Part shown: one piece after another, positions 1-64,000 of the stretch
How positions within the stretch are numbered: position 1 is the stretch's first letter
Layout: the number at the start of each line of letters is the position of its first letter
NCBI GenBank assembly: GCA_030426085.1
Contig: JAUHYW010000050.1
Span: forward strand, 1 to 64,000
Direction: 5' to 3'
DNA length: 64,000 bases
Origin: a bacterium
Lineage (GTDB): Bacteria; Myxococcota_A; Bradymonadia; UBA7976; UBA1532
Position numbers and translations under genes: made by a program
Notes under the pieces: model-generated
What the model saw: only the letters and a program-made list of their open reading frames with translations
Told to the model about the DNA's origin: nothing
Database searches by the model: none

Positions 1-287
1 CCGACCCCGAGCAGCCCGATCTCGACGGGGACGGCATCAACGACGCCTGCGACCCGGTCGACGACCGCCCGTTCGAGGCCCGCAGCCGGGAAGAGCGCTG
101 CGCGATCCTCATCGAGCAGCGGGCGCCGACCGCCGACCGCTTGCGGCACTGCCCCCGCTCGAAAGACGACGGCTGCACCGCCGCGCCGGGCGACGGCCCG
201 TCGAGCGGGTGGTGGCTGCTCGTGCTGCTCGGCCTCGCTCGGCGGCTGTCCGGCAGGCGAACGCAGGGGAAGGAGCCGGCTCGATGA
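1..287 (+). CDS. C-terminal fragment of a thrombospondin type-3 repeat protein with a MYXO-CTERM-like tail (5' end outside window)
   Basis: The frame is open from base 3 to a TGA at 285-287. It begins inside a TSP3-type Ca-binding repeat (DLDGDGINDACDPVDD), passes through a charged stretch with two Cys, then a Gly/Ser spacer, and ends with a hydrophobic segment (GWWLLVLLGLARRL) and a basic tail. Cys-rich spacer, hydrophobic helix, then Arg cluster is the layout of MYXO-CTERM-type sorting tails of myxobacterial surface proteins. The inference is an exported, envelope-anchored protein. The N-terminus and any catalytic domain lie upstream, so function is unknown. Confidence 0.7.
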   Translation, partial: DPEQPDLDGDGINDACDPVDDRPFEARSREERCAILIEQRAPTADRLRHCPRSKDDGCTAAPGDGPSSGWWLLVLLGLARRLSGRRTQGKEPAR

Positions 288-433
288 AGCGGCCCCGGGT
301 CGGCGCCGCCGAGCGCCGGCTGCGGTGATGGCCCGCGGCGTCCGCGGTGGGTCCTGCGGCGCCGGGCGGGCGTCTGCTGTATCATGTCGCGCCGCCGTCC
401 CCCCGGGGCGGCTCTGCCGTGTCCGGAGAGCTG

Positions 434-1312
434 ATGTCCGAGCCCATCACCCCGTCCGGTCGACGCCGCTGCGCGGTCTTCCTCGCGATGCACGTCGCCG
501 TCTTCGTCGCCCTGTTCCTCGTCGAGATCGAGCTCAGCGCGTGGATCGCGTGCGCTGCGCTCTTCGTCGGCCGCATGTGGGGCATCACCGCCGGCTACCA
601 CCGCTACTTCTCCCACCGCACGTTCAAGGTGAGCCGGCCGGTGCAGCTCGCGTTGGCGTGGGTCGCGATGAGCAGCTCCCAGCGGGGCGTGCTGTGGTGG
701 GCGGCCCACCATCGGCAGCATCACCGGCGCGCCGACCGGGAAGGGGATCCCCATTCGCCGGTGACCGACGGCTTCTGGCGGTCGCACCTGTACTGGGTGT
801 TCGAGGAGAAGAACTATCGGACCGACCTCGATCGGGTCGGCGATCTGGCGCGCTTCCCGGAGCTGGTCTGGCTCGACCGCCACTGGTGGGTCCCGCCGGC
901 CAGCCTCGCCCTGGCGCTGGGGCTGCTCCTGGGCCTCGACGGGGTCATCGTCGGCTTCGGCCTGAGCACGGTGCTCCTGTGGCACGCGACCTTCCTGGTC
1001 AACTCGGTGTGCCATGTGCTCGGCCGGCGGCGGTTCGAGACGGCCGACGCGTCGACCAACAACTGGCTCGTCGCCGCGCTGACGCTGGGTGAGGGCTGGC
1101 ACAACAATCACCACCACCTGCCGTCGTCGGCCCGCATGGGCGTGGCGTGGTACGAGCTGGATCCGACGTGGTGGTCCATCCTGGCGATGGAGAAGCTGGG
1201 GCTGGCGACCGACGTGCGGTTGACCGAGCCCCGATCGCGGCGGGTCGACATCCGGCGGGATCGGAGCTGGATCGGCTGGGTCCTGCGGCTCCTGGGCGCC
1301 CGGCGGGCGTAG
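434..1312 (+). CDS. fatty acid desaturase (acyl-CoA delta-9 type)
   Basis: A membrane di-iron desaturase that introduces a double bond into a fatty acyl chain using O2. All three His boxes of the stearoyl-CoA desaturase type are present in the 292-residue product: HRYFSH (56-61), HRQHH (93-97) and HNNHH (223-227). Hydrophobic stretches lie at about 13-50 and 155-195. The ATG at 434 was chosen because GGAG lies just upstream; an in-frame extension to 347 adds only a low-complexity leader. It ends 6 bp from the convergent kinase gene. The length is shorter than eukaryotic SCD but usual for bacterial acyl-CoA desaturases. The acyl carrier (CoA, ACP or lipid) cannot be told from sequence. Confidence 0.92.
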   Translation: MSEPITPSGRRRCAVFLAMHVAVFVALFLVEIELSAWIACAALFVGRMWGITAGYHRYFSHRTFKVSRPVQLALAWVAMSSSQRGVLWWAAHHRQHHRRADREGDPHSPVTDGFWRSHLYWVFEEKNYRTDLDRVGDLARFPELVWLDRHWWVPPASLALALGLLLGLDGVIVGFGLSTVLLWHATFLVNSVCHVLGRRRFETADASTNNWLVAALTLGEGWHNNHHHLPSSARMGVAWYELDPTWWSILAMEKLGLATDVRLTEPRSRRVDIRRDRSWIGWVLRLLGARRA

Positions 1313-1318
1313 CTCGAA

Positions 1319-4300
1319 TCAGTCGTCGGCGCTCTCGGCCATCGGCATCCGGGGCGCGTTGCGCCCGGCCGAGCCGATCCACGGGCGCACCGGGGCGTCG
1401 GCCAGCTCGGGCGCGGCGTCGCCGAGCAGCGGATCGGCGAGCAGATCCATCGGATCGGCCGCCGGGCCGCCGCCGCCGGTCGGGGCCTCGTCTTCGGCCG
1501 CCTCCACCGCGCCGGGCGCGGCTTCGGTCTCTTCATCACCCGGCTCGTCGGCGAAGACGCCGTCGAGGTCGGTCGCTGTGGCCGGGCCATCCTCGGCCAT
1601 CTCGTCGGCCACCGGAGCCGGCGCGGCGGCCATCGGCTCGGGGGGCGGCGCGCCCCGCCCGCGAGGCTTCGGGGTCCGCTTGGGCGGGGGCCGGCGGGGC
1701 CGGCGTCGGGCCTCGCTGCGCTCGGGGGCCGCGGCTCCTTCCCGCGCGGCGCGCTCGGGGGCCGCAGCTCGATCCGCGGGGGCCTTCTGAGGGGCGTGGG
1801 CCACCACTTCACCGACGTCCGGCGCCCGATCGGCGGCCGCGTCCCGCTCGGCGTCCTCGGCCGCCGCGTCCGCCGCCCGGACCGCCCGCCACAGCGCGTC
1901 GCGATCGAGGTCGGGCCGGGCCAGCGCCGCCGCCAGTCGCTCGCGGGCGATGGCCCGATCCCGGGCGACCGCCGCGTTCTGGGGGTCGGTCTGCGCCAGC
2001 CGCCCCAGCATGCGCCCCGCGGTGCGCCAGGCGACCGCCGCGGCGACCGCGTCCCCCTGCCGCTCGCTCAGCTCGCCCCGCTTGATGTGGGCCACCGCCA
2101 GATCGTGGCGGGCCCGGATCCCGCCGTCGGCTTCGGCCAGCCGGCCCGCGTCGCGCAGCGCGGCGGCGACGAGCGGCTCGGCCTCGGCGAGCGTGCCCAT
2201 CGCCATCAGGAGATCCGCCCGGCGCCAGCGCGCGAGGTTGAGGTCGCGCACCCAGGCGGCCTGCGGGCTCTGGCGGTAGAGGTCTTCGAGGTCGGCGACG
2301 ACCCCCCGCATCGCCCGGGCGGCGGCGGCGGTCTGGCCCAGCGCGCCGAGGGCGTCGGCCATCTTCAGCCGCCCGATCGCCGCGTCCCGCCGCCAGCCGA
2401 GGTGGGTCGGGTTGGCGGCGAAGGCCCGGGTGAAGCGATCCATGGCCTCTTTGTACTGCCCCAGCGCGGCCCGGGCTCGCCCCCGGGCCGACTCGACGTC
2501 GCCCAGGCGCTCGTGGCTGACCCCCAGCCCCCGGACCCACGACAGGTTGTCGGGGCGGGCGCCGACCAGCGCCTCGCGCAGCGCGCGCCCCTCGCCGTAG
2601 GCCGTCATCGCGCCGTCGAGGTCGCCCCGGTCGAAGCGCACGTCGCCGATCCGGTCGTGGGCCTCGGCGGCGGCCACCCGCCAGCGGGCCTCGCCCGGAT
2701 CGGCCTCGCGCAGCGCCGCCCGCTCTTCGAGCGCCTGGCGATACAGCGCCTCGGCCCCGTCGGGATCACCGCCGCCCGCCAGCAGGTCGCCTCGGGCGAC
2801 GCGGGCTACGCTGCGGGTGTAGCGCGCCTCGGGGTCGCCCGCGGCCAGCGCCGGCGCGAGGTGGTCCAGCGCCTCGCGGATGCGGGCCCCGGCCAATCCC
2901 CGGTCGCCCCGCTGTCGGTCGAGGGCGGCGACCTGCAACGCGCTGCGGGCCAGATCGAGGCGGTTGTCCGGGCTGGGGTCGGCCTCGGCCAGCCGCCGGC
3001 GCAGGTCGTGGGCTTCGACGGCGGCGGCCCGGGCGTCGGCGGCCCGGCCGCGGGCCTCGGCCATCCGGGCGATGAGGAACTGCGTGCCGGCTCTGCTGCG
3101 GGCCCGGGCCGGCTCGGCGGCCGGGTCGAGGGTGTCGCCAGGGCCGGCCTCGACGTGCTCGGCGACCCGATCGACCACCCGGTCGAGCAGGTCGAGGCGT
3201 CCCAGCGGCTCCAGCGTCTGCCGCAGGTCGCCGACCATGTACTGCACCAACCCCTCGGCCTGATCCCGGGCGGTCATCGCCGCGCTCTCGGCGGCTCGGG
3301 CCTCGGCCTCGGCGCTCTGCGCCCGGTCGCGCTCGGCCCGCACCCCGAGGTAGGCCCAGATGCCCAACCCGATGAGCAGCAGCGTCGCGACCGCGGCGAT
3401 CGTCAGGCTCACCAGGTGCCGCTTCGCGAAGCGGGCCAGCACGTCCCGCAGGCTGTAGCGATAGGCCCGCACCCGGTCGCCGATGAGGAAGGCGCCCACC
3501 TCGGCGGCCAGCGCCCCGGCGTCGGGGTAGCGCGCGCGGCGGTCGCGCTTCAGCGCCCGCTCGACGACCGCCGCCAGCTCGGGCGGGGCATCGGGGGCCA
3601 GCGCGCGGACGGGCGTCGGGTCTTCCCGCAGCACCGCGGTCAGCACCGCCACCGCGTTCTCTCCGGCGAACGGGCGCTGGCCGGTGAGCAGCTCGTAGAG
3701 CATCACCCCCAGGCTCCACACGTCGGTCGGCGGGCCCAGGTCGGGCTCGCCGTGGGCCTGCTCGGGGCTCATGTACAGCGGCGTGCCCAGGATCGAGCCC
3801 TCGGCGGTGGCCGCCGGATCGGCGGTGGTGGACGGCCCGGCGTCGACGGTGCGCTCGATGTCGTCGCCGTCCACCGGCCGGGCCAGCCCCCAGTCGAGCA
3901 GCACCGTCTCGCCGAACTCGCCGAGCATCACGTTGCCCGGCTTCAGGTCGCGGTGGATGACCCCCCGGGCGTGGGCGTAGGCCACCGCGTTGCACAGGTC
4001 GACGAAGTGCTTGAGCAGCGCCAGCCGGTCGCTCAGGCCGTCGCACGCCGCCAGGGCCTCGCTCAGCGTGCGCCCCCGGACCACCTTCATCGTGTAGTAC
4101 AGCGTGCCGTCGGGGCGCTGACCCAGCTCGTAGACCGGCACGATGCCCGGGTGCTCGAGCTGCCCGGTGATGCGGGCTTCGCGCAGGAACCGGGTGAGCA
4201 CCAGCGCGTCCCGGCCCGAGCCCGCGCTGCCCGCCGCGGGGCGGGAGAGCAGCTCCTTGAGGGCGACCTCCCGGCTGAGGTGGGCGTCGCGCACGACGAG

Positions 4301-4471
4301 CACCCGGCCGATGCCGCCCCGCCCCAGCTCGTTGTCGGCCCGGTCGGGTCCCGGCGGGGTGTAGCGCCCGGGCTGCTCGCGGGTCACCGTCATGCTCGGA
4401 TCGGCGCCCGGGGCGCCGGCGGCCGCGTCGAGCGTCTGATCCAGCGTCACGTCGAGTTCGTCAGCAGCCAT
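1319..4471 (-). CDS. membrane Ser/Thr protein kinase with a C-terminal TPR region
   Basis: A Hanks-type kinase of 1050 residues. The kinase domain covers about 48-335: glycine loop GRGGIGRV (51-57), Lys72 in VALKEL, catalytic loop HRDLKPGN (173-180), and activation segment ending in SPEQ. The metal-binding triad is DWG (193-195) rather than DFG, a variant seen in several myxobacterial kinases. One membrane helix follows at about 353-376, then a long Ala/Arg-rich region with repeated 30-40 residue helical pairs typical of TPRs, and a low-complexity Ala/Glu/Pro tail from about 870. The predicted topology is cytoplasmic kinase and extracytoplasmic TPR/tail. The ATG at 4471 follows GGACGGAC. It lies 109 bp downstream of another kinase gene on the same strand and may share its transcript. 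Substrate unknown. Confidence 0.9.
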   Translation of the reverse strand: MAADELDVTLDQTLDAAAGAPGADPSMTVTREQPGRYTPPGPDRADNELGRGGIGRVLVVRDAHLSREVALKELLSRPAAGSAGSGRDALVLTRFLREARITGQLEHPGIVPVYELGQRPDGTLYYTMKVVRGRTLSEALAACDGLSDRLALLKHFVDLCNAVAYAHARGVIHRDLKPGNVMLGEFGETVLLDWGLARPVDGDDIERTVDAGPSTTADPAATAEGSILGTPLYMSPEQAHGEPDLGPPTDVWSLGVMLYELLTGQRPFAGENAVAVLTAVLREDPTPVRALAPDAPPELAAVVERALKRDRRARYPDAGALAAEVGAFLIGDRVRAYRYSLRDVLARFAKRHLVSLTIAAVATLLLIGLGIWAYLGVRAERDRAQSAEAEARAAESAAMTARDQAEGLVQYMVGDLRQTLEPLGRLDLLDRVVDRVAEHVEAGPGDTLDPAAEPARARSRAGTQFLIARMAEARGRAADARAAAVEAHDLRRRLAEADPSPDNRLDLARSALQVAALDRQRGDRGLAGARIREALDHLAPALAAGDPEARYTRSVARVARGDLLAGGGDPDGAEALYRQALEERAALREADPGEARWRVAAAEAHDRIGDVRFDRGDLDGAMTAYGEGRALREALVGARPDNLSWVRGLGVSHERLGDVESARGRARAALGQYKEAMDRFTRAFAANPTHLGWRRDAAIGRLKMADALGALGQTAAAARAMRGVVADLEDLYRQSPQAAWVRDLNLARWRRADLLMAMGTLAEAEPLVAAALRDAGRLAEADGGIRARHDLAVAHIKRGELSERQGDAVAAAVAWRTAGRMLGRLAQTDPQNAAVARDRAIARERLAAALARPDLDRDALWRAVRAADAAAEDAERDAAADRAPDVGEVVAHAPQKAPADRAAAPERAAREGAAAPERSEARRRPRRPPPKRTPKPRGRGAPPPEPMAAAPAPVADEMAEDGPATATDLDGVFADEPGDEETEAAPGAVEAAEDEAPTGGGGPAADPMDLLADPLLGDAAPELADAPVRPWIGSAGRNAPRMPMAESADD

Positions 4472-4580
4472 GGGTCCGTCCGATGGATGTGAGGTGGGTC
4501 GGGTGCCACGCCGGGCGAGGTGCCGGATGCCATGCCGGAGAGCGCGCCTGCGATGCCATCGATCCCTCCCCGGGGTCGCG

Positions 4581-7500
4581 TCAGGCGACCCGCCCCTCGG
4601 CCCGGGTCTCGTCGGCCTCCCCGATCAGGCCCAGCCGGGTGTATTGGTCCACCGCCAGCCGGCGGGCGGCGGCGGCCCGGTCGCTCTGCCCGGCGCCGTC
4701 GGCCAGCCGGGCGGCGAGCCGCGCGCTGCGGGCCACGTCCCGGTGCACATAACGCCCCTGGCGCAGCGGGTCGAGGCAGGCCCACTGGGTGTCCCAGCTC
4801 GACCAGTGGCCGGCGTGCGCCGCGCACGGCAGCAGGCTCACCCGGGCCAGCACCGTCGCCAGCCAGGCGTCGGCCCGGGCCGCCTCGCGCAGCGCGACCA
4901 CGAACCGGTTGCGGGCCTCGTCGAAGCGCCCGGCGTCGAGCATCGTGCGGCCCAGGTTGATGGCATAGATCGGGCCGTCGGCGTGGCCCAGCTCGCGGGC
5001 GATGTCATGGGCCACCCGGTAGTGTTCGGTGGCGACGTCGGGCTGGCTCAGCGCCCGGTGGATCTCGCCGAGCAGGTTCGAGACCAGCATGACATCGGTG
5101 CGCATGCCATGGTCGACAAAGGCATCCCGGGCGGCGTTGGCGTGGGTCCGGGCCGACTGCACCTTGCCCCGATACAGCGCGATCGACGCCCGCCGGAAGC
5201 GCCGCAGCCCGCGCTCGCGGGCGTCGTCGGCGGGGCCCGGCAGCCGCTCCACGGCGTCGAGCACCGCCTCGGCCTCGGCGTAGCGGCCGATGCCTTCGAG
5301 CACCGCGCACAGCCAGCGCGCCGAGCGGGCCACCAGCATCGGATCGCCGGCCTTGCGCGCCGCCGACATCGCCCGCCTCAGTTGCACCGTCGCCGCGACC
5401 GCGTCCCCCTCGGTGCGCAGGAGCTGGCCCAGCGCGGCCCGGGCCCGGACTTCGGCCGGCCGCTGCCCGGCGGCGAGGGCGTCGGCCAGCGCCCGCTCGG
5501 CGTGGCGCCGGGCGTTGCCCCGGCCGAGGTGGGCCGTCACCCAGGCCCACACGCTGCGCAGCTCGATGGCCTCGGGCGAGTCGGGCGCCCGCCCGAGCCG
5601 CCGCAGCACCCGGGCCCCGTCGAGCACGAGGCGGCGGGCGGCGGGCAGATCTTCGCGGATCAGGGCCTCCCGGGCGCCGGCGATGACGAGGGGCAGGGCC
5701 TCGGCCGGCTCGCCGGCGGCGGTCAGGTGCTCGGCGAGGCGCCGGGGGTCGGCGTCGTCCCGGCCGCGCAGCATGCCGGCGATGTGTCGGTGCCACTGCG
5801 GCCGTCGCCCGGCCCGCTGCGCCCGCCGCTCGAGGGCCTCGCGCAGCAGCCCGTGGTTGAACGCCCACCGGCCGCCGCCCACTGTCTGGATCAGCCGCCC
5901 GTCGAGCAGCCGCTCCAGCGCCCAGCGGACCTCTTCGGTGCTGACGTCGGCCAGCTCGCAGGCCCGGGTCCACTCGCTGACCTTGACCTCGTTGCCCAGC
6001 AGCGCGGCGATTTCGAAGGCCCGCAGCGTATCGGGCCGGAACGGCGCCAGCACGTCGTTGATCCGGGCGTCCCACAGGGCGTCGAGGTCCGACAGCGGGT
6101 CGCCGGCGTCGGTCAGCCGATAGCCGCCGTCGGCCGCGACGAGGCTGCCCGCCCGGGCCCAGTGGCAGATCAGCTCGGTGGCGAAGAGCGGGTGCCCGCC
6201 GGCCCGGTCGATGACCCGCTGGCGGGTGAGGGGGTCGAGCCGGATGCGATCGTCGATGATCGCCCCCTGGGCCTGGGGGTGCAGCGACCCGAGGCGCAGC
6301 GTGCGGGCGTTGGGCCGGGCGGCGATGTGGTCGAGGGCCTCCTGCACCGGCGCCCGGGCGGCCAGATCGTCGCGCACGGTCAGCACGAACAGCGCCGGCA
6401 GCCGGGGGTTGCGCTGGAGGATGGTGTCGACGAAGCGCGCCGCCTCCTCGCCCCACTGCGCGTCTTCGATGCGCACCACCAGCGTGCGCCGGGCGGCGAT
6501 GTGCTGCAACACCAGCCCCAGCCCGCGCACCGCCTCGTCCTCGGTCCACAGGGTGATGGTGCGCTCGCCGACCCGGATCGAGCGGTCGCGGGTCAGCAGC
6601 GCCCCGGCGATGCCGGCCACCGGGGTCGGCGCGTCGAGGGCGTCCTCGAGGTGGCGCACGAGGCTGTCGAGCTCGACCCCCTCGGCCCGGCAGTGGCGGG
6701 CGATCATGGCGGCGAGCCCGGTGTCGACCCCCGGCGCGGCGCTGTGGGTGGCCACCAGGGTCTCGGCGACCCCCAGCTCGTGGGTCCGGGTGCCCAGCCA
6801 CTGCGCCAGCCGGGTCTTGCCGATGCCCGCCGTGCCCCGGATGATCGCCGCCCGCGGCCGGTCGTCTTCGGCGGCGTCGCGCAGCATCTGCCACAGCACC
6901 GCCCGCTCGCCCTCGCGGCCCTTCATCTGCGGCTCGCGCAGATCGGCCAGCGCGCTGCCGGTGTCGGGCAGCCGCACCGGAGGTGGCACCGGCGGCCGGC
7001 GCCAGTCGACGGGGATGGGCTGCCGCTCGTCCACCGTCTGGCCCGGGGTGGCGGGCAGCGACAGCGACGAGGGGTCGATCCAGGTGGCGGTGGCCCGCAC
7101 GACGACTTGATCCAGCGTGCTCTCGACGTCCTCCTCGAAGGGGTCGTCGGGCATCCGGTCGAGCGGGGCGAACGAGTCCACCGAGTGCGCGCTCTCGCCG
7201 CTGTCGAGGGCGTCGGGCAGGGGCTCGATGGGCTCGTCGAGCGTCGGTTCGAAGTAGGCCTCGCCGTCGAGCGCGTCGATGATCGGCCCCTCGTAGTGGA
7301 TGAGGCCGTCCTCGATGGTCATGTCGGGGTCGAACGGCTCGATCTCTTCGTAGGTCGCCGCCACCATCGACTCGTGGGTCGCCGGGCCCATGGCCCGGGC
7401 CGCGGGTTCGGCGATGCCGGTCAGGACCAGCGGGGGGCGGGTCCACTCGGCCGAGGGGCGGTCGGCGGCGACCGGCGGGGGCAGATCGGCCAGCGCCCGG

Positions 7501-8363
7501 GCGGCGTCGGCGGCGTAGCGGAAGCGATCGGCCGGCGCCCGGGCGATGAGCCGCCGCAGCCATTGTTCGAAGCCGCCGGGCACCGAGATGCGGGGGTAGA
7601 GCGGCTCGGGTTCGGCCCGGGTGGGGGCCAGCAGCGCGTCGGCCGAGGTCGCGCCCCGGGGGGTGAAGGGCAGGTGGCCAGCGACCAGCTCGTACAGCAG
7701 GCAGCCGAGGGCGTACAGATCGGTCCACGGGCCGAAGCGGCGGGGGTCGTGCTTGATCTGCTCGGGGGCCATGTAGCCCGGCGTGCCGGCCCGCACCGTG
7801 CGCCCCCGGGCGCCCTCGAGGCCCTCCTGGTGCACGATGCCGAAGTCGGTCAGCACCGGCCCCCGCACGCCCATGAGCACGTTCCGCGGCTTGAGATCGC
7901 GGTGGATGACGCCTCGGGCGTGGGCGTGGGCCAGGGCGTCGAGCAGGGCGAAGGCCACCGCCCGCACCTCGCCCCAGTAGAGGTCGCTGCGATCGGCGAG
8001 GGTGCCCCCGTCGACCCAATCCATGACCACGTAGGGCGCGTCGTCGGCCAGCCGGCCCTTGCTCTGGCGGTGGGTCTCGCGATCGATGGTGCCGTGGTCG
8101 TGCACCCGGATGATGCCCGGGTGATCGAGCGACGCCATCGCCCGCACCTCCCGGGCGAAGAGATCGCGGAACTGCGCCGCCCGGGCCCGGGCCGCCGGAC
8201 CCGATCCGCGATCGGTGGGCGGCAGGCTCATCACCTTGACCGCGACCGGGGTGTCCAGGCCGCGGTGCACCCCCCGCCAGACGACGGCCGTCGCGCCGCT
8301 GCCCGCCGGATGTCGCAGCTCGAACGGGCCGAGTCGGATGGGGGTGCGGCCGGAGGTGCTCAT
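4581..8363 (-). CDS. Ser/Thr kinase - AAA ATPase - TPR signalling protein
   Basis: A large protein (1260 residues from the ATG at 8363). The N-terminal kinase domain has GSGATAVVW as glycine loop, Lys43, catalytic HRDLKPRN (Asp156) and DFG (173-175). An acidic linker of about 180 residues follows. Next is a STAND/AAA_16-like ATPase with Walker A GTAGIGKT (Lys516) and a Walker B-like RIEDAQW, then helical TPR-like repeats to the C-terminus. No membrane helix is evident, so it is probably cytoplasmic. This architecture is the PknK/MalT-like 'kinase plus signalling ATPase' type known from actinobacteria and myxobacteria. An in-frame TTG at 8372 with GGCGAG five bases before it is an alternative start. 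The same architecture recurs at 62032. Confidence 0.9.
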   Translation of the reverse strand: MSTSGRTPIRLGPFELRHPAGSGATAVVWRGVHRGLDTPVAVKVMSLPPTDRGSGPAARARAAQFRDLFAREVRAMASLDHPGIIRVHDHGTIDRETHRQSKGRLADDAPYVVMDWVDGGTLADRSDLYWGEVRAVAFALLDALAHAHARGVIHRDLKPRNVLMGVRGPVLTDFGIVHQEGLEGARGRTVRAGTPGYMAPEQIKHDPRRFGPWTDLYALGCLLYELVAGHLPFTPRGATSADALLAPTRAEPEPLYPRISVPGGFEQWLRRLIARAPADRFRYAADAARALADLPPPVAADRPSAEWTRPPLVLTGIAEPAARAMGPATHESMVAATYEEIEPFDPDMTIEDGLIHYEGPIIDALDGEAYFEPTLDEPIEPLPDALDSGESAHSVDSFAPLDRMPDDPFEEDVESTLDQVVVRATATWIDPSSLSLPATPGQTVDERQPIPVDWRRPPVPPPVRLPDTGSALADLREPQMKGREGERAVLWQMLRDAAEDDRPRAAIIRGTAGIGKTRLAQWLGTRTHELGVAETLVATHSAAPGVDTGLAAMIARHCRAEGVELDSLVRHLEDALDAPTPVAGIAGALLTRDRSIRVGERTITLWTEDEAVRGLGLVLQHIAARRTLVVRIEDAQWGEEAARFVDTILQRNPRLPALFVLTVRDDLAARAPVQEALDHIAARPNARTLRLGSLHPQAQGAIIDDRIRLDPLTRQRVIDRAGGHPLFATELICHWARAGSLVAADGGYRLTDAGDPLSDLDALWDARINDVLAPFRPDTLRAFEIAALLGNEVKVSEWTRACELADVSTEEVRWALERLLDGRLIQTVGGGRWAFNHGLLREALERRAQRAGRRPQWHRHIAGMLRGRDDADPRRLAEHLTAAGEPAEALPLVIAGAREALIREDLPAARRLVLDGARVLRRLGRAPDSPEAIELRSVWAWVTAHLGRGNARRHAERALADALAAGQRPAEVRARAALGQLLRTEGDAVAATVQLRRAMSAARKAGDPMLVARSARWLCAVLEGIGRYAEAEAVLDAVERLPGPADDARERGLRRFRRASIALYRGKVQSARTHANAARDAFVDHGMRTDVMLVSNLLGEIHRALSQPDVATEHYRVAHDIARELGHADGPIYAINLGRTMLDAGRFDEARNRFVVALREAARADAWLATVLARVSLLPCAAHAGHWSSWDTQWACLDPLRQGRYVHRDVARSARLAARLADGAGQSDRAAAARRLAVDQYTRLGLIGEADETRAEGRVA

Positions 8364-8537
8364 CGAGTCCAAACTAGCTCGCCAGGCGCAAACGCGCCAT
8401 TATCTGGCCCGTGGTGGACGGGGCTTCCCCTGCGGTGCGTCGTGAGGTAAGAGATGTATCCAGGTGCGTCGGACGTCACGGCGCCCACGAGGACATGGCC
8501 CGGTGCATCGCCCCGCACCGCCCGAACGGAGCAGACC

Positions 8538-9017
8538 GTGAGCACGCAGGCAAAGAACACCCCCGAAGAGATGCAGAACGTCGTCCGGCAGTACTTCGAG
8601 GCCGTCCAGAAGCCGATGGACGCCAGCAGACTGCCCGAGTTCTTCCACGATGACGTGCGATTCCACTCGGAGATGGGCACGCTGCGCGGGCTCAAGCAAT
8701 TCGAGTATCTGATCCGCTCGCTCTTCTGGCCGATCGTGGTGGCCGGCACGGTCGATGTCGAGCTCGAGTTCCGCGAGCTGACCACGGCCGACAAGCAGAA
8801 CCACCCCCGCGATCCCGACGAGCTGATCAAGTTCCGGGCCCGGGTCACCGCCGAGCGCAAGAAGCCCGGCCCCGACGGGGACAAGAGCTTCGAGCACGAG
8901 GTGGTCAACGTCTGGCGCATCGTCGACGGCAAGTGCAAGGCGGCGTGGCCCGACATCGCCGAGGGCAACAAGGACGCCGACGTGCTCGCCGAGGCCTCGG
9001 TCAGCATCGCCGGCTGA
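8538..9017 (+). CDS. SnoaL/NTF2-like fold protein
   Basis: A 159-residue protein. The pattern of an N-terminal helix (EEMQNVVRQYFEAVQ), a DASRLPEFFHDDVRFHSEMG segment, and alternating strands ending in EVVNVWRIVDGKC is typical of the NTF2/SnoaL-like superfamily (small cone-shaped enzymes or ligand binders). GTG at 8538 was chosen because GGAG stands 7 bases upstream; an in-frame ATG at 8454 would add a 28-residue low-complexity leader. No catalytic residues can be assigned. It converges on the P450 gene with a 22-bp gap. Role unknown. Confidence 0.75.
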   Translation: MSTQAKNTPEEMQNVVRQYFEAVQKPMDASRLPEFFHDDVRFHSEMGTLRGLKQFEYLIRSLFWPIVVAGTVDVELEFRELTTADKQNHPRDPDELIKFRARVTAERKKPGPDGDKSFEHEVVNVWRIVDGKCKAAWPDIAEGNKDADVLAEASVSIAG

Positions 9018-9039
9018 CACGCCGCGGCGACCGGTCGCC

Positions 9040-10446
9040 TCACGCCGCCGTCGGCCCCTCGATCTGCGGGCGACGGGGGGTCACCGACACCCGGGTCCCG
9101 CTCTCGATGTCCAGCGTCAGCCCGCCGCGAATGACGAGCTGCTCCCCGGGGATCGCGTCCAGCCGATAGTGCTGCGCCAACGCGGCGAGCAGCAGCGGCC
9201 CCTCCAGCATCGCCAGGTTCGTGCCCACGCACTTGCGGGACCCCCCGCCGAACGGGATGTAGGCGAACCGGTGGTACGTGCCCCGCTTCTCGGGGGCGAA
9301 GCGATCGGGATCGAAGCTCAGCGGCGCGTCCCAGTTGCGCGGGCTGCGGTGGGTGGCCCACGGCGAGACGAACAGCAGCGACCCCTTGGGGATGAGATAG
9401 CCCCCCAGCTCGACGTCCTCCACCGGCTCCCGCCCGATGAGCCACGCCGGGGGATACAGCCGCATCGTCTCGTGGAAGACCTGCAACGTGTAGGGCAGAT
9501 TCGGCAGATCCTCGATGCCCGGCAGGCGCCCCCCGAGCACCTCGTCCAGCTCGGCCTCCAGCCGGCGGCGCACCAGCGGGTGGCGCGAGAGCATGTGGAA
9601 GGCGAAGACCAGCGCCGAGGCGGTGGTCTCGTAGCCGGCGAGGAACATCGTGCGCACCTCGTCGGCGATCTCGGGCAGGGTGAGCGAGGCCCCGGTCTCG
9701 GGATCGGTGGCGCTCATCAAGAGCCCGAGGATGTCGTCGTGATCCTCGCCGCTCTCCCGTCGGCGGGCGACCATCTCGCCGATGACCCGGTCGATGTGCC
9801 GCCGCCGGATCTCGGAGCGCACCCGCAGCGGGGTCGGCAGATACAGGTCGTAGGGGATGGCCGAGACGAACTGCCGGGCGACGAACTTGAAGAGCGTCAG
9901 CAGGCTCCGGGCCACCGCGTCGAACTGCTCGAGCACCTCGGCGCTCGCCGAGAACAGCCCGTGGATGACCAGCTCGAGCAGCGCCCGTCCCATCTCCTCG
10001 CGCACGTCGAGCACCGTCAGATCCCGCCAGCGGTCGATGGTCGCCTGGGCCGTCTGATGGATGAGCGGCTCGAGCGCCGCCAGGCGCTCCCGGGTGAACA
10101 CCGGGTTGACGATGCGCCGGTTGCGGCGCCACAGGTCGCCGGTGGAGGTCACCAGCCCCTTGCCCAGCGCCAGATCGACCCGGTGGATGAGCGGCGGCGG
10201 CTTGGTGATCGCCCGCTCGGTCTCGACGAAGGCGAACTTCACCAGATCGGGGTCCGACAACAGGAACGCCCGCTGGCCCGGGATGCGCAGCCGGACGATG
10301 CCCCCGTACTCGATCGTCGCCTTCTCGATGAGGGTGAACGGATCGTCGAGGAGCTGCATGGCGACGCCCAGGAACGGGAGGCCTCGCGGGCCACCGATCT
10401 CTCGGTGGTGGCGGGCGGTCACGGCTTCGGCGGATGCGGTGGTCAT
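9040..10446 (-). CDS. cytochrome P450
   Basis: A 468-residue haem monooxygenase. The family marks are all present: WRRNRR in helix C (about 106-111), AGYETT in helix I (270-275), ExxR in HETMR (Glu326, Arg329), and the haem loop FGGGSRKCVG (399-408) with Cys406 as thiolate ligand. No membrane anchor or fused reductase is present, so it is a soluble class I-type enzyme needing a separate ferredoxin and reductase. The overall pattern (GGPRGLPFLG at the N-terminus, long I-helix/K-helix spacing) resembles the CYP102/CYP4-like group of fatty-acid or terpenoid hydroxylases. No ferredoxin or biosynthetic cluster lies next to it. The substrate is not predictable. A promoter-like sequence places the transcription start at or very near the ATG. 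Confidence 0.95.
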   Translation of the reverse strand: MTTASAEAVTARHHREIGGPRGLPFLGVAMQLLDDPFTLIEKATIEYGGIVRLRIPGQRAFLLSDPDLVKFAFVETERAITKPPPLIHRVDLALGKGLVTSTGDLWRRNRRIVNPVFTRERLAALEPLIHQTAQATIDRWRDLTVLDVREEMGRALLELVIHGLFSASAEVLEQFDAVARSLLTLFKFVARQFVSAIPYDLYLPTPLRVRSEIRRRHIDRVIGEMVARRRESGEDHDDILGLLMSATDPETGASLTLPEIADEVRTMFLAGYETTASALVFAFHMLSRHPLVRRRLEAELDEVLGGRLPGIEDLPNLPYTLQVFHETMRLYPPAWLIGREPVEDVELGGYLIPKGSLLFVSPWATHRSPRNWDAPLSFDPDRFAPEKRGTYHRFAYIPFGGGSRKCVGTNLAMLEGPLLLAALAQHYRLDAIPGEQLVIRGGLTLDIESGTRVSVTPRRPQIEGPTAA

Positions 10447-10452
10447 ACGGTC

Positions 10453-10481
10453 ACCCTATGCCCGGATCGCCATGAGATCAA
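10453..10481 (-). promoter_or_regulatory. predicted promoter of the P450 gene
   Basis: On the minus strand TTGATC (10481-10476) and TAGGGT (10458-10453) are separated by 17 bp. Exactly the same pair of hexamers and spacing stands before the ATPase operon at 29542-29570, which supports a housekeeping-type promoter. The expected start site falls at about 10446, the A of the P450 start codon, so the mRNA may be leaderless. Confidence 0.5.
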
Positions 10482-10623
10482 TGAGAGAACAAACAACAGC
10501 CGCAGGCGATTTTTACGAACCCGCTGTGCGTATGCCACCAAACGGTGACGGCGCTGTGTCCGATGGGTATCGACCCCACGACGCCGGCCATGACTTCATC
10601 CGGGGGAGCGCGTATGGTGAGCC

Positions 10624-11271
10624 ATGAGCGATGAGCCCGGCCGCCGGCGACCGCCACCCGATCCGCCCGAACCCCGGGACGAGATCCGCCACGCCGCCCG
10701 GGCCTTTCTGTGGCTCATGCGCCTCTCCGACCCCCGCCCGGCGATCCCCTTCATGGCCATGCCGGCGATCGTGCGGGTCCACCTCGTCGAGCGGCTCGCC
10801 CTCGGCCCCGATGACCACGTCCTCGACCTCGGCTGCGGCGACGGGGCGACCCTGATCGAGCTGGCCACCCGCAGCGGCTGCCGGGGCACGGGCCTCGAGA
10901 GAGACCCCGCCCGGCTCGCCGAAGCCCGGGCGGCGGTGACGCAGGCCCCCGTCGAGCCAGGGCAGATCACGCTGATCGAGGGGGACTTCGAAGACGAGGC
11001 GTCGCTCGACCGGCTGCCGTGGGCCGGGATCACGGTCGCGCTGATGTTCCTCTACCCGTGGGCGGTGGGGCTGCTCGTGCCCCGACTCGCCGAGCGGCTG
11101 AGCCCCGAGGCGCGGGTGGTCTCGTACACCTTCGCCGACACCCACTTCGCCGAGGGCCGGCGGGAGATGGTGCCCGGCTTCGCCTACCCCGGGCACCGGG
11201 TGCCGCTGTATGTCTGGCCGGTGGCCGAGCTGCGGGACGCGGCGCGGGTGGGCGCTGCCGAGCCGGCGTAG
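10624..11271 (+). CDS. class I SAM-dependent methyltransferase
   Basis: A 215-residue protein. Motif I is VLDLGCGDG (66-74), followed by a conserved acidic residue in GTGLERDP (Glu92) that would bind the ribose of S-adenosylmethionine, and a GDFEDE motif near 122-127. This is a compact Rossmann methyltransferase. The N-terminus is a short Pro/Arg-rich extension. It is divergent from the P450 gene with a 177-bp AT-richer gap. A link between the two (hydroxylation then methylation) is only a guess from position. Substrate unknown. Confidence 0.85.
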   Translation: MSDEPGRRRPPPDPPEPRDEIRHAARAFLWLMRLSDPRPAIPFMAMPAIVRVHLVERLALGPDDHVLDLGCGDGATLIELATRSGCRGTGLERDPARLAEARAAVTQAPVEPGQITLIEGDFEDEASLDRLPWAGITVALMFLYPWAVGLLVPRLAERLSPEARVVSYTFADTHFAEGRREMVPGFAYPGHRVPLYVWPVAELRDAARVGAAEPA

Positions 11272-11299
11272 CGGGGGAGGGAGGCCGGGTGCTTTCGAG

Positions 11300-11866
11300 T
11301 CAGTTGTCTTCGAGATCGCTCGCGAGGGCCGCCTGCTGGCCGGCCGTCAACGGGGTGTGGGCGTGCACCGCCGGGTCGTCGAAGCTGCACCCCACGGCCA
11401 CCGGCAGCCGGCCCTTCGTATCGAAGCGCAGGTACTGCACCGAGCTGAGGCGGCCCTCGCCCACCTGGCGGGCGTCCCACTGCGGCCCGACCCGGCTGCC
11501 GTCCTCCAGCTCGAGGTAGAGCGTCTCGTTGAGCTTCAGCCAGCGGCTGAGCTTCTCGTCCCGCTTCGCCGGATCATCGATCTCGATCAGCAGGGTGACC
11601 CCCAGCTCGCCGTCCCCGCCGAGCAGCTCGTTGTAGGTCTCGAGCTCGTGGCGGATGTCGGCCTCCTTGACGATGCGCTCGGTGCGCATCATCTCCTGGA
11701 TCTGGTAGCGCACCGTCAGCGGGTTCTCGAACAGGAACGTCAGCGTATCGCCGACGTGCACCCGCCGCAGCCGCTTGGCTGCGAGCACCTTCGGCCGCAG
11801 CGTGGGGCGCACGTCGTCGTCGTAGGTCTGGAAGTCGACGAGCTCTTCTCGGGTGACCTTCCTCAT
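11300..11866 (-). CDS. DUF3501 family protein
   Basis: A 188-residue soluble protein with no signal peptide. It matches in layout the DUF3501 family, which is regularly encoded beside rubrerythrin and a GlpC/HdrD-like Fe-S protein, as here. Visible marks are the N-terminal [16 protein letters not shown], the [10 protein letters not shown] segment and a central [16 protein letters not shown] strand region. Its ATG begins one base after the stop of the upstream Fe-S gene (TGAGATG), with GAGGAGAG as ribosome-binding site inside that gene, so translation is coupled. The biochemical role is not known; the context suggests oxidative or redox stress. Confidence 0.8.
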
Positions 11867-11867
11867 C

Positions 11868-13229
11868 TCAGCTCTCCTCGTTCTTCGGGGCGACCGGCAG
11901 GGTCGAGAACCCGTTCTCCCGGTAGGCGCGGGCCAACACCGTCATCGGGTGCATCGGCTTCGCTCCGGCGTGTTGCTCGAATTGGATGGCGGCGAGGGGG
12001 CAGTCGGTCACCCAGATCGGCTGATCGGCCTCCTGCATGCCGTCGAACGCCTTCTTGCCGATGCGGATGGACGGCTCGAAGCCTTCGACCGTCATGGCAT
12101 AGGTGCCATCGTGCCCGCAGCACTCCATCACCATCCTCGGCTTGATGCCCAGCACCTTGCGGATGACATCCCGCCCCTTGAAGCCCACCCGCTGGGCCCG
12201 CAGATGGCATGGCGCGTGGTAGGCGAAGCCCTCGGCGTCGGGGGTCGACTTCACGTCGGTGCAGAAGCGCTCCTCCTTGCGCAGCGACCACAAGAACTCG
12301 CCGGCCTCGGCGATCGCCTCGGCGAGCCGCTCGGCCCGCGCCCGATCCTCGCCTTCGAGCAGCTCGGGGTACTCCCGGCGCATCATCATCGAGCACGTCG
12401 GGTTGAGCGCCACGACCTTCGACCCGGCCTCGACATGCGGCATCAGCCGGTCGAGGTTGCGCTTCGCCTGGGCCCGCAGCCCGTCGAGGTCGCCCTTCTC
12501 CCAGCGGGGCATGCCGCAGCACTCGAGCCCCGCCACGCAGCCGCAGTCGACCCCGTTCTTCTCCATGACCTCGAGCGTGTCGCGCCCGATCTGAGGCTCG
12601 TTGTTCTGCACGTAGCAGGTCTGGAACAGCACCGCCTCGCGCCCGGTCTCGTCCGACAGGTGCCCCGCCTCGGCGGCCCACTTCTCGAACGTGCTGCTCG
12701 CGAAGTCGGGCAGCAGCTTGTCCCGGTGGATGCCGAGCAGCTTCTCCATGAACCATCGGTGCAGCTTCACCCGGTTCATGGCGTTGGCCACCCCGAAGCT
12801 CGCCCGGGCCATCTTCGCCGAGCCGTCGGGATCCCCGAGCACCTTGTCCCGCAGCGTCAGCCCGTTCCTCTTCTGCTGCTGGGCCTCGTAGCGGTGCAGC
12901 AGCTTGGGGAAGTCGAGCTGGAAGTCGTGCCCCTCGGCCGGCGTGTAGGGGCATTGCACCTCGCACAGCTTGCATTGGAAGCAGGCGTCGGCGATGGCCC
13001 GGTCGTCCTCGGCGGTGATGCGCTTCACATCCCCGTCGTACTGATCGTCGATGAGCCGGAACAGCAGCGGGAAGCTGTCGCAGTACTTGAAGCACATCCG
13101 GCAGCCGTGACAGATCTCGTAGGCCCGGGTCAGCTCCTGCTGCAGCGCGTCGGCGTCCCAGTACTTCGCCTCGGATGGATCGTAGGTCAGGCCGTCGGTC
13201 GGCATGTACGAGATGTTGATGTTGCCCAT
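11868..13229 (-). CDS. GlpC/HdrD-like (Fe-S)-binding oxidoreductase subunit
   Basis: A 453-residue protein with two 4Fe-4S ferredoxin motifs near the N-terminus, [11 protein letters not shown] (Cys40, 43, 46, 50) and [11 protein letters not shown] (Cys83, 86, 89, 93), then two CCG domains (ECCGMPRW and ECCGHDGT) of the kind that bind a further cluster in heterodisulfide reductase HdrB/D, GlpC and LutA. It should pass electrons between a reductant and a partner; quinone or thiol substrates are possible. The ATG at 13229 follows GGTGGAG at good spacing; an in-frame start at 13256 is less likely. It is the middle gene of the rubrerythrin operon. It probably supplies or accepts electrons for rubrerythrin, an inference from the conserved gene order. 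Confidence 0.87.
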
Positions 13230-13360
13230 GGGTCTCCACCGGTCGATGCACCTCACCGGTCTCCGCCGGGGACCCCGGCGGCCGGGAGCGATGCGAATGG
13301 CATGGGGGGTCGGGGCGGGCGCTCACCCGCCCCGACGCGGATCGGGGGACGGTCCGACGC

Positions 13361-13780
13361 TCAGAAGTGCTCGTCGAGCAGCTTCTGGAACCGGCCGGCG
13401 TGGGCCTTCTCGGCCTTGGCCAGCGTCTCGAACCAGTCGGCGATCTCCTCGAAGCCCTCGGCGCGGGCGGTCTTGGCGAAGCCGGGGTACATGTCGGTGT
13501 ACTCGTGGGTCTCGCCGGCCACCGCCGCCTTGAGGTTGTCCGCGGTGTCGTTGATCGGCAGGCCGGTCGCCGGATCACCCACCTTCTTCATGTAGTCGAG
13601 GTGGCCGTGCGCGTGGCCGGTCTCGCCCTCGGCGGTGTCGCGGAAGTTGCCGGCGATCTCCGGGTAGCCCTCCACGTCGGCCATCTTGGCCATCCACAGG
13701 TAGCGCCGGTTGGCCTGCGACTCGCCGGCGAAGGCCGCCTTGAGGTTCTCGAGGGTGTTGCTGCCGTTGAGGCTGCTCAT
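13361..13780 (-). CDS. rubrerythrin-type diiron protein, without rubredoxin domain
   Basis: A 139-residue four-helix ferritin-like protein. Diiron ligands are visible as Glu20, the ExxH pair Glu53/His56, Glu90 with Glu93, and the second ExxH pair Glu124/His127. The C-terminal rubredoxin domain (two CxxC) of classical rubrerythrin is absent, so electrons must come from another protein, plausibly the Fe-S protein downstream. The family reduces hydrogen peroxide in the cytoplasm. The start has a strong GAGAGGAGAG upstream. First gene of the three-gene operon running to 11300; the 131-bp gap to the next gene is the largest inside it. Confidence 0.9.
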
Positions 13781-13812
13781 CGGTGGTCTCTCCTCTCTCC
13801 GATGACGGTTGA

Positions 13813-13830
13813 CCGGCCGCGTACGGCCGG
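13813..13830. promoter_or_regulatory. perfect palindrome upstream of the rubrerythrin operon
   Basis: CCGGCCG-CGTA-CGGCCGG, two 7-bp arms with a 4-base centre, ends about 33 bp before the rubrerythrin start codon. It could be an operator or a 5'-UTR hairpin. No second copy was seen in the window. Confidence 0.35.
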
Positions 13831-13914
13831 CGTCAGTCGATGCCCGAGCCCCGTCGCGGGTTGCGCTGTCTGCGACAAAGTCTCAGGCACCCGGCACCGG
13901 GGCCGCCCTGCGGC

Positions 13915-15828
13915 TCACCAGCCGGCGCCGAACTGTTCCAGTAGCAAATCGAGGTCCCCGCCGTCGACCCGGTCGTCGTCGTTCAGGTCGAAGCGCTCGG
14001 CCCAGTCGGGCTCGATCACCGAGCCGGCCTCGGTCCGACGCAGCGTGCGCAGCCCCTGTCGGGCGTGCAGATCGAGCAGATCCATGCCATCGACGACGCC
14101 GTCGTGGTTCACGTCCCCCGCGGGGTCGCTGCGCACCCGCCGGAACAGCGTCAGCTCGGGGTCGACCTCGAACCACTGCGCCCCGTCCAGATCCAGCTCG
14201 ATCGGCTGGTCGGCCAGCTCGATCATCACGTCCGTCGTCGAGCCGTCGGGCCGGTGCAGCCGCAGCGGCACCGGCCCGGCGAGCCGCGCCTGGGGCCCCG
14301 CCGGCTGGCGGATCTCGACCGTCACCGGCGCCCGCTCGGTGCGCCCCCGGGTCGTCGCCACCCGCAGGTCGACCACCCCCGCGCTGTAGATGAAGTGATC
14401 GAAGAACGCCGTCGGATCGAAGCCCAGCGCGTCGCCGAGGTACCCCTCGAACTCCGCCGTGGTCACGAGCTGCCCGGCGAAGGTCTGCACCCAGCCCCGA
14501 AAGGCCGGGTCCCACCGGTCGCTGCCCACCCGGTAGCGCAGCGCGTGCAGCGCGGCGCTGCCCTTCAGGTAGACCAGCTCGAAGTAGTGCGGGCTCGCCG
14601 AGACCCCCTCGCCCCACAGCGGGCGGTCCTCGTCGGGCGGCACGAGGTGCACGTAGCTCCAGTAGTTGGTCCGGGCGTGGTCCCGGGTGCCGGTGACCGC
14701 CTCGCTCATGCGGGTCGCGGCGTACTCGGCGAAGGCTTCGCTCATCCACGCCTCGCCGGCGTCGACCACCCCCAGCAAGTTGAAGAAGTACTGGTGCCCT
14801 ATCTCGTGGCTGGTCACCTCGCGCACCACCTCGGCGTAGACCGGATCGCCGGGGTCGACCTGCCAGAAGACATCCGGCAGCAGGATGTTCGCCTGCGGCC
14901 CCAGCCCGGCGCCGGCCTCGGTGTCGATGGCGGCCATGCCCAGCCGGCCGAAGGGGAACGGGCCGAACAGCCCGGCGTAGACCTCGACCGAACCCCGCCC
15001 GATCTCGAGCATGCGATCGACGGCGGCCGGCAGGCTCGCGCCCCGGGGGGCGAAGGACTCGACGACGCCCGTCCGCCTCAGCGAGTAGGGGCCGGTCGCG
15101 AACGCCGGCAGGATGGTCGGCCGCTCGGTCACGAACCGGGCCCGCACCCGGCCGCCCTCCTCGACCGGCTCCCCCAGGCGGACACCGGTCCCGGTCGGGA
15201 TGTGCTCGGCCGGCGCGTCCAGCGCGAGGCGGACCCGGAAGCGATCGTCGACCGGGTACTCCAGGCTCATCGGGTACCACGCCGCTTCGGCCAGATGCAG
15301 GAAGCGCTCGTCGGAGCAGCCGGGCGGCGTATCGCAGGCGAAGTCGAGCGCCGCTTCGATGACATAGGTCCGGGTGGCCCCCTCGGGGATGGGCCGGTCG
15401 AGGAAGACCGCCAGCTCGCCGGTGGCGCGCTGGTGGGCGAAGTCCAGCTCGTCCCCGCCCAACTCGCGGATCGCGAGGGGCGTGTAGAACGCCGCCAGCA
15501 GCGGGAAGCCGTCCCCGATGGGCTGGCGGGCCTCGAACGTCACGTCGAACGTGACCTCGTCGGGCAGCGCCAGCCCGTCGAAGCGCAGGTCGATGCCCAC
15601 CTCGAGCAGATCGAAGACACCCGCGGTGTCGGCCCGGCGGCGGGCGCCGTCTTCGGGGTGCAGCGTCAGCGGCAGGTCATGGCTCAGCAGCGCCTTCTTC
15701 AGCGCCCCCGGCGGCTGGGCCCCCGTCGGGGACGCCGCCAGCAGAGCCACCGCGAGCGCCGCCAGCGAAGGCCACCCGGCGGATGCCATCGGGCGAGCCA
15801 TACGCGCCATCAGACGGATCGCGCTCAT
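13915..15828 (-). CDS. secreted M1-family metallopeptidase with a C-terminal dockerin-like domain
   Basis: A 637-residue protein. A signal peptide ends near residue 38 (hydrophobic core 20-33, TGAQP). The M1 zinc site is HEIGH (341-345) followed after exactly 18 residues by Glu364 in WMSEAFAEY, the HEXXH-X18-E pattern. The GAMEN exopeptidase motif is not seen in its usual place, so aminopeptidase specificity is uncertain. The last 66 residues hold two EF-hand-like loops, DVNHDGVVDGMD (572-583) and DLNDDDRVDGGD (614-625), each with D/N/D/D at positions 1, 3, 5 and 12 as in type I dockerins, and separated by 30 residues. The start codon overlaps the stop of the upstream gene (ATGA), so the two are coupled; that upstream protein has a cohesin-like domain. 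Last gene of a three-gene operon. Confidence 0.87.
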   Translation of the reverse strand: MSAIRLMARMARPMASAGWPSLAALAVALLAASPTGAQPPGALKKALLSHDLPLTLHPEDGARRRADTAGVFDLLEVGIDLRFDGLALPDEVTFDVTFEARQPIGDGFPLLAAFYTPLAIRELGGDELDFAHQRATGELAVFLDRPIPEGATRTYVIEAALDFACDTPPGCSDERFLHLAEAAWYPMSLEYPVDDRFRVRLALDAPAEHIPTGTGVRLGEPVEEGGRVRARFVTERPTILPAFATGPYSLRRTGVVESFAPRGASLPAAVDRMLEIGRGSVEVYAGLFGPFPFGRLGMAAIDTEAGAGLGPQANILLPDVFWQVDPGDPVYAEVVREVTSHEIGHQYFFNLLGVVDAGEAWMSEAFAEYAATRMSEAVTGTRDHARTNYWSYVHLVPPDEDRPLWGEGVSASPHYFELVYLKGSAALHALRYRVGSDRWDPAFRGWVQTFAGQLVTTAEFEGYLGDALGFDPTAFFDHFIYSAGVVDLRVATTRGRTERAPVTVEIRQPAGPQARLAGPVPLRLHRPDGSTTDVMIELADQPIELDLDGAQWFEVDPELTLFRRVRSDPAGDVNHDGVVDGMDLLDLHARQGLRTLRRTEAGSVIEPDWAERFDLNDDDRVDGGDLDLLLEQFGAGW

Positions 15829-16685
15829 CGCCGCCTCACCCGCACGCCGCCCCCGGCGAAGTCCACCGCCGGCAGGGGCCGGTTCACCGCGTCCCGGGCG
15901 GTGCGGTGGCGGGCCGGCACGTCGATACGCCCCTCGCCGGGGCCCACCAGATCGAACGTCAGCACCAAGGGGTCGTCGCCGCCCGCCAGCACCCGCCCGA
16001 TCGCCAGCCGCCCGGGCCCGATCTCGCCCACTGCCAGCGTCCGCCCGCCCCGGGGGCTCGCCTCGGCGAAGCGCAGCAACCCCCGGTCGTAGGCCAGATG
16101 CAGCGCCAGCCCCCGCACCGCCGGGGTGTCGGGCACCTGCACCTCGAGGATCAGCCGCCCCACCGGCGCCTCGCGCGCCACGAGCCGCACCGTGTCGCCG
16201 CCGGCCGGATCGGGGTCGAACTCGGCCACCAGCGGACCCCCGGCGTCCGCCCCCGGGCCCCCGTCGCCGCCCGGCCCCCGATCGACCACCGCGCCGTCCA
16301 GCCCCGGGGGGAAGCGCCGGGCGCCGTCGCTGCGCGGCTCGCTGTCACCGGCGACGTCGATCGCGAAGGCCGGGCTCGGCCGCCCCTCGGCGACCACCAC
16401 CAGCCAGCTCGGCCCGGGGGGCAGGTCGGCCGGCAGCTCGACCTCGACCCGATCGGCGCTGCGGAACCGCTCGGCCACCGGCCGCCCGCCCACCGCGACG
16501 TGCCCCGAGGCGCCGAAGTTGATCCCATCGATGCGCAGCGGCTGCCCCGGCGTCGCCGGATCGGGCCGGGCCCCGGTGATCACCGGGCCGTCGGTGCCCT
16601 CCACGCAGCCCGCCGCCAGCGCGAGCGTCAGCCCGGCGAGCAGCGCCCGGCGCAGCGCTCGGCGGCAAGGGAGGGCGGTCACCAT
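15825..16685 (-). CDS. lipoprotein with TIG/IPT domain and cohesin-like domain
   Basis: A 286-residue predicted lipoprotein with lipobox LAAGC (Cys27). Residues 35-112 fit an IPT/TIG Ig-like domain (PVITGARPDPATPGQPLRI and the NFG turn). After a Gly/Asp/Pro linker, residues about 163-286 read like a cohesin-type beta sandwich: GDTVRLVA, then RGLALHLAYDRGLLRFAEA, GRLAIGRV and PLVLTFDLVGPGEG, the order GDxV / GLxFxLxYDxxxL / GxLxIxxV / LxxLxF of cohesins. The ATGA overlap with the dockerin-bearing M1 peptidase suggests the lipoprotein docks the peptidase on the outer surface. The cohesin call is by pattern only; a general carbohydrate-binding-like sandwich is the alternative. Confidence 0.7.
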   Translation of the reverse strand: MVTALPCRRALRRALLAGLTLALAAGCVEGTDGPVITGARPDPATPGQPLRIDGINFGASGHVAVGGRPVAERFRSADRVEVELPADLPPGPSWLVVVAEGRPSPAFAIDVAGDSEPRSDGARRFPPGLDGAVVDRGPGGDGGPGADAGGPLVAEFDPDPAGGDTVRLVAREAPVGRLILEVQVPDTPAVRGLALHLAYDRGLLRFAEASPRGGRTLAVGEIGPGRLAIGRVLAGGDDPLVLTFDLVGPGEGRIDVPARHRTARDAVNRPLPAVDFAGGGVRVRRR

Positions 16686-16716
16686 CGCTGCACTCTACGC
16701 GACCGCCCGCCTCGGA

Positions 16717-18522
16717 TCACCTGCCCCGCGTGACCCCGCGCCGGGCGACCCGACCCGCCTCGCCCAGCGCCGCGGTCGTCGTCTGCCCCGGCCAGACCAG
16801 CAGCACGACGTGCCGGACCCAGGGGTGCGGGCCGGCCCGGGTGAAGGCCGCCGCCACCGCGACCGGCGGCGCGTTCGCCGTCCGCAGCGCCTCGGGCAGC
16901 GGGATCTGATCCAGATCGTTCGTCTCCACATACAGCCCGGTCACCCCCTGCCGGCTCGCCGCGGCCGCCGCGCTCAGCGCCCGGTCGAGCGCCCGCTGCG
17001 GGTGCACCCCGTCCCGGCCGATGGTCGTCGCGATCGCGTCCAGCCGGGCCTGGGCCGCGGGCCACGGCGCCAGCCGCCCGAGCTGAGCCGCCGCCCGCTG
17101 CGCGTCGAGCCGGGTCCGCGCCGCGCGCCCGGCGGCCTGCACGTCGAACGCCGCCGCGTCGAACGTGCGATAGGTGCCCACCACCAGCCCGGTGACGCTC
17201 TCCCCGATGGTCGTCGCGCCCGTGGCCAGCACCCGGACCCCCGGCGCGAACAGCGTGCGCCGCCGCGAGGGCGAGGCCAGCATCGTGCGCAGCAACAGCC
17301 CGGCGTCCGTCGGCCCCCACAGGCGGGCGGCGGCGAAGTGGCCCCGCTCGACCGCCTCGGTGACCCGGTAGCCGGCCATCGTGCCCAGCACCACCCGATC
17401 GGCCACGGCGCGCTCGATGTGCTGATCCACCGCCGACCAGTAATACGGCCCCAGCGCGCCGAGCACCTGCGACTGCCCTTCGTCGACGAGCAGCGCCGGC
17501 AGCCCGGCCTCGGCCCGCAGCGCGTTGAGCGCTTCGACGAAGCCGGGCCCCACCTGCGCGATGTCGTCCACCGGCCGCCGCTCGACCGCCGGCGGCGGCT
17601 GCCACACGTCGATCGGGGCCCCGGTGGGCCACGCGTTCACCGTCACGATGCGATCCCCCAGCACCGCGCCCTCGGGGAAGCCGGCCACCTCGATGCGGGC
17701 CCGCCCGTCGGTCGGCTCGACCGGGCACCGGAAGCCGAAGGCGTCGCCCTCGACGATCTCGGGCACGCACGACGCGTAGCCGAAGCGGCCCCGGGTCACC
17801 ACCGCCTCCATCATCGGATACGGCCGCCGGGCGCGGCCCCGCACCGCGACCATGCCCCCGCCATCGGGCAGCCCGGTGTAGCCCGTCAGCCGGTTGCCCA
17901 CCCGCTGGGCGACGACCAGCCACACCGCCCGACCTTCGGCCTCGGCGAAGGCGCCCCCGAACACCGACCCCGGCGGCAGCCCCGCGAGCGTCCGCTCCAG
18001 CCCGTCCGCCGGCCCCGGCGCCCACCGCTCGAGCACCGCCGGGGGCGCCTCGTCGGGGCCGACCTCGCCCGAGACCCACTGCATCGCCAGCGAGGCCACC
18101 GGCGACCCGCAGCGGTTGGCGATGAAGCCCTGCAAGTCCTCCGACGGCGCGCTCTGGTGGGTCGCGACGAACCGGGCCAGCTCCCGGGCCACGCAGTGCA
18201 GCGACGCGGTCGGGACTGCCTTGGCCGCCGACGACGCCGCCTCCATCACCAGCGTGGCCCCGAGCGCGTCCGGCGGCGGCGGCCCGTCGGGATCGGCGGG
18301 GAAGGGCCCCTCCAGCCGCCATCGCTCGACCGAGGCCGGCGGCTGGCGCGGCTCGGCGTCGGGCAGCGGCTGGCGGGTGATGCGCTCGAGCTCGGCCGCC
18401 TCGGGGAAGGGGCTCGGCGCGGGCGGCGGCAGGGCGCCCGGCGCACCGCCGCAGCCGGCGAGCAGAGCCAGCAGGCCCAGCCATGGGGCGCAGGCCAGGG
18501 GGATGGGACGAGACGAACGCAT
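16717..18522 (-). CDS. lipoprotein with a degenerate CAP/SCP-like domain
   Basis: A 601-residue predicted lipoprotein with lipobox LLAGC (Cys24) and a Pro-rich segment after it. Around residues 325-345 it reads ALNALRAEAGLPALLVDEG, the typical opening helix of bacterial CAP (SCP/PR-1-like) domains. The later CAP motifs with His and Glu are not obvious, so the domain may be diverged. The N-terminal half (about 90-300) is mixed and unrecognised. GAGGAG lies 8 bases before the ATG. First gene of the operon with the TIG/cohesin-like lipoprotein (31-bp gap) and the M1 peptidase. On its promoter side (minus strand) a perfect TTGACA occurs about 60 bp upstream, but no good -10 follows. Function unknown; the context is the cell envelope. 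Confidence 0.65.
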   Translation of the reverse strand: MRSSRPIPLACAPWLGLLALLAGCGGAPGALPPPAPSPFPEAAELERITRQPLPDAEPRQPPASVERWRLEGPFPADPDGPPPPDALGATLVMEAASSAAKAVPTASLHCVARELARFVATHQSAPSEDLQGFIANRCGSPVASLAMQWVSGEVGPDEAPPAVLERWAPGPADGLERTLAGLPPGSVFGGAFAEAEGRAVWLVVAQRVGNRLTGYTGLPDGGGMVAVRGRARRPYPMMEAVVTRGRFGYASCVPEIVEGDAFGFRCPVEPTDGRARIEVAGFPEGAVLGDRIVTVNAWPTGAPIDVWQPPPAVERRPVDDIAQVGPGFVEALNALRAEAGLPALLVDEGQSQVLGALGPYYWSAVDQHIERAVADRVVLGTMAGYRVTEAVERGHFAAARLWGPTDAGLLLRTMLASPSRRRTLFAPGVRVLATGATTIGESVTGLVVGTYRTFDAAAFDVQAAGRAARTRLDAQRAAAQLGRLAPWPAAQARLDAIATTIGRDGVHPQRALDRALSAAAAASRQGVTGLYVETNDLDQIPLPEALRTANAPPVAVAAAFTRAGPHPWVRHVVLLVWPGQTTTAALGEAGRVARRGVTRGR

Positions 18523-18691
18523 GGCGAATGCTCCTCGAACGCGAATGACTGCCCGAGTCTCTGTTGTCGACCCCGCGGCAGCGGGTTGTCAACCCCTGCC
18601 CGGGCCCCCCGAACGCCGGGGTGAAAATCTACACCGCCCGGCGCCCCGCCGTACCCACCGGCACCCCCGTGACCCGGAGCGATGTGCGCCC

Positions 18692-19927
18692 ATGATCCCG
18701 CCGACCCGTCCCATCCGCCCGTCGTCTGCGCTGCTCGCCGCAGCCCTCGCCCTCGCGGTGGCCGCGTGCGACGACGAGCCCGCCGCCGACCCCGTGTTCA
18801 TCGGGGGCGATGCCATACCCGACACGCCGGACGCCGCGCCCGATGCGATGCCCGATGCCATGCCGGCCGACGCCGCTCTCGAAGACATGGCCCCCGACGC
18901 CGCCCCCGACGTGGGCTGTGAGCCCGACTGCCCGCCCGTCACCTGGCGCGAGGGCCCGCCCCTCGGCCGCGTCGTCGACCACCACACCACCCTCGTGCGT
19001 CCCGAAGACGACGGCCCCGCGCTGTACGTGATCGGCGGCATCGAGACCGACGCCCAGGGCGGCGCGGCCCGGGTCTACGACGCCATCGACCGGGCCCCGC
19101 TCGACGCCGACGGCATGCCCGGCCCTTTCGCCGCCCACGGCCGGTTGCCGTTCCCCCTCGGCTTCCACGGGCAGGCCATCGGCCCCGATCGCATCTGGCT
19201 CACCGCCGGCGTGCGCGGCGGACCGGGCGGACCCACCGGCAGCGCGGCCATCGTCACGCTGCCCTACACCCCCGACGGCGCGCTCGGCGAGGCCGTGGTC
19301 TGCCCCGAGGCGCTGCCTCTCGGCGTGGTGCACCCCACCGCCGAGTGGCTCGCCGACCGGCTCTATGTCATCGGAGGCACCCGACAGGCCCCGGTGGACT
19401 CGGTGTGGGTCGCCGCGATCGGCGCCGACGGCTGCCCGGGGCCGTTCGACGCCGCCCCCCCGCTGCCCGGGCTGCGCTCACACCACTCCAGCGCCGTGAT
19501 CGACGGCCGCATCTTCGTGATCGGCGGCTTCGGACAGGGCCAGATCCCCACCCCCGACGTGCTCGCCTCGACCCACGCCGCCGATGGCTCCATCGACGGA
19601 TGGGCCCCCGTCGGCACGCTCGACCCCGCGCCGTGGACCGCCTCGGCGGTGGTCGACGGCGATCACATCTGGCTCATCGGCGGCGGGGAGGGCAACGGCA
19701 TCACCGCCCGCTTTGTCGACACCGTGCGCCGGGCCCCGATCGTCGACGGCTCTCCCGGCGCCTTCGAACCGGTCGCCACCCCGCTGCCCATCGCCCGATC
19801 ACATGTGCACCAGACACCGCTGTTCGAAGGCCGCCTCTACTCGGTCGGGGGCCGCGTCTTCATGGACGACGGCTTCACGATGACCAGCGTCGAGCGCACC
19901 TTCGTCGGCGACCTGCACCGGCCCTGA
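18692..19927 (+). CDS. kelch-repeat lipoprotein
   Basis: A 411-residue predicted lipoprotein. The signal peptide has lipobox AVAAC (Cys26), followed by an Asp/Ala/Pro-rich tether with repeated DAMPDAMP-type units to about residue 75. The remainder shows five or more kelch-type blades, seen as strand-GG pairs: LYVIGGIE, RLYVIGGTR, RIFVIGGFG, HIWLIGGGE and RLYSVGGRV. The likely fold is a beta-propeller on the outer surface that binds protein or sugar. ATG at 18692 is the only sensible start before the signal peptide. Divergent from the CAP-like lipoprotein gene with a 169-bp gap. Ligand unknown. Confidence 0.83.
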   Translation: MIPPTRPIRPSSALLAAALALAVAACDDEPAADPVFIGGDAIPDTPDAAPDAMPDAMPADAALEDMAPDAAPDVGCEPDCPPVTWREGPPLGRVVDHHTTLVRPEDDGPALYVIGGIETDAQGGAARVYDAIDRAPLDADGMPGPFAAHGRLPFPLGFHGQAIGPDRIWLTAGVRGGPGGPTGSAAIVTLPYTPDGALGEAVVCPEALPLGVVHPTAEWLADRLYVIGGTRQAPVDSVWVAAIGADGCPGPFDAAPPLPGLRSHHSSAVIDGRIFVIGGFGQGQIPTPDVLASTHAADGSIDGWAPVGTLDPAPWTASAVVDGDHIWLIGGGEGNGITARFVDTVRRAPIVDGSPGAFEPVATPLPIARSHVHQTPLFEGRLYSVGGRVFMDDGFTMTSVERTFVGDLHRP

Positions 19928-19937
19928 CCCTGCGCTC

Positions 19938-20507
19938 TCACTCCGCCGCGCCCACCGCCCGCTTCAACCCCGACAGACCGGCCTCCAGATCGGGCCCGAT
20001 GATGCCATCCATCAGCAGCCCCAGGTAGTTGCCCACCGGCCTGAACGTCGTCTCGCCCTCGATGCGCCACACCACCCGGGTCGCCCCGCCGCTCGGCGTC
20101 AGCGTGATCACCCCCGTCGGCCGCGCCCCGCCCTCCCCGAAGCTCAGCACCATCTCGACCGCCCCGTCCCGCGCCGCCGTCATCTCGATGCGCCCCCGAC
20201 CCAGATCGGGCCCTTGCCACCGGAGCACCTGCCCCGGCCCGGCCGGCCCGTCCACCGTGAACTGCGCCTTCGCGTCCCGCCGGGCCCACGGCTGCCACGC
20301 CCCCCAGCGCTCGAAGTCGCCGACGTGCGGCTGGATGCGGGCCGGCGGCGCCTCGATGACCACCGACCGCTCGACCGCGTAGCGATCGGGCAGCGCGAAG
20401 CCCACCGCCACCAGGATCACGGTGAAGGCCCCGAGCAGGATCAGGACCTTGGGGATCAGCCCCGGCGGCACGCGGGAGGGCTTGGGCGCGGGATCGGACG
20501 AGGACAT
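19938..20507 (-). CDS. SRPBCC family protein with an N-terminal membrane helix
   Basis: A 189-residue protein with one hydrophobic helix near residues 17-40, then a START/Bet v1-like (SRPBCC, polyketide cyclase-like) domain: AVERSVVIEAPPARI opens the first strand, GAWQPWARRD follows, and the C-terminal helix is NYLGLLMDGIIGPDLEAG. It is a paralogue of the protein at 56925, sharing the ERSVVxxAPPA, W-PWA-RD, G-LMDG-IGPD and GL-LK motifs. ATG at 20507 was chosen for a GTGGAG site; in-frame starts further up give an Arg-rich leader. Family members bind hydrophobic ligands; which one is unknown. Confidence 0.82.
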   Translation of the reverse strand: MSSSDPAPKPSRVPPGLIPKVLILLGAFTVILVAVGFALPDRYAVERSVVIEAPPARIQPHVGDFERWGAWQPWARRDAKAQFTVDGPAGPGQVLRWQGPDLGRGRIEMTAARDGAVEMVLSFGEGGARPTGVITLTPSGGATRVVWRIEGETTFRPVGNYLGLLMDGIIGPDLEAGLSGLKRAVGAAE

Positions 20508-20610
20508 CGGGCGGCTCCACATCGGTGACGACGGGGGAGGGTAGATCGCCGCGCCGCTCGACGACACCCCATCGCGACCGCCCGCGGCGACGGCGCATCG
20601 ATCCCCGACC

Positions 20611-21588
20611 ATGACCCGCCCGCTCCTCCGCCTCTGCCTCGCGGCCCTGCTCGGTCTACCGGGCCTCACCGCCCTCGCGCCGGCCCACGCCCAGCGCCTC
20701 GAAGCGTTCTCGTTCCGCTGGGACACCCGCTACGACAACGTCGACCTCGGCGCCGAGAAGGACCGCCTGCAAGGCAGCGTGCGCCTGGGCCTCACCATCG
20801 ACGTCTGGTCCTGGTTCGACGTCGTCGGCTTCGCCTCGACCGGCGACAGCTACACCTCGCGCTGGACCACCCTCTACGACTTCATCGAGGGCGGCAGCGG
20901 CGCCGACTTCAGCGTGTACTTCCGCCGACTCTACCTCCAGAAGGCATGGGACGGCGGCCGGGTCCAGCTCGGCGCCATCCCGCCCATCAAGAACATCGCC
21001 TCGGGCACCGGCCTCAACGCCTCGGGCTGGGTCGACGGCGGCCGCCTCGAGCTCTACTGGCGGACGCTGACCGTCGAGGCGGTCACCGGCAGCATCCGCG
21101 ACCTCGACACGCCCGACCTCTTCTCGCGCGGCCTGACCTACAACTTCGCCGAGCTCGAGACCACCTGGGACATCGCCTCGAACCTGACCCTCGAGGCGAC
21201 CGCCGAGTGGCTGGCCGACGAGATCTACCTGCGGGCCGAGGGGCGGGTGTCGCCGTGGCCGGGCCACGACCTCGAGATCCGGGGCGAGCTCATCGCCAAC
21301 GTACACCGCGCCGTACCCGCAGGCGACGTGGCGCTCGTCTTCGACCCGGTGCAGTGGGCCACCGGCGAGCCCGACCGCCTCGTGGTGCAGCTCCACTATC
21401 GCTACCTCGACCCCGACATCGGCCTGCGGGGGGCGCTGGTGGACGACTTCTTCATCTACGGCCACGCCGCGACCATCGAGATGGAAGGCCACCTGCTCGC
21501 CGAGGGCGCCGTGCACTGGTTCTCCCGGGCCATCTTCGCCCACCAGCCGCGGTTCCTCGTCGGCTTCGGGCTGCGCTTCCGACAGTAG
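20611..21588 (+). CDS. putative outer-membrane beta-barrel protein
   Basis: A 325-residue protein with a clear signal peptide (hydrophobic 5-22, cleavage likely after AHA at 25-27). The mature part is rich in alternating amphipathic strands with aromatic girdle residues (for example FFIYGHAATIEMEGHLL and FRRLYLQKAW) and ends near LVGFGLRFRQ, close to the terminal-aromatic strand of outer-membrane barrels. No named porin family is recognised with certainty. A strand count of 12-16 is a rough guess. It stands 103 bp from the divergent SRPBCC gene and 69 bp before the penicillin-acylase gene on the same strand. Confidence 0.65.
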   Translation: MTRPLLRLCLAALLGLPGLTALAPAHAQRLEAFSFRWDTRYDNVDLGAEKDRLQGSVRLGLTIDVWSWFDVVGFASTGDSYTSRWTTLYDFIEGGSGADFSVYFRRLYLQKAWDGGRVQLGAIPPIKNIASGTGLNASGWVDGGRLELYWRTLTVEAVTGSIRDLDTPDLFSRGLTYNFAELETTWDIASNLTLEATAEWLADEIYLRAEGRVSPWPGHDLEIRGELIANVHRAVPAGDVALVFDPVQWATGEPDRLVVQLHYRYLDPDIGLRGALVDDFFIYGHAATIEMEGHLLAEGAVHWFSRAIFAHQPRFLVGFGLRFRQ

Positions 21589-21657
21589 CCCACCCCCCGC
21601 TTGCAGCCGGCTCCGCTTCGGGGCACCCTGCCGCCCGAAGAACCAGGAGATCCCGCG

Positions 21658-24237
21658 ATGAAGCGCCCCACCGCGCGCCTGCTGACACCGATCCTGCTCG
21701 GCGCCCTGCTCGCCGCGACCCTCGGATGCGACGACACCGACGCCGACCCGCCGGCCGACGGCGCCCCCGGCGACATGGCACCCACCGTCGACATGGGACC
21801 CACCGCTGACATGGGACCCCCCGCCGACATGGGACCCGCGCCCGACGCCGGCCCCCCGGTGCCCCCCTACGACGCCCTCGCGGAGCCGGTCGAGATCATC
21901 ATCGACCAGAGCGGGCTGGCCCACATCTACGCCCAGAACGACCTCGACCTCTTCTTCGCCGCCGGCTACCAGCAGGCCGTCGACCGGCTCTTCGCCGTCG
22001 AGATGGGCCGCCGCCAGGCCGTCGGCCGCCTCGCCGAAGTCTTCGGCCCCGAAGGCCGCAGCGGTGACCTGCAAGCCCGGGTCATCGGCTTCCAGCGGCT
22101 GGCCGCCGCCACCCTGCGCCACATCGCGACCGTCGGCCCCGACGAGGCTCGCTACTTCGCCGCCTTCGCCGGCGGCCTCAACCGCCGCGTCGCCGAGATC
22201 AGGGCCGGCGAGGCCCCCGCGCCCCCCGAGTTCGCCGCCCTCGGCATCGAGCCCGAACCCTTCGCCCCCGACGAGCTGCTCGCCATCGGCGTGCGGATCA
22301 CATTCGGCTTCTCGTCGACCCTCGAGTTCGACCTGCTCTACAGCCTGCTCGACCGCCTCGCCCCCGGCGGGGCCGAGGTGCGGGTCTTCGAACCCATCGG
22401 AGACGCCTTCGTGATGGGCATCGCCGACGACGCCGAGGCCGCCCGCGATGGCACCCCCAAGCAGGCCCGGGATGCCATCGACCTCACCCCGGCCGAGGTC
22501 GACGCCGCCGTCGAGGCGGTCGCCGCCTTCGTGCGCCGCTGGCGGCAGGACCTCGACGTCGGCGACGGCTCCAACTGCTGGGTCGTGCACGGCGATCACA
22601 CCGAGAGCGGGCGCCCCCTCCTGGCCAATGACTCCCACGCGGCGCTGCTCGACCCCAACATCATGTACCCGGTGCACCTCGACTCGGCCAGCGCCGGCGG
22701 ATCGTGGGATGCCATCGGCATGGCATTCACCGGCGTGCCCGGGGTGCAGGTGGGCCACAACCGCCGGGTGGCTTGGGGCGCGACCACCCACTTCGCCGAC
22801 ATGCTCGACCTGTGGGACGTGCAGATCAGCGATGGCATGGCCCAGGTCGGCGGCGAAGCCATCCCGGTCGAAGAGATCGTCGAGACCTTCGCCGTGCGCC
22901 AGCCCGACGGCACGCTCGTCGACGAGCAGATCACCGTGCAGACGGTGCCCGGCCACGGCCGCATCGTCCCCCCGGCCATGCTCGAAGGCATCCCCGTCGG
23001 CGTCGTCGTGCGCGGCGCCCTGATGATCGGCTGGCCCGGCTTCGAGCCCCGGCTCGACGCGCTCTCGTACTTCGACATGGCCCGCGCCGCCGACGTCGAC
23101 GCCTGGGTCGAGGCGGTGCGCCTGCAATCCACCGGCATGCAGAACTGGATGGCGGCCGACGCCGATGGCATGCGCTACCAGACCTCGGGCCTCGTGCCCG
23201 ACCGGGGCCCGCGCGGCGAGCGCCCCACGCCCAACCAGGTGATGGACGCCGCCGATCCCACCACGCTGTGGATCCGAGGCTACCTCGACCCCGACGCGCT
23301 GCCCGCCCTCGATGGCACCCAGCCCTACATGTACAGCGCCAACAACGACCCCTGGGGCCACACCGCCGACAACGACCCGCTGAACGACGACTTCTACTAC
23401 GGCAGCTTCTACTCGCCCGGCTACCGCGCCGCCACGCTCGAGGCGCGCCTGCCCGCGCTGCTCGCCGAGGGCCCCATGACCCGCGAACGCTCCCAGGCCT
23501 TGCAACTCGACGTCTACAGCCCGTGGGCCGAAGAGCTGATCCCCATGCTGACCGAGGCGGTGGCCGCCATCGACGGCGCGCCCGATCTGGCCGACTACGC
23601 CGAGCGCGACGACCTGCGGGCCGCCGCCGAGCGCTTGCAGCTCTGGGATCGCCACATGACCCGCGCCTCGACCGAAGCCACCCTCTTCCGCATGTTCGGC
23701 GAGTATGCCGCCCGCCGCCTGCTCGCCGACGACCTCGGCCTCTTGCTGGACGCCATCGCCACCGAGCAGCCGGTCTTCCTGGCCAAGTTCGCGATGCTCG
23801 CTCTGCGCTACGAGACCGCGTCCCTGCTCGACATGCCGCGCGACGCCGCCCTGCTCGCCGCCTTCGACGAGGCGCTGGCCGTCTTCACCGCCCGCGGCGA
23901 GCCCGCCTGGGGCGACGTGCACCGCGCCGTGCTGCGGGCGCCCGATCGCACCACCCGCGCCCTCTCGACCCCCGGGGCCGACAGCAACCTCAACGTGGCC
24001 CAGAGCCGCTGCTGGGACGGCGAGGGCTTCGCCGACACCTGCGAGACCACCGGCGGCGCGGTCTATCGCTTCGTGACCGGCTTCGCCGACGACGGCACGC
24101 CCGAAGCCGACTTCGCCTGCCCCGCGTGCCTGCCGGGCAGCGATGAGCCCTGGATCGAAGGTGGGTTCATCCGCCTGCCATTCCGCCGGGCCGACGTCGA
24201 GGCGGCGGCGGCCGAGACCCATACGCTGATGCCATAG
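21658..24237 (+). CDS. penicillin acylase family (Ntn-hydrolase) lipoprotein
   Basis: An 859-residue proenzyme of the penicillin/AHL acylase family, which hydrolyses amide bonds after self-cleavage into alpha and beta chains. The lipobox is TLGC (Cys24), followed by a tether of repeated DMGP units (residues 38-62). The alpha-chain start shows EIIIDQSGLAHIYA. The nucleophile is Ser305 in DGSNCWVV, where cleavage would free it as the beta-chain N-terminus; HGDHTESGRPLLANDSH follows, and ANNDPWG around 560 fits the oxyanion-hole Asn region. The lipid anchor would place it at the outer membrane, unlike the periplasmic soluble family members. Substrate may be acyl-homoserine lactones, beta-lactams or other amides; sequence alone does not decide. 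Confidence 0.9.
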   Translation: MKRPTARLLTPILLGALLAATLGCDDTDADPPADGAPGDMAPTVDMGPTADMGPPADMGPAPDAGPPVPPYDALAEPVEIIIDQSGLAHIYAQNDLDLFFAAGYQQAVDRLFAVEMGRRQAVGRLAEVFGPEGRSGDLQARVIGFQRLAAATLRHIATVGPDEARYFAAFAGGLNRRVAEIRAGEAPAPPEFAALGIEPEPFAPDELLAIGVRITFGFSSTLEFDLLYSLLDRLAPGGAEVRVFEPIGDAFVMGIADDAEAARDGTPKQARDAIDLTPAEVDAAVEAVAAFVRRWRQDLDVGDGSNCWVVHGDHTESGRPLLANDSHAALLDPNIMYPVHLDSASAGGSWDAIGMAFTGVPGVQVGHNRRVAWGATTHFADMLDLWDVQISDGMAQVGGEAIPVEEIVETFAVRQPDGTLVDEQITVQTVPGHGRIVPPAMLEGIPVGVVVRGALMIGWPGFEPRLDALSYFDMARAADVDAWVEAVRLQSTGMQNWMAADADGMRYQTSGLVPDRGPRGERPTPNQVMDAADPTTLWIRGYLDPDALPALDGTQPYMYSANNDPWGHTADNDPLNDDFYYGSFYSPGYRAATLEARLPALLAEGPMTRERSQALQLDVYSPWAEELIPMLTEAVAAIDGAPDLADYAERDDLRAAAERLQLWDRHMTRASTEATLFRMFGEYAARRLLADDLGLLLDAIATEQPVFLAKFAMLALRYETASLLDMPRDAALLAAFDEALAVFTARGEPAWGDVHRAVLRAPDRTTRALSTPGADSNLNVAQSRCWDGEGFADTCETTGGAVYRFVTGFADDGTPEADFACPACLPGSDEPWIEGGFIRLPFRRADVEAAAAETHTLMP

Positions 24238-24271
24238 CTCTTACGGCCCGACCCGAACAGAGGAGGGATCC

Positions 24272-24574
24272 ATGTCCGCCGACACCGCCTGGACCATCAC
24301 CGAGGCGTTATTCGTCCTGGCGCTGCTCGCCGCCGGCTGGGGCCTGTGGTCCCGCCGCAAGAGGCTGAAGCGGCGGCTGGCGCAGATGAAGGACCCCGCC
24401 TTCCTGCGCGCGCGCAAGGTCGAGCAGGCCGAGGCCGAGCTGTTCAAGATGACCCGCGGGGATCCGAAGCACGTCGAGCGGTTGATCGCCGCCGAGCAGA
24501 AGCGCAACCCGGACGGCGACCGGGTCGAGTGGGCGGTCGCGGCCCACAAGCGGTGGCTGGCCGACCTGCGGTGA
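24272..24574 (+). CDS. small membrane-anchored protein of unknown function
   Basis: A 100-residue protein with one N-terminal membrane helix (residues 9-27, ALFVLALLAAGWGLW), then a basic patch RRKRLKRR and a charged helical cytoplasmic part. A strong GAGGAGGG site lies just before the ATG. The positive-inside rule puts the C-terminus in the cytoplasm. No family recognised. It follows the acylase gene by 34 bp and may be co-transcribed. Confidence 0.7.
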   Translation: MSADTAWTITEALFVLALLAAGWGLWSRRKRLKRRLAQMKDPAFLRARKVEQAEAELFKMTRGDPKHVERLIAAEQKRNPDGDRVEWAVAAHKRWLADLR

Positions 24575-24652
24575 GGGCGCGCTGTAATACCCGAGTCATT
24601 GCCCCCGGCTGCGGCGTGCCCTGAAATGGCCCGACACGCGACGGGAGGTGCG

Positions 24653-24883
24653 ATGAAGCCGCTCATGACGCCCGACGCCTGCCCGCATATCGCCGACGAT
24701 CAGACCGACACCGACGGGGATGGCATGGGCGACGCGTGCGACGCGGACGAGGGCGGGGATGGCAGCGGCGACGCGCTCGACCGCTGCGCCGCCGCTCCCG
24801 GCGCCCCGGCCTCGGCCCCGGCGTGGCTCGCGCTGCTCGCGCTCGTCGGCCTGCGGGCCCGGCGGCGTGATCCCGACGGTTGA
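24653..24883 (+). CDS. 76-residue TSP3 stub with a MYXO-CTERM-like tail, possible gene remnant
   Basis: The reading frame holds one TSP3 repeat (DTDGDGMGDACDADEGGD) and a tail with Cys, a hydrophobic helix APAWLALLALVGL and RARRR. This tail matches MYXO-CTERM-type sorting signals. There is no signal peptide, so export is not expected, yet GGGAGG sits 5 bases before the ATG. It may be the surviving 3' end of a larger surface protein that gained a start by chance, or a truncated gene. Its stop overlaps an alternative TTG start of the helicase gene. Confidence 0.45.
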   Translation: MKPLMTPDACPHIADDQTDTDGDGMGDACDADEGGDGSGDALDRCAAAPGAPASAPAWLALLALVGLRARRRDPDG

Positions 24884-24891
24884 ACCCCGAC

Positions 24892-24907
24892 CTGCACGTC
24901 AGTACAG
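24892..24907. promoter_or_regulatory. LexA-box-like sequence before the mrfA homologue
   Basis: The sequence CTGCACGTCAGTACAG has the CTG-N10-CAG frame of a LexA (SOS) operator and ends 8 bp before the helicase start codon. The left half is imperfect and LexA sites vary among deltaproteobacteria, so this is a weak suggestion that needs a genome-wide motif test. Confidence 0.25.
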
Positions 24908-24915
24908 TGGCGGCC

Positions 24916-27333
24916 ATGAGCACCCGCACCTCCTCGTTCGGCGGCGGCCGCCGCGTCCCCTGGCGCAGCCCGCGCGGCCTCGACGCGGCCCTGGCCCGCT
25001 GGGGTGAGGAGGGCGTCTGGCGGCAGGTGGCCCTCGACCACACGCTGCCCCCGATCCCCGCCCGCACCGTGCCGCTGCCCGCGACGCTGAGCCCCCAGAC
25101 CCGACAGGCGCTCGCCAGGCGGGGGGTCGAGCGGCTCTACAGCCATCAGGCCGAGGCGCTCGGGCTCGCCGGGCAGGGGCGGGACTTCGTCGTCGCGACG
25201 CCGACCGCCTCGGGCAAGAGCCTGTGCTACAACCTGCCGGTGCTCGAAGCCTTCGCCCGCTCGGCCGAGGCCCGGGCGCTGTATCTCTTCCCCACCAAGG
25301 CGCTCAGCCGTGATCAGGAAGACAGCCTGCGGGCGCTGCTGAACGAAGCCGGACTGAGCCACGGCGCGATCACCTACGACGGCGACACCCCCGGCGACGC
25401 CCGGCGGGCGGCCCGCCAGCGCACCGGCGTGCTGCTGACCAACCCCGACATGCTGCACTCGGGTATCCTGCCCAACCACGCCGGCTGGGCCCGGCTGTTC
25501 GGCAACCTCGAGTACATCGTCATCGACGAGCTGCACATGTATCGGGGTGTCTTCGGCAGTCACCTGGCGAATGTGTTGCGCCGGCTGCGGCGGGTGGCCC
25601 GGTTCCATGGCAGCGATCCCACGTTCATCCTGTGTTCGGCGACCATCGGCAACCCCGCCGAGCACGCCGGGCGCATCATCGGCCGCCCGGTGGCGGCGAT
25701 CACCGAGAGCGGGGCCCCGGCCGGCGAGCGGCGGGTCATCGTCTACAACCCGCCGGTGGTCAACAGCGAGCTGGGCATCCGGGCGAGCTACCTCAAAGAG
25801 GCGGTGAAGCTCACCCTGGATCTCATCCGGTGCGATGTGCCGACGCTGGTCTTCGGTCAGACCCGCAACGCGGTCGAGGTCATGCTCAAGTACCTGCGCG
25901 ATCGGCTGGCGGGTGACAAGCGCATCGATCCCAGCACCATCGTCGCCTATCGGGGGGGCTACCTGCCCAACCAGCGGCGGGACACCGAGAAGGCGCTGCG
26001 GGCGGGCGAGATCCGGTGCGTGGTGGCCACCAACGCGCTCGAGCTGGGCATCGACATCGGCAGCCTCGACGCGGTGGTCTGCGCCGGCTACCCCGGCACC
26101 ATCGCCGGCGCGTGGCAGCGCTTCGGCCGGGCCGGGCGGCGGCAGGGGGCGTCGCTGTCGGTGATGGTGACGTCGAGCGCGCCGCTCGATCAGTACGTCG
26201 CCGGCAGCCCCGAGCACCTGCTCGACGGCGGGGTCGAGCACGCCCGGGTCGACCCGGACAACGTCGAGATCCTCATCGATCACCTCAAGTGCGCCGCCTT
26301 CGAGCTGCCGTTCGAGGAGGATGATCCGCTGGGCGATGTGCCGCCCGAGACGGTGCAGGAGGGGCTGGGCTTCCTCGAGCAGCACCGGGTGGTGCAGGCC
26401 AACCGCTCGAAGAAGGGCACGAGCTGGCACTGGTCGAGCGACGCCTACCCGGCGAGCGCGGTGTCATTGCGCAGCATCGGGTGGGACAACTTCGTCATCA
26501 TCGACCTCGACACCGATCGCAACATCGCCGAGATGGACTTCCGCTCGACCCATACGATGCTGCACGAGCAGGCCATCTATCAGCACGACGCCGATCAGTA
26601 TCAGGTCGAGCGGCTGGACTACGAGAACCACAAGGCCTATGTGCGTAAGGTCGCGCCGGATTATTACACCACCGCCGAGACCCGGACCAAGGTGACGGTC
26701 ATCGAGCAGGACGAGGCGGCCCACATCGCCAGGCCGCCGCCCGCACCCCATGTCAAGACATGGACGATGGCATCCGGGCTGGGTGAGGTGTCGGTCGTCT
26801 CGAAGGTGGTCGGGTACAAGAAGATCAAGTATCACACCCACGAGAACGTGGGGTACGGCGAGGTGCACCTGCCGGTGATGCAGAAGCACACCTCGGCGTT
26901 CTGGCTGACCATCCCCGAAGACTTCGTCAGCAGCCTGGGGGTGCCTCGGCCGGCGGTCATCGACGCCTTGCGGGGGCTGCTCAACGCCATGCACACGGTG
27001 GCCGCGGCGGGGCTGATGATCGACCCCCGCGATCTGGGGCGCACGCTGGGTGACAAGGACGACCCCGACGGCCCGGCGAGCAGCGGCGGGGGCGGGGGGC
27101 CCGGGTTCGATCCCACGCTGTTCCTGTACGACGAGATGCCGGGCGGGGTGGGGCTGGCGCCCCGGCTGTTCGACGAGCGCGAGGCGCTGCTGGCCCGCAC
27201 CCGGCGGCTCTTGGATCACTGCGGCTGCAATGGCGGCTGCCCGGCGTGCATCGGGCCGACGGTCGGGGCCGAGGCCGGGGTGCGGCCGCGGTCGCTGGTG
27301 GTGGGCATCCTCGATCGGCTGGGTATCACATGA
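24916..27333 (+). CDS. mrfA: MrfA/YprA-type DEAD/DEAH helicase with zinc-binding C-terminal (DUF1998) domain
   Basis: An 805-residue superfamily 2 helicase. Walker A is TPTASGKS (Lys101), motif II DELH (204-207), motif III CSATIGN, and motif VI QRFGRAGR. The C-terminal DUF1998 region ends with four Cys, C769-x-C771-x3-C775-x2-C778, the metal site of Bacillus MrfA (YprA) and yeast Hrq1. MrfA with MrfB repairs mitomycin-type DNA lesions in Bacillus without UvrA. The partner mrfB follows with an ATGA overlap, which makes the assignment firm. ATG at 24916 is preferred; an upstream TTG at 24880 would add 12 residues. Confidence 0.92.
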   Translation: MSTRTSSFGGGRRVPWRSPRGLDAALARWGEEGVWRQVALDHTLPPIPARTVPLPATLSPQTRQALARRGVERLYSHQAEALGLAGQGRDFVVATPTASGKSLCYNLPVLEAFARSAEARALYLFPTKALSRDQEDSLRALLNEAGLSHGAITYDGDTPGDARRAARQRTGVLLTNPDMLHSGILPNHAGWARLFGNLEYIVIDELHMYRGVFGSHLANVLRRLRRVARFHGSDPTFILCSATIGNPAEHAGRIIGRPVAAITESGAPAGERRVIVYNPPVVNSELGIRASYLKEAVKLTLDLIRCDVPTLVFGQTRNAVEVMLKYLRDRLAGDKRIDPSTIVAYRGGYLPNQRRDTEKALRAGEIRCVVATNALELGIDIGSLDAVVCAGYPGTIAGAWQRFGRAGRRQGASLSVMVTSSAPLDQYVAGSPEHLLDGGVEHARVDPDNVEILIDHLKCAAFELPFEEDDPLGDVPPETVQEGLGFLEQHRVVQANRSKKGTSWHWSSDAYPASAVSLRSIGWDNFVIIDLDTDRNIAEMDFRSTHTMLHEQAIYQHDADQYQVERLDYENHKAYVRKVAPDYYTTAETRTKVTVIEQDEAAHIARPPPAPHVKTWTMASGLGEVSVVSKVVGYKKIKYHTHENVGYGEVHLPVMQKHTSAFWLTIPEDFVSSLGVPRPAVIDALRGLLNAMHTVAAAGLMIDPRDLGRTLGDKDDPDGPASSGGGGGPGFDPTLFLYDEMPGGVGLAPRLFDEREALLARTRRLLDHCGCNGGCPACIGPTVGAEAGVRPRSLVVGILDRLGIT

Positions 27334-29003
27334 GCAGCCGCTTCGGCCGGAAGCTGGCCCGGCTGCGCATGCCGGGTACGACGACGGTGGAGGCACCCGA
27401 GGCGCAGACCCCGTCGGCGGCCGAGGCGCCCCCGCGCAGCGAAGGCGGTGCGCGAAGTGAAGGCAGCGACCGTCACGCGCACAGCGAGCACACTGATCCG
27501 TTCGCCCGCGCCGCGCGATCGGACGCCCCGCTGCGCCGCGGGCGGGGGTGGGATCTCGATGGCGCGGATGACTCGGACGGCGCCGAGGCCGAAGAGGCGC
27601 CGCGAGATGCCGATGCCATCGAGGGCGCCGACGCGCCGACGCCCGGCGAAGTGGCGCGCAAGGCGCGGATCGCGCGGCTCCAGGCCCGGATCGACGCCAT
27701 GGTCGGGCGCCGCCAGCGGGCGCTGAGCCGGGGCGAGGGGGCGCCGGGGGCCGACGCGGGGCGGCTCCGGGCGGCGCCGGCCGGGGCCTGGGGCCGGCTG
27801 GCCCGGGGCAGTGCGCCGCACGCGGATGGGATCGAGGGTGAGGGTGAAGGGGCCGTCACCGACGCGCCGCCGGTCGAGGCCCGCGATCCGGATGACTTCT
27901 CGGGCGTGCCCGGGGCGCTCGAAGAGACCGACTTCGGCCCGCTGCACGTCGTGCGGGCGACCTTCGGCCCCGATCACTGCCACGGCGAGGCCCCGGTCGG
28001 CCGGGCGCTGGCCGTCGCCGCCCGCGAGGTGGCCCGCTTCGCGCTCGACCCCGAGCTGGCCGAGGTCGACATCGAGCGGGCGCTCTTCCTCGACACCGAG
28101 ACGACCGGGCTCTACGGCGCGGGCACGGTGCCTTTCCTGATCGGGCTCGGCTGGTTCGAGGGCGGCTGCCTCGAGCTGCGCCAGCTCTTCCTGCGTCGGC
28201 TGGGCGAAGAGCGGCCGATGCTGGAGTTCCTCGCCGATCGCCTCGCCCGGTCGAGCTGCATCATCACCTACAACGGCAAGAGCTTCGACTGGCCGCTCAT
28301 CGGTCAGCGGTTCGTGATGAACCGGCTGCCGCCGCCGCCCGATCCGCTGCATCTCGATCTGCTGCACTGCGCCCGGCGGGCCTACAAGAAGCGCATCGGC
28401 GGGGCCCGGCTGGTCCAGATCGAGGAGCGGGTGCTGGGCATGCAGCGGGTGGATGACACCCCGGGGCACGAGATCCCGCTGATCTACCTGGACTTCGTGC
28501 GCGGGGGGCCGGCCGATCGGGTGGCGGGGGTCATCCAGCACAACGCCCACGACATCGTGGCGATGGCGGCGCTGCTCGGCCGGCTGGGCGAGCGCTTCGC
28601 CGCGGCCCACCGGGATGACGACCCCCGCGATCTCTTGAGCTACGCCCGCATCGCCGAGCGGGCGGGGGATACGCAGCGGGCGGCGGACTTCGCCCGGGTC
28701 GCGGCCGAGCGCTCGACGGGGTCGCACGCGGCCGACGCCTGGCTGCTGCACGCCACCCTGGCCCGGCGGCGGGGCGACGTGGACGAGGCCCAGCGAGGCT
28801 ACGAGGCGGCGCTGGCCGAGGCCGTCGATCGCGAGCAGTCGGGCGCGGCGCACCTGGCGCTGGCCAAGCTGTTCGAGCACCGGCGCAAGGACTTCGATCA
28901 GGCGCTGAGGCACGCCTATCACACCCGCTGGATGGAGGGCGCGCCGGCGTGGCAGAAGCGCATCGATCGCATCGAGCGCAAGCGGGCCCGGGCCGCGTCC
29001 TGA
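27330..29003 (+). CDS. mrfB: MrfB/YprB-type DEDD exonuclease with TPR
   Basis: A 557-residue RNase H-like exonuclease. After a long acidic low-complexity N-terminus (about 1-215), the nuclease core has LDTETTG (Asp255, Glu257), YNGKSFDWP (Asp320) and HNAHDI (Asp408), the four metal-binding acids of the DEDD group. The C-terminal 110 residues form TPR-like helices (ERAGDTQRAADFAR and similar). Bacillus MrfB is the exonuclease partner of MrfA, and here the start codon overlaps the mrfA stop (ATGA), so both should be made together. Substrate is expected to be helicase-unwound damaged DNA. Confidence 0.9.
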   Translation: MSSRFGRKLARLRMPGTTTVEAPEAQTPSAAEAPPRSEGGARSEGSDRHAHSEHTDPFARAARSDAPLRRGRGWDLDGADDSDGAEAEEAPRDADAIEGADAPTPGEVARKARIARLQARIDAMVGRRQRALSRGEGAPGADAGRLRAAPAGAWGRLARGSAPHADGIEGEGEGAVTDAPPVEARDPDDFSGVPGALEETDFGPLHVVRATFGPDHCHGEAPVGRALAVAAREVARFALDPELAEVDIERALFLDTETTGLYGAGTVPFLIGLGWFEGGCLELRQLFLRRLGEERPMLEFLADRLARSSCIITYNGKSFDWPLIGQRFVMNRLPPPPDPLHLDLLHCARRAYKKRIGGARLVQIEERVLGMQRVDDTPGHEIPLIYLDFVRGGPADRVAGVIQHNAHDIVAMAALLGRLGERFAAAHRDDDPRDLLSYARIAERAGDTQRAADFARVAAERSTGSHAADAWLLHATLARRRGDVDEAQRGYEAALAEAVDREQSGAAHLALAKLFEHRRKDFDQALRHAYHTRWMEGAPAWQKRIDRIERKRARAAS

Positions 29004-29009
29004 GCCGGC

Positions 29010-29444
29010 TCAGCGCGTCGGCGCGCGGGGCACGTAGGCCATCGTGCCCAGCAGGCGGGCGGTCGGCTTCTGCGGGTCGCCGGTGTGCACCTCGGCTTCG
29101 ACGATGGCGAAGCGCCGGCCGGGCTTGACGACCCGGGCGACGCAATAGAGCCGCTCGCCGACGGCCGGGCGCAGCATGTGCACCTTGAACTCTACGCTGA
29201 CGATGCCCTCGTCGGGCGCGGCGAGGCTGCCGGCGGCGGCGCCGGCGCAGTGGTCGGCCAGCGTGGTCTGCACCCCGGCGTGCACCGTGCCCGCCTGCTG
29301 GGCGTGCTCCGGCTTCACCGCCAGCGTGGCGTGGATCTCGCCCGGCGCGATGCGGGTCGGGGTGATGCCGAGGTGCTGCACGAAGGTGGCCGCGGCGAAG
29401 TCGGCTTCGACGGCGGCGGCGTAGTCCGGGTTACGGGGGGTCAT
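29010..29444 (-). CDS. PaaI-type hotdog-fold thioesterase
   Basis: A 144-residue protein of the PaaI/YigI type. The hotdog helix follows GTVHAGVQTTLADHCAG (51-67), in which the HAG stretch and the helix Asp64 are the usual active-site region, and the strand EFKVHMLRPAVGE matches the next conserved block. It should hydrolyse an acyl- or aryl-CoA thioester in the cytoplasm. Convergent with mrfB (6-bp gap) and divergent from the ATPase operon. It interrupts the repair-gene block and has no obvious link to it. Confidence 0.88.
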   Translation of the reverse strand: MTPRNPDYAAAVEADFAAATFVQHLGITPTRIAPGEIHATLAVKPEHAQQAGTVHAGVQTTLADHCAGAAAGSLAAPDEGIVSVEFKVHMLRPAVGERLYCVARVVKPGRRFAIVEAEVHTGDPQKPTARLLGTMAYVPRAPTR

Positions 29445-29519
29445 GGTGCCTCGCTGGGGGTGGGCGGGTGGCGGCAGTCTACCCGAAAGACGCGCCGGGC
29501 GTCGTGGTCCGGGCGCCTT

Positions 29520-29536
29520 TCAACAGATCCGTTGAC
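29520..29536. promoter_or_regulatory. operator-like inverted repeat, upstream copy
   Basis: TCAAC-AGATCC-GTTGA, followed by C. It matches the downstream copy at 29575-29592 at nearly every base (CAAC-r-GAT-y-CGTTGAC). It lies just upstream of the predicted -35 element. The two copies are 56 bp apart, so they do not lie exactly on one helical face by whole turns of 10.5 (5.3 turns). Confidence 0.5.
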
Positions 29537-29541
29537 GCGGC

Positions 29542-29570
29542 TTGATCCGGCCTCGGGGTGGGGCTAGGGT
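29542..29570 (+). promoter_or_regulatory. predicted promoter of the ATPase-sbcDC operon
   Basis: TTGATC (29542-29547), 17-bp spacer, TAGGGT (29565-29570). The same two hexamers and spacing occur before the P450 gene. The start site would be near 29577, inside the downstream palindrome, leaving a short leader of about 27 bases with GGAG before the GTG start. Confidence 0.5.
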
Positions 29571-29574
29571 CGTC

Positions 29575-29592
29575 GTCAACGGATTCGTTGAC
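29575..29592. promoter_or_regulatory. operator-like perfect palindrome, downstream copy
   Basis: GTCAACG-GATT-CGTTGAC, 7-bp perfect arms. It covers the expected transcription start, the usual place for a repressor site. With the upstream copy it brackets the promoter, which suggests a dimeric repressor bound at two sites. The repressor is not identifiable here. Confidence 0.55.
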
Positions 29593-29603
29593 TGGAGTTC
29601 ATC

Positions 29604-30860
29604 GTGACTGAGCAGGCCGACTTGCAGACGACCGCGACCCTCAAGCGGGAGGTCGGCAACTGGGTCGACGGCGACCGCTTCTGGGATCGGGTGCACGAGG
29701 TGCGGCACTTCATCGAGCTGCTCGACGAGGGCGCGCATGTGCTGTTGATCGCGCCACGGCGGACCGGCAAGACCAGCCTGATGCGCGAGGTCAGCCGACG
29801 CATCGCCGACCGCTATGTCTGCGTGCACGCCGATCTGGAGCACTGCCGGACTGTCGGCGACGCCATCATCGAGCTGAGCGTCGCGACCCGGGCCCACCGT
29901 GATGTCTGGTCCAAGGTACGGGATGTATTCGGCCGCTTGTTGGGCAACGCCGAAGAACTCAAGCTCGACGAGGTCGTGATCAACCTGCGGGCCGGCATCG
30001 GCGCCGACTGGCAGCCGACCGGTGACCGCTACTTCGCCGAGCTGGCCCGGGCCGAGCGGCCGGTGGCGCTCTTCATCGACGAGCTGCCCATCCTGGTGAA
30101 CCGGCTGCTGCGGACCGAGGGAGCCGGGGGCGGTCGGGCGGCCGTGGATGTGTTCATGTCATGGCTGCGTTCGGTCGCGCAGCGGCACAAGGGGCGGGTG
30201 CGGCTGGTCGTGTCGGGCTCGATCGGCTTGGGGCCGGTGCTGCAAAGCGCCAACCTCACCGCGAGCATCAATCACTTCACGCGGTTCCATCTGGAGCCGT
30301 GGCCGGCCCCCATCGCCCGGGGGTGCTTGCAGGCGCTGGCCAACCAGTATGGCATCGCATGGGGCGCCGGGGTGACCGCGCGCATGGTCGAGCACCTCGG
30401 TTGGTGCGTGCCGCACCATGTGCAGACATACTTTTCGCATGTCTACGAGGACGCCCGGCGGCGGGGCGTCGAGGGGGTGACGATCGAGGACGTCGACCGG
30501 GTCTATCGCGATCGGATGTTGAGCAGCCGGGGGCATGCCGAGCTGAGTCACTACGAAGAGCGGCTGAAGCTGGTCCTGGGCGATGGCATCCTGCCCGTCG
30601 CGATCGATCTGCTCACCGAGGCGGCAGTGGTGGGGCGACTGACGACCGCAGCCGCGATGGCGATCATCGACGAGCACCGCCCCGACGACGCGGCGCATGC
30701 CCGACGCCAGTTGCTGCGCCGGTTGCTCGATCTGCTCGACCACGATGGCTACCTCGGTGAGTCGGCGGGGGGCTTCGCTTTTCGGTCGAAGCTGCTGCGC
30801 GACTGGTGGCAGAAACGCTTCGGCTATGGCTACCGGCCCCGGGGAGAGGCGGCGGGATGA
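29604..30860 (+). CDS. P-loop ATPase (AAA/STAND-like), first gene of a four-gene unit with sbcDC
   Basis: A 418-residue protein. Walker A is APRRTGKTS (50-58), Walker B FIDE (157-160), and a sensor-like LVVSGS follows at 201-206. The order (N-terminal DRFWDRVHEVRHFIELL, then P-loop) is that of the bacterial/archaeal AAA family typified by PF01637 ATPases, and the C-terminal third is all helical, probably winged-helix. No signal peptide or membrane helix. GTG start with GGAG at 6 bases. Its stop overlaps the start of the second ATPase (ATGA). Such ATPases often act as switches in defence or DNA-processing systems; which here is unknown. Confidence 0.8.
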   Translation: MTEQADLQTTATLKREVGNWVDGDRFWDRVHEVRHFIELLDEGAHVLLIAPRRTGKTSLMREVSRRIADRYVCVHADLEHCRTVGDAIIELSVATRAHRDVWSKVRDVFGRLLGNAEELKLDEVVINLRAGIGADWQPTGDRYFAELARAERPVALFIDELPILVNRLLRTEGAGGGRAAVDVFMSWLRSVAQRHKGRVRLVVSGSIGLGPVLQSANLTASINHFTRFHLEPWPAPIARGCLQALANQYGIAWGAGVTARMVEHLGWCVPHHVQTYFSHVYEDARRRGVEGVTIEDVDRVYRDRMLSSRGHAELSHYEERLKLVLGDGILPVAIDLLTEAAVVGRLTTAAAMAIIDEHRPDDAAHARRQLLRRLLDLLDHDGYLGESAGGFAFRSKLLRDWWQKRFGYGYRPRGEAAG

Positions 30861-33211
30861 CGCGGCTGATGAAACACAACCCGGCGTTCCTCGACGACGA
30901 CGAGTTGATCGCCGGGTTCACCGTGCGTCGGGCCGACTTCGAACTCCTGATTGAGACGCTGCACGAGAACATCGACGCGTCGGCCAATCAGCATGTGCTG
31001 GTCATCGGGCCGCGTGGCATGGGCAAGACGACGCTGGTCCGGCGGGTGGCGGTCGAGGTCCGGCGGGACGCGGCGCTGAGCGCGGCGTGGTATCCCATCG
31101 TCTTCGGCGAGGAGAGCTATGCCATCAGCGACGCGGGCGAGTTCTGGCTGGAGGCGATCCTGCATCTGGCCGACGCGCTGGATGACCCGGCGTGGCATGC
31201 GTTGCACAAGACATTGCTGGCCGAGCCGGACGGGGAGGCGCTGCGGGTCAAGGCGCTCGGGCGGCTGACGGACTTCGCCGAAGCCCGCGGCGGGCGGCTG
31301 CTGCTCATCGTCGAGAACTTGCAGATGGTGCTGGGCGAGCAGCTCGACGCGGACGCGGCGTCGAGCCTGCGACACACACTGCAGAACGAGCCCCGGATCA
31401 TGCTGCTGGGCACGGCGGCGAGCCGGTTCGATGCCATCGAGCAGCCCGAGCAGCCGATGTTCGACCTGTTTCGGGTCGTCGAGTTGGATCCGCTGGACGA
31501 AGGTGAGGCCCGCGCGTTGTGGGACGCGGTCGCCGAGCGGCCCTTGAAGGGGCGCCGCATCCGGCCGGTGCACATCCTGACGGGGGGCAACCCCCGGCTG
31601 CTGAGCATCGTCGCGGCGTTCTCTCAGAAGCGATCGTTCGCCGAGCTGATGACCGATCTGGTGCATCTCGTCGACGATCACACCACCTACTTCAAGGCGA
31701 ACGTCGAGGCCCTGCCGCCCGGCGAGCGCAAGGTGCTGGTGGCGCTCGCCGATCTGTGGAGCCGGGCGACCTCGCGGCAGGTGGCCGAGCGGGCGCGGCT
31801 GGAGCCGAAGAAGACGAGCGCGTATCTGAAGCGGCTGAGTGATCGGGGCGTGGTGCGCGAGGTCGATCGCATCGGGCGGGTGCGGCTGTACGAGCTGACG
31901 GAGCGGCTCTACAACATCTATCACTTGATGAGGCGCCGGGGCGGGGAGCAGGCGCAGGTCAAGGCGCTGGTCGAGTTCATGATCGCGTTCTACGACACCG
32001 ACGAGCTGGGCGAGGTGGTGTCGAGCATCGCGTCCGAGGCATGTGCCATCGAAGTTCGGGAGCGTCGGTATCACTTGTGGGCGCTGGCCGAGCTGATGGG
32101 ACGTGGCGCGGACGACGCCGAGCGCAAGGCATGGCTCGATGCCCTGCCGGCGGAATTGTTCGAGTTTTCCGATATGCCGCCTGCGTTGGCCGAGATGCTG
32201 GGGGGTGGGGTCGCCGCGCGCGATGGCGTGCCCGACGGCGTCGGGAACCTCCCGGCTCCGCTCCGGGAGGTCTTCGCGTTCGTCGATTCCGCTATCGAGT
32301 TCGAGGCGGGGGGGCGCCGAGGCGAAGCCCCGACAGCACCCGGACGATTCGCGGTCCTCGACATGGACCTCCCGTCCGACGGGGTGGAGCGAGCGGCCGT
32401 CCGTGAGGTGCGCATCGTGGCCCTGTTCGTCTCCGGGGAACCCGAGCAGGCTTTTCGAGAGGCCATGGCCCTCAGCGAGGAGACACCGCGCGCCCTCGCG
32501 GCGCCCTTCATTCGAGTGGTGGTCTGGGCGTCGGCAGAGGTGGCGTCGGAATCGGAGGTCGTCGAGCTGTCCCAGCGGTTGCTCGATGTCGATCCATCCC
32601 AGGTCGTGCCATGGCTGATGTGGGGCCTCGGCACGTCGGACATGGAGACGGCAGAGCGCGCGCTGAGGCAGGCGGTGGATGTGGCCCCGCGCAATGGCTG
32701 TGCCTGGGCCGGGCTGGGATGGACGACCGCCCGTCGGGGTCGACCGCGGGAGGCGGTCGAGGCGTTGGAGAAAGCAACTCGACTCCAGCCGGACAATCCG
32801 ACCTATGTCTTCGCCCTGGCCTGGGTCCGGGCCGTGCTGGCTGAAGAAGACGAGGCGTTGGCGGCCATGGCCGAGGTATTGACCTGCCGCGCCTACGTCC
32901 GCGATGTCGTCCAGCAGGTCGTCGACTGGGTCGTGCTGTTCGGGATGAGGATGTCCCCGGCCGGATCCGGAGCCATCGCGCGCCTGCGCAATCTCCTGCA
33001 TGCCAGCGCTTCGGCGGATGCCATCACACCGATCATCGTGGCGCTCGACATGCAACTCGGCCGACCCGTACGCGTCCCGCGCGAGGTCGAGGCGGTCGCC
33101 CGCGACATCGTCGCTCGGCTCGCATCGGGCACCGCGATCATGCCCGCCGGCGTGATCTCACCTTGGGGCGGGTATCTCTACGCCGCCCCGCCACCCGCAA
33201 ACGGCGGTTGA
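30857..33211 (+). CDS. second P-loop ATPase with winged helix and TPR-like C-terminus
   Basis: A 784-residue protein. Walker A is GPRGMGKTT (51-59). The Walker B position reads LLLIVENLQ (acid then Asn), so the usual second acid is missing and hydrolysis may be weak. A sensor-like LLGTAAS follows. A winged-helix region lies near residues 290-350 (RATSRQVAERARLEPKKTSA). The C-terminal half carries helical repeats with TPR character (NGCAWAGLGWTTARRGRPRE). From about 31900 onwards the codon use has more A/T in third positions than the neighbours, which hints at a mosaic or acquired gene. ATGA overlap with the first ATPase; sbcD starts 32 bp after the stop, and a 5-bp-stem hairpin (33202-33218) sits on the stop codon. 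Confidence 0.78.
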   Translation: MTRLMKHNPAFLDDDELIAGFTVRRADFELLIETLHENIDASANQHVLVIGPRGMGKTTLVRRVAVEVRRDAALSAAWYPIVFGEESYAISDAGEFWLEAILHLADALDDPAWHALHKTLLAEPDGEALRVKALGRLTDFAEARGGRLLLIVENLQMVLGEQLDADAASSLRHTLQNEPRIMLLGTAASRFDAIEQPEQPMFDLFRVVELDPLDEGEARALWDAVAERPLKGRRIRPVHILTGGNPRLLSIVAAFSQKRSFAELMTDLVHLVDDHTTYFKANVEALPPGERKVLVALADLWSRATSRQVAERARLEPKKTSAYLKRLSDRGVVREVDRIGRVRLYELTERLYNIYHLMRRRGGEQAQVKALVEFMIAFYDTDELGEVVSSIASEACAIEVRERRYHLWALAELMGRGADDAERKAWLDALPAELFEFSDMPPALAEMLGGGVAARDGVPDGVGNLPAPLREVFAFVDSAIEFEAGGRRGEAPTAPGRFAVLDMDLPSDGVERAAVREVRIVALFVSGEPEQAFREAMALSEETPRALAAPFIRVVVWASAEVASESEVVELSQRLLDVDPSQVVPWLMWGLGTSDMETAERALRQAVDVAPRNGCAWAGLGWTTARRGRPREAVEALEKATRLQPDNPTYVFALAWVRAVLAEEDEALAAMAEVLTCRAYVRDVVQQVVDWVVLFGMRMSPAGSGAIARLRNLLHASASADAITPIIVALDMQLGRPVRVPREVEAVARDIVARLASGTAIMPAGVISPWGGYLYAAPPPANGG

Positions 33212-33243
33212 ATCGCCGGCTCTCGTCGGGCAACCTCCGGCGG

Positions 33244-34508
<1,265 letters not shown>

Positions 34509-34512
<4 letters not shown>

Positions 34513-37500
34513 GGATCAACGCCATCCGCGGGGAGAACCTCGCCAGCCTGCAAGCCTTCGAGGTCGATCTGACCACCGAGCCGCTGAAGTCGGCCGGGCT
34601 CTTCGCCATCACCGGGCCGACCGGGGCCGGCAAGTCGACGCTGCTCGATGCCTTGTGCCTCGCGCTGTATGACACCACGCCCCGGCTGGACGAGCGGGGC
34701 GGGGTCGAGATCGGGCGGGCGGACGACGAGCACAAGCTGGCGGCCAACGACGTCAAGAACGTGCTGCGCCGGGGCGCGGGCGAGGGCTTCGCCGAGGTGG
34801 AGTTCGTCGGGCGCGACGGGCTGGTGTATCGCGCCCGGTGGAGCGTGCGGCGGGCGTATGGCAAGCCGGATGGCAAGTTCCAGGGGCAGAAGATCGATGT
34901 GTGGGTCCGCGGCGACGACGGGGAGTGGCAGACGCTCACCACCGATCGCAAGACCGATACGCTGGCGCTGGTGGCCGATCGGGTGGGGCTGGACTTCGAT
35001 CAGTTCCGCCGCTCGGTGCTGCTGGCGCAGGGCGAGTTCGATCGCTTCCTCAAGGCCGATGGCAAGGATCGCGGGCGGCTGCTCGAGGCGATGACCGGGG
35101 CCGATCTGTATCGCCGGCTGGGGCAGGGGGCGCACGTCCGGGCCCGGGGGCTCCGGGAAGATCTGGAGCGGGTGCGCAACCGGGTGAGCGACATCCCGGT
35201 GCTGGACGGTCGGGTGCGGGTGCGGGTCGAGCAGCAGGTGGAGGCCGGGCGGGCGTGGGTCGCGGCGGCCGAGAAGCGGGGCGATCGGCTGGCGGCGGCC
35301 GGGCGGTGGTACGCCCGCCTGCAAGCGCTGGTGGACGGCGAGTCGGCGGCCGAGGCCGATCTGACCCGGGCTCACGAGGCGATGGACGACGCCGAGGACT
35401 TGCAGACGGCGCTGGAGGCGGTCGAGCGGGCCGAGCCGCTGCGCGAGACGTGGCGCGCGGCGGCCGAGACGGCTCGGGTCGGGCGCGAGGCGGTTGCCCG
35501 GGCGGCGAAGCGGGCGGCGGCGCTGGAGGCGGCCGAGGCGGCGGTGGCCGAGGCCCGGCGCGGGGAGAAGGCGGCCGAGGCGGCCCGCCGGGCGGCCCGG
35601 GAGGCGCACGCGGCGCAGGGGCCGACGCTGGCCGAGGCCCGGCTGCTGGACGCCCGGCTGGAGGCGGCGCGGGCGGCGGTCGAGCGGGCGGCGGCGGCGG
35701 CGGACGAGGCCCGGGCCCGGGCGGCCGAGGCCGCGGGGCGGTTGGAGGCGGCTCACGGGGCGCGGGCGACCCACGCCCGGGCGATCGAGAGCGGCGAGGC
35801 GTGGTTGGCGGAGAACGCGGGGGTCGAGGCGGTGCAGCGCGATCGGTGGATCGCCGAGCTGCGCGCGCTGGAGACCGATCGGTCGGCGGCGGTCGAGGCC
35901 GAGGGGCTGGCGCAGACGGCGCGGTCGGTGGCCGAGACGGCGGACGCGGCGGTGGGGCCGGCCGAGGCCCGGGTCGAGGCGGACGAGGCGGCGTGGAGCG
36001 AGGCCCGACGGGCGTCGGAGGGCGAGGCGCTGGCGGCGGCCCGGGCGGCGGTTCAGGCGGCCGAGGGGCAGGTCGAGGCGCTGGGCGAGCGCGATCTCAA
36101 GCTGAAGAACCTGCTCGATCGGGCCCGGGAGGCCGACGGGCTGCACCGCAAGCTCACCGCCGCCGAAGACAACCGGGCCGCGGCCCGGCGCACCCTGCGG
36201 TCGGAGAGGGCGCGGGCGAAGCGGCTGACGGTGAAGGTGGACGAGGGGCAGGCGGCGCTGGCCCGGGACGAGGCCCGGCTGGCGCTGCTCCGGGCGGCGG
36301 CGAGCTTGACCGAGCACCGGGCGGCGCTGGTGGATGGCGAGCCGTGCCCGCTGTGCGGGGCCACCGAGCACCTGGGGGTCGAGGTCGAGGAGGCCGATGT
36401 CATCCTGGCCGATGAGGAGGCCCGGGTCGCGGCTCGGCGGGCGTCGGTGGCCGAGCTGCGCACCGAGCTGACGCTGGCCGAGGAGCGGGCGAGCCGGGCG
36501 GGGGAGGACGTGGCGGCGGCCGATGAGGATCGGGACGTGGCCCGGGTCGAGCTGGCCAAGGTGCGCTCCGACTGGCAGATGGCCCGCATGGCGTACGGGT
36601 CGGCGCTGCCCGAGCAGCCGACCGGCGCCGAGAAGGCGGTGAGCGAGGCGGTCGAGGCCAACCACGCGGCGCGGGAGGCGGCCGAGACGGCGCGGGATGC
36701 CGCCCGGGCCGAGCTGGATCGCATCGAGTCCTCTCGGGCCCGGGTCGATGAGCGGCTGGGCGCGGTGGACGCGGCCCGGGCGGCGCTGGCGGCAGCCCGG
36801 GACGAGGCTCGGGCGGCGCGCGCGGCCCGGGATCAGGCGATCGAGCGGCTGGGCGCGGCCCGGGAGCGGGTCGAGCGGCGCGAGTCGGCGCTGGCGGCGG
36901 TCTTCGACGGGTGGTCCGGCTGGCCGGCGGCTGATCTGCCGGCCTTCGTCGAGGCGGTCGAGGCCCGGGTCGCGGCGTTCGAGGCCCGGCGGCAGGCGGT
37001 GGAGCGGGCCCGGACCGCGCTGGCGGAGGCGGCGCAGGCGCTGGCCGGGCTGGAGGCGCAGGCGACGCAGCGGCGGGAGGCGGCGGCGGCGGCCGAGGCG
37101 GCGGTCGAACAGGCCCGAGCCGACGCGCAGGCGCTGGCCGAGGCGCGGGGGGCGCTGCTCGACGGGCGGCCGGTGGACGCGGTCGAGAAGGCGCTGCGCT
37201 TCGAGCTGGAGAAGGCCGAGGCGGCGGCGAGTGAGGCCCGCGATACCCGGGCGGCGGCCGAGGCTCAGGCCGAGGGCGCGGCCGATCGGCTCGCGGAGGA
37301 CGAGCGGGCGGCCCGCACGGCGCGGTCGGCGGCCGAGCAGGCCCGGGCGCTGCTCGACGAGGCGCTCGAGGCGGCCGAGATGGACGAGGAGACGCTGGCC
37401 GACCGGCTGGCCCACGGGCCGGCGTGGATCGGGAAGACCCGCTCGGCGCTGGACGCGCTGCGCTCGAAGGTCGAGGTCGCCGCGGCCCTGCTCGGTGAGC

Positions 37501-38225
37501 GGCGGCGGGCCCGGGAGGCCCACGAGGGCAGCGATCGGCCGGCGGTGCCCGCCGAGTCGCTGAGCGAGGCGCTGGCCGGGGCCCGGGCCGCCGAGGAGGC
37601 GTTCCGCGAGGCGCTGGAGGACGCCCGGGTCCGGCTGCGGCAGGACGATCGAGCGCAGTCCCAGCGCGCTGAGCTGGCCCCGCAACTCGCCGAGCTGGAG
37701 CAGGAGCATCGCATCTGGGAGCGGATCTCCGATCTCATCGGCTCGCACGATGGGGCCAAGTTCCGCGACTTCGCCCAGAGCCTGACCCTCGACGCGGTGG
37801 TCGGGCTGGCCAACCGCCACCTGTCGGAGCTGGGGCCCCGCTATCGGCTGGCCCGGGTGCCCGATCAGGACCTCGAACTGCAAGTCATCGACCTCGAGAT
37901 GGGCGATGAGATCCGCAGCGTGCAGAGCCTCTCGGGCGGGGAGAGCTTCCTGGTGTCGCTGGCGCTGGCGCTGGGGCTGGCCAGCCTGTCGGCTCGGGAG
38001 GCGCGGTTGGAGTCGCTCTTCATCGACGAGGGCTTCGGCACGCTGGACGACAATACGCTGGGGCAGGCGCTGTCGACGCTGGACATGTTGCAGGCCAGCG
38101 GGCGGCAGGTGGGGCTCATCTCGCACGTCCCGGGCTTCGCCGAGCGCATCGGGGTGCAGGTGGCGGTGGTGCCCGAGGGGCCCGGGCGCAGCCGGATCGA
38201 GGTGCGGGGGGTCGGCGCCGGCTGA
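34509..38225 (+). CDS. sbcC: SbcC-type ATPase subunit (Rad50 family)
   Basis: A 1238-residue SMC-like ATPase. Walker A is GPTGAGKS (36-43), a long Ala/Glu/Arg-rich coiled coil fills about 200-1050, and the zinc hook CPLC (Cys613, Cys616) sits at its middle. The C-terminal half has signature LSGGE (1141-1145) and Walker B with FIDEGFGTLD (Asp1173). It forms the SbcC2D2 complex that opens DNA ends for SbcD. The coiled coil is extremely GC-rich, so opposite-strand frames stay open over thousands of bases; these are not genes. Confidence 0.96.
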
Positions 38226-38259
38226 GCGATCGGCCGATGCGGCCCGGGGTGCCCGGGGC

Positions 38260-40470
38260 TCAGACCATGCCCCACGCCTGGGCGGTGGCGTGGTGCTGCG
38301 CCGCCTCGTCGGGCCGGCCGGACTGCTCGAGCAGGGCGCTCCACACCCGGGGCCCGGGGCCGTCGACCGCCGCGAAGATGGCCTCCACCTCGGCGAGCTG
38401 GTCGGGCCGGGCGGCGACCAGCAGGTACAGCCCGGGGTGGTCTTCGCCGGTCTCGGGGTCGCGCACGACGTACTCTTCGCCGGCCCCGAACTGGTGGAAG
38501 CAGCCCGCTGCGGTCAGCGCCGCGCGCAGCGACTCGACCGCGGACTCGCCCGGGTGGCGCCCGTCCAGATCGACGCACAGCGCCCCGGCCCGGTCGAGGG
38601 TCAGCATCACCGGGTGTAGCCGCAGCGCGTCGGCGTCGGTGTCGAGCTCGTCGGCGTTGAGCGGGTCGGGGTGGAACAGCACCCGATCGCCGTGGTGCTG
38701 GGGCGCGCCGGGGGTCCGCAGGCTGAGGACCCGGGCGGTGAGCGGGCCGTTGCGGCTGGCGAAGTAGGGGCGGGCGTCGTCCTCGAACATCACCCGCATC
38801 AGGCCGTAGTCCGCCTGGAAGTCGCCGTCACCCGGCGGCACCGGGAAGCCGCTCTCGGCGGCCAGCGCCCGCACCCGGGGCCAGTCGCGGGCGGCGGTCG
38901 CCGCGCAGACGCAGCGCCAGTGGAAGGGGTTGCCCGCCGCGCCCAGCGCGGCCGTCGCCGACCAGACCGCGTCGGCCTCGGCGTAGCGCCCGGCCTCGAA
39001 GTAGAGCCCGCCGAGCCGATCGCTGACGTGGGCCCAGCCCGGGCGGGCGGCGGCGACGGGCGCGAGGTGGGGGATGGGCGACTCGCCCCGCCGCTCGGCG
39101 GCCAGCGCCCGGAACCAGCCGGCGAGGTGCGGGCCGTCGTCGGTGGGCGGGGGCGTCGTCAGCAGCGCGTCCAGCGCGGCGTCGTCGAGCCCGATCAGCG
39201 CCTCGGCGGTGAGCCGGAAGACGTCTTCGTCGGTGGGAGCCGCGGCCCGGGTCTGCTCGGCGAGCGCGCGGGCCAGCTCGGGCAGGCCGAAGGCCCGGGC
39301 TGCGCCCATCAGCGGCTCGAGCCACGGCGCGCCGGGGTCGACCCGCAGGTTGGCCAACCCGGTTTCGAAGTCCCTCCCGTCGGGGTCGGGCGCCGGGGGG
39401 GGCGCCGCGTCGAGCCGGGCCGCGAGCTGGTCGATGCGGGCCTCGAACGCCGCGGTCTGCCGCAGAAGATCCAGCCCCTCGCGGGCGCCGTCCAGCGCGG
39501 CCCGGGCCAGGGTCGGTTCGCCGTCGCCGAGCAGCCGCTCGGCGGCCCAGATCAGCGCCTCGACGCCCGCGCCGCCGCCCCGCTCGATGCACGCCCGGCC
39601 CAGCAGGCACATCTGGCGCACGATCTCGTCGTCGGACAGCATGCCGTCGGACAGCGCGGCGTCGCCGTCGCCCTCGGCCTTGCCGTACAGCAGCGGCAGC
39701 GTGCGCAGGTGCAGCCGGAAGCCGCCGTCGTCCAGGATCTCGGCCACGCTCGACAGCATCGGCGCCGCCTCGGCGGCTCGGCCTTCGGAGGCGAACACCA
39801 GCGCCTTCCACTGGCGCCAGGTGCGCTGCCAGCTCGCCCCGCGGGCGTCGGTCTGGCAGCCGTCGAGCGTCCGGTGGGCCTCGGCGAGCCGGCCGGCGAG
39901 CAGGTGGGCCGCGGTCCGGCGCAGGCCGAAGTCGTCGGGGTCGACCTCGGCCCCAGCCGCCACCCGGGCCCGCTGCTGGCCCTCGATGAAGTCCAGCGCC
40001 GCCTGCGGCCGCCCGGCGTCGAGCAGCGCGTCGGCGTGCTCGTTGCTGATGCATAGCCAGCACACCCGCCGGGGGTCGACCCGGGACAGCGTCTCGCTCG
40101 AGACCGCCAGCCGCTCGTCGATGAAGCCCGCCGCGTCGCGCAGCCCGTAGGCCGCGCAGACCGCGTGGGCGGTGCAGATGGTCTGGGGGCAGTCCCGGGT
40201 GTCGGGCCGGTGGGCCCGATCGAGCAGCTCGACGGCCTGCCCCAGCCCGATCCGGGTGTCCTCCCGGTGCAGCACGAGGCTGCGCAGGGCGAAGTTGCGA
40301 GCGAAGACCTCGACCCACGGCCGCTCCTCGGCCCGCGCCCGGGCCACGAGGCCGGGCACTAGCGCGTCGACCCGGGTGTGCTCGCCCTCGGCGACGCACT
40401 CCATGAGCAGCCAGATGTCACGGCGCAGATCGGGGGGCAGGGTGTCGAGCCAGTCGAAGCCGTCGTCCAT
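38260..40470 (-). CDS. TPR-like protein of unknown function
   Basis: A 736-residue soluble protein, with no signal peptide or membrane helix. Most of the length is Ala/Leu/Arg-rich helix pairs of TPR/SEL1 spacing (AVELLDRAHRPD, AALDFIEGQQRAR, EAGRYAEADAVWSATAAL). The last 150 residues differ: strands such as LHPVMLTLDRAGALCVDLDG suggest a small alpha/beta domain. No catalytic motif seen. It follows the MFS gene by 23 bp on the same strand, so the two are probably one transcript. Function cannot be inferred from the neighbour. Confidence 0.7.
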   Translation of the reverse strand: MDDGFDWLDTLPPDLRRDIWLLMECVAEGEHTRVDALVPGLVARARAEERPWVEVFARNFALRSLVLHREDTRIGLGQAVELLDRAHRPDTRDCPQTICTAHAVCAAYGLRDAAGFIDERLAVSSETLSRVDPRRVCWLCISNEHADALLDAGRPQAALDFIEGQQRARVAAGAEVDPDDFGLRRTAAHLLAGRLAEAHRTLDGCQTDARGASWQRTWRQWKALVFASEGRAAEAAPMLSSVAEILDDGGFRLHLRTLPLLYGKAEGDGDAALSDGMLSDDEIVRQMCLLGRACIERGGGAGVEALIWAAERLLGDGEPTLARAALDGAREGLDLLRQTAAFEARIDQLAARLDAAPPPAPDPDGRDFETGLANLRVDPGAPWLEPLMGAARAFGLPELARALAEQTRAAAPTDEDVFRLTAEALIGLDDAALDALLTTPPPTDDGPHLAGWFRALAAERRGESPIPHLAPVAAARPGWAHVSDRLGGLYFEAGRYAEADAVWSATAALGAAGNPFHWRCVCAATAARDWPRVRALAAESGFPVPPGDGDFQADYGLMRVMFEDDARPYFASRNGPLTARVLSLRTPGAPQHHGDRVLFHPDPLNADELDTDADALRLHPVMLTLDRAGALCVDLDGRHPGESAVESLRAALTAAGCFHQFGAGEEYVVRDPETGEDHPGLYLLVAARPDQLAEVEAIFAAVDGPGPRVWSALLEQSGRPDEAAQHHATAQAWGMV

Positions 40471-40493
40471 GAGCCTCCTCGGGGCCGCTCAGT

Positions 40494-41765
40494 CTACGCC
40501 TTCCGGGGCTTCGTTTCGCCCTTTGCGGCACGGGCGGAGACGATCGCCGAGGCGGCGACGAGGGCGGCCATGATCCCGAAGCCGGCGCCCAGCCCGCCCC
40601 ACTCGGCCGCGAAGCCCACCGCGGCGGCGGTCACGGCGTGCAGCGCGGCTCGGGCCTGGCTCTCGACCGACAGCGTCGTCGCCCGCCAGCGGGGATCCAT
40701 CACGTCGTCCACCGCGGCGATGAAGATCGGCCGGCGGGCGTTCTGCAGCGCGGCGAGGCCCAGCATGACCACCAGCCCCGGGGCGAGCAGATCGCCGAGC
40801 AGCCCGGCGGCGGTGAGCCCCAGCGCCAGCGCGGCCAGCCCGTGGGCCAGCGTCAGCGCCCGCTCGGGGCCGCCAGCGCGGGCCACCAGCCGGCCCGAGA
40901 GCAGCGAGGCGCCGCCGGCCAGCACCCCCGATGCGAGGTGCCAGCCGCCGTAGAGCATGGCCCCGATCCCGCCGGCCACCGTCAGGTCGAGATCGGCGAC
41001 GCCCTGAGCCAGCGCCGGCTGGAGCCACGAGGCGGCGAGCTTGATCTGGCTCTCGAACAGGATCGAAGGCACCAGCACCGCCAGCAGGCCGGGGCGGGCC
41101 AGCGCCCGCAGGCGTCGGCCGAGGGCGGCGCCTTCCGAGCGGGGGGCGGGCGCCTTCTCGGCCGGTCCGTCCTCGTCGAGCGCCCGGGGGTAGCCCGCGA
41201 CGAGCAGCGCGCACAGCGCGGTGGGCAGCGCCGCGGCGGCGAAGAGCGGGGCGTACTGCCCGCCGAGCCAGACGATCGCGCCCCCGGCCAGCGCCGCGAC
41301 GCCCTGGCTGGTCTTGCTGAAGAAGCGAGCGGTGCCGATGACGTCGACCTTGCGCCCGCGCTCGCCGCGGCGGGTCAGCCAGTCGAGGATGATCGCCTTG
41401 TGGGTGCCGGTGCGCAGCGCCTCGCCCACCGCGTACAGCGCCAGGGCGGCCAGCACCGGGATCAGCGGATCGGCGAGGCGGGCGGCGCCGAAGAGGGTCA
41501 GCATCGCGAGCGCCGACAGCGCGAAGGCGGTGGTCAGCGTGCGCCGCCGCCCGAAGCGATCGGCGATGACCGCCAGCGGCACTTCGAACAGGGCGATGAG
41601 CCCCTTGTGCCACGCGATGACCAGCCCGACGGTGGCGTAGTCCAGCCTCAGGTCGGCGAGCAGGAAGAGGACGAGGAAGGGGTCGAAGAAGCGCAGGTTG
41701 CGCAGCGCCGCGTAGGCGCAGAAGCGGGGCAGGGGGTCGCGGCCGTGGATGGCATCGGCGCTCAC
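40494..41765 (-). CDS. MFS transporter
   Basis: A 423-residue protein with about 12 hydrophobic helices. The cytoplasmic loop after helix 2 has ADRFGRRRT, the MFS motif A. Start is GTG at 41765; no in-frame ATG lies nearby. The helix-rich, Ala/Leu/Gly-dominated sequence gives no substrate signature; drug efflux, sugar and small-molecule uptake are all possible. Its 45-bp gap from the TSP3 lipoprotein and 23-bp gap to the TPR gene suggest an operon of three. Confidence 0.87.
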   Translation of the reverse strand: MSADAIHGRDPLPRFCAYAALRNLRFFDPFLVLFLLADLRLDYATVGLVIAWHKGLIALFEVPLAVIADRFGRRRTLTTAFALSALAMLTLFGAARLADPLIPVLAALALYAVGEALRTGTHKAIILDWLTRRGERGRKVDVIGTARFFSKTSQGVAALAGGAIVWLGGQYAPLFAAAALPTALCALLVAGYPRALDEDGPAEKAPAPRSEGAALGRRLRALARPGLLAVLVPSILFESQIKLAASWLQPALAQGVADLDLTVAGGIGAMLYGGWHLASGVLAGGASLLSGRLVARAGGPERALTLAHGLAALALGLTAAGLLGDLLAPGLVVMLGLAALQNARRPIFIAAVDDVMDPRWRATTLSVESQARAALHAVTAAAVGFAAEWGGLGAGFGIMAALVAASAIVSARAAKGETKPRKA

Positions 41766-41810
41766 CGGCGCATCATCACCGAGGGTGACGCGGCCGCGCC
41801 AGCGGTGGAA

Positions 41811-44324
41811 TCACCGCGCCGGGTCGCGGGGCGCCTGGTCGCAGGCGTCGCCGATGCCGTCCCCGTCGGCGTCGCTCTGATCGGGGTTGACCGCCCGCGG
41901 GCAGTTGTCCTCGTCGTCGGGTACGCCGTCGCTGTCGAGGTCCTGGTCGCAGGCGTCCCCCACGGCGTCGCCGTCGAAGTCCCGCTGCTCGGGGTTGACC
42001 ACCCGCGGGCAGTTGTCCTGGTCGTCGGGGATGCCATCGCCGTCCGTGTCGCGGTCGCAGGCGCCCTCGTCGACGCGACCGTCGCGGTCGTCGTCGATCA
42101 TGTTGCACAGCTCGGGGGAGGGCTCGCCGCGGTCGCAGGCGTCGCCGATGCCGTCGTTGTCGGCGTCGACCTGAGCGGGGTTGGGGATGTCGGGGCAGTT
42201 GTCCGCGTCGTCGGGGATGCCGTCGCCGTCGGCGTCCGCGTCCACCTCGCAGGCGTCGCCCCACGCGTCGCCGTCGGCGTTGCTCTGGTTCGGGTTGAAG
42301 ACCACCGGGCAGTTGTCCTCGGCGTCGGGCACGCCGTCTCCGTCCCGGTCGACGTTGGGATCACAGGCGCCCTCGTCGACGAGGCCGTCGTTGTCGTCGT
42401 CGATCCCGTCGCACCGCGCCTCGCCGTCGGCCACGCACAGCCCGACCGGCGTGCACAGCGCGCCCGCCGGGCAGTCGGCGTCGTCCTGGCAAGGCACGTT
42501 CTGCGCCGGCACGCACTGGTTCAGGAAGGCGTCGCACACCATGCCATCGGGGCACATCTGGCCGCCGCAGGCCGCGTTCTGGCAGACGCCGCCCTCGTCG
42601 ACCGCGCCGTCGAGGTCGTCGTCGCGCATGTTGCACTGCTCGGGCTGAGGCACGTCGCGGGGGCAGGCGTCTCCGATCCCGTCGCCGTCGGCGTCGGCCT
42701 GATCGGGGTTGACGGCCTCGGGGCAGTTGTCCTGATCGTCGGGGATGCCGTCGCCGTCCCGGTCGCGGTTGGGATCACAGGCGTCTTCGTCGACCACGCC
42801 GTCGAGGTCGTCGTCGAGCATATTGCACTCTTCGGGTCGCGGGTCGCAGGCGCCCTCTTCGTCGATGAGACCATCGAGGTCGTCGTCGATGCCATTGCAC
42901 ACCTCGGGCTGGGGGCCATCGGGCACGCACTGGTTGGTCGCCGGGTCGCACACCATGCCATCGGGGCACATCCGCCCGCCGCAGGCGACGTTCGGGCAGG
43001 CGCCCTCGTCGACCACCCCGTCGCCGTCGTCGTCGCGCATGTTGCACAGCTCGGGGCTCGGGTCGCAGACGCCCTCGTCGACGAGCCCGTCGAAGTCGTT
43101 GTCGATGCCATCGCACGCCTCTTCGCCGTCCTGGCAGACGCCCTGCGCTGCGCAGATCTGCCCGGGCGGGCAGTCGGCGTCGGCGCCGCACGGATCACCG
43201 CCGACGCAGCGGTCGAGGAAGGGGTTGCAGATCATGCCCGGGGGGCACCCCTGGCCGCCGCAGCCCGCGTTCTGGCAGGCGCCCTCGTCGACCCGCCCGT
43301 CGCCGTCGTCGTCGAGCATGTTGCACTCTTCGAGGGCCGGATCGCAGGCGCCCTCGTCGACCACCCCGTCCCGGTCGTCGTCGAGGCCGTTGCACTGCTC
43401 GCCGGCCGCCCCGCAGATCCCGTTCATGCACAGCGCGCCCGCCGGGCAGTCCGCGTCGTCGGCGCAGGGCATGCCTTCGGCCACGCAGCGGCCGGTGGGA
43501 TCACACACCTCGCCCGGGGCGCAGCCGCCGGGGCGGCAGGCGACGTTCTGGCACATGTCACCGACGCCGTCGCCGTCGGCGTCGGCCTGATCGGGGTTGA
43601 CCGTGTCGGGGCAGTTGTCCTGATCGTCGGGGATGCCATCCCCGTCGCGATCGCCGTCGGGGTCGCACCCGTCCTCGTCGATCACCCCATCGCAGTCGTT
43701 GTCGAGGCCGTCGCACTCTTCGAGGTCGGGCCGCTCGACCGGCTGGCACATCACGCCGCCGCCGGCGCACAGCAGCACGCCCGCGGCGCAGGCCCCCGGC
43801 TGGCCGGTGTCGCACCGCTCGCCCTCCCGCTCGCAGGGGCCGACCGGGTCGTCGCACGCGTCGCCGACGCCGTCGCCGTCGGCGTCGGCCTGATCGCCGT
43901 TCGGCGTGCGGGGGCAGTTGTCGGCGCCGTCGGGCACCCCGTCGCCGTCGGTGTCGGCGGCGTTCGGGCGGCACACACCGGCCGCGGTGCAGGCCATGCC
44001 CGGGGGACACCCGCCGTTGGGGCCGCAGTTCACCGCGTCGTCGCAGGCGTCGCCGACGCCGTCGCCGTCTTCGTCCTTCTGGTCGGCGTTGATGACATTC
44101 GGGCAGTTGTCGGCGTCGTCGGGCACCCCGTCCCCGTCGTCGTCGGCGGGCGGCTCGGGCTCGGGGTCCATGTCGGCCTCGCCGACCGCCGCGTCGCGGA
44201 GGGCGGCGTCGTCGCAGGCGCCGTTGGCGCACTGTTCGCCGATGGGTTCTTCACGGTCGAGAGGGCATCCGGCGAGGCCGAGGCACACCGCCATCGCCGC
44301 GAGCAGTCGCGTCGTCGCGCGCAT
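41811..44324 (-). CDS. lipoprotein of thrombospondin type-3 and MopE-like repeats
   Basis: An 837-residue predicted lipoprotein with lipobox GLAGC (Cys20). It is built almost wholly of two repeat types. One is TSP3, DxDGDGxPDDxDNCPxxxNPDQ, about eight copies. The other is the myxobacterial MopE-like unit (ECNGLDDDxDGxVDEG), about eleven copies. Cys-rich blocks such as GGQMCPDGMVCD (EGF/disulfide type) alternate with them. The Asp and Cys load means strong Ca binding and many disulfides, so it should be folded outside the cell, anchored to the outer membrane. There is no catalytic domain; a structural or adhesive surface role is likely. Confidence 0.88.
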   Translation of the reverse strand: MRATTRLLAAMAVCLGLAGCPLDREEPIGEQCANGACDDAALRDAAVGEADMDPEPEPPADDDGDGVPDDADNCPNVINADQKDEDGDGVGDACDDAVNCGPNGGCPPGMACTAAGVCRPNAADTDGDGVPDGADNCPRTPNGDQADADGDGVGDACDDPVGPCEREGERCDTGQPGACAAGVLLCAGGGVMCQPVERPDLEECDGLDNDCDGVIDEDGCDPDGDRDGDGIPDDQDNCPDTVNPDQADADGDGVGDMCQNVACRPGGCAPGEVCDPTGRCVAEGMPCADDADCPAGALCMNGICGAAGEQCNGLDDDRDGVVDEGACDPALEECNMLDDDGDGRVDEGACQNAGCGGQGCPPGMICNPFLDRCVGGDPCGADADCPPGQICAAQGVCQDGEEACDGIDNDFDGLVDEGVCDPSPELCNMRDDDGDGVVDEGACPNVACGGRMCPDGMVCDPATNQCVPDGPQPEVCNGIDDDLDGLIDEEGACDPRPEECNMLDDDLDGVVDEDACDPNRDRDGDGIPDDQDNCPEAVNPDQADADGDGIGDACPRDVPQPEQCNMRDDDLDGAVDEGGVCQNAACGGQMCPDGMVCDAFLNQCVPAQNVPCQDDADCPAGALCTPVGLCVADGEARCDGIDDDNDGLVDEGACDPNVDRDGDGVPDAEDNCPVVFNPNQSNADGDAWGDACEVDADADGDGIPDDADNCPDIPNPAQVDADNDGIGDACDRGEPSPELCNMIDDDRDGRVDEGACDRDTDGDGIPDDQDNCPRVVNPEQRDFDGDAVGDACDQDLDSDGVPDDEDNCPRAVNPDQSDADGDGIGDACDQAPRDPAR

Positions 44325-44441
44325 CGAAGCTCCTGTGGGTCGAGGGTCCGGGGGGACGCCGCCGCGGCGCCCTTCACCCCCTCATTGGAGGCAGCCGCCG
44401 GCATCCGTCGGAAAAAAATCGAGCGGGCCCGATCGACGCGA

Positions 44442-45035
44442 TCAGAACGCGTAGCACTGCACCGCCCACGGGCGGGCCTCCTGCCCGGCGCCGGCGCACG
44501 GGCCGCCGCGGCAGGTGCCCGCGTTCAGCCCACACAGCGCCGCCTCGCACTCGGGATCACACACCCGGCGGCCGACGGGCACGTCGCGGTCGGCGGCGCA
44601 GGCGGCGGGGGCCGGGACGCAGTCCGGGGCGCCGCCCCCGCAGCGGGCGTCGTAGCGCTGCACGCAGACGGTGCCCGCCGGGCAGCCGCAGCGCGCGGGG
44701 CCGACCCGGGCGGCGCAGGTGCCGCCGTCGCACCACACGTAGGGCTCGGCGCACGGCGCGCACAGCGGCGGATCGCCGCAGGCCATGTAGATCCGCAGCC
44801 ACGCCCGGTCGAAGAGGGCCCGGTCGCTGGCGGCGATGCCGGCCCAGTCGCAGCCGCAGCCGCAGACGTCGCCCACGAGGCCCGCCACGCAGTCGGCGTC
44901 CCGGGCGCAGCCCCGCTCGAAGCCCTCGGCCTCGATGACCGTGTCGAGCGGCGGCCCGCCGTCGGCGGCCGGTGGCTCCACGACGCCGCACGCGGCGAGC
45001 ACGAGCGCGATCGAGCCTGCGATGCATGCCTTCAC
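44442..45035 (-). CDS. cysteine-rich lipoprotein
   Basis: A 197-residue predicted lipoprotein: GTG start at 45035 with GAGGAGG at 5 bases, lipobox VLAAC near residue 16, then about 24 Cys in a Gly/Ala/Pro-rich body with CxxG, CGCGCD and CGCPAGTVC clusters. Such a Cys load predicts disulfides outside the cytoplasm. No known family recognised. It lies 117 bp upstream of the TSP3 lipoprotein on the same strand and divergent from the EEP protein at 45161, with an inverted repeat between the two starts. Confidence 0.72.
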   Translation of the reverse strand: MKACIAGSIALVLAACGVVEPPAADGGPPLDTVIEAEGFERGCARDADCVAGLVGDVCGCGCDWAGIAASDRALFDRAWLRIYMACGDPPLCAPCAEPYVWCDGGTCAARVGPARCGCPAGTVCVQRYDARCGGGAPDCVPAPAACAADRDVPVGRRVCDPECEAALCGLNAGTCRGGPCAGAGQEARPWAVQCYAF

Positions 45036-45092
45036 CGGCACCTCCTCGTCGCCCGACCCATCGCACACCGGCCCGGGCCGGGCAACCGGTCT

Positions 45093-45127
45093 TGCGTCCG
45101 CTGCGCATAGGCGCGACAACGGACGCA
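45093..45127. promoter_or_regulatory. inverted repeat between divergent genes
   Basis: TGCGTCCG (45093-45100) and CGGACGCA (45120-45127), perfect 8-bp arms 19 bases apart, in the 125-bp gap between the divergent Cys-rich lipoprotein and EEP genes. It may be a shared operator or only a hairpin. Confidence 0.3.
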
Positions 45128-45160
45128 GTCATCTCGTACACCGATCGAGGAGCGGGGCCG

Positions 45161-46765
45161 ATGGCCGCAGACACCTTCACCGAGGCCGAGTGGGCGCGCA
45201 TCTTCGCGCTGATGGAGACCCGGGGCGAGGCCTTCGGGCTGCCCGCCCGGCGGGACGACTCGGTCGTGCTCGGCTCGTGGAACATCCGCAAGCTCGGCCC
45301 CGACCGCCGGGGGGCCGAGACGTGGCGCTTCCTGGCGCAGACCGTCGATCGCTTCGACCTGCTCGCGGTGCAGGAGGTCATGGACGACATCGGCGGCTTG
45401 CAGCGGCTGCGGCGTGATCTGGGCGGCTACGGGGTGCTGTGCTCCGACATCACCGGCCAGACGCCGGGCGCCTCGACCGGCATGCCCGAGCGGCTCGCCT
45501 TCCTCTACCGCGAGGCCACCGTCGAGCGGACCGAGGTCGCCTCGGACATCTCGGTCGACAAGGCCGATGTCGTCGAGACGCTCATCGAGCACCACCACGA
45601 CTTCCTGCGGGCGTTCTTCGGGGCCGGCGAGCAGTACGCCGAGGACAAGGCCCGCTACGAGATGTACCGGCGCTACCTCGACGCCCGCGAGCAGCACGCG
45701 GGCCACGTCCGCCAGATCGAAGCGTTCAACGCCGCGGCCGAGAAGGCCGGGCTCGACCTGCCCGCGCTGCCCCTGCCGCCCGAGCCGGTGCCGGTGCCCG
45801 CCGCCCGACCGCCCCGGGTCGAGTCGGTGCACCTGCCCCGCTTCGTGACCTTCATCCGCCAGCCGCAGTGCGCCAGCTTCCGGGTGCGCGGGGCGGGCCG
45901 CGACGACGCCTACGAGTTCCTGGCGGTGAACGCGCACCTGCTCTACGGCAGCGATCCCAACGAGCGCAAATGGGAGTTCGACGCGCTGATGAACTGGCTC
46001 GTGAACCGGGCCTGCTCGCCCGAGCGCATGATGTATCGCGACATCCTGCTCTTCGGCGACCTGAACCTCAGCCGGGCCGAGACGGCCACCGGGCGGGTGC
46101 AGCTCTTCGATGAGATCAAGGCGCTCAACGGTCGCTTGCAAGAGCGGGTCAGCGGGGCCCGGGCCAACTTCCCGCTGCTCGACGGGCACCCCCGGCCGCC
46201 GATCTATGCCGGGGATCGAGCCCGGCTGGACGCCGCCAACGAGGCCGAGCGCCGCGCCCGGGGGCTGGCCGACGGGGCCCACGCCGCGTGGAGCGCCCAC
46301 CTCGAGGGCAAGCCCAACAAGGGCCGCACCAAGGCCTCCCGGGCCAACTACGCCGCCTGGGTCGAAGAGCTGGCCCGGCTCGACGGCGCCCGGCGACAGG
46401 CCAACGACGTCTGGCGCCGCACCCGCAAGGCCGCCGCCGAGCTGCGGCCCGTGCTGCGGACCAACGCGCCTCGGACCCAGACCTACGATCACATCGGTAT
46501 CATCGGGTTCGACGCGCGCTTGCCCGACTACTGGCAGAACGCCGACGCCGGGGTGACCCCCGGGGGGTACGACTACGGCGTGTTCGACTTCGTGGGCCTC
46601 TTCGCCGAGGCGGTGCTCGAGCAGCCGTGGAGCGCGCTGCGATCGCGGCAGCGGCGGGACTTCGTCGATCGCTTCGAGCACGAGGTGAGCGATCACGTCC
46701 CCATCTGGATCCGGCTGCCGCTGCCCGAGGGGCCGCCCACCTGGAAGGCGGACGGAGAGGGATAG
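45161..46765 (+). CDS. endonuclease/exonuclease/phosphatase (EEP, DNase I-like) fold protein with two helical insertions
   Basis: A 534-residue protein, about twice the core EEP size. EEP motifs in order: GSWNIRKLG (38-46), LLAVQEV with catalytic Glu, VNAHLLYG, FGDLNLSR, YDHIGIIG and DHVPIWI at the end. Between them are two charged helical insertions, at about 145-225 (EDKARYEMYRRYLDAREQHA) and about 350-440. No signal peptide, so cytoplasmic. The enzyme class covers DNases, RNases, phosphoinositide phosphatases and CdtB toxins; the insertions give no clue which. The ATG at 45161 follows GAGGAG. Convergent with the vWA lipoprotein (10-bp gap). Confidence 0.83.
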   Translation: MAADTFTEAEWARIFALMETRGEAFGLPARRDDSVVLGSWNIRKLGPDRRGAETWRFLAQTVDRFDLLAVQEVMDDIGGLQRLRRDLGGYGVLCSDITGQTPGASTGMPERLAFLYREATVERTEVASDISVDKADVVETLIEHHHDFLRAFFGAGEQYAEDKARYEMYRRYLDAREQHAGHVRQIEAFNAAAEKAGLDLPALPLPPEPVPVPAARPPRVESVHLPRFVTFIRQPQCASFRVRGAGRDDAYEFLAVNAHLLYGSDPNERKWEFDALMNWLVNRACSPERMMYRDILLFGDLNLSRAETATGRVQLFDEIKALNGRLQERVSGARANFPLLDGHPRPPIYAGDRARLDAANEAERRARGLADGAHAAWSAHLEGKPNKGRTKASRANYAAWVEELARLDGARRQANDVWRRTRKAAAELRPVLRTNAPRTQTYDHIGIIGFDARLPDYWQNADAGVTPGGYDYGVFDFVGLFAEAVLEQPWSALRSRQRRDFVDRFEHEVSDHVPIWIRLPLPEGPPTWKADGEG

Positions 46766-46775
46766 CAGGCTCCGA

Positions 46776-48197
46776 TCAGGGCGCCGCCATCTCTTCGCAC
46801 GGCGGAGGGATGGCCTGCTCGATGCGATCCGCGAGGGCGGCGTACAGGTCGTCCATGGGGTCGTCGTCACACAGCGAGACGCAGCCCGGATCGCCCACCC
46901 TCTCGCAGGCGATCCCGTCGAGGGCCGCGGCGACTTCGTGGTAGCGATAGCCCGAGAAGCGGGCGCCGCCGTCTGTGTCGCAGACCGGCTCGACCTCGCC
47001 GAGGCAGCGGCCCTCGGGGCAGCACATGTCGTCGATCCGGCCCCGACGCTCCCCGAAGTCGTCATCGTCGAGGCACTCCGGCGACGTCACCCCCGGGTTG
47101 TGGGACACCGGGAAGCCGCCCTCGGTGTAGAGCCGGGGCGCGGCGAAGGCGCCCACCACGACCTGGGCCGGCGAGCGCTTGCGGCTGCGCAGGAAGGCGA
47201 CGTAGTCCTCGACGGGCACCAGATCGTCGCGGAACCACTCGCACGCGTTGTTCTCGGTGCGCGGGATCTCACAGCGCTCGGCGCACTCGTCGGGCGGCAG
47301 GTTGCCGCACTCGCTCGCGTAGCACCGGGCCGGTGTCGCGTCGCCGCACAGCTCGGCGTCGCCGAACCCGTCGGGGATGCCGTCGCCATCCGCGTCGAGG
47401 GGGCCGTACTTGCAGATCGCGCGCCGGCTGCGGGCGGGGTTGTCGGCCGGCGCGGCGCAGTCGTTCTCGTCGCTGAGCAGGACCACCGCCAGCGCCGCCT
47501 CGGGCCGCAGGAAGTCGGGGGTGGCGCCGCACCGCGGGTCGTAGCGGCCGTCGGCGCAGCAGTCACCGAACGCCTCGGCGTTGGGGCCCTCGCAGCTCAG
47601 CCCGATGCGCATGGCCTCCAGCCCCTTCTCGAAGCCGTCGCCCTGGGTGCCGAGCGTCACGAGGCAGCGGTAGTGGCGCGCCCGCTCCTCGGCGTCGGGC
47701 AGGACCCGGGCGTCGAGGATGGGCGAGAGCGCGCCCTCCTGGACCAGCGCCTGGCAGTCCTCGGTGTCGGGGATGTCCGGTCGGCCGTCGGGGTCGACGC
47801 AGTTGAGGGAGGGCACCGGCAGCGCGGGCTCGGCGACGAATCGGCCCCGGTCGGGGTTGCCCGGGCTGATGTCGGTCGAGACCACCGCCGCCCGCCAGTC
47901 GACGCCCATCTCGGTGAGGCGGGTGTCGAGCGCGGCGAACTGAGCGGCGAAGGCGCCCTGCTCCTCGCACATCGACCCCGAGTTGTCGACGACGAGCAGC
48001 AGGTCGAGCGCGGCCGGCCCGGTGCGGCAGACGACCTCCTGGGGGCCGCCGTCGGCGCCGGGGCCCCCGTCCTGGTCGCCGGTGACGCCGCCCGAGCCCC
48101 CGGAGCCGCCCGAGCCGTTGTTGGAGCCGGCCGGAATACAGCCGACGGTGAAGAGCAGGCCGGCGGCGAGCAGCCGGACGAGGTGAGGGTCGATCAT
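46776..48197 (-). CDS. lipoprotein with a von Willebrand factor A domain
   Basis: A 473-residue predicted lipoprotein, lipobox TVGC (Cys20), then a Gly/Ser/Asp tether (24-52). The vWA MIDAS is DNSGS (Asp71, Ser73, Ser75) after LLLVV, and AVVLLSDENDC is the later strand with metal-coordinating Asp. At about 250 the chain carries many Cys (more than 20 in all) and a single TSP3-like loop DADGDGIPDG. A surface adhesion or complex-assembly role is likely. The start has GGAGG at 7 bases. It lies 126 bp downstream of the FGE-like lipoprotein gene on the same strand. Confidence 0.85.
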   Translation of the reverse strand: MIDPHLVRLLAAGLLFTVGCIPAGSNNGSGGSGGSGGVTGDQDGGPGADGGPQEVVCRTGPAALDLLLVVDNSGSMCEEQGAFAAQFAALDTRLTEMGVDWRAAVVSTDISPGNPDRGRFVAEPALPVPSLNCVDPDGRPDIPDTEDCQALVQEGALSPILDARVLPDAEERARHYRCLVTLGTQGDGFEKGLEAMRIGLSCEGPNAEAFGDCCADGRYDPRCGATPDFLRPEAALAVVLLSDENDCAAPADNPARSRRAICKYGPLDADGDGIPDGFGDAELCGDATPARCYASECGNLPPDECAERCEIPRTENNACEWFRDDLVPVEDYVAFLRSRKRSPAQVVVGAFAAPRLYTEGGFPVSHNPGVTSPECLDDDDFGERRGRIDDMCCPEGRCLGEVEPVCDTDGGARFSGYRYHEVAAALDGIACERVGDPGCVSLCDDDPMDDLYAALADRIEQAIPPPCEEMAAP

Positions 48198-48323
48198 GAC
48201 GGTCCTCCGAGCTCGATAGGTGATGAGGCGGTTCAGAGCGGTCTGTCACATATACCGCAGTCGGGCGTGGAGCTGACGGTATTGGCCGGGTACGGCGTGC
48301 AGCGGGCGTGCCGGGCGGCCCGC

Positions 48324-49511
48324 TCACTCCGGCGGGCAGTACTCGGCGTCGTACAGCTTGATCGCCAGCCGCAGCCCGATCTCGACCGGGGCGACCTCGT
48401 CCAGCGCCAGCCCGGTGCGGCGCATGACGTTGACGAACTCCGGGCCCTTGCTCCACGCGCCGCCCCGGGCGAGGCGCTCGAAGTCGGGCGAGGTGAACGG
48501 GATGAGCCCCACCGGGTCGACCGGCGGATCGGCGCCGTCGTCCAGCGCCGGGTAGGACCGCCGCTGGTCGAAGACCCACTCGGCGACGTTGCCCAGCAGA
48601 TCGTGCAGGCCCAGCGGGTGCTGGGGCAGGCCCGAGCCCGATCCGGGGCCGTCGAGCGGGTCGGCGGCGACCGGGCGGGGGCCCTCGGGCGCGCAGTGAT
48701 GGGCGATCTGCCCCAGGAGCGCGGCGTTGCCGTCGAAGCCATCGCATCCCAATGGCACCGCGTCGCATCGCAGGTCGAGCGGGTGGAAGATCGAGGCGCT
48801 GTCGAGCCGGGCGGCGTACTCCCACTCGGCCTCGGTCGGCAGCCGGAAGCCTTCGCACTCGAACCACGGCTCGGCCCGCTCGGCCTCGGGGTTGCCCGGG
48901 TCGATCGGGGCCTGCCAGCGCACGCTGTCGCAGCGATAGTCGGCGTCGAGCCGCTGATCGGGGCAGTCGAGCGCGTAGCACGGCGCGAGGCAGGCCGCCT
49001 CGCTGGCGAGGTTGGCGAACACCGCCGCCGCCGACCAGCTCAGCCCGTGGATCGGGCAGTCGTCGCCCTCGCAGCACGTCGGGCCGGGGCACAGCTCGGC
49101 GCCGGGCGGCGGGTCGTCCCGGCCGACCCGCCGCATCACCGCGTCCCACTGGCGGCGGGTCACCTCGGTGCGCATCAGCCCGAAGCCCCGCCCGATGCGG
49201 ACCAGGCGGGCGTCGTAGCTCAGCGCGTCGGCCCGGTTCTGGGCCACGTCGACGATGAGCCGTCGGCAGTCGGGCGGGCGGCCGAGGCAGACGTCCTGCG
49301 GCTCGAGGGTGGCGAAGGGGATCGCCTCGCCGGCCACCGGCACCACGAAGGGCTCGTCCCGGGGCTGCCAGCGCACCGCGCAGCTCTGCGCCGCGGCGGG
49401 GGTGCCGGCGTCGGGCAGGCCGGCGGCGTCCTCTGGGGGCGGGGGCAGGGGATCGAGCGGTTGCAGGCCGCAGCCGGCCAGCACGAGCAGGGCGAGGGGG
49501 GCGAGGCGCAT
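48324..49511 (-). CDS. lipoprotein with a formylglycine-generating-enzyme-like (SUMF1) domain
   Basis: A 395-residue predicted lipoprotein, lipobox VLAGC (Cys14). The FGE-sulfatase fold shows GLMRTEVTRRQWDAVM, the GLSWSAAAVFAN helix, FRLPTEAEWEYAAR, LHDLLGNVAEWVFD and RLARGGAWSKG, all in family order. The Cu-binding Cys pair of genuine FGE is not obvious at the C-terminus, so it is more likely a binding or structural member, as with many secreted SUMF1-like proteins. It lacks the GFRL final strand and ends LAIKLYDAEYCPPE instead. The ATG at 49511 gives the signal peptide directly; the in-frame upstream start at 49574 does not. Confidence 0.85.
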   Translation of the reverse strand: MRLAPLALLVLAGCGLQPLDPLPPPPEDAAGLPDAGTPAAAQSCAVRWQPRDEPFVVPVAGEAIPFATLEPQDVCLGRPPDCRRLIVDVAQNRADALSYDARLVRIGRGFGLMRTEVTRRQWDAVMRRVGRDDPPPGAELCPGPTCCEGDDCPIHGLSWSAAAVFANLASEAACLAPCYALDCPDQRLDADYRCDSVRWQAPIDPGNPEAERAEPWFECEGFRLPTEAEWEYAARLDSASIFHPLDLRCDAVPLGCDGFDGNAALLGQIAHHCAPEGPRPVAADPLDGPGSGSGLPQHPLGLHDLLGNVAEWVFDQRRSYPALDDGADPPVDPVGLIPFTSPDFERLARGGAWSKGPEFVNVMRRTGLALDEVAPVEIGLRLAIKLYDAEYCPPE

Positions 49512-49603
49512 GGCGGCACTTCCGATCGCAGGGTGACCGGTCGAGGGTAGCGCGGGCCGGGCTGCGGGTTGCAATCGCCCGGCGCTTGCCGCACCGTCCG
49601 GCC

Positions 49604-50944
49604 ATGCAGACCGACCCCACGCATCGCCCGCCCCAGATTCGGATCCGCAGTGAGATCGGCGCCTTGAGAGAGGTCGTCGTGCACCGCCCCGGGCCCGAGA
49701 TCGCCCGGATGACCCAGCACGAGCTGGAGCGGCTGCTCTTCGACGATCTGCTCTCGCCCACCGAGACCGGCCGGGAGCACGACGTCATGACCGACGTGCT
49801 GCGCGGCGCCGGGGCCCGGGTGCACGAGGTCTCCCGCCTGCTCGCCCGGGGGTTGAGCCGGGCCCCGCGGGCCTCGCGGGCGGCGCTGCTGCGGCGGATC
49901 TGCGCCTCGGCCGGCGCTCCGGGGCTGGCGCCGCTGCTCGGCGAGTGGGACGCCGAGCGGCTGGCCCTGGGGCTGGTCGCGGGGGTCTTCTGGCACGAGC
50001 TGAAGGGCGCGCCCCAGACGCTCGGCCGCCTGCGGGCCGGGCTCTTCGACCCGACCGACATGGCGCTGCGGCCGGTGCCCAACCTGATGTTCATGCGCGA
50101 CCCGGCGATGGTCATCGACGATCAGGTGGTCATCAACCGCATGGGCCGCCCGGCGCGGGCCCGGGAGGCGGTGCTGGTCGGCTTCGCCCTGCGCTGGGGG
50201 CTGCCCGGGGGCTACGGGCCCCGGCTGACACCGCTGACCGAGGACGATCACTTCGGTAAGCGCAACTGCACCGTCGAGGGGGGCGACCTGCTGGTCATCT
50301 CGCCCGAAGTGGTGCTGGTCGGCTGCTCGGAGCGCACGACGGCCCTGGGCATCGAGCGGCTGGCTCATGAGGTTCTCTTCCCCAACCAGCCGGCGCTGAA
50401 GCGGGTCTACGCGGTGCTGATGCCCGAGCTGCGCTCGATCATGCACCTCGACACGCTGCTGACCCAGGTCGACGCCGAGCTGTTCCTGGGGCACGCGCCG
50501 CTGGTGGCCGGCGGCCCGGGGCACCTGGGGCAGCCGCCGCTGCGGGTGGCCCGGCTCGAGCGCGACGTGGCGCCGACGCTGATCGGGGGTACGGTGCTCG
50601 ACATCCTGCGCGAGGAGCTGGGCATGGGGGTCGAGCTGGTGCCTTGTGGGGGCGACGATCCGGTCCAGCAGGAGCGCGAGCAGTGGACCGACGGGGCCAA
50701 CGCGGTGTGCCTCGGGCCGGGACACATCCTGCTCTACAGCCGCAACGTGGGCACCATCGAGGCCCTGGCCCGGCGGGGCTTCACCGAGGTGCGGCTGAGC
50801 GCGGTGCAGCCGGCCGACGAGCGGGCGGGGCTGATCGCCGAGGCGATGGATCACCCGCGGGTCGTCTTCGGGTTCACCGGCTCGGAGCTGTGCCGGGCCC
50901 GGGGCGGCGGGCGGTGCCTGACGATGCCGCTGCACCGGGCGTAG
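49604..50944 (+). CDS. arcA: arginine deiminase
   Basis: A 446-residue enzyme that hydrolyses L-arginine to citrulline and ammonia. The active-site residues stand in the family order: Asp166 in FMRDP, Glu225 in EGGD, His281 and Asp283 in HLDT, and the nucleophile Cys438 in GRCLTMPL, close to the Pseudomonas ADI numbering (D166, E224, H278, D280, C406). No arcB, arcC or arcD lies in the window, so it is not part of a full arginine deiminase pathway operon here. The ATG at 49604 was preferred over an upstream TTG. Its stop is 3 bases before the start of a Ser/Thr kinase gene. Confidence 0.93.
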   Translation: MQTDPTHRPPQIRIRSEIGALREVVVHRPGPEIARMTQHELERLLFDDLLSPTETGREHDVMTDVLRGAGARVHEVSRLLARGLSRAPRASRAALLRRICASAGAPGLAPLLGEWDAERLALGLVAGVFWHELKGAPQTLGRLRAGLFDPTDMALRPVPNLMFMRDPAMVIDDQVVINRMGRPARAREAVLVGFALRWGLPGGYGPRLTPLTEDDHFGKRNCTVEGGDLLVISPEVVLVGCSERTTALGIERLAHEVLFPNQPALKRVYAVLMPELRSIMHLDTLLTQVDAELFLGHAPLVAGGPGHLGQPPLRVARLERDVAPTLIGGTVLDILREELGMGVELVPCGGDDPVQQEREQWTDGANAVCLGPGHILLYSRNVGTIEALARRGFTEVRLSAVQPADERAGLIAEAMDHPRVVFGFTGSELCRARGGGRCLTMPLHRA

Positions 50945-50947
50945 AGC

Positions 50948-52531
50948 ATGGCGCGGGGGGGCGAGCCGGCCGACGAGCGGCTGGCGGCGGGCACCGTGCT
51001 CGACCTCGGCCGGCGCTACCGGATCGAGCGCTTCCTGGGCGCCGGTGGCTTCGCCGAGGTGTATCAGGCGACCGAGCTGGGCATCGGCCGTCCGGTGGCC
51101 CTCAAGCTGCTCGGGGTCGGCCCCCACACCCGCGGCCTGCACAAGCGCCGGTTCTTCCGCGAGGCGCAGGCCGCCGCCCGCATCCGGCATCCGGACGTCG
51201 TCACCATCCTCGAGCACGGGGTGGCCCCCGACGGCCGGCCGTACATCGCCCAGGACTTCCTCGACGGGGCCGATCTGGCCGAGGTGATCGACGCCGAGGG
51301 CCCGCTGAGCCCGCGGCGGGCGATCCCGCTGTTCGTGCGCGGGCTCGACGCCCTCGCCGCGGCCCACGAGGCGGGCGTCGTGCACCGCGACCTCAAGCCG
51401 GCCAACGTCTTCCTCGACCACGCGGGGACCCACCGCGAGCGGCTGGTGCTGCTCGACTTCGGGGTGGCCTTTCTGCACGAGCAGCTCGACGATCGGCTCA
51501 CGGCGACCGGGGGCTACCTGGGCACGCCGCGCTATATGGCCCCGGAGTATGTCGAGCAGCGGGCGGTGGCACCGGCGATGGACGTCTACCAGATGGCGCT
51601 GGTGCTGGTGGAGGCCCTGAGCGGGCGGCCGGTGGTCGACGCGGCCAACGCCTACCAGAGCATGGTGGCCCACGTGAACGGGCGGCTGTCGGTGCCGCTG
51701 TGGCTCGAAGCCAGCGACCTGGGACCGCTGGTGCGGGCGGCGCTGAACCTCGACCCGGCGAAGCGCCCCACCGCCGACGAGCTGCGCGACGGGCTGGCCG
51801 GGATCGACCTCGAAGCGCTGGATCCCGGGCGCATCACGCCCGGGGTCGGGCACGCAGAGACGATCGACTCGGGCGATCTGGCGGTGGCCGAGACGGCCGA
51901 CAGCGACGAGGCAGGCCCGTCGGGCACGGTGCCCACGATGGACGACGCCTGGGTCGAGCTGATCCCCGAAGGCGAGCGGCCCTCGTCGCCCCCGCCGATC
52001 CCCTACGCGGCGTACTTGCAGGGGCGGCCGGCGACCGAGGCGCTGTCGCTGTCGCTCTTTGCCCCCGAGGCGGGCCGGGGCGCGCCGCCGCCGCCCGAGC
52101 GGACCCTCGTCGCGCCGCCTCCACCGAGGCGCCGGGGCCGGGCCTGGATCGCGGCGGTGCTGCTCGTGCTCGGCGTCGGCGCCTTCGCCGCCCTGGATTG
52201 GGGCGTGGCCGATCGGGCGATCATGCCGGACGCCGGCCGGGACGGGGTGCCATCGGATAGCATTTCGGATGCGACCGGGGATGCCATGCCCGCCGCCGGT
52301 GAGGACGCCACCCCGCGGGTCGACGCCTCCCGGGATGCCATCGTCGGGGAGATCGAGATCATCCGCCGGGCCGATGATCCGCAGGGGCGCCCCCGACCGG
52401 ACACCCGCCGCACGCCGCCCGAACCCCCGCGCCCCCGCCCGGTGGACGCCGGCGCCGCCGGGTCGACCGACGGACCGCCCACCGCCGGCGACCTGCTGCG
52501 CTGGCGGCGAGCGGTGCCCGCCGCGCCGTGA
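50948..52531 (+). CDS. membrane Ser/Thr protein kinase with an extracytoplasmic Asp/Pro-rich tail
   Basis: A 527-residue Hanks-type kinase: glycine loop GAGGFAEV (31-38), Lys53 in VALKLL, catalytic HRDLKPAN (Asp148), DFG (170-172) and APE (198-200). A Pro/Ser/Thr-rich linker follows, then one membrane helix at about 398-418 and a low-complexity Asp/Arg/Pro tail. Translation is coupled to arginine deiminase upstream (3 bases between stop and start), so kinase and arginine catabolism may share control; that link is inferred from gene order only. Confidence 0.9.
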   Translation: MARGGEPADERLAAGTVLDLGRRYRIERFLGAGGFAEVYQATELGIGRPVALKLLGVGPHTRGLHKRRFFREAQAAARIRHPDVVTILEHGVAPDGRPYIAQDFLDGADLAEVIDAEGPLSPRRAIPLFVRGLDALAAAHEAGVVHRDLKPANVFLDHAGTHRERLVLLDFGVAFLHEQLDDRLTATGGYLGTPRYMAPEYVEQRAVAPAMDVYQMALVLVEALSGRPVVDAANAYQSMVAHVNGRLSVPLWLEASDLGPLVRAALNLDPAKRPTADELRDGLAGIDLEALDPGRITPGVGHAETIDSGDLAVAETADSDEAGPSGTVPTMDDAWVELIPEGERPSSPPPIPYAAYLQGRPATEALSLSLFAPEAGRGAPPPPERTLVAPPPPRRRGRAWIAAVLLVLGVGAFAALDWGVADRAIMPDAGRDGVPSDSISDATGDAMPAAGEDATPRVDASRDAIVGEIEIIRRADDPQGRPRPDTRRTPPEPPRPRPVDAGAAGSTDGPPTAGDLLRWRRAVPAAP

Positions 52532-52566
52532 CCCCTCAGTAGAGTCCGAAGGCTGCGCCGACGCGC

Positions 52567-52595
52567 TTGACACCCCGAGCCCCGCCCCGGATCCT
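52567..52595 (+). promoter_or_regulatory. candidate promoter of the ATPase-PIN cassette
   Basis: A perfect -35 TTGACA (52567-52572), 17-bp spacer and a weak -10 GATCCT (52590-52595). The start site would be near 52602, 19 bases before the GTG of the ATPase, with AGGAG in the leader. The weak -10 makes it tentative. Confidence 0.35.
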
Positions 52596-52620
52596 GCGCG
52601 CCATCGATAGGAGTCCTGGC

Positions 52621-53928
52621 GTGTTCATCGAGCGGTTCGAGGTACAAGGCTTCAAGAATTTCGTCGAGCCTGTCGTGATCGACGACCTCGGTCCGGTGAA
52701 CGTCATTCACGGCGACAACAACGTCGGCAAGTCGAACCTCCTCGAAGCGATGCATCTGTTCTTTCGGCTGCTGGCCGAGGATGTCGTCGGCCGCTCTCTA
52801 CCTTTCAGCCGCCCGACGGTGCTCTCCGACCGGGACTTCAGACAGACGGGCTACGCCAGCTCGCGGGTCTTCAACCTCTATCGTCCTCGGCCGATCCGGA
52901 TGAACTGTACCTTCACCGTCTCGGAGACGGAGTTGTCTTCGCGTGGGATCGAGTCGCTCTTCGACTGTACGCGGGTGACGGTCGGCGTCGATCTCGTTCG
53001 TCGTGATGGGGCGGTCGAGTATCGTATCTCCCGCTTCGAGTTCGCCGATGGGACGGACGCGACCATCAACGACGGTTCGAAGCGCTTCGCGCATCGCTTC
53101 GCGTTGTTCCTGACCCGGAACTATCTGGCGCAGGACGAGGCATCTCGGCCGACCTTCGCGCTGGTCGACGAGACCCGCGCGATCCGCGGCCTCACGATCG
53201 AGCGTCCGGGGGGGTTGTTGTCGGCGCCCTTGCAACTTCGGCTGTACGACGCCAAGAACAGCCGCGATTCGCTGCGCTTCGCGCGCTGGAAGCTGTTCAC
53301 CGAACTGCTCGGGGAAGCCCTGAACCTATCGGATGATGGGGACTTCGACGTGCTCTACGACCGTCTGGCGGGTGAGGCGGCCCTGTTCTATCAGCACGAT
53401 GGCATCCGCATGGATCTGGATCTGTTCGGCTCCGGCCATCAGCAGGTCGCCGCGCTCCTCGGGCAGCTTCTGACGACCGATGCGTCGTTTGTTGCGATCG
53501 AAGAGCCCGAGTGCAACCTCCGCTACGCCTTGCAGGTCAAAGTGCGCGACACGCTCGCCCGGATCGCGGACGACGAGGCGGGGCCGAGCCAGCTCTTCGT
53601 CACCAGTCATTCGCCGGCCTTCGAGACGGGTGAGTGGTTCTATGGCATGGCGTGCGATGACGGCACGCCGCGTCTGGAACGACGGCCCAGGGCCGAGGCG
53701 CCGATGTTCACCGGATTGAGCAACGCGCCGCTGCCGCCCACGGCGGACCACGCCCGCCGCAGCTATGTGACGGGTGATGGGCTGGTCGAGGTGCCGCCGT
53801 TCGTGCTCGAGGCGCTCGAACTGCCCGACGGCGGAGGCGTGTTCTTCGCGGTCCGCCGGGAGGATGGCATCGTCGAGATGCTCAGTCACCGCCAGTTCAT
53901 GAAGCTCGGCGGGTTCGACGATGGATGA
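52621..53928 (+). CDS. ABC/SMC-like AAA ATPase (AAA15/AAA21 type), ATPase of a two-gene nuclease cassette
   Basis: A 435-residue ATPase. Walker A is GDNNVGKSN (31-39, Lys37) after the RecF/OLD-like opening IERFEVQGFKNF. FGSGHQQ (269-275) stands at the signature-motif position, Walker B is AIEEPECNL (Glu294-Glu295), and the switch His330 is in VTSHSPAF. This is the layout of ATPases of the PARIS AriA, PtuA and OLD type in phage defence. It has no nuclease domain of its own. GTG start with GGAG. Third-position GC is visibly lower than in neighbours (for example codons TAT, CGT, TCT), which suggests horizontal transfer. It overlaps the next gene by 8 bases. Confidence 0.83.
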   Translation: MFIERFEVQGFKNFVEPVVIDDLGPVNVIHGDNNVGKSNLLEAMHLFFRLLAEDVVGRSLPFSRPTVLSDRDFRQTGYASSRVFNLYRPRPIRMNCTFTVSETELSSRGIESLFDCTRVTVGVDLVRRDGAVEYRISRFEFADGTDATINDGSKRFAHRFALFLTRNYLAQDEASRPTFALVDETRAIRGLTIERPGGLLSAPLQLRLYDAKNSRDSLRFARWKLFTELLGEALNLSDDGDFDVLYDRLAGEAALFYQHDGIRMDLDLFGSGHQQVAALLGQLLTTDASFVAIEEPECNLRYALQVKVRDTLARIADDEAGPSQLFVTSHSPAFETGEWFYGMACDDGTPRLERRPRAEAPMFTGLSNAPLPPTADHARRSYVTGDGLVEVPPFVLEALELPDGGGVFFAVRREDGIVEMLSHRQFMKLGGFDDG

Positions 53929-54538
53929 CGCCGGGCTGCAGGCGCGACTCATGGCGACCGGTGCCGTGACGACGGTCTCGATCGACACCAACATCTCCCG
54001 CTCCAGTCGGATCATGGTCGAGTTGCTGGAACTCGCGGGTGCGCTCAAGGGCATGGAGTTCGGTGTCCGGCTCGTCGTGTCTGCGCCGGCGTTGGCCGAG
54101 ATCATCATGGATCTCCGCCAACGCTTCGGGGACCGCTACGCGCCAGAGATGATCGCGGACTTCATCGAGGGCAACGACTACCTCGAGATCGAAGCCTTCA
54201 CCCGGGCCGATGCCGAGCATCAGGCCGAGCGCCTGACGCGGCTGTTCGCCGACGACGCGTCGTGGCAATCGGCCAAGGTCGACGCGGCCCTGGCCGACCT
54301 GAAGCTCGCCCACCGGGATGATATCGATCGATCCAAGGCTCGGTGTTCGGCGACCATCGACTGGCTGATCGGCAGTCAGGCCGAGCGCGGTGGTTGGTTG
54401 TTGGCGACCCACGACAAGGGGCCGGAGTTCGCGGACCTCGACCGGGTCTCGCTCGAGCGCCTTCGGCGTGCTTTGCATACCTTGAGTGCGTCTCGTCGGG
54501 GTGACGTGGCGTCGGAGGAGCCCCCGTCGGGGCTGTAG
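53921..54538 (+). CDS. PIN-domain nuclease, partner of the ATPase
   Basis: A 205-residue protein. PIN active-site acids are in order: Asp22 in SIDTNIS, Glu60 in APALAEII, Asp147 in ATIDWLIGSQA and Asp165 in LATHDKGPEF. The DWLIGSQA and ATHDKGPEF motifs match the VapC-type C-terminal half (DxLIxxxA...TxDxxF). PIN enzymes cleave RNA. Its ATG lies inside the end of the ATPase gene, so the two are translated together; the ATPase probably controls the nuclease. No antitoxin gene of VapB type precedes it, unlike a free toxin. Codon use is the same lower-GC type as the ATPase. Confidence 0.82.
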   Translation: MDDAGLQARLMATGAVTTVSIDTNISRSSRIMVELLELAGALKGMEFGVRLVVSAPALAEIIMDLRQRFGDRYAPEMIADFIEGNDYLEIEAFTRADAEHQAERLTRLFADDASWQSAKVDAALADLKLAHRDDIDRSKARCSATIDWLIGSQAERGGWLLATHDKGPEFADLDRVSLERLRRALHTLSASRRGDVASEEPPSGL

Positions 54539-54609
54539 GGCCGAGGTCCGACTTTCCCAATCTGCGGTCGTCGGCGATGATGGCACCTCGCTTGGGAGAG
54601 TCGCCCGCG

Positions 54610-55716
54610 ATGTCGCCCGTTCGCCGACTACACTACGCCCCGTCGACCCGCGACCTGCTGGCCGGCGTCCTGATCGCCGCGCTGGTGCCCTGCCCGGCGG
54701 CGGCCGCGCCCCCGCGGGTCGCCGACGAGGCCGCCGACGCCGCAGCGAGCGAGAGCCGGCCCGACCCTTCACCCCCACCGCCAGTGTCCGAGACCGCCGA
54801 GCCCGCCGAGCCCGGCGCCGAACCGCCCGCCACCACCGCCATGACCGACGAGCAGCGCCGGCTGCACGCCCGGGGCGAGGCCGCGGCGCGGGCGGGGGAC
54901 TGGGCCGCGGCGGCGCGCTACTTCCGGGCGGCGGTCTCGCTGGGCGGGTTCAACCTGGGGTTCCTGGGGCTCGGCGAGGCGCTGGCCCGGCTGGGGCGCT
55001 GCGCCGAGGCGGCCACGGCCCTGGACGCGGTGCCCGCCTCGCCGGCGGTGCCCGAGGCCCCGGCCCGCTTCGCCGATGCGATGGCCAACGCCCAGCGGCA
55101 GGCGCTGGGGCGGACGTGCCCCGGGCGGCTGGTCGTCGACTGCGCCGCGCCGATGAGCCGCTTCCGCATCATCGGGGGCGCCGAGCACGACTGCGGTGAG
55201 CCGGTGGAGCTGCCCGCGGGGCGCTATCGGCTGCGGGCCGGCCCCGACGCGATGGCGGTGACGCTGGACGCGTGGGTCGTCGGGGTCGAGACCACCCGGG
55301 TGACGCTGCGCCTGCCCCGCCCGCTGCCCGCCGAGGCGATCCTGGGGCCGGCGCCGGTCGAGCCGGCGGAGGTCGGGGATCCGTGGTTCACGGCCGGCGC
55401 GGTGACGCTGGGGATCGGCGCGGCGGGCCTGCTGGCCGGGGTCGGGCTGCACGCGGCGACCCTCGTCGCCCGGGACGACGCCAACGCGGCCGAGCTGGCG
55501 GTGGCCCGGGGCGACGACTCGGCCCGGGCGGACTTCGGGGCGGCGTTCGATCGCCACGAGGATCTGCGGCGGGTGACGATCGGGGCCTACATCGGCGCGG
55601 GGGTCGTGGCGCTGTCGGGGCTGGTCATCCTGATCGTCGATCCTGGCGACCGGCTCGGGCCGAGGCCGGGCTCGTCGCTCGCGGTGGGCGCGGGGGGGCT
55701 GAGCGGGCGCTTCTGA
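54610..55716 (+). CDS. exported TPR / PEGA-like membrane protein
   Basis: A 368-residue protein. Signal peptide with core LLAGVLIAALVPCPAAA (18-34), then a Glu/Pro/Ala linker, one or two TPR-like helix pairs around 75-130 (AARAGDWAAAARYFRAAVSLG), a beta-rich segment CPGRLVVDC...VELPAGRYRLRAG like PEGA domains, and two membrane helices at about 255-280 and 305-330. Proteins of this layout are common in myxobacteria near Ser/Thr kinases. ATG at 54610 is preferred for the signal peptide; ATG at 54577 adds 11 residues. It follows the PIN gene by 71 bp but has host-like GC, so it is not part of that cassette. Confidence 0.7.
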   Translation: MSPVRRLHYAPSTRDLLAGVLIAALVPCPAAAAPPRVADEAADAAASESRPDPSPPPPVSETAEPAEPGAEPPATTAMTDEQRRLHARGEAAARAGDWAAAARYFRAAVSLGGFNLGFLGLGEALARLGRCAEAATALDAVPASPAVPEAPARFADAMANAQRQALGRTCPGRLVVDCAAPMSRFRIIGGAEHDCGEPVELPAGRYRLRAGPDAMAVTLDAWVVGVETTRVTLRLPRPLPAEAILGPAPVEPAEVGDPWFTAGAVTLGIGAAGLLAGVGLHAATLVARDDANAAELAVARGDDSARADFGAAFDRHEDLRRVTIGAYIGAGVVALSGLVILIVDPGDRLGPRPGSSLAVGAGGLSGRF

Positions 55717-55770
55717 GGCAGAGGGCGGCGCGGTGGATCTGGATGTGGGAGGAGAGAGTGGGCGGCTGAC

Positions 55771-55823
55771 CTGGCCTCGGATCCTCCGCTCGGGGTGAGC
55801 AGGGGATCCGAAGCCCAGGCCAG
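55771..55823. repeat. long imperfect hairpin
   Basis: CTGGCCT (55771-55777) pairs with AGGCCAG (55817-55823) and CGGATCC (55778-55784) pairs with GGATCCG (55804-55810), giving 14 paired bases with a 6-base bulge on the right arm and a 19-base loop. A possible transcript end or RNA stability element behind the gene ending at 55716. Confidence 0.5.
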
Positions 55824-55917
55824 CCTGGCGGTTGGGAGCGGCGGCCGTCGTGCCCGCCCGGTTGCCCCCGGGCGTCGACCTCAACCGTTGTCGCTCCTCA
55901 ATGCACTGACTGTGCCA

Positions 55918-56078
55918 GGACCGTTTCGGGCCACGGACCGGCTCCGGCTGCGGTCCGGGGGGCATCATACGGTCCATCGGCGGTCCGTCGACCGTCGGGC
56001 GCTGGACCGTGGACCGTGGGCTGGACCGTGGGCGGGAGAGGGTGGACCGTGGGGGGACCGTCGGGCGGACAACGGTCC
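55918..56078. repeat. cluster of GGACCGT words in both orientations
   Basis: Direct copies at 55918, 56004, 56011, 56023, 56044 and 56055 and inverted copies (ACGGTCC) at 55969 and 56072. The core direct copies extend to GGACCGTGGG. About eight hits of a 7-mer in 161 bp is far above chance. No period is constant (7, 12, 21, 11 bases), so this is not a clean tandem array. Confidence 0.65.
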
Positions 56079-56085
56079 ACTGCGG

Positions 56086-56673
56086 TCAGAGGGAGGGCTG
56101 GTTCGCCGCTTCGAGCAGCATGCCGTTGAACGCCTTGAGCGAGATCGCGAAGGTCTGGATCCAGGTGACGATGGCCTTCTCGGTCACCCCGCCCTCGAGG
56201 TCGATGTCGCTTTCGAGGATGGGGTCGCCCTCGCGGTCGATGTACGACCGGCTGAACCGCTTGGTGCGGTTCCACTCGTTGATGATGATCGGAGACATGG
56301 CCCGGCTCGAGCTGAAGCCGGCGAAGAGCTGGGCGCTGCTCGGCTGGGGGAAGAGCTGCACCTTGAGGCCGAACATGTCGATCTGGATGAAGCGCTCGGT
56401 GCGGTTCATGATCGAGAACCCGGCGGTCTCGACGGCCCGGGCGTAGACGTCGGGCCCGGCCTGCTCGAGCACCACCGGGTTGCCCGAGGCGCCGCTGCCC
56501 TCGGCCGCCTCGTCGGCCGGCGGGCGGCCGGCGAGGCGCTCGGCGAGGGTTCGATAGTCGCGGTTGCACTGCTCGAGCTGGTCGAGCACGGCCTGATTGG
56601 TGCCGCAGCCGACGAGCAGCATCGACAGCAGCGCCGCCAGGCAGACGGTGGGTGAGGTGAGGGTCGAGCGCAC
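56086..56673 (-). CDS. lipoprotein of unknown function
   Basis: A 195-residue predicted lipoprotein: GTG start with GGAGG at 5 bases, lipobox LLVGC (Cys23), then a short helix and an Ala/Glu/Pro linker to about 70. The rest mixes strands and helices (GFSIMNRTERFIQIDMFG, IVTWIQTFAISLKAFNG) and resembles small YbjN- or secretion-chaperone-like alpha/beta folds, but no family call is safe. A candidate promoter is seen upstream. Convergent with the TPR/PEGA gene. Confidence 0.65.
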   Translation of the reverse strand: MRSTLTSPTVCLAALLSMLLVGCGTNQAVLDQLEQCNRDYRTLAERLAGRPPADEAAEGSGASGNPVVLEQAGPDVYARAVETAGFSIMNRTERFIQIDMFGLKVQLFPQPSSAQLFAGFSSSRAMSPIIINEWNRTKRFSRSYIDREGDPILESDIDLEGGVTEKAIVTWIQTFAISLKAFNGMLLEAANQPSL

Positions 56674-56716
56674 GCAGCCTCCGGGATCTCGGGCGGCGGC
56701 GCCGGCCGCGCCGCCG

Positions 56717-56744
56717 CGTATACACCTCTATTGATGTACGGCAA
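56717..56744 (-). promoter_or_regulatory. candidate promoter of the lipoprotein gene
   Basis: On the minus strand TTGCCG (56744-56739), 16-bp spacer and TATACG (56722-56717), in an AT-richer patch. Start would be near 56710, about 37 bases before the GTG. Confidence 0.4.
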
Positions 56745-56924
56745 CCGGACGAGCGGCGCAATTCGGCGTGTGGCGGGTCGGGGGCGGCCGCGGCGGGTCG
56801 ATGGGCTCCTGCCGCTCGGCGTGCGATGGGCCTTGCGTCCGGGGGCGGCTCCTGCCATGACGAGCGCTCCACCCCGCGGGGTCGCCCGGTCCGCCGGATC
56901 CCCGCCTCAGCGTGAAGAGGCGCC

Positions 56925-57452
56925 ATGGCCAAGAAGATCCTCCTCGGTGTCGTCGCCGTCATCGTCCTGCTCGTGCTCGCCGGCTTCCTGATGCCGGGCC
57001 AGGTGCACGTCGAGCGCAGCGTCGTGGTGAGCGCGCCCCCCGCCGCCGTCTTCCCCCACCTGTGCGACTTCGAAGCCAGCCAGAAGTGGTCCCCGTGGGC
57101 CACCCGCGACGAGGACCTCCAGAACGACTACACCGGCACCCCGTGCACGGTGGGGCACAAGAACACCTGGAAGAGCGAGCACCCCCAGGTGGGCAACGGC
57201 TCCCAGGCCATCACCGCCATCGAAAAGGACGAGATGGTCGCGACGGCGCTGGACTTCGGCGAGAACGGCACCGCCGACGCTCAGTTCACGCTGGTCCCCG
57301 AGGGCGAGGGCACCAAGGTCACCTGGGGCTTCGACATGAACGCCGGCATGAACCCCATCGCCCGCTGGATGGGGCTGTTCATGGACGGCTGGATCGGGCC
57401 GGACTACGAGAAGGGGCTGGCCAACCTCAAGGCGCAGGTCGAGAAGGGCTGA
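56925..57452 (+). CDS. SRPBCC family protein with an N-terminal membrane helix
   Basis: A 175-residue protein. One hydrophobic helix (4-24, LLGVVAVIVLLVLAGFL), then the SRPBCC core: VERSVVVSAPPAAVF, KWSPWATRD and a C-terminal helix with LFMDGWIGPDYEKGLANLK. Same membrane-helix-plus-domain layout and motifs as the protein at 19938-20507, so a paralogue. ATG with GAAGAGG at 6 bases. The lipid-like ligand is unknown. Confidence 0.85.
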   Translation: MAKKILLGVVAVIVLLVLAGFLMPGQVHVERSVVVSAPPAAVFPHLCDFEASQKWSPWATRDEDLQNDYTGTPCTVGHKNTWKSEHPQVGNGSQAITAIEKDEMVATALDFGENGTADAQFTLVPEGEGTKVTWGFDMNAGMNPIARWMGLFMDGWIGPDYEKGLANLKAQVEKG

Positions 57453-57519
57453 GCGGGCTCGGGCGAGGACGCCGCTGATCGATCCGAGCTGTTTCCTTCC
57501 GATCCCCGAGCCATCCGTC

Positions 57520-60500
57520 TCACTGCGGCGGGCGCCACGATCCCCCGCCGGGGGTGGCCACCTCGATGACATCCCCCGCCTGCACCTTCACCGCGGCCTT
57601 GCCGGGCAGCGTCTCCACCGCGCCATCGCTTCGGATCAGCCGGTTGCGACCCCGCATGCCATCCGCCGCGCCGTTCAGCCCGGGGGCCGGGCGGCGGCGG
57701 CGCTCGGTGATCAGGCTCACCTCGGCCGGCACCAGGAAGCGATAGCGCCGCACGACCCCCGCGCCGCCCGGCTGCTCGCCCTCGATGGCACCCCGCGGGC
57801 GGATGGCATAGCGCTCGATACGCACCGGGAAGTCCCGCTCCAGCGCCTCGATGGGCGTGTTCAGGGTGTTGGTCATGTGCACGTGGATCGCGCTCGCCCC
57901 CGGGCCGGCCGGCCCCCCGCCAGCGCCGCCGGCCAGCGTCTCGTAATGCACGAAGCGGCGGCCGTCCGCCCGCTCGCCGCCGAAGAGCACGTTGTTCATC
58001 GAGCCGCACGCCGCCGCCGGGATCCGATCGGGCGCGGCGGGGGCCAGCGCCGCGAACAGCACGTCCACCAGCCGCTGCGAGGTCTCGACGTTGCCCGCCG
58101 ACACCGCGGCCGGCGGGGCGGCGTCGACGATCGAGCCCTCGCGGGTCATCACGGTGATGGGCCGCATGAGCCCCGCGTTGGCCGGGATGGCGTCCCCCGC
58201 GATGCACCGGAACACATAGAACACCGCCGACTCGGCGATGGCCCGCACCGCGTTCATCGGCCCGGCGACCGCGTCCGGGGCCGCGGTGAAATCGACCTCG
58301 GCCGCCTCGCCCGCGATCCGCACCGTCACCGGGATGGGGATCGGCGCGTCGTCGGTGCCGTCGTCGTCGAGGTGATCCAACGCGTGATACGCGCCGTCGG
58401 GCAGGGCCGCCAGCGTCGCCCTCATGCGCCGCTCGGCGTAGTCGAGCAGCGCGTCGTCCAGCCGCTCGACCGCCGCCCGCCCCAGCCGCTCGGCCAGCTC
58501 GACCATGCGCCGCGCGCCCAGCCGGTTGGCCGCCTCCTGGGCCCGCAGATCGCCGTAGCGCTCGTCGGGCAGCCGGCTGGCGTCGGCGAAGCGTCGGCGC
58601 AGCGCGTCGTCGAGCGCCGTCGGCGGGATGCGGACGCCCTCGTCGTCGATCTCGAGCGCGCGCACCGAGCCGTCCGGCCGGCGGGGGGCGGGCAGGCTGC
58701 CCGGCGAGACCCCGCCCACGTCGGCGTGGTGGGCCCGGTTGGCCACGTAGAACGTCGGCCGCGCGTCGCCGGGCAGGAAGACGGGGGTCACCAGCGTCAC
58801 GTCGGGCAGGTGGGTCCCGCCGGCGAAGGGGTCGTTGAGCACGACCTGGACCCCCGGCGCCATCGGCACGGCGTCGATGGCCGCCCGCACGCTCAGCGGG
58901 GTGCTGCCGAGGTGCACCGGGATGTGGGCCGCGTGGCACAGCATGCGGCCGTCGGCGTCGAAGACGGCGCACGAGAAGTCCCGCCGCTCCTTGATGTTGG
59001 CCGAGAACGCCGCCCGCATGAGCGTGGCCCCCATCTCTTCGGCGACCGCCGCCATGCGCTGGCGGTGCACGTCGAGCGCGAGGGACAGCCGGGTGGGATC
59101 GGCCGGGCGGGCGCGCGGGCCGACGCGGGTGCACAGCCGATCGCCCGATGGCAGCCGCGCCGCCCGCCAGCCGGCGGGCAGCCACAGCGTCGAGCTGTAG
59201 GTCGGGATGGCGCGGGGCCCCTCGACGGTGGCATCCGGGCGCGGGCCACCATCCGCCCCACCCGAGCCAGCCATGCCAGCCATGCCATCTATGCCATCGG
59301 CGACTTGCGCCCGGCAGAAGACCCGCAGCGCGACCAGCTCGACCGGGCGCTCGGGCTCGAGCGCGTAGCCATAGCGATCGGTGTGCAGCGCCTCGAAGGC
59401 AGCCCGCAGCGCGGCGGGGGTGGGGGCCTCGTCCATGCGCACCGCGAGGGGATGGGTCTGCCCTCGGTAGCGACAGTCGGCCAGCGCCTGCACGCTCACC
59501 TCGGCCGCCTCCAGCCCCTCCAGCGCAGCCTCGCCCCGCACCGCGCGCCACAGATCGGCCAGCGCCCCGGCCGTCCAGGCCCCCTCGCCCCACAGGACCG
59601 TGCGGGTGGTCGCCCGCTCCCGGGGCGCGTCGACGATGCCCTCGGCCGACAGCACCCCCGGCTCGGCGGGGAAGAGCACGTCGGGGCAGCCCAGCGCGTC
59701 GGCCAGGGCGCAGGCGTGCAGCCCGCCGGCCCCGCCGAAGGCCACCAGCGTCAGCGTGCGGGGGTCGATGCCCCGGGCCATGCTCACCCGCTTGCACGCC
59801 CGGGCCATGTTGGCCTCGGCCACCGCCAGGATGGCCTCGGCGGTGTCTTCGAGGCCCGCCCCCAGCCGCCCCGCGACCCGGCCGATCGCCGCCCGGGCCG
59901 CCTCGACGTCCAGCGGGAAGTCGCCCCCGAGCAGATCGGGCAGCCGGCCGAGCACGACGTGGGCGTCGGTGACCGTGGGCTCGGCGTCGGGCCCGGCCCG
60001 GCCGTAGCACGCCGGCCCGGGCGCCGCGCCCGCCGAGCGAGGGCCGACCCGCAGCGCGCCGCCGTCGTCGACGAACGCGATCGAGCCCCCGCCGGCCCCG
60101 ACCGTCTCGATGGGCAGCAGCGGCACCCGCAGCGGGTGCCCGTCCAGCGCGCCGTCGTCCTCGGGGGTCAGCGCGCCCCGCACCACCGAGACGTCGGTCG
60201 AGGTCCCGCCCATGTCCAGCGTCAGCAGCCGATCGCGCCCGCAGCGGCGCCCGGCGGTCCACGCGCCTCGCACCCCGCCGGCCGGGCCCGACAGCACGGT
60301 GTGCACCGGCTCCCGAGCGGCGACCGCGGCCGGCATCAGACCCCCGGCCGATCCCATCACCGTCAGCCGCCGGGCCCCGCCGCCGGCCAGCGCCCGGTGC
60401 AGCCGGTCGAGGTAGGTGCTCATCACCGGCGCCAGGAAGGCGTTGACCGCCACCGTCGACGCCCGCTCGTACTCCCGGAAGACCGGCGCGATGGCCCCGG

Positions 60501-61101
60501 TGGTGATCGGCACCCCGGGGAAGGCTTCGCCCAGCGCCGTGGCCAGCGCCGCCTCGTCGGCCCCGTCGGCGTAGCCGTGCAGCAGGCAGACCGCGAACGC
60601 CTCGGCCTCGGCCAGCGCCGATCGGTGGCGGGCGACCCACGCCTTCGGATCGTCGAGCGGCTCGACGATCCCATCCGGCCCCCGCCGCCCGGCGATGCCC
60701 AGCGTGCGGGTGACGAGGGGATCGGGCACGACCGGGTGCAGCGCGTAGAGATCGGGCCGATTCTGCCGCCGCAGCCGCAGCACGTCCTCGAAGCCGGCGT
60801 TGGTGATCGCCACCACCCGGGCCCCCCGCCGCTCGAGCAGCGCGTTGGTGGCCACCGTGGTCCCGTGGCGCACCGTCGGGTTCGGCCCGCGCTCGCCGCC
60901 CATGCGCTCGGCCAGCGCCTCCAGCACCGCCAGCACCGCCCGCCCGGGGTCGTCGGGGGTCGAGGGCACCTTGAGGCGGATGACGCCGCGATCGGTGCGG
61001 GCGACGAGGTCGGTGAACGTGCCCCCGGTGTCGATGGCGACCCGGGCGGCGGCGGGCGGGGGCGCCCCGCGGGGCGCGGCGGGCGGCTCGGTGGGCTTCA
61101 T
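57520..61101 (-). CDS. 5-oxoprolinase / N-methylhydantoinase A+B fusion
   Basis: A 1193-residue protein of the OplAH type. The HyuA half has the ASKHA ATP-binding loops IDTGGTFTD (23-31) and LDMGGTSTD (about 295), and GPAGG nearby. The HyuB half starts about 670 (RAAFSANIKERRDFSCAVFD, then LNDPFAGGTHLPDV) and ends PGGGSW near the C-terminus. Whole-length single-chain enzymes cleave 5-oxo-L-proline to glutamate with ATP; bacterial members may instead hydrolyse hydantoins, and no residue here decides between them. The join is a Gly/Met/Ala linker, GIDGMAGMAGSGGADGG. ATG at 61101 gives MKPTEPPAA; a longer in-frame extension to 61257 lacks family residues. Divergent from the ferritin-like gene (194-bp gap). 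Confidence 0.9.
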   Translation of the reverse strand: MKPTEPPAAPRGAPPPAAARVAIDTGGTFTDLVARTDRGVIRLKVPSTPDDPGRAVLAVLEALAERMGGERGPNPTVRHGTTVATNALLERRGARVVAITNAGFEDVLRLRRQNRPDLYALHPVVPDPLVTRTLGIAGRRGPDGIVEPLDDPKAWVARHRSALAEAEAFAVCLLHGYADGADEAALATALGEAFPGVPITTGAIAPVFREYERASTVAVNAFLAPVMSTYLDRLHRALAGGGARRLTVMGSAGGLMPAAVAAREPVHTVLSGPAGGVRGAWTAGRRCGRDRLLTLDMGGTSTDVSVVRGALTPEDDGALDGHPLRVPLLPIETVGAGGGSIAFVDDGGALRVGPRSAGAAPGPACYGRAGPDAEPTVTDAHVVLGRLPDLLGGDFPLDVEAARAAIGRVAGRLGAGLEDTAEAILAVAEANMARACKRVSMARGIDPRTLTLVAFGGAGGLHACALADALGCPDVLFPAEPGVLSAEGIVDAPRERATTRTVLWGEGAWTAGALADLWRAVRGEAALEGLEAAEVSVQALADCRYRGQTHPLAVRMDEAPTPAALRAAFEALHTDRYGYALEPERPVELVALRVFCRAQVADGIDGMAGMAGSGGADGGPRPDATVEGPRAIPTYSSTLWLPAGWRAARLPSGDRLCTRVGPRARPADPTRLSLALDVHRQRMAAVAEEMGATLMRAAFSANIKERRDFSCAVFDADGRMLCHAAHIPVHLGSTPLSVRAAIDAVPMAPGVQVVLNDPFAGGTHLPDVTLVTPVFLPGDARPTFYVANRAHHADVGGVSPGSLPAPRRPDGSVRALEIDDEGVRIPPTALDDALRRRFADASRLPDERYGDLRAQEAANRLGARRMVELAERLGRAAVERLDDALLDYAERRMRATLAALPDGAYHALDHLDDDGTDDAPIPIPVTVRIAGEAAEVDFTAAPDAVAGPMNAVRAIAESAVFYVFRCIAGDAIPANAGLMRPITVMTREGSIVDAAPPAAVSAGNVETSQRLVDVLFAALAPAAPDRIPAAACGSMNNVLFGGERADGRRFVHYETLAGGAGGGPAGPGASAIHVHMTNTLNTPIEALERDFPVRIERYAIRPRGAIEGEQPGGAGVVRRYRFLVPAEVSLITERRRRPAPGLNGAADGMRGRNRLIRSDGAVETLPGKAAVKVQAGDVIEVATPGGGSWRPPQ

Positions 61102-61220
61102 CGGGCGAGGGTAGTCGGGCCGCCGAACGCGGGTCAATGGGCGCCGATCGGGGCCTGGATGGGGCAGGGTGCCCCGAAAACCCGCCGGCCGAGGCCCCCC
61201 AAAGCCCGATGTCTTCGAAG

Positions 61221-61236
61221 TGGCACGATCCCCGCA
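61221..61236 (+). promoter_or_regulatory. sigma-54-like promoter of the ferritin-like gene
   Basis: TGGCACGATCCCCGCA has GG and GC at the exact -24/-12 spacing and the full TGGCACG block of the sigma-54 consensus; only the two T before the GC are replaced by C. The start site would be near 61247, about 49 bases before the ATG. A 7-bp inverted repeat, GTCTTCG (61211-61217) and CGAAGAC (61249-61255), encloses it. Confidence 0.45.
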
Positions 61237-61295
61237 ATGCACTGGGGGCGAAGACAACCGGGTGAACGCCCGCCACTCACAGCCAAAGGAGCAAC

Positions 61296-61853
61296 ATGGC
61301 CACCTCGAACCGCCACTTCCTCACCGACATGGAGACCATCCGGGCCCGCGCCCGCTCGAAGATGGAGCAGGGGGCGGTCATCGGTGAAGGCGAGGACGTC
61401 GACCAGATCCTCAGCCTGCTCGACGAGGCGCTCGCGACCGAGATCATCTGCACCCTGCGCTACAAGAACCACTACTACACGGCCGAGGGCGTGCTCGCCG
61501 AGGCGGCCAAGGCCGAGTTCCTCGAGCACGCCCGGGAAGAGCAGGCCCACGCCGATCAGATCGCCGAGCGCATCACCCAGCTCGGCGGCGAGCCGAACCT
61601 CGACCCGGCCACGCTCATTGAGCGGGGGCACGCCACGTACGGCTCGGCCGACAACCTGCTCGACATGGTGCGGGAGGATCTCGAAGCCGAGCGGGTCGCG
61701 ATCCAGGTCTATCGCGAGATGATCGACTTCATCAGCGACAAGGATCCCACCACCCGGCGCATGTTCGAAAGCATCCTCGAGCAGGAGGAGGAGCACGCCG
61801 ACGACATGGCCGGCCTGCTCGAAGACGGCCGCATCGAGGCCGCGGCGAGCTGA
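61296..61853 (+). CDS. ferritin-like diiron protein (bacterioferritin-type)
   Basis: A 185-residue four-helix protein. Iron ligands in order: Glu49 in ALATE, the ExxH pair Glu82/His85 in HAREEQAHA, Glu132 in DLEAERVA, and the ExxH pair Glu164/His167 in EQEEEHADD. The length and pattern suit bacterioferritin or the related ferritin-like domain; no Met positioned for haem is clear, so bacterioferritin proper is not proven. It probably stores or oxidises iron. AAGGAG stands 4 bases before the ATG, and a sigma-54-like promoter is seen upstream. Confidence 0.87.
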   Translation: MATSNRHFLTDMETIRARARSKMEQGAVIGEGEDVDQILSLLDEALATEIICTLRYKNHYYTAEGVLAEAAKAEFLEHAREEQAHADQIAERITQLGGEPNLDPATLIERGHATYGSADNLLDMVREDLEAERVAIQVYREMIDFISDKDPTTRRMFESILEQEEEHADDMAGLLEDGRIEAAAS

Positions 61854-62031
61854 TCCCGCTCGCCCACCGACCCGCTTCCCCTCAGGTGCGTCCGGCCGGC
61901 TCTCCGTCCACCCCCCAACGGCCGGCCGGGCGCACCGTCTCTCTCCGACCTTCCGCGCCCCGCGCGCCGACCCCCTGCCTCACCACCGACGCATGCTGTA
62001 GGATGCGCCATCGCCCCTGTCGGGAGTGCGC

Positions 62032-64000
62032 GTGGCGACGCCGTCCATCAGCCTGGGTGACTTCGATCTCGACCGGGTCATCGGCCGGGGCGGCATGGCC
62101 GAGGTGTGGGCCGGGCGCCACCGCACGCTCGATGAGCCGGCGGCCCTCAAGGTCATGCGGGGCACGCTCGCCGGGGACGCGGGCTTCGTCGCCGGCTTCC
62201 ACCGCGAGGTGCGGGCGGTGGCCGGGCTCGACCACCCGGGGGTCGTCGGCGTCTTCGACACCGGGGTCGTCGACGGCGGGGCGGCCGCCGCGTCGAAGGG
62301 CGCGCTCACCGCCGGCAGCCCGTGGCTCGCCATGGAATACGCCGCCAGCGGCGACCTCTCGCAGTGGCCCCGCCCGCTGCCCTGGGGCCGGCTGCACGGC
62401 CTGCTGCTCGAGGTGCTCGACGCGCTGGCCCACGCCCACGCCCGGGGGGTCATCCACCGCGACCTCAAGCCGGGCAACATCCTCGTGCGCGACATCGACG
62501 GCGGCCGGCGGGTCATGCTGACCGACTTCGGCATCGCCCACGTCGTCGAGCCCCGGCTCGACAGCGACGCGGTCGGCGCGAGCACCTCGGGCACCCCCCA
62601 CTACATGGCGCCGGAGCAGATCCGCGGACGCTGGCGGGATTACGGCCCGTGGACCGACCTCTACGCGCTGGGCTGCGTGGCCTTCGAACTGGCCTGCGGG
62701 CGCCCCCCGTACGACGGCCGCAGCCCGGTCGCCATCGCCATGAAGCAGGTCTCGGCCCCGGTGCCCCGGCTGGGCGACACCCTCGGCACGCCCGAGATCT
62801 TCGAAGACTGGGTCCGCCGGCTGCTGGCCAAGAACCCCCGCGACCGCTTCGAGACGGCGGCCGACGCCGCGTGGCACCTCGCCCGGATGCCCGCGCCGCG
62901 CAGCGTGGCCCGCATCCGCCCCAGCGCCGACGCCGAGCGGGCGACCGACACCCTGCCCCGGCTGCCGGCCCGGGGCATGACGACCCTCGCGGTGCTGGTC
63001 GACACCGCCCTGCTCGACGCGGTGCTGCCCGAGCGCCGGGACGACCCGACGTCCGACCCCGCCGCCCCGGTGAGCGAGCGCGGCCCCACCGCCGACGCGT
63101 CGCCCGCCGGCCCGGCCCCCGACCGCCCGACCCGTGACCGCCCGGCCTCCCTGGGGGTGACCGCGCCCCTGCCGCCCATCGCGCCGTCCCCCGAGCATCA
63201 GGTGCCGCCGGTGCCCGCCTCGTGGCGCCTGCCCGACGGCGAGCAGGCCCGGCGGGCGCTGGGCACCGGCCTGTTCGCGGTGCGCGAGACCCCGTTCGTC
63301 GGGCGCCTCGCCGAGCGGGACGCGCTGTGGAGCGCCCTGCGCGACGTGCGCCGCAGCAAGGCGACCCGCATGGTGCTGCTCGAGGGCGGCGAGGGCTGCG
63401 GCAAGTCCCGGCTGATGGAGTGGCTCGCCCACCGGGCCGAGGAGGTCGGGGCCGGCATCGCGCTGCGGGTGGGGCACGGCCCGGTGCCGTCGGCGCTCGA
63501 CGGGGTCATCGCCGCCATGCGGAGCTGGTTCCGGGGCGACGAGCTGGAGCGCGATCCGCTGCGGATCCGCATCGAGGAGCGCCTCGAGCGGCTGCTGCCG
63601 TTCATGCCCGAGGGCGGGTTGAGCGAGGCGGCCGAAGGGCTCGCCGCGCTGCTCGACCCCGACCCCCGCGCGCCGGGCCGCCCCCGCAACCCCGCCGAGC
63701 AGCGGGCGGCCATCGCCTACTGGCTGCGGCAGGCGACCGACCGCCGGCCGCTGCTGCTGTGCATCGACGACGCCCACTTCGGCCACGACTCGCTGGCCCT
63801 GGCCGAGCACCTGCTCGACGACGCCCGGCAGACCCCGATCCTGCTCGTGGCGACCGTCGCCCCCCAGCACCTCACCGCGCGGCGCATGGAGGCCGAGAGC
63901 CGGGATCGCCTCGCCGCGCGGGCCACCGTCACGACCCTGTCGCTCGGCCCGCTGCCCCGGGCCGAGCACGCCGCGCTGGTGCGTACGCTCCTCCAGCTCG
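62032..64000 (+). CDS. Ser/Thr kinase - AAA ATPase signalling protein (3' end outside window)
   Basis: The frame runs open from GTG at 62032 to the window edge (656 codons). GGGAG lies 5 bases upstream; GTG at 62026 is an in-frame alternative. Kinase: glycine loop GRGGMAEV (18-25), Lys40, HRDLKPGN (Asp144), DFG (165-167), APEQ. After a Pro/Asp linker an AAA_16/STAND ATPase begins: FVGRLAERDAL, Walker A EGGEGCGKS (Lys458) and Walker B LLLCIDDAHF (Asp579). TPR repeats probably follow beyond the edge. The same architecture is at 4581-8363; the two are likely paralogues. Confidence 0.9.
   Translation, partial: MATPSISLGDFDLDRVIGRGGMAEVWAGRHRTLDEPAALKVMRGTLAGDAGFVAGFHREVRAVAGLDHPGVVGVFDTGVVDGGAAAASKGALTAGSPWLAMEYAASGDLSQWPRPLPWGRLHGLLLEVLDALAHAHARGVIHRDLKPGNILVRDIDGGRRVMLTDFGIAHVVEPRLDSDAVGASTSGTPHYMAPEQIRGRWRDYGPWTDLYALGCVAFELACGRPPYDGRSPVAIAMKQVSAPVPRLGDTLGTPEIFEDWVRRLLAKNPRDRFETAADAAWHLARMPAPRSVARIRPSADAERATDTLPRLPARGMTTLAVLVDTALLDAVLPERRDDPTSDPAAPVSERGPTADASPAGPAPDRPTRDRPASLGVTAPLPPIAPSPEHQVPPVPASWRLPDGEQARRALGTGLFAVRETPFVGRLAERDALWSALRDVRRSKATRMVLLEGGEGCGKSRLMEWLAHRAEEVGAGIALRVGHGPVPSALDGVIAAMRSWFRGDELERDPLRIRIEERLERLLPFMPEGGLSEAAEGLAALLDPDPRAPGRPRNPAEQRAAIAYWLRQATDRRPLLLCIDDAHFGHDSLALAEHLLDDARQTPILLVATVAPQHLTARRMEAESRDRLAARATVTTLSLGPLPRAEHAALVRTLLQL

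Follow-up and report, generated by a model that had tools for sequence, protein, structure and literature searches.

A two-gene cassette in a Bradymonadia contig that pairs a PIN-domain protein with an OLD/AriA/PtuA-kind ABC ATPase carrying a probable AbrB/MazE/VapB-type tail

The window, the 64,000-nucleotide stretch of contig JAUHYW010000050.1 that was analyzed, contains two overlapping genes that encode an ABC ATPase and a PIN-domain protein, and computation recovers the same pair in relatives from other genomes. A VapB/MazE-like antitoxin is probably present as a domain fused to the end of the ATPase, as judged from sequence profiles and a predicted model. The original prediction had stated that no VapB-like antitoxin is encoded. 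This is probably wrong, since the ATPase C-terminus (residues ~378-435) appears to be an AbrB/MazE-type domain, and with a fused antitoxin-like domain the mechanism can be stated more concretely than with a sensor and an RNase alone. The reading to which we give somewhat better than even chances is a compact, horizontally moved two-gene defense or toxin-antitoxin module, in which a PIN RNase restrained by the tail would be released on phage sensing. It resembles a hybrid of a toxin-antitoxin pair and a phage-sensing defense system. The features are as follows.

52532..54573 (approximate limits), no strand: inserted cassette, missing from the sister species G209, where the host genes on either side of it are adjacent
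52609..52613, + strand: Shine-Dalgarno-like AGGAG, a putative element read from the sequence, preceding the GTG start
52621..53928, + strand: 435-aa OLD/AriA/PtuA-kind ABC ATPase, starting with GTG
52711..52737, + strand: Walker A GDNNVGKSN, residues 31-39
53500..53505, + strand: Walker B glutamates E294-E295
53608..53610, + strand: switch histidine H330
53752..53925, + strand: C-terminal AbrB/MazE/VapB-type domain and short acidic tail, residues ~378-435, proposed tethered antitoxin (Pfam, PDB profile, model, hhalign)
53921..53928, + strand: 8-base overlap of the two open reading frames
53921..54538, + strand: PIN-domain protein, putative RNase, 205 aa, proposed toxin/effector (AlphaFold2 model, Foldseek, profiles, conserved acidic residues)

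The ATPase likely starts at the GTG at 52621 rather than at the possible TTG at 52567, because an AGGAG stands upstream of the GTG and the residue numbering of the original prediction fits this start. The protein matches Pfam AAA_21 (1e-18) and PADLOC AriA (1.8e-21). A profile of 18 relatives searched against the PDB gives AriA of PARIS as the best solved sequence match (3e-11), and the best fold match in Foldseek is PtuA of Septu (1.4e-14) with SMC heads close behind; similarity extends to SMC/RecF-type ATPase heads. The predicted AriA/PtuA/OLD-like ATPase is thus borne out. Its Walker A motif, EE pair and His330 are all found, and across the 18 relatives they vary little (Walker A) or not at all (EE pair, His330). 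Because they are kept in relatives, the protein is probably an active ATPase. At a threshold of 1e-10 no relative of the ATPase turned up among plasmids or phages, and viral contigs gave weak partial matches only.

The AbrB-type region follows the ABC core and makes up the final ~57 residues of the protein, of which ~10-20 remain beyond the domain. The consensus of this tail in relatives is YVxxDGLVxLPxxVRxxLGLExGGGVxF...xLT. Pfam MazE_antitoxin (PF04014) is matched by 9/20 family tails with a best value of 8.3e-6; the tail of the window ATPase has no significant Pfam match by itself, and its assignment rests on the relatives. Against the profile of the family, of which it is itself a member, the window tail reaches 72.6 bits. 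Searched against the PDB, the tail profile retrieves double-psi/cradle-loop barrels, AbrB and SpoVT, and hhalign of the tail with SpoVT/AbrB/MazE gives 65% (E 6e-5) with the three reference sequences entered by hand. The predicted model of the tail has the order strand-strand-helix-strand-strand. The AbrB domain of VapB serves for dimerization and DNA binding. Shigella VapB, which is used with VapC, carries an AbrB-type domain, and such domains bind DNA in AbrB, SpoVT and VapB (PMC3384007).

The second gene was predicted to encode a VapC-type PIN nuclease with Asp22, Glu60, Asp147 and Asp165, and a structure outside the PIN fold was named as its refutation. In Foldseek, VapC proteins head the matches of the AlphaFold2 model (pLDDT 83.7; best E 3.4e-4, prob 1.00), with modest TM-scores of 0.4 on the query and 0.6 on the target; PIN nucleases of rRNA/tRNA processing are among the weaker matches. 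All four residues are invariant in 12 relatives, and the divergent PIN protein of the myxobacterial locus L024 does not retain the last aspartate. VapC proteins are also the best matches of the PIN profile in the PDB (E 0.018-0.11), and Pfam PIN is matched weakly by 4/8 relatives. The PIN assignment is safe as a fold, as modeled, so this refutation fails, and the protein would be an RNase. Single-sequence searches with the PIN protein gave no match in genome_contigs and no convincing one in PDB, PADLOC, NCBIfam, plasmids or phages; alignments and whole-genome searches did better. Pfam matches of the window protein to Atypical_Card, SQHop_cyclase_C and GbpC are sub-threshold and were dismissed. 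Weak PIN matches at further loci (L009-L017, E 1e-3 to 1e-2) have no ATPase relative alongside, were not recovered by the profile and are regarded as chance.

The pair sits in a cassette with an empty site in a sister genome. In G209, a sister species of the same genus, the kinase gene directly adjoins the TPR-like gene; similarity between the two genomes stops at ~52531-52565 and returns at 54574. The lower GC that had been claimed for the pair is confirmed by a local GC scan (64-67% against ~74% around), and the GC3 values of the two genes are 0.83 and 0.84 against a window median of 0.935. Because of the empty site and the lower GC, the cassette was likely gained horizontally. Flanking repeats or transposon ends are not conspicuous at the insertion point. 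The 8-base overlap is as predicted, with the ATPase frame running to 53928 and the PIN frame from 53921 to 54538. The TTGACA element proposed as a promoter exists as a hexamer at 52568-52573; no -10 partner was found and the promoter scan of the short region upstream of the ATPase gene recognized nothing, so its role as a promoter is unsupported. No small separate antitoxin frame was recognized within the cassette.

Upstream of the cassette, translations indicate an arginine-deiminase-like gene (49586-50944) and, after it, one for a Ser/Thr protein kinase (50948-52531); G209 seems to have retained the two. A scan of ten neighbor genes in the window found no defense gene except for one kinase match, and the scanned neighbors are ordinary host genes. 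The PADLOC match to PD-T4-6 at 62026-63999 appears to reflect an ordinary Ser/Thr kinase and was set aside.

Relatives of the ATPase were gathered from 379 genomes of the phylum and from genome_contigs. The ATPase-PIN pair was found in Myxococcota, in Gammaproteobacteria of the Beggiatoa/Thiomargarita/Thioploca type and in Chloroflexota. The 379 genomes contain 13 PIN matches in 12 genomes; all 13 lie directly after such an ATPase and no orphan PIN was seen. Every tail-bearing relative with readable downstream DNA has PIN sequence directly 3' (a fragment only at L051; the downstream region of L057 is cut by the contig end), and eight relatives without the tail domain have no PIN. On a 34-row tree, the tail domain and the PIN gene are gained or lost together three times without exception, as forced by well-supported branches; the relatives from which the profiles were built match them necessarily and related copies are not fully independent, so the fair count is three events. 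A Fisher's test on the co-occurrence uses hand-tallied counts and ignores kinship, so the tree is the better evidence. One locus, L066, appears to have decayed, with loss of both the tail domain and the PIN gene. The ATPase is kept beside a broken PIN gene at L050, L051, L058 and L059, some of which may be assembly errors in the sulfur-bacteria drafts, and the reverse was never seen, as is expected if the ATPase neutralizes the PIN protein. Giant sulfur bacteria (Beggiatoa/Thiomargarita relatives) have many broken or decaying copies, mostly with the PIN gene affected first (L050, L051, L054, L058, L059, L066, L067). Two identical copies in genome G033 have the same flanks and represent an assembly duplicate.

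The original prediction would have been refuted by homologues that are always host-core genes with no tie to defense islands. The pair is conserved, its distribution is patchy, and it sometimes stands beside CRISPR-cas or restriction genes, so this refutation fails as well; most neighbors are ordinary host genes. Type I-E cas genes adjoin the pair at L025, a Cmr6-type gene adjoins it in a genome of the same family (L020), an Eco57I-type methylase lies nearby at L052, a methylase and an Mrr-like protein adjoin it at L059, and a second AriA-like ATPase is nearby at L067. Defense neighbors occur at ~5/18 loci, a count that has no background rate for comparison, and the link of the pair to defense genes is suggestive. 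BREX genes were not recognized near the loci of the pair. The Cmr6-type (type III CRISPR) region at L020 forms the C-terminus of a 662-aa protein encoded at L020:5901-7886. Short repeats near a contig break in a Sorangium MAG (L062:9373-9611), close to type I-E cas genes, are perhaps a CRISPR array. Only in two divergent myxobacterial loci is the PIN gene succeeded by a gene for a ParA/MinD-like ATPase (L021:9011-10021 and L024:8892-9953), which might be the third component of a subtype. It is absent in the window and was rejected as part of the window system.

The module may work as follows. The PIN protein would be a VapC-like RNase that stops translation, with tRNA or another structured RNA as its likely target. 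In the uninfected cell, the ATPase assembly would keep the PIN protein inactive through the fused AbrB/MazE/VapB-type domain, and the ATPase, like VapB, may in addition be bound to its own operator. On infection the ATPase would sense a phage signal and, through binding or hydrolysis of ATP, the assembly would change and free the RNase to arrest or kill the cell. Computation shows the two folds, the pairing, the domain fusion, the joint gain and loss of domain and toxin gene, and the empty site; the RNase activity, the neutralization through the fused domain, the trigger and the anti-phage outcome are inferred. The gene order favors a tethered antitoxin, with the antitoxin-like gene first, the toxin gene second and the two overlapping. 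AriA is the PARIS sensor and holds and releases AriB (PMC12409363), and AAA ATPases of the NetFlax network act as antitoxins that neutralize nuclease toxins (PMC10440598). If the fused domain is the neutralizer, it would explain in a simple way what keeps an RNase silent under the control of an ATPase sensor. A bolder form of this reading, held only tentatively and with the chances rather against it, is that the pair represents a distinct anti-phage class in at least three phyla, in which an ABC ATPase has a built-in VapB/MazE-type tail and phage sensing directly unlocks a VapC-like RNase. If true, a toxin-antitoxin pair would have been turned into a ligand-gated immune switch.

The pair could also be a plain toxin-antitoxin or stabilization module, in which the ATPase with its VapB-like tail neutralizes the PIN protein without sensing phage and the locus persists by addiction. 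The gene order and overlap, the fused VapB/MazE-type domain, the breakage of the toxin before the antitoxin and the mostly ordinary host neighbors all agree with this. However, an ABC ATPase of 370 residues and of the AriA/PtuA kind is a costly antitoxin, CRISPR-cas or restriction genes adjoin some of the loci, and relatives of the ATPase work in phage sensing (PMC12409363, PMC10440598). Simple addiction is rather unlikely.

The tail itself can be read in another way, since so little of the protein follows the domain that its role may be confined to assembly or to autoregulation. In that case the pair would be a sensor and effector like PARIS or Septu, with the ATPase core holding the PIN protein as AriA holds AriB. 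AbrB domains do bind DNA in AbrB, SpoVT and VapB (PMC3384007), and the available part of PMC12409363 describes AriA as holding AriB and describes no AbrB-like domain for AriA. The strict co-occurrence of the domain with the PIN gene, and its lack in PIN-less relatives, speak against a purely regulatory role, as does a short upstream region with no recognized promoter; this explanation is considered improbable. A host housekeeping pair for RNA or DNA processing, unrelated to conflict, would fit the similarity of the ATPase to SMC/RecF-type heads and the rRNA/tRNA-processing nucleases among the weaker fold matches of the PIN protein. It is very hard to reconcile with a presence in 12/379 genomes, an empty site in the same genus, foreign composition and broken copies, and it is given little credence. 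The module with a tail-restrained RNase remains the preferred reading.

Among known systems, PARIS also consists of an OLD-type ABC ATPase and a separate nuclease effector, and the ATPase of the pair is of AriA type. Anti-restriction proteins, Ocr among them, trigger PARIS. Its effector AriB is a Toprim protein, whereas the proposed effector of the pair has a PIN fold and is not of Toprim type, and the extra C-terminal AbrB/MazE-type domain is unmentioned in the parts of the AriA accounts available. Septu is likewise an ATPase and nuclease pair, and the ATPase here has a PtuA-type fold (PtuA gives the top Foldseek matches), but PtuB is an HNH nuclease and no HNH nuclease is found in the pair. 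We know of no AbrB-type domain in Septu. The likeness to VapBC lies in the PIN toxin with its conserved acidic residues, which is weak by sequence alone, and in the AbrB-type domain (PF04014), which Shigella VapB also has (PMC3384007). In contrast to VapBC, the antitoxin-like domain forms the end of an ATPase of 435 residues, no small separate antitoxin gene is recognized, and the PIN protein has 205 aa against ~132 aa. The NetFlax node D29, with AarT, Toprim, RloB, HNH and HEPN partners, has an ATPase as the antitoxin of a nuclease toxin; in the available part of PMC10440598, PIN is not named among the partners and no fused AbrB domain is described.

A precedent is found in PMC12839542 (2026), which reports that OLD-ABC ATPases near BREX have PIN endoRNases among their partners and proposes such pairs as a suicidal backup effector. 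The same two kinds of protein stand side by side in the window; in that paper, the pairs are mentioned in passing and in BREX contexts. The original prediction of a candidate undescribed defense system is partly supported: both protein assignments hold, and "undescribed" is too strong. AbrB, MazE and SpoVT are absent from the main text of PMC12839542, and no description of a fused tail domain on such an ATPase was found in the literature searched. The OLD-ABC/PIN pairing is already known and the fused AbrB-type tail would be the new part. The module ties VapBC-type toxin-antitoxin pairs to the OLD-ABC defense systems PARIS and Septu, which are usually treated apart, and an AbrB-type tail on an AriA/PtuA-like ATPase is a signature for finding more systems that PADLOC and NCBIfam leave unnamed.
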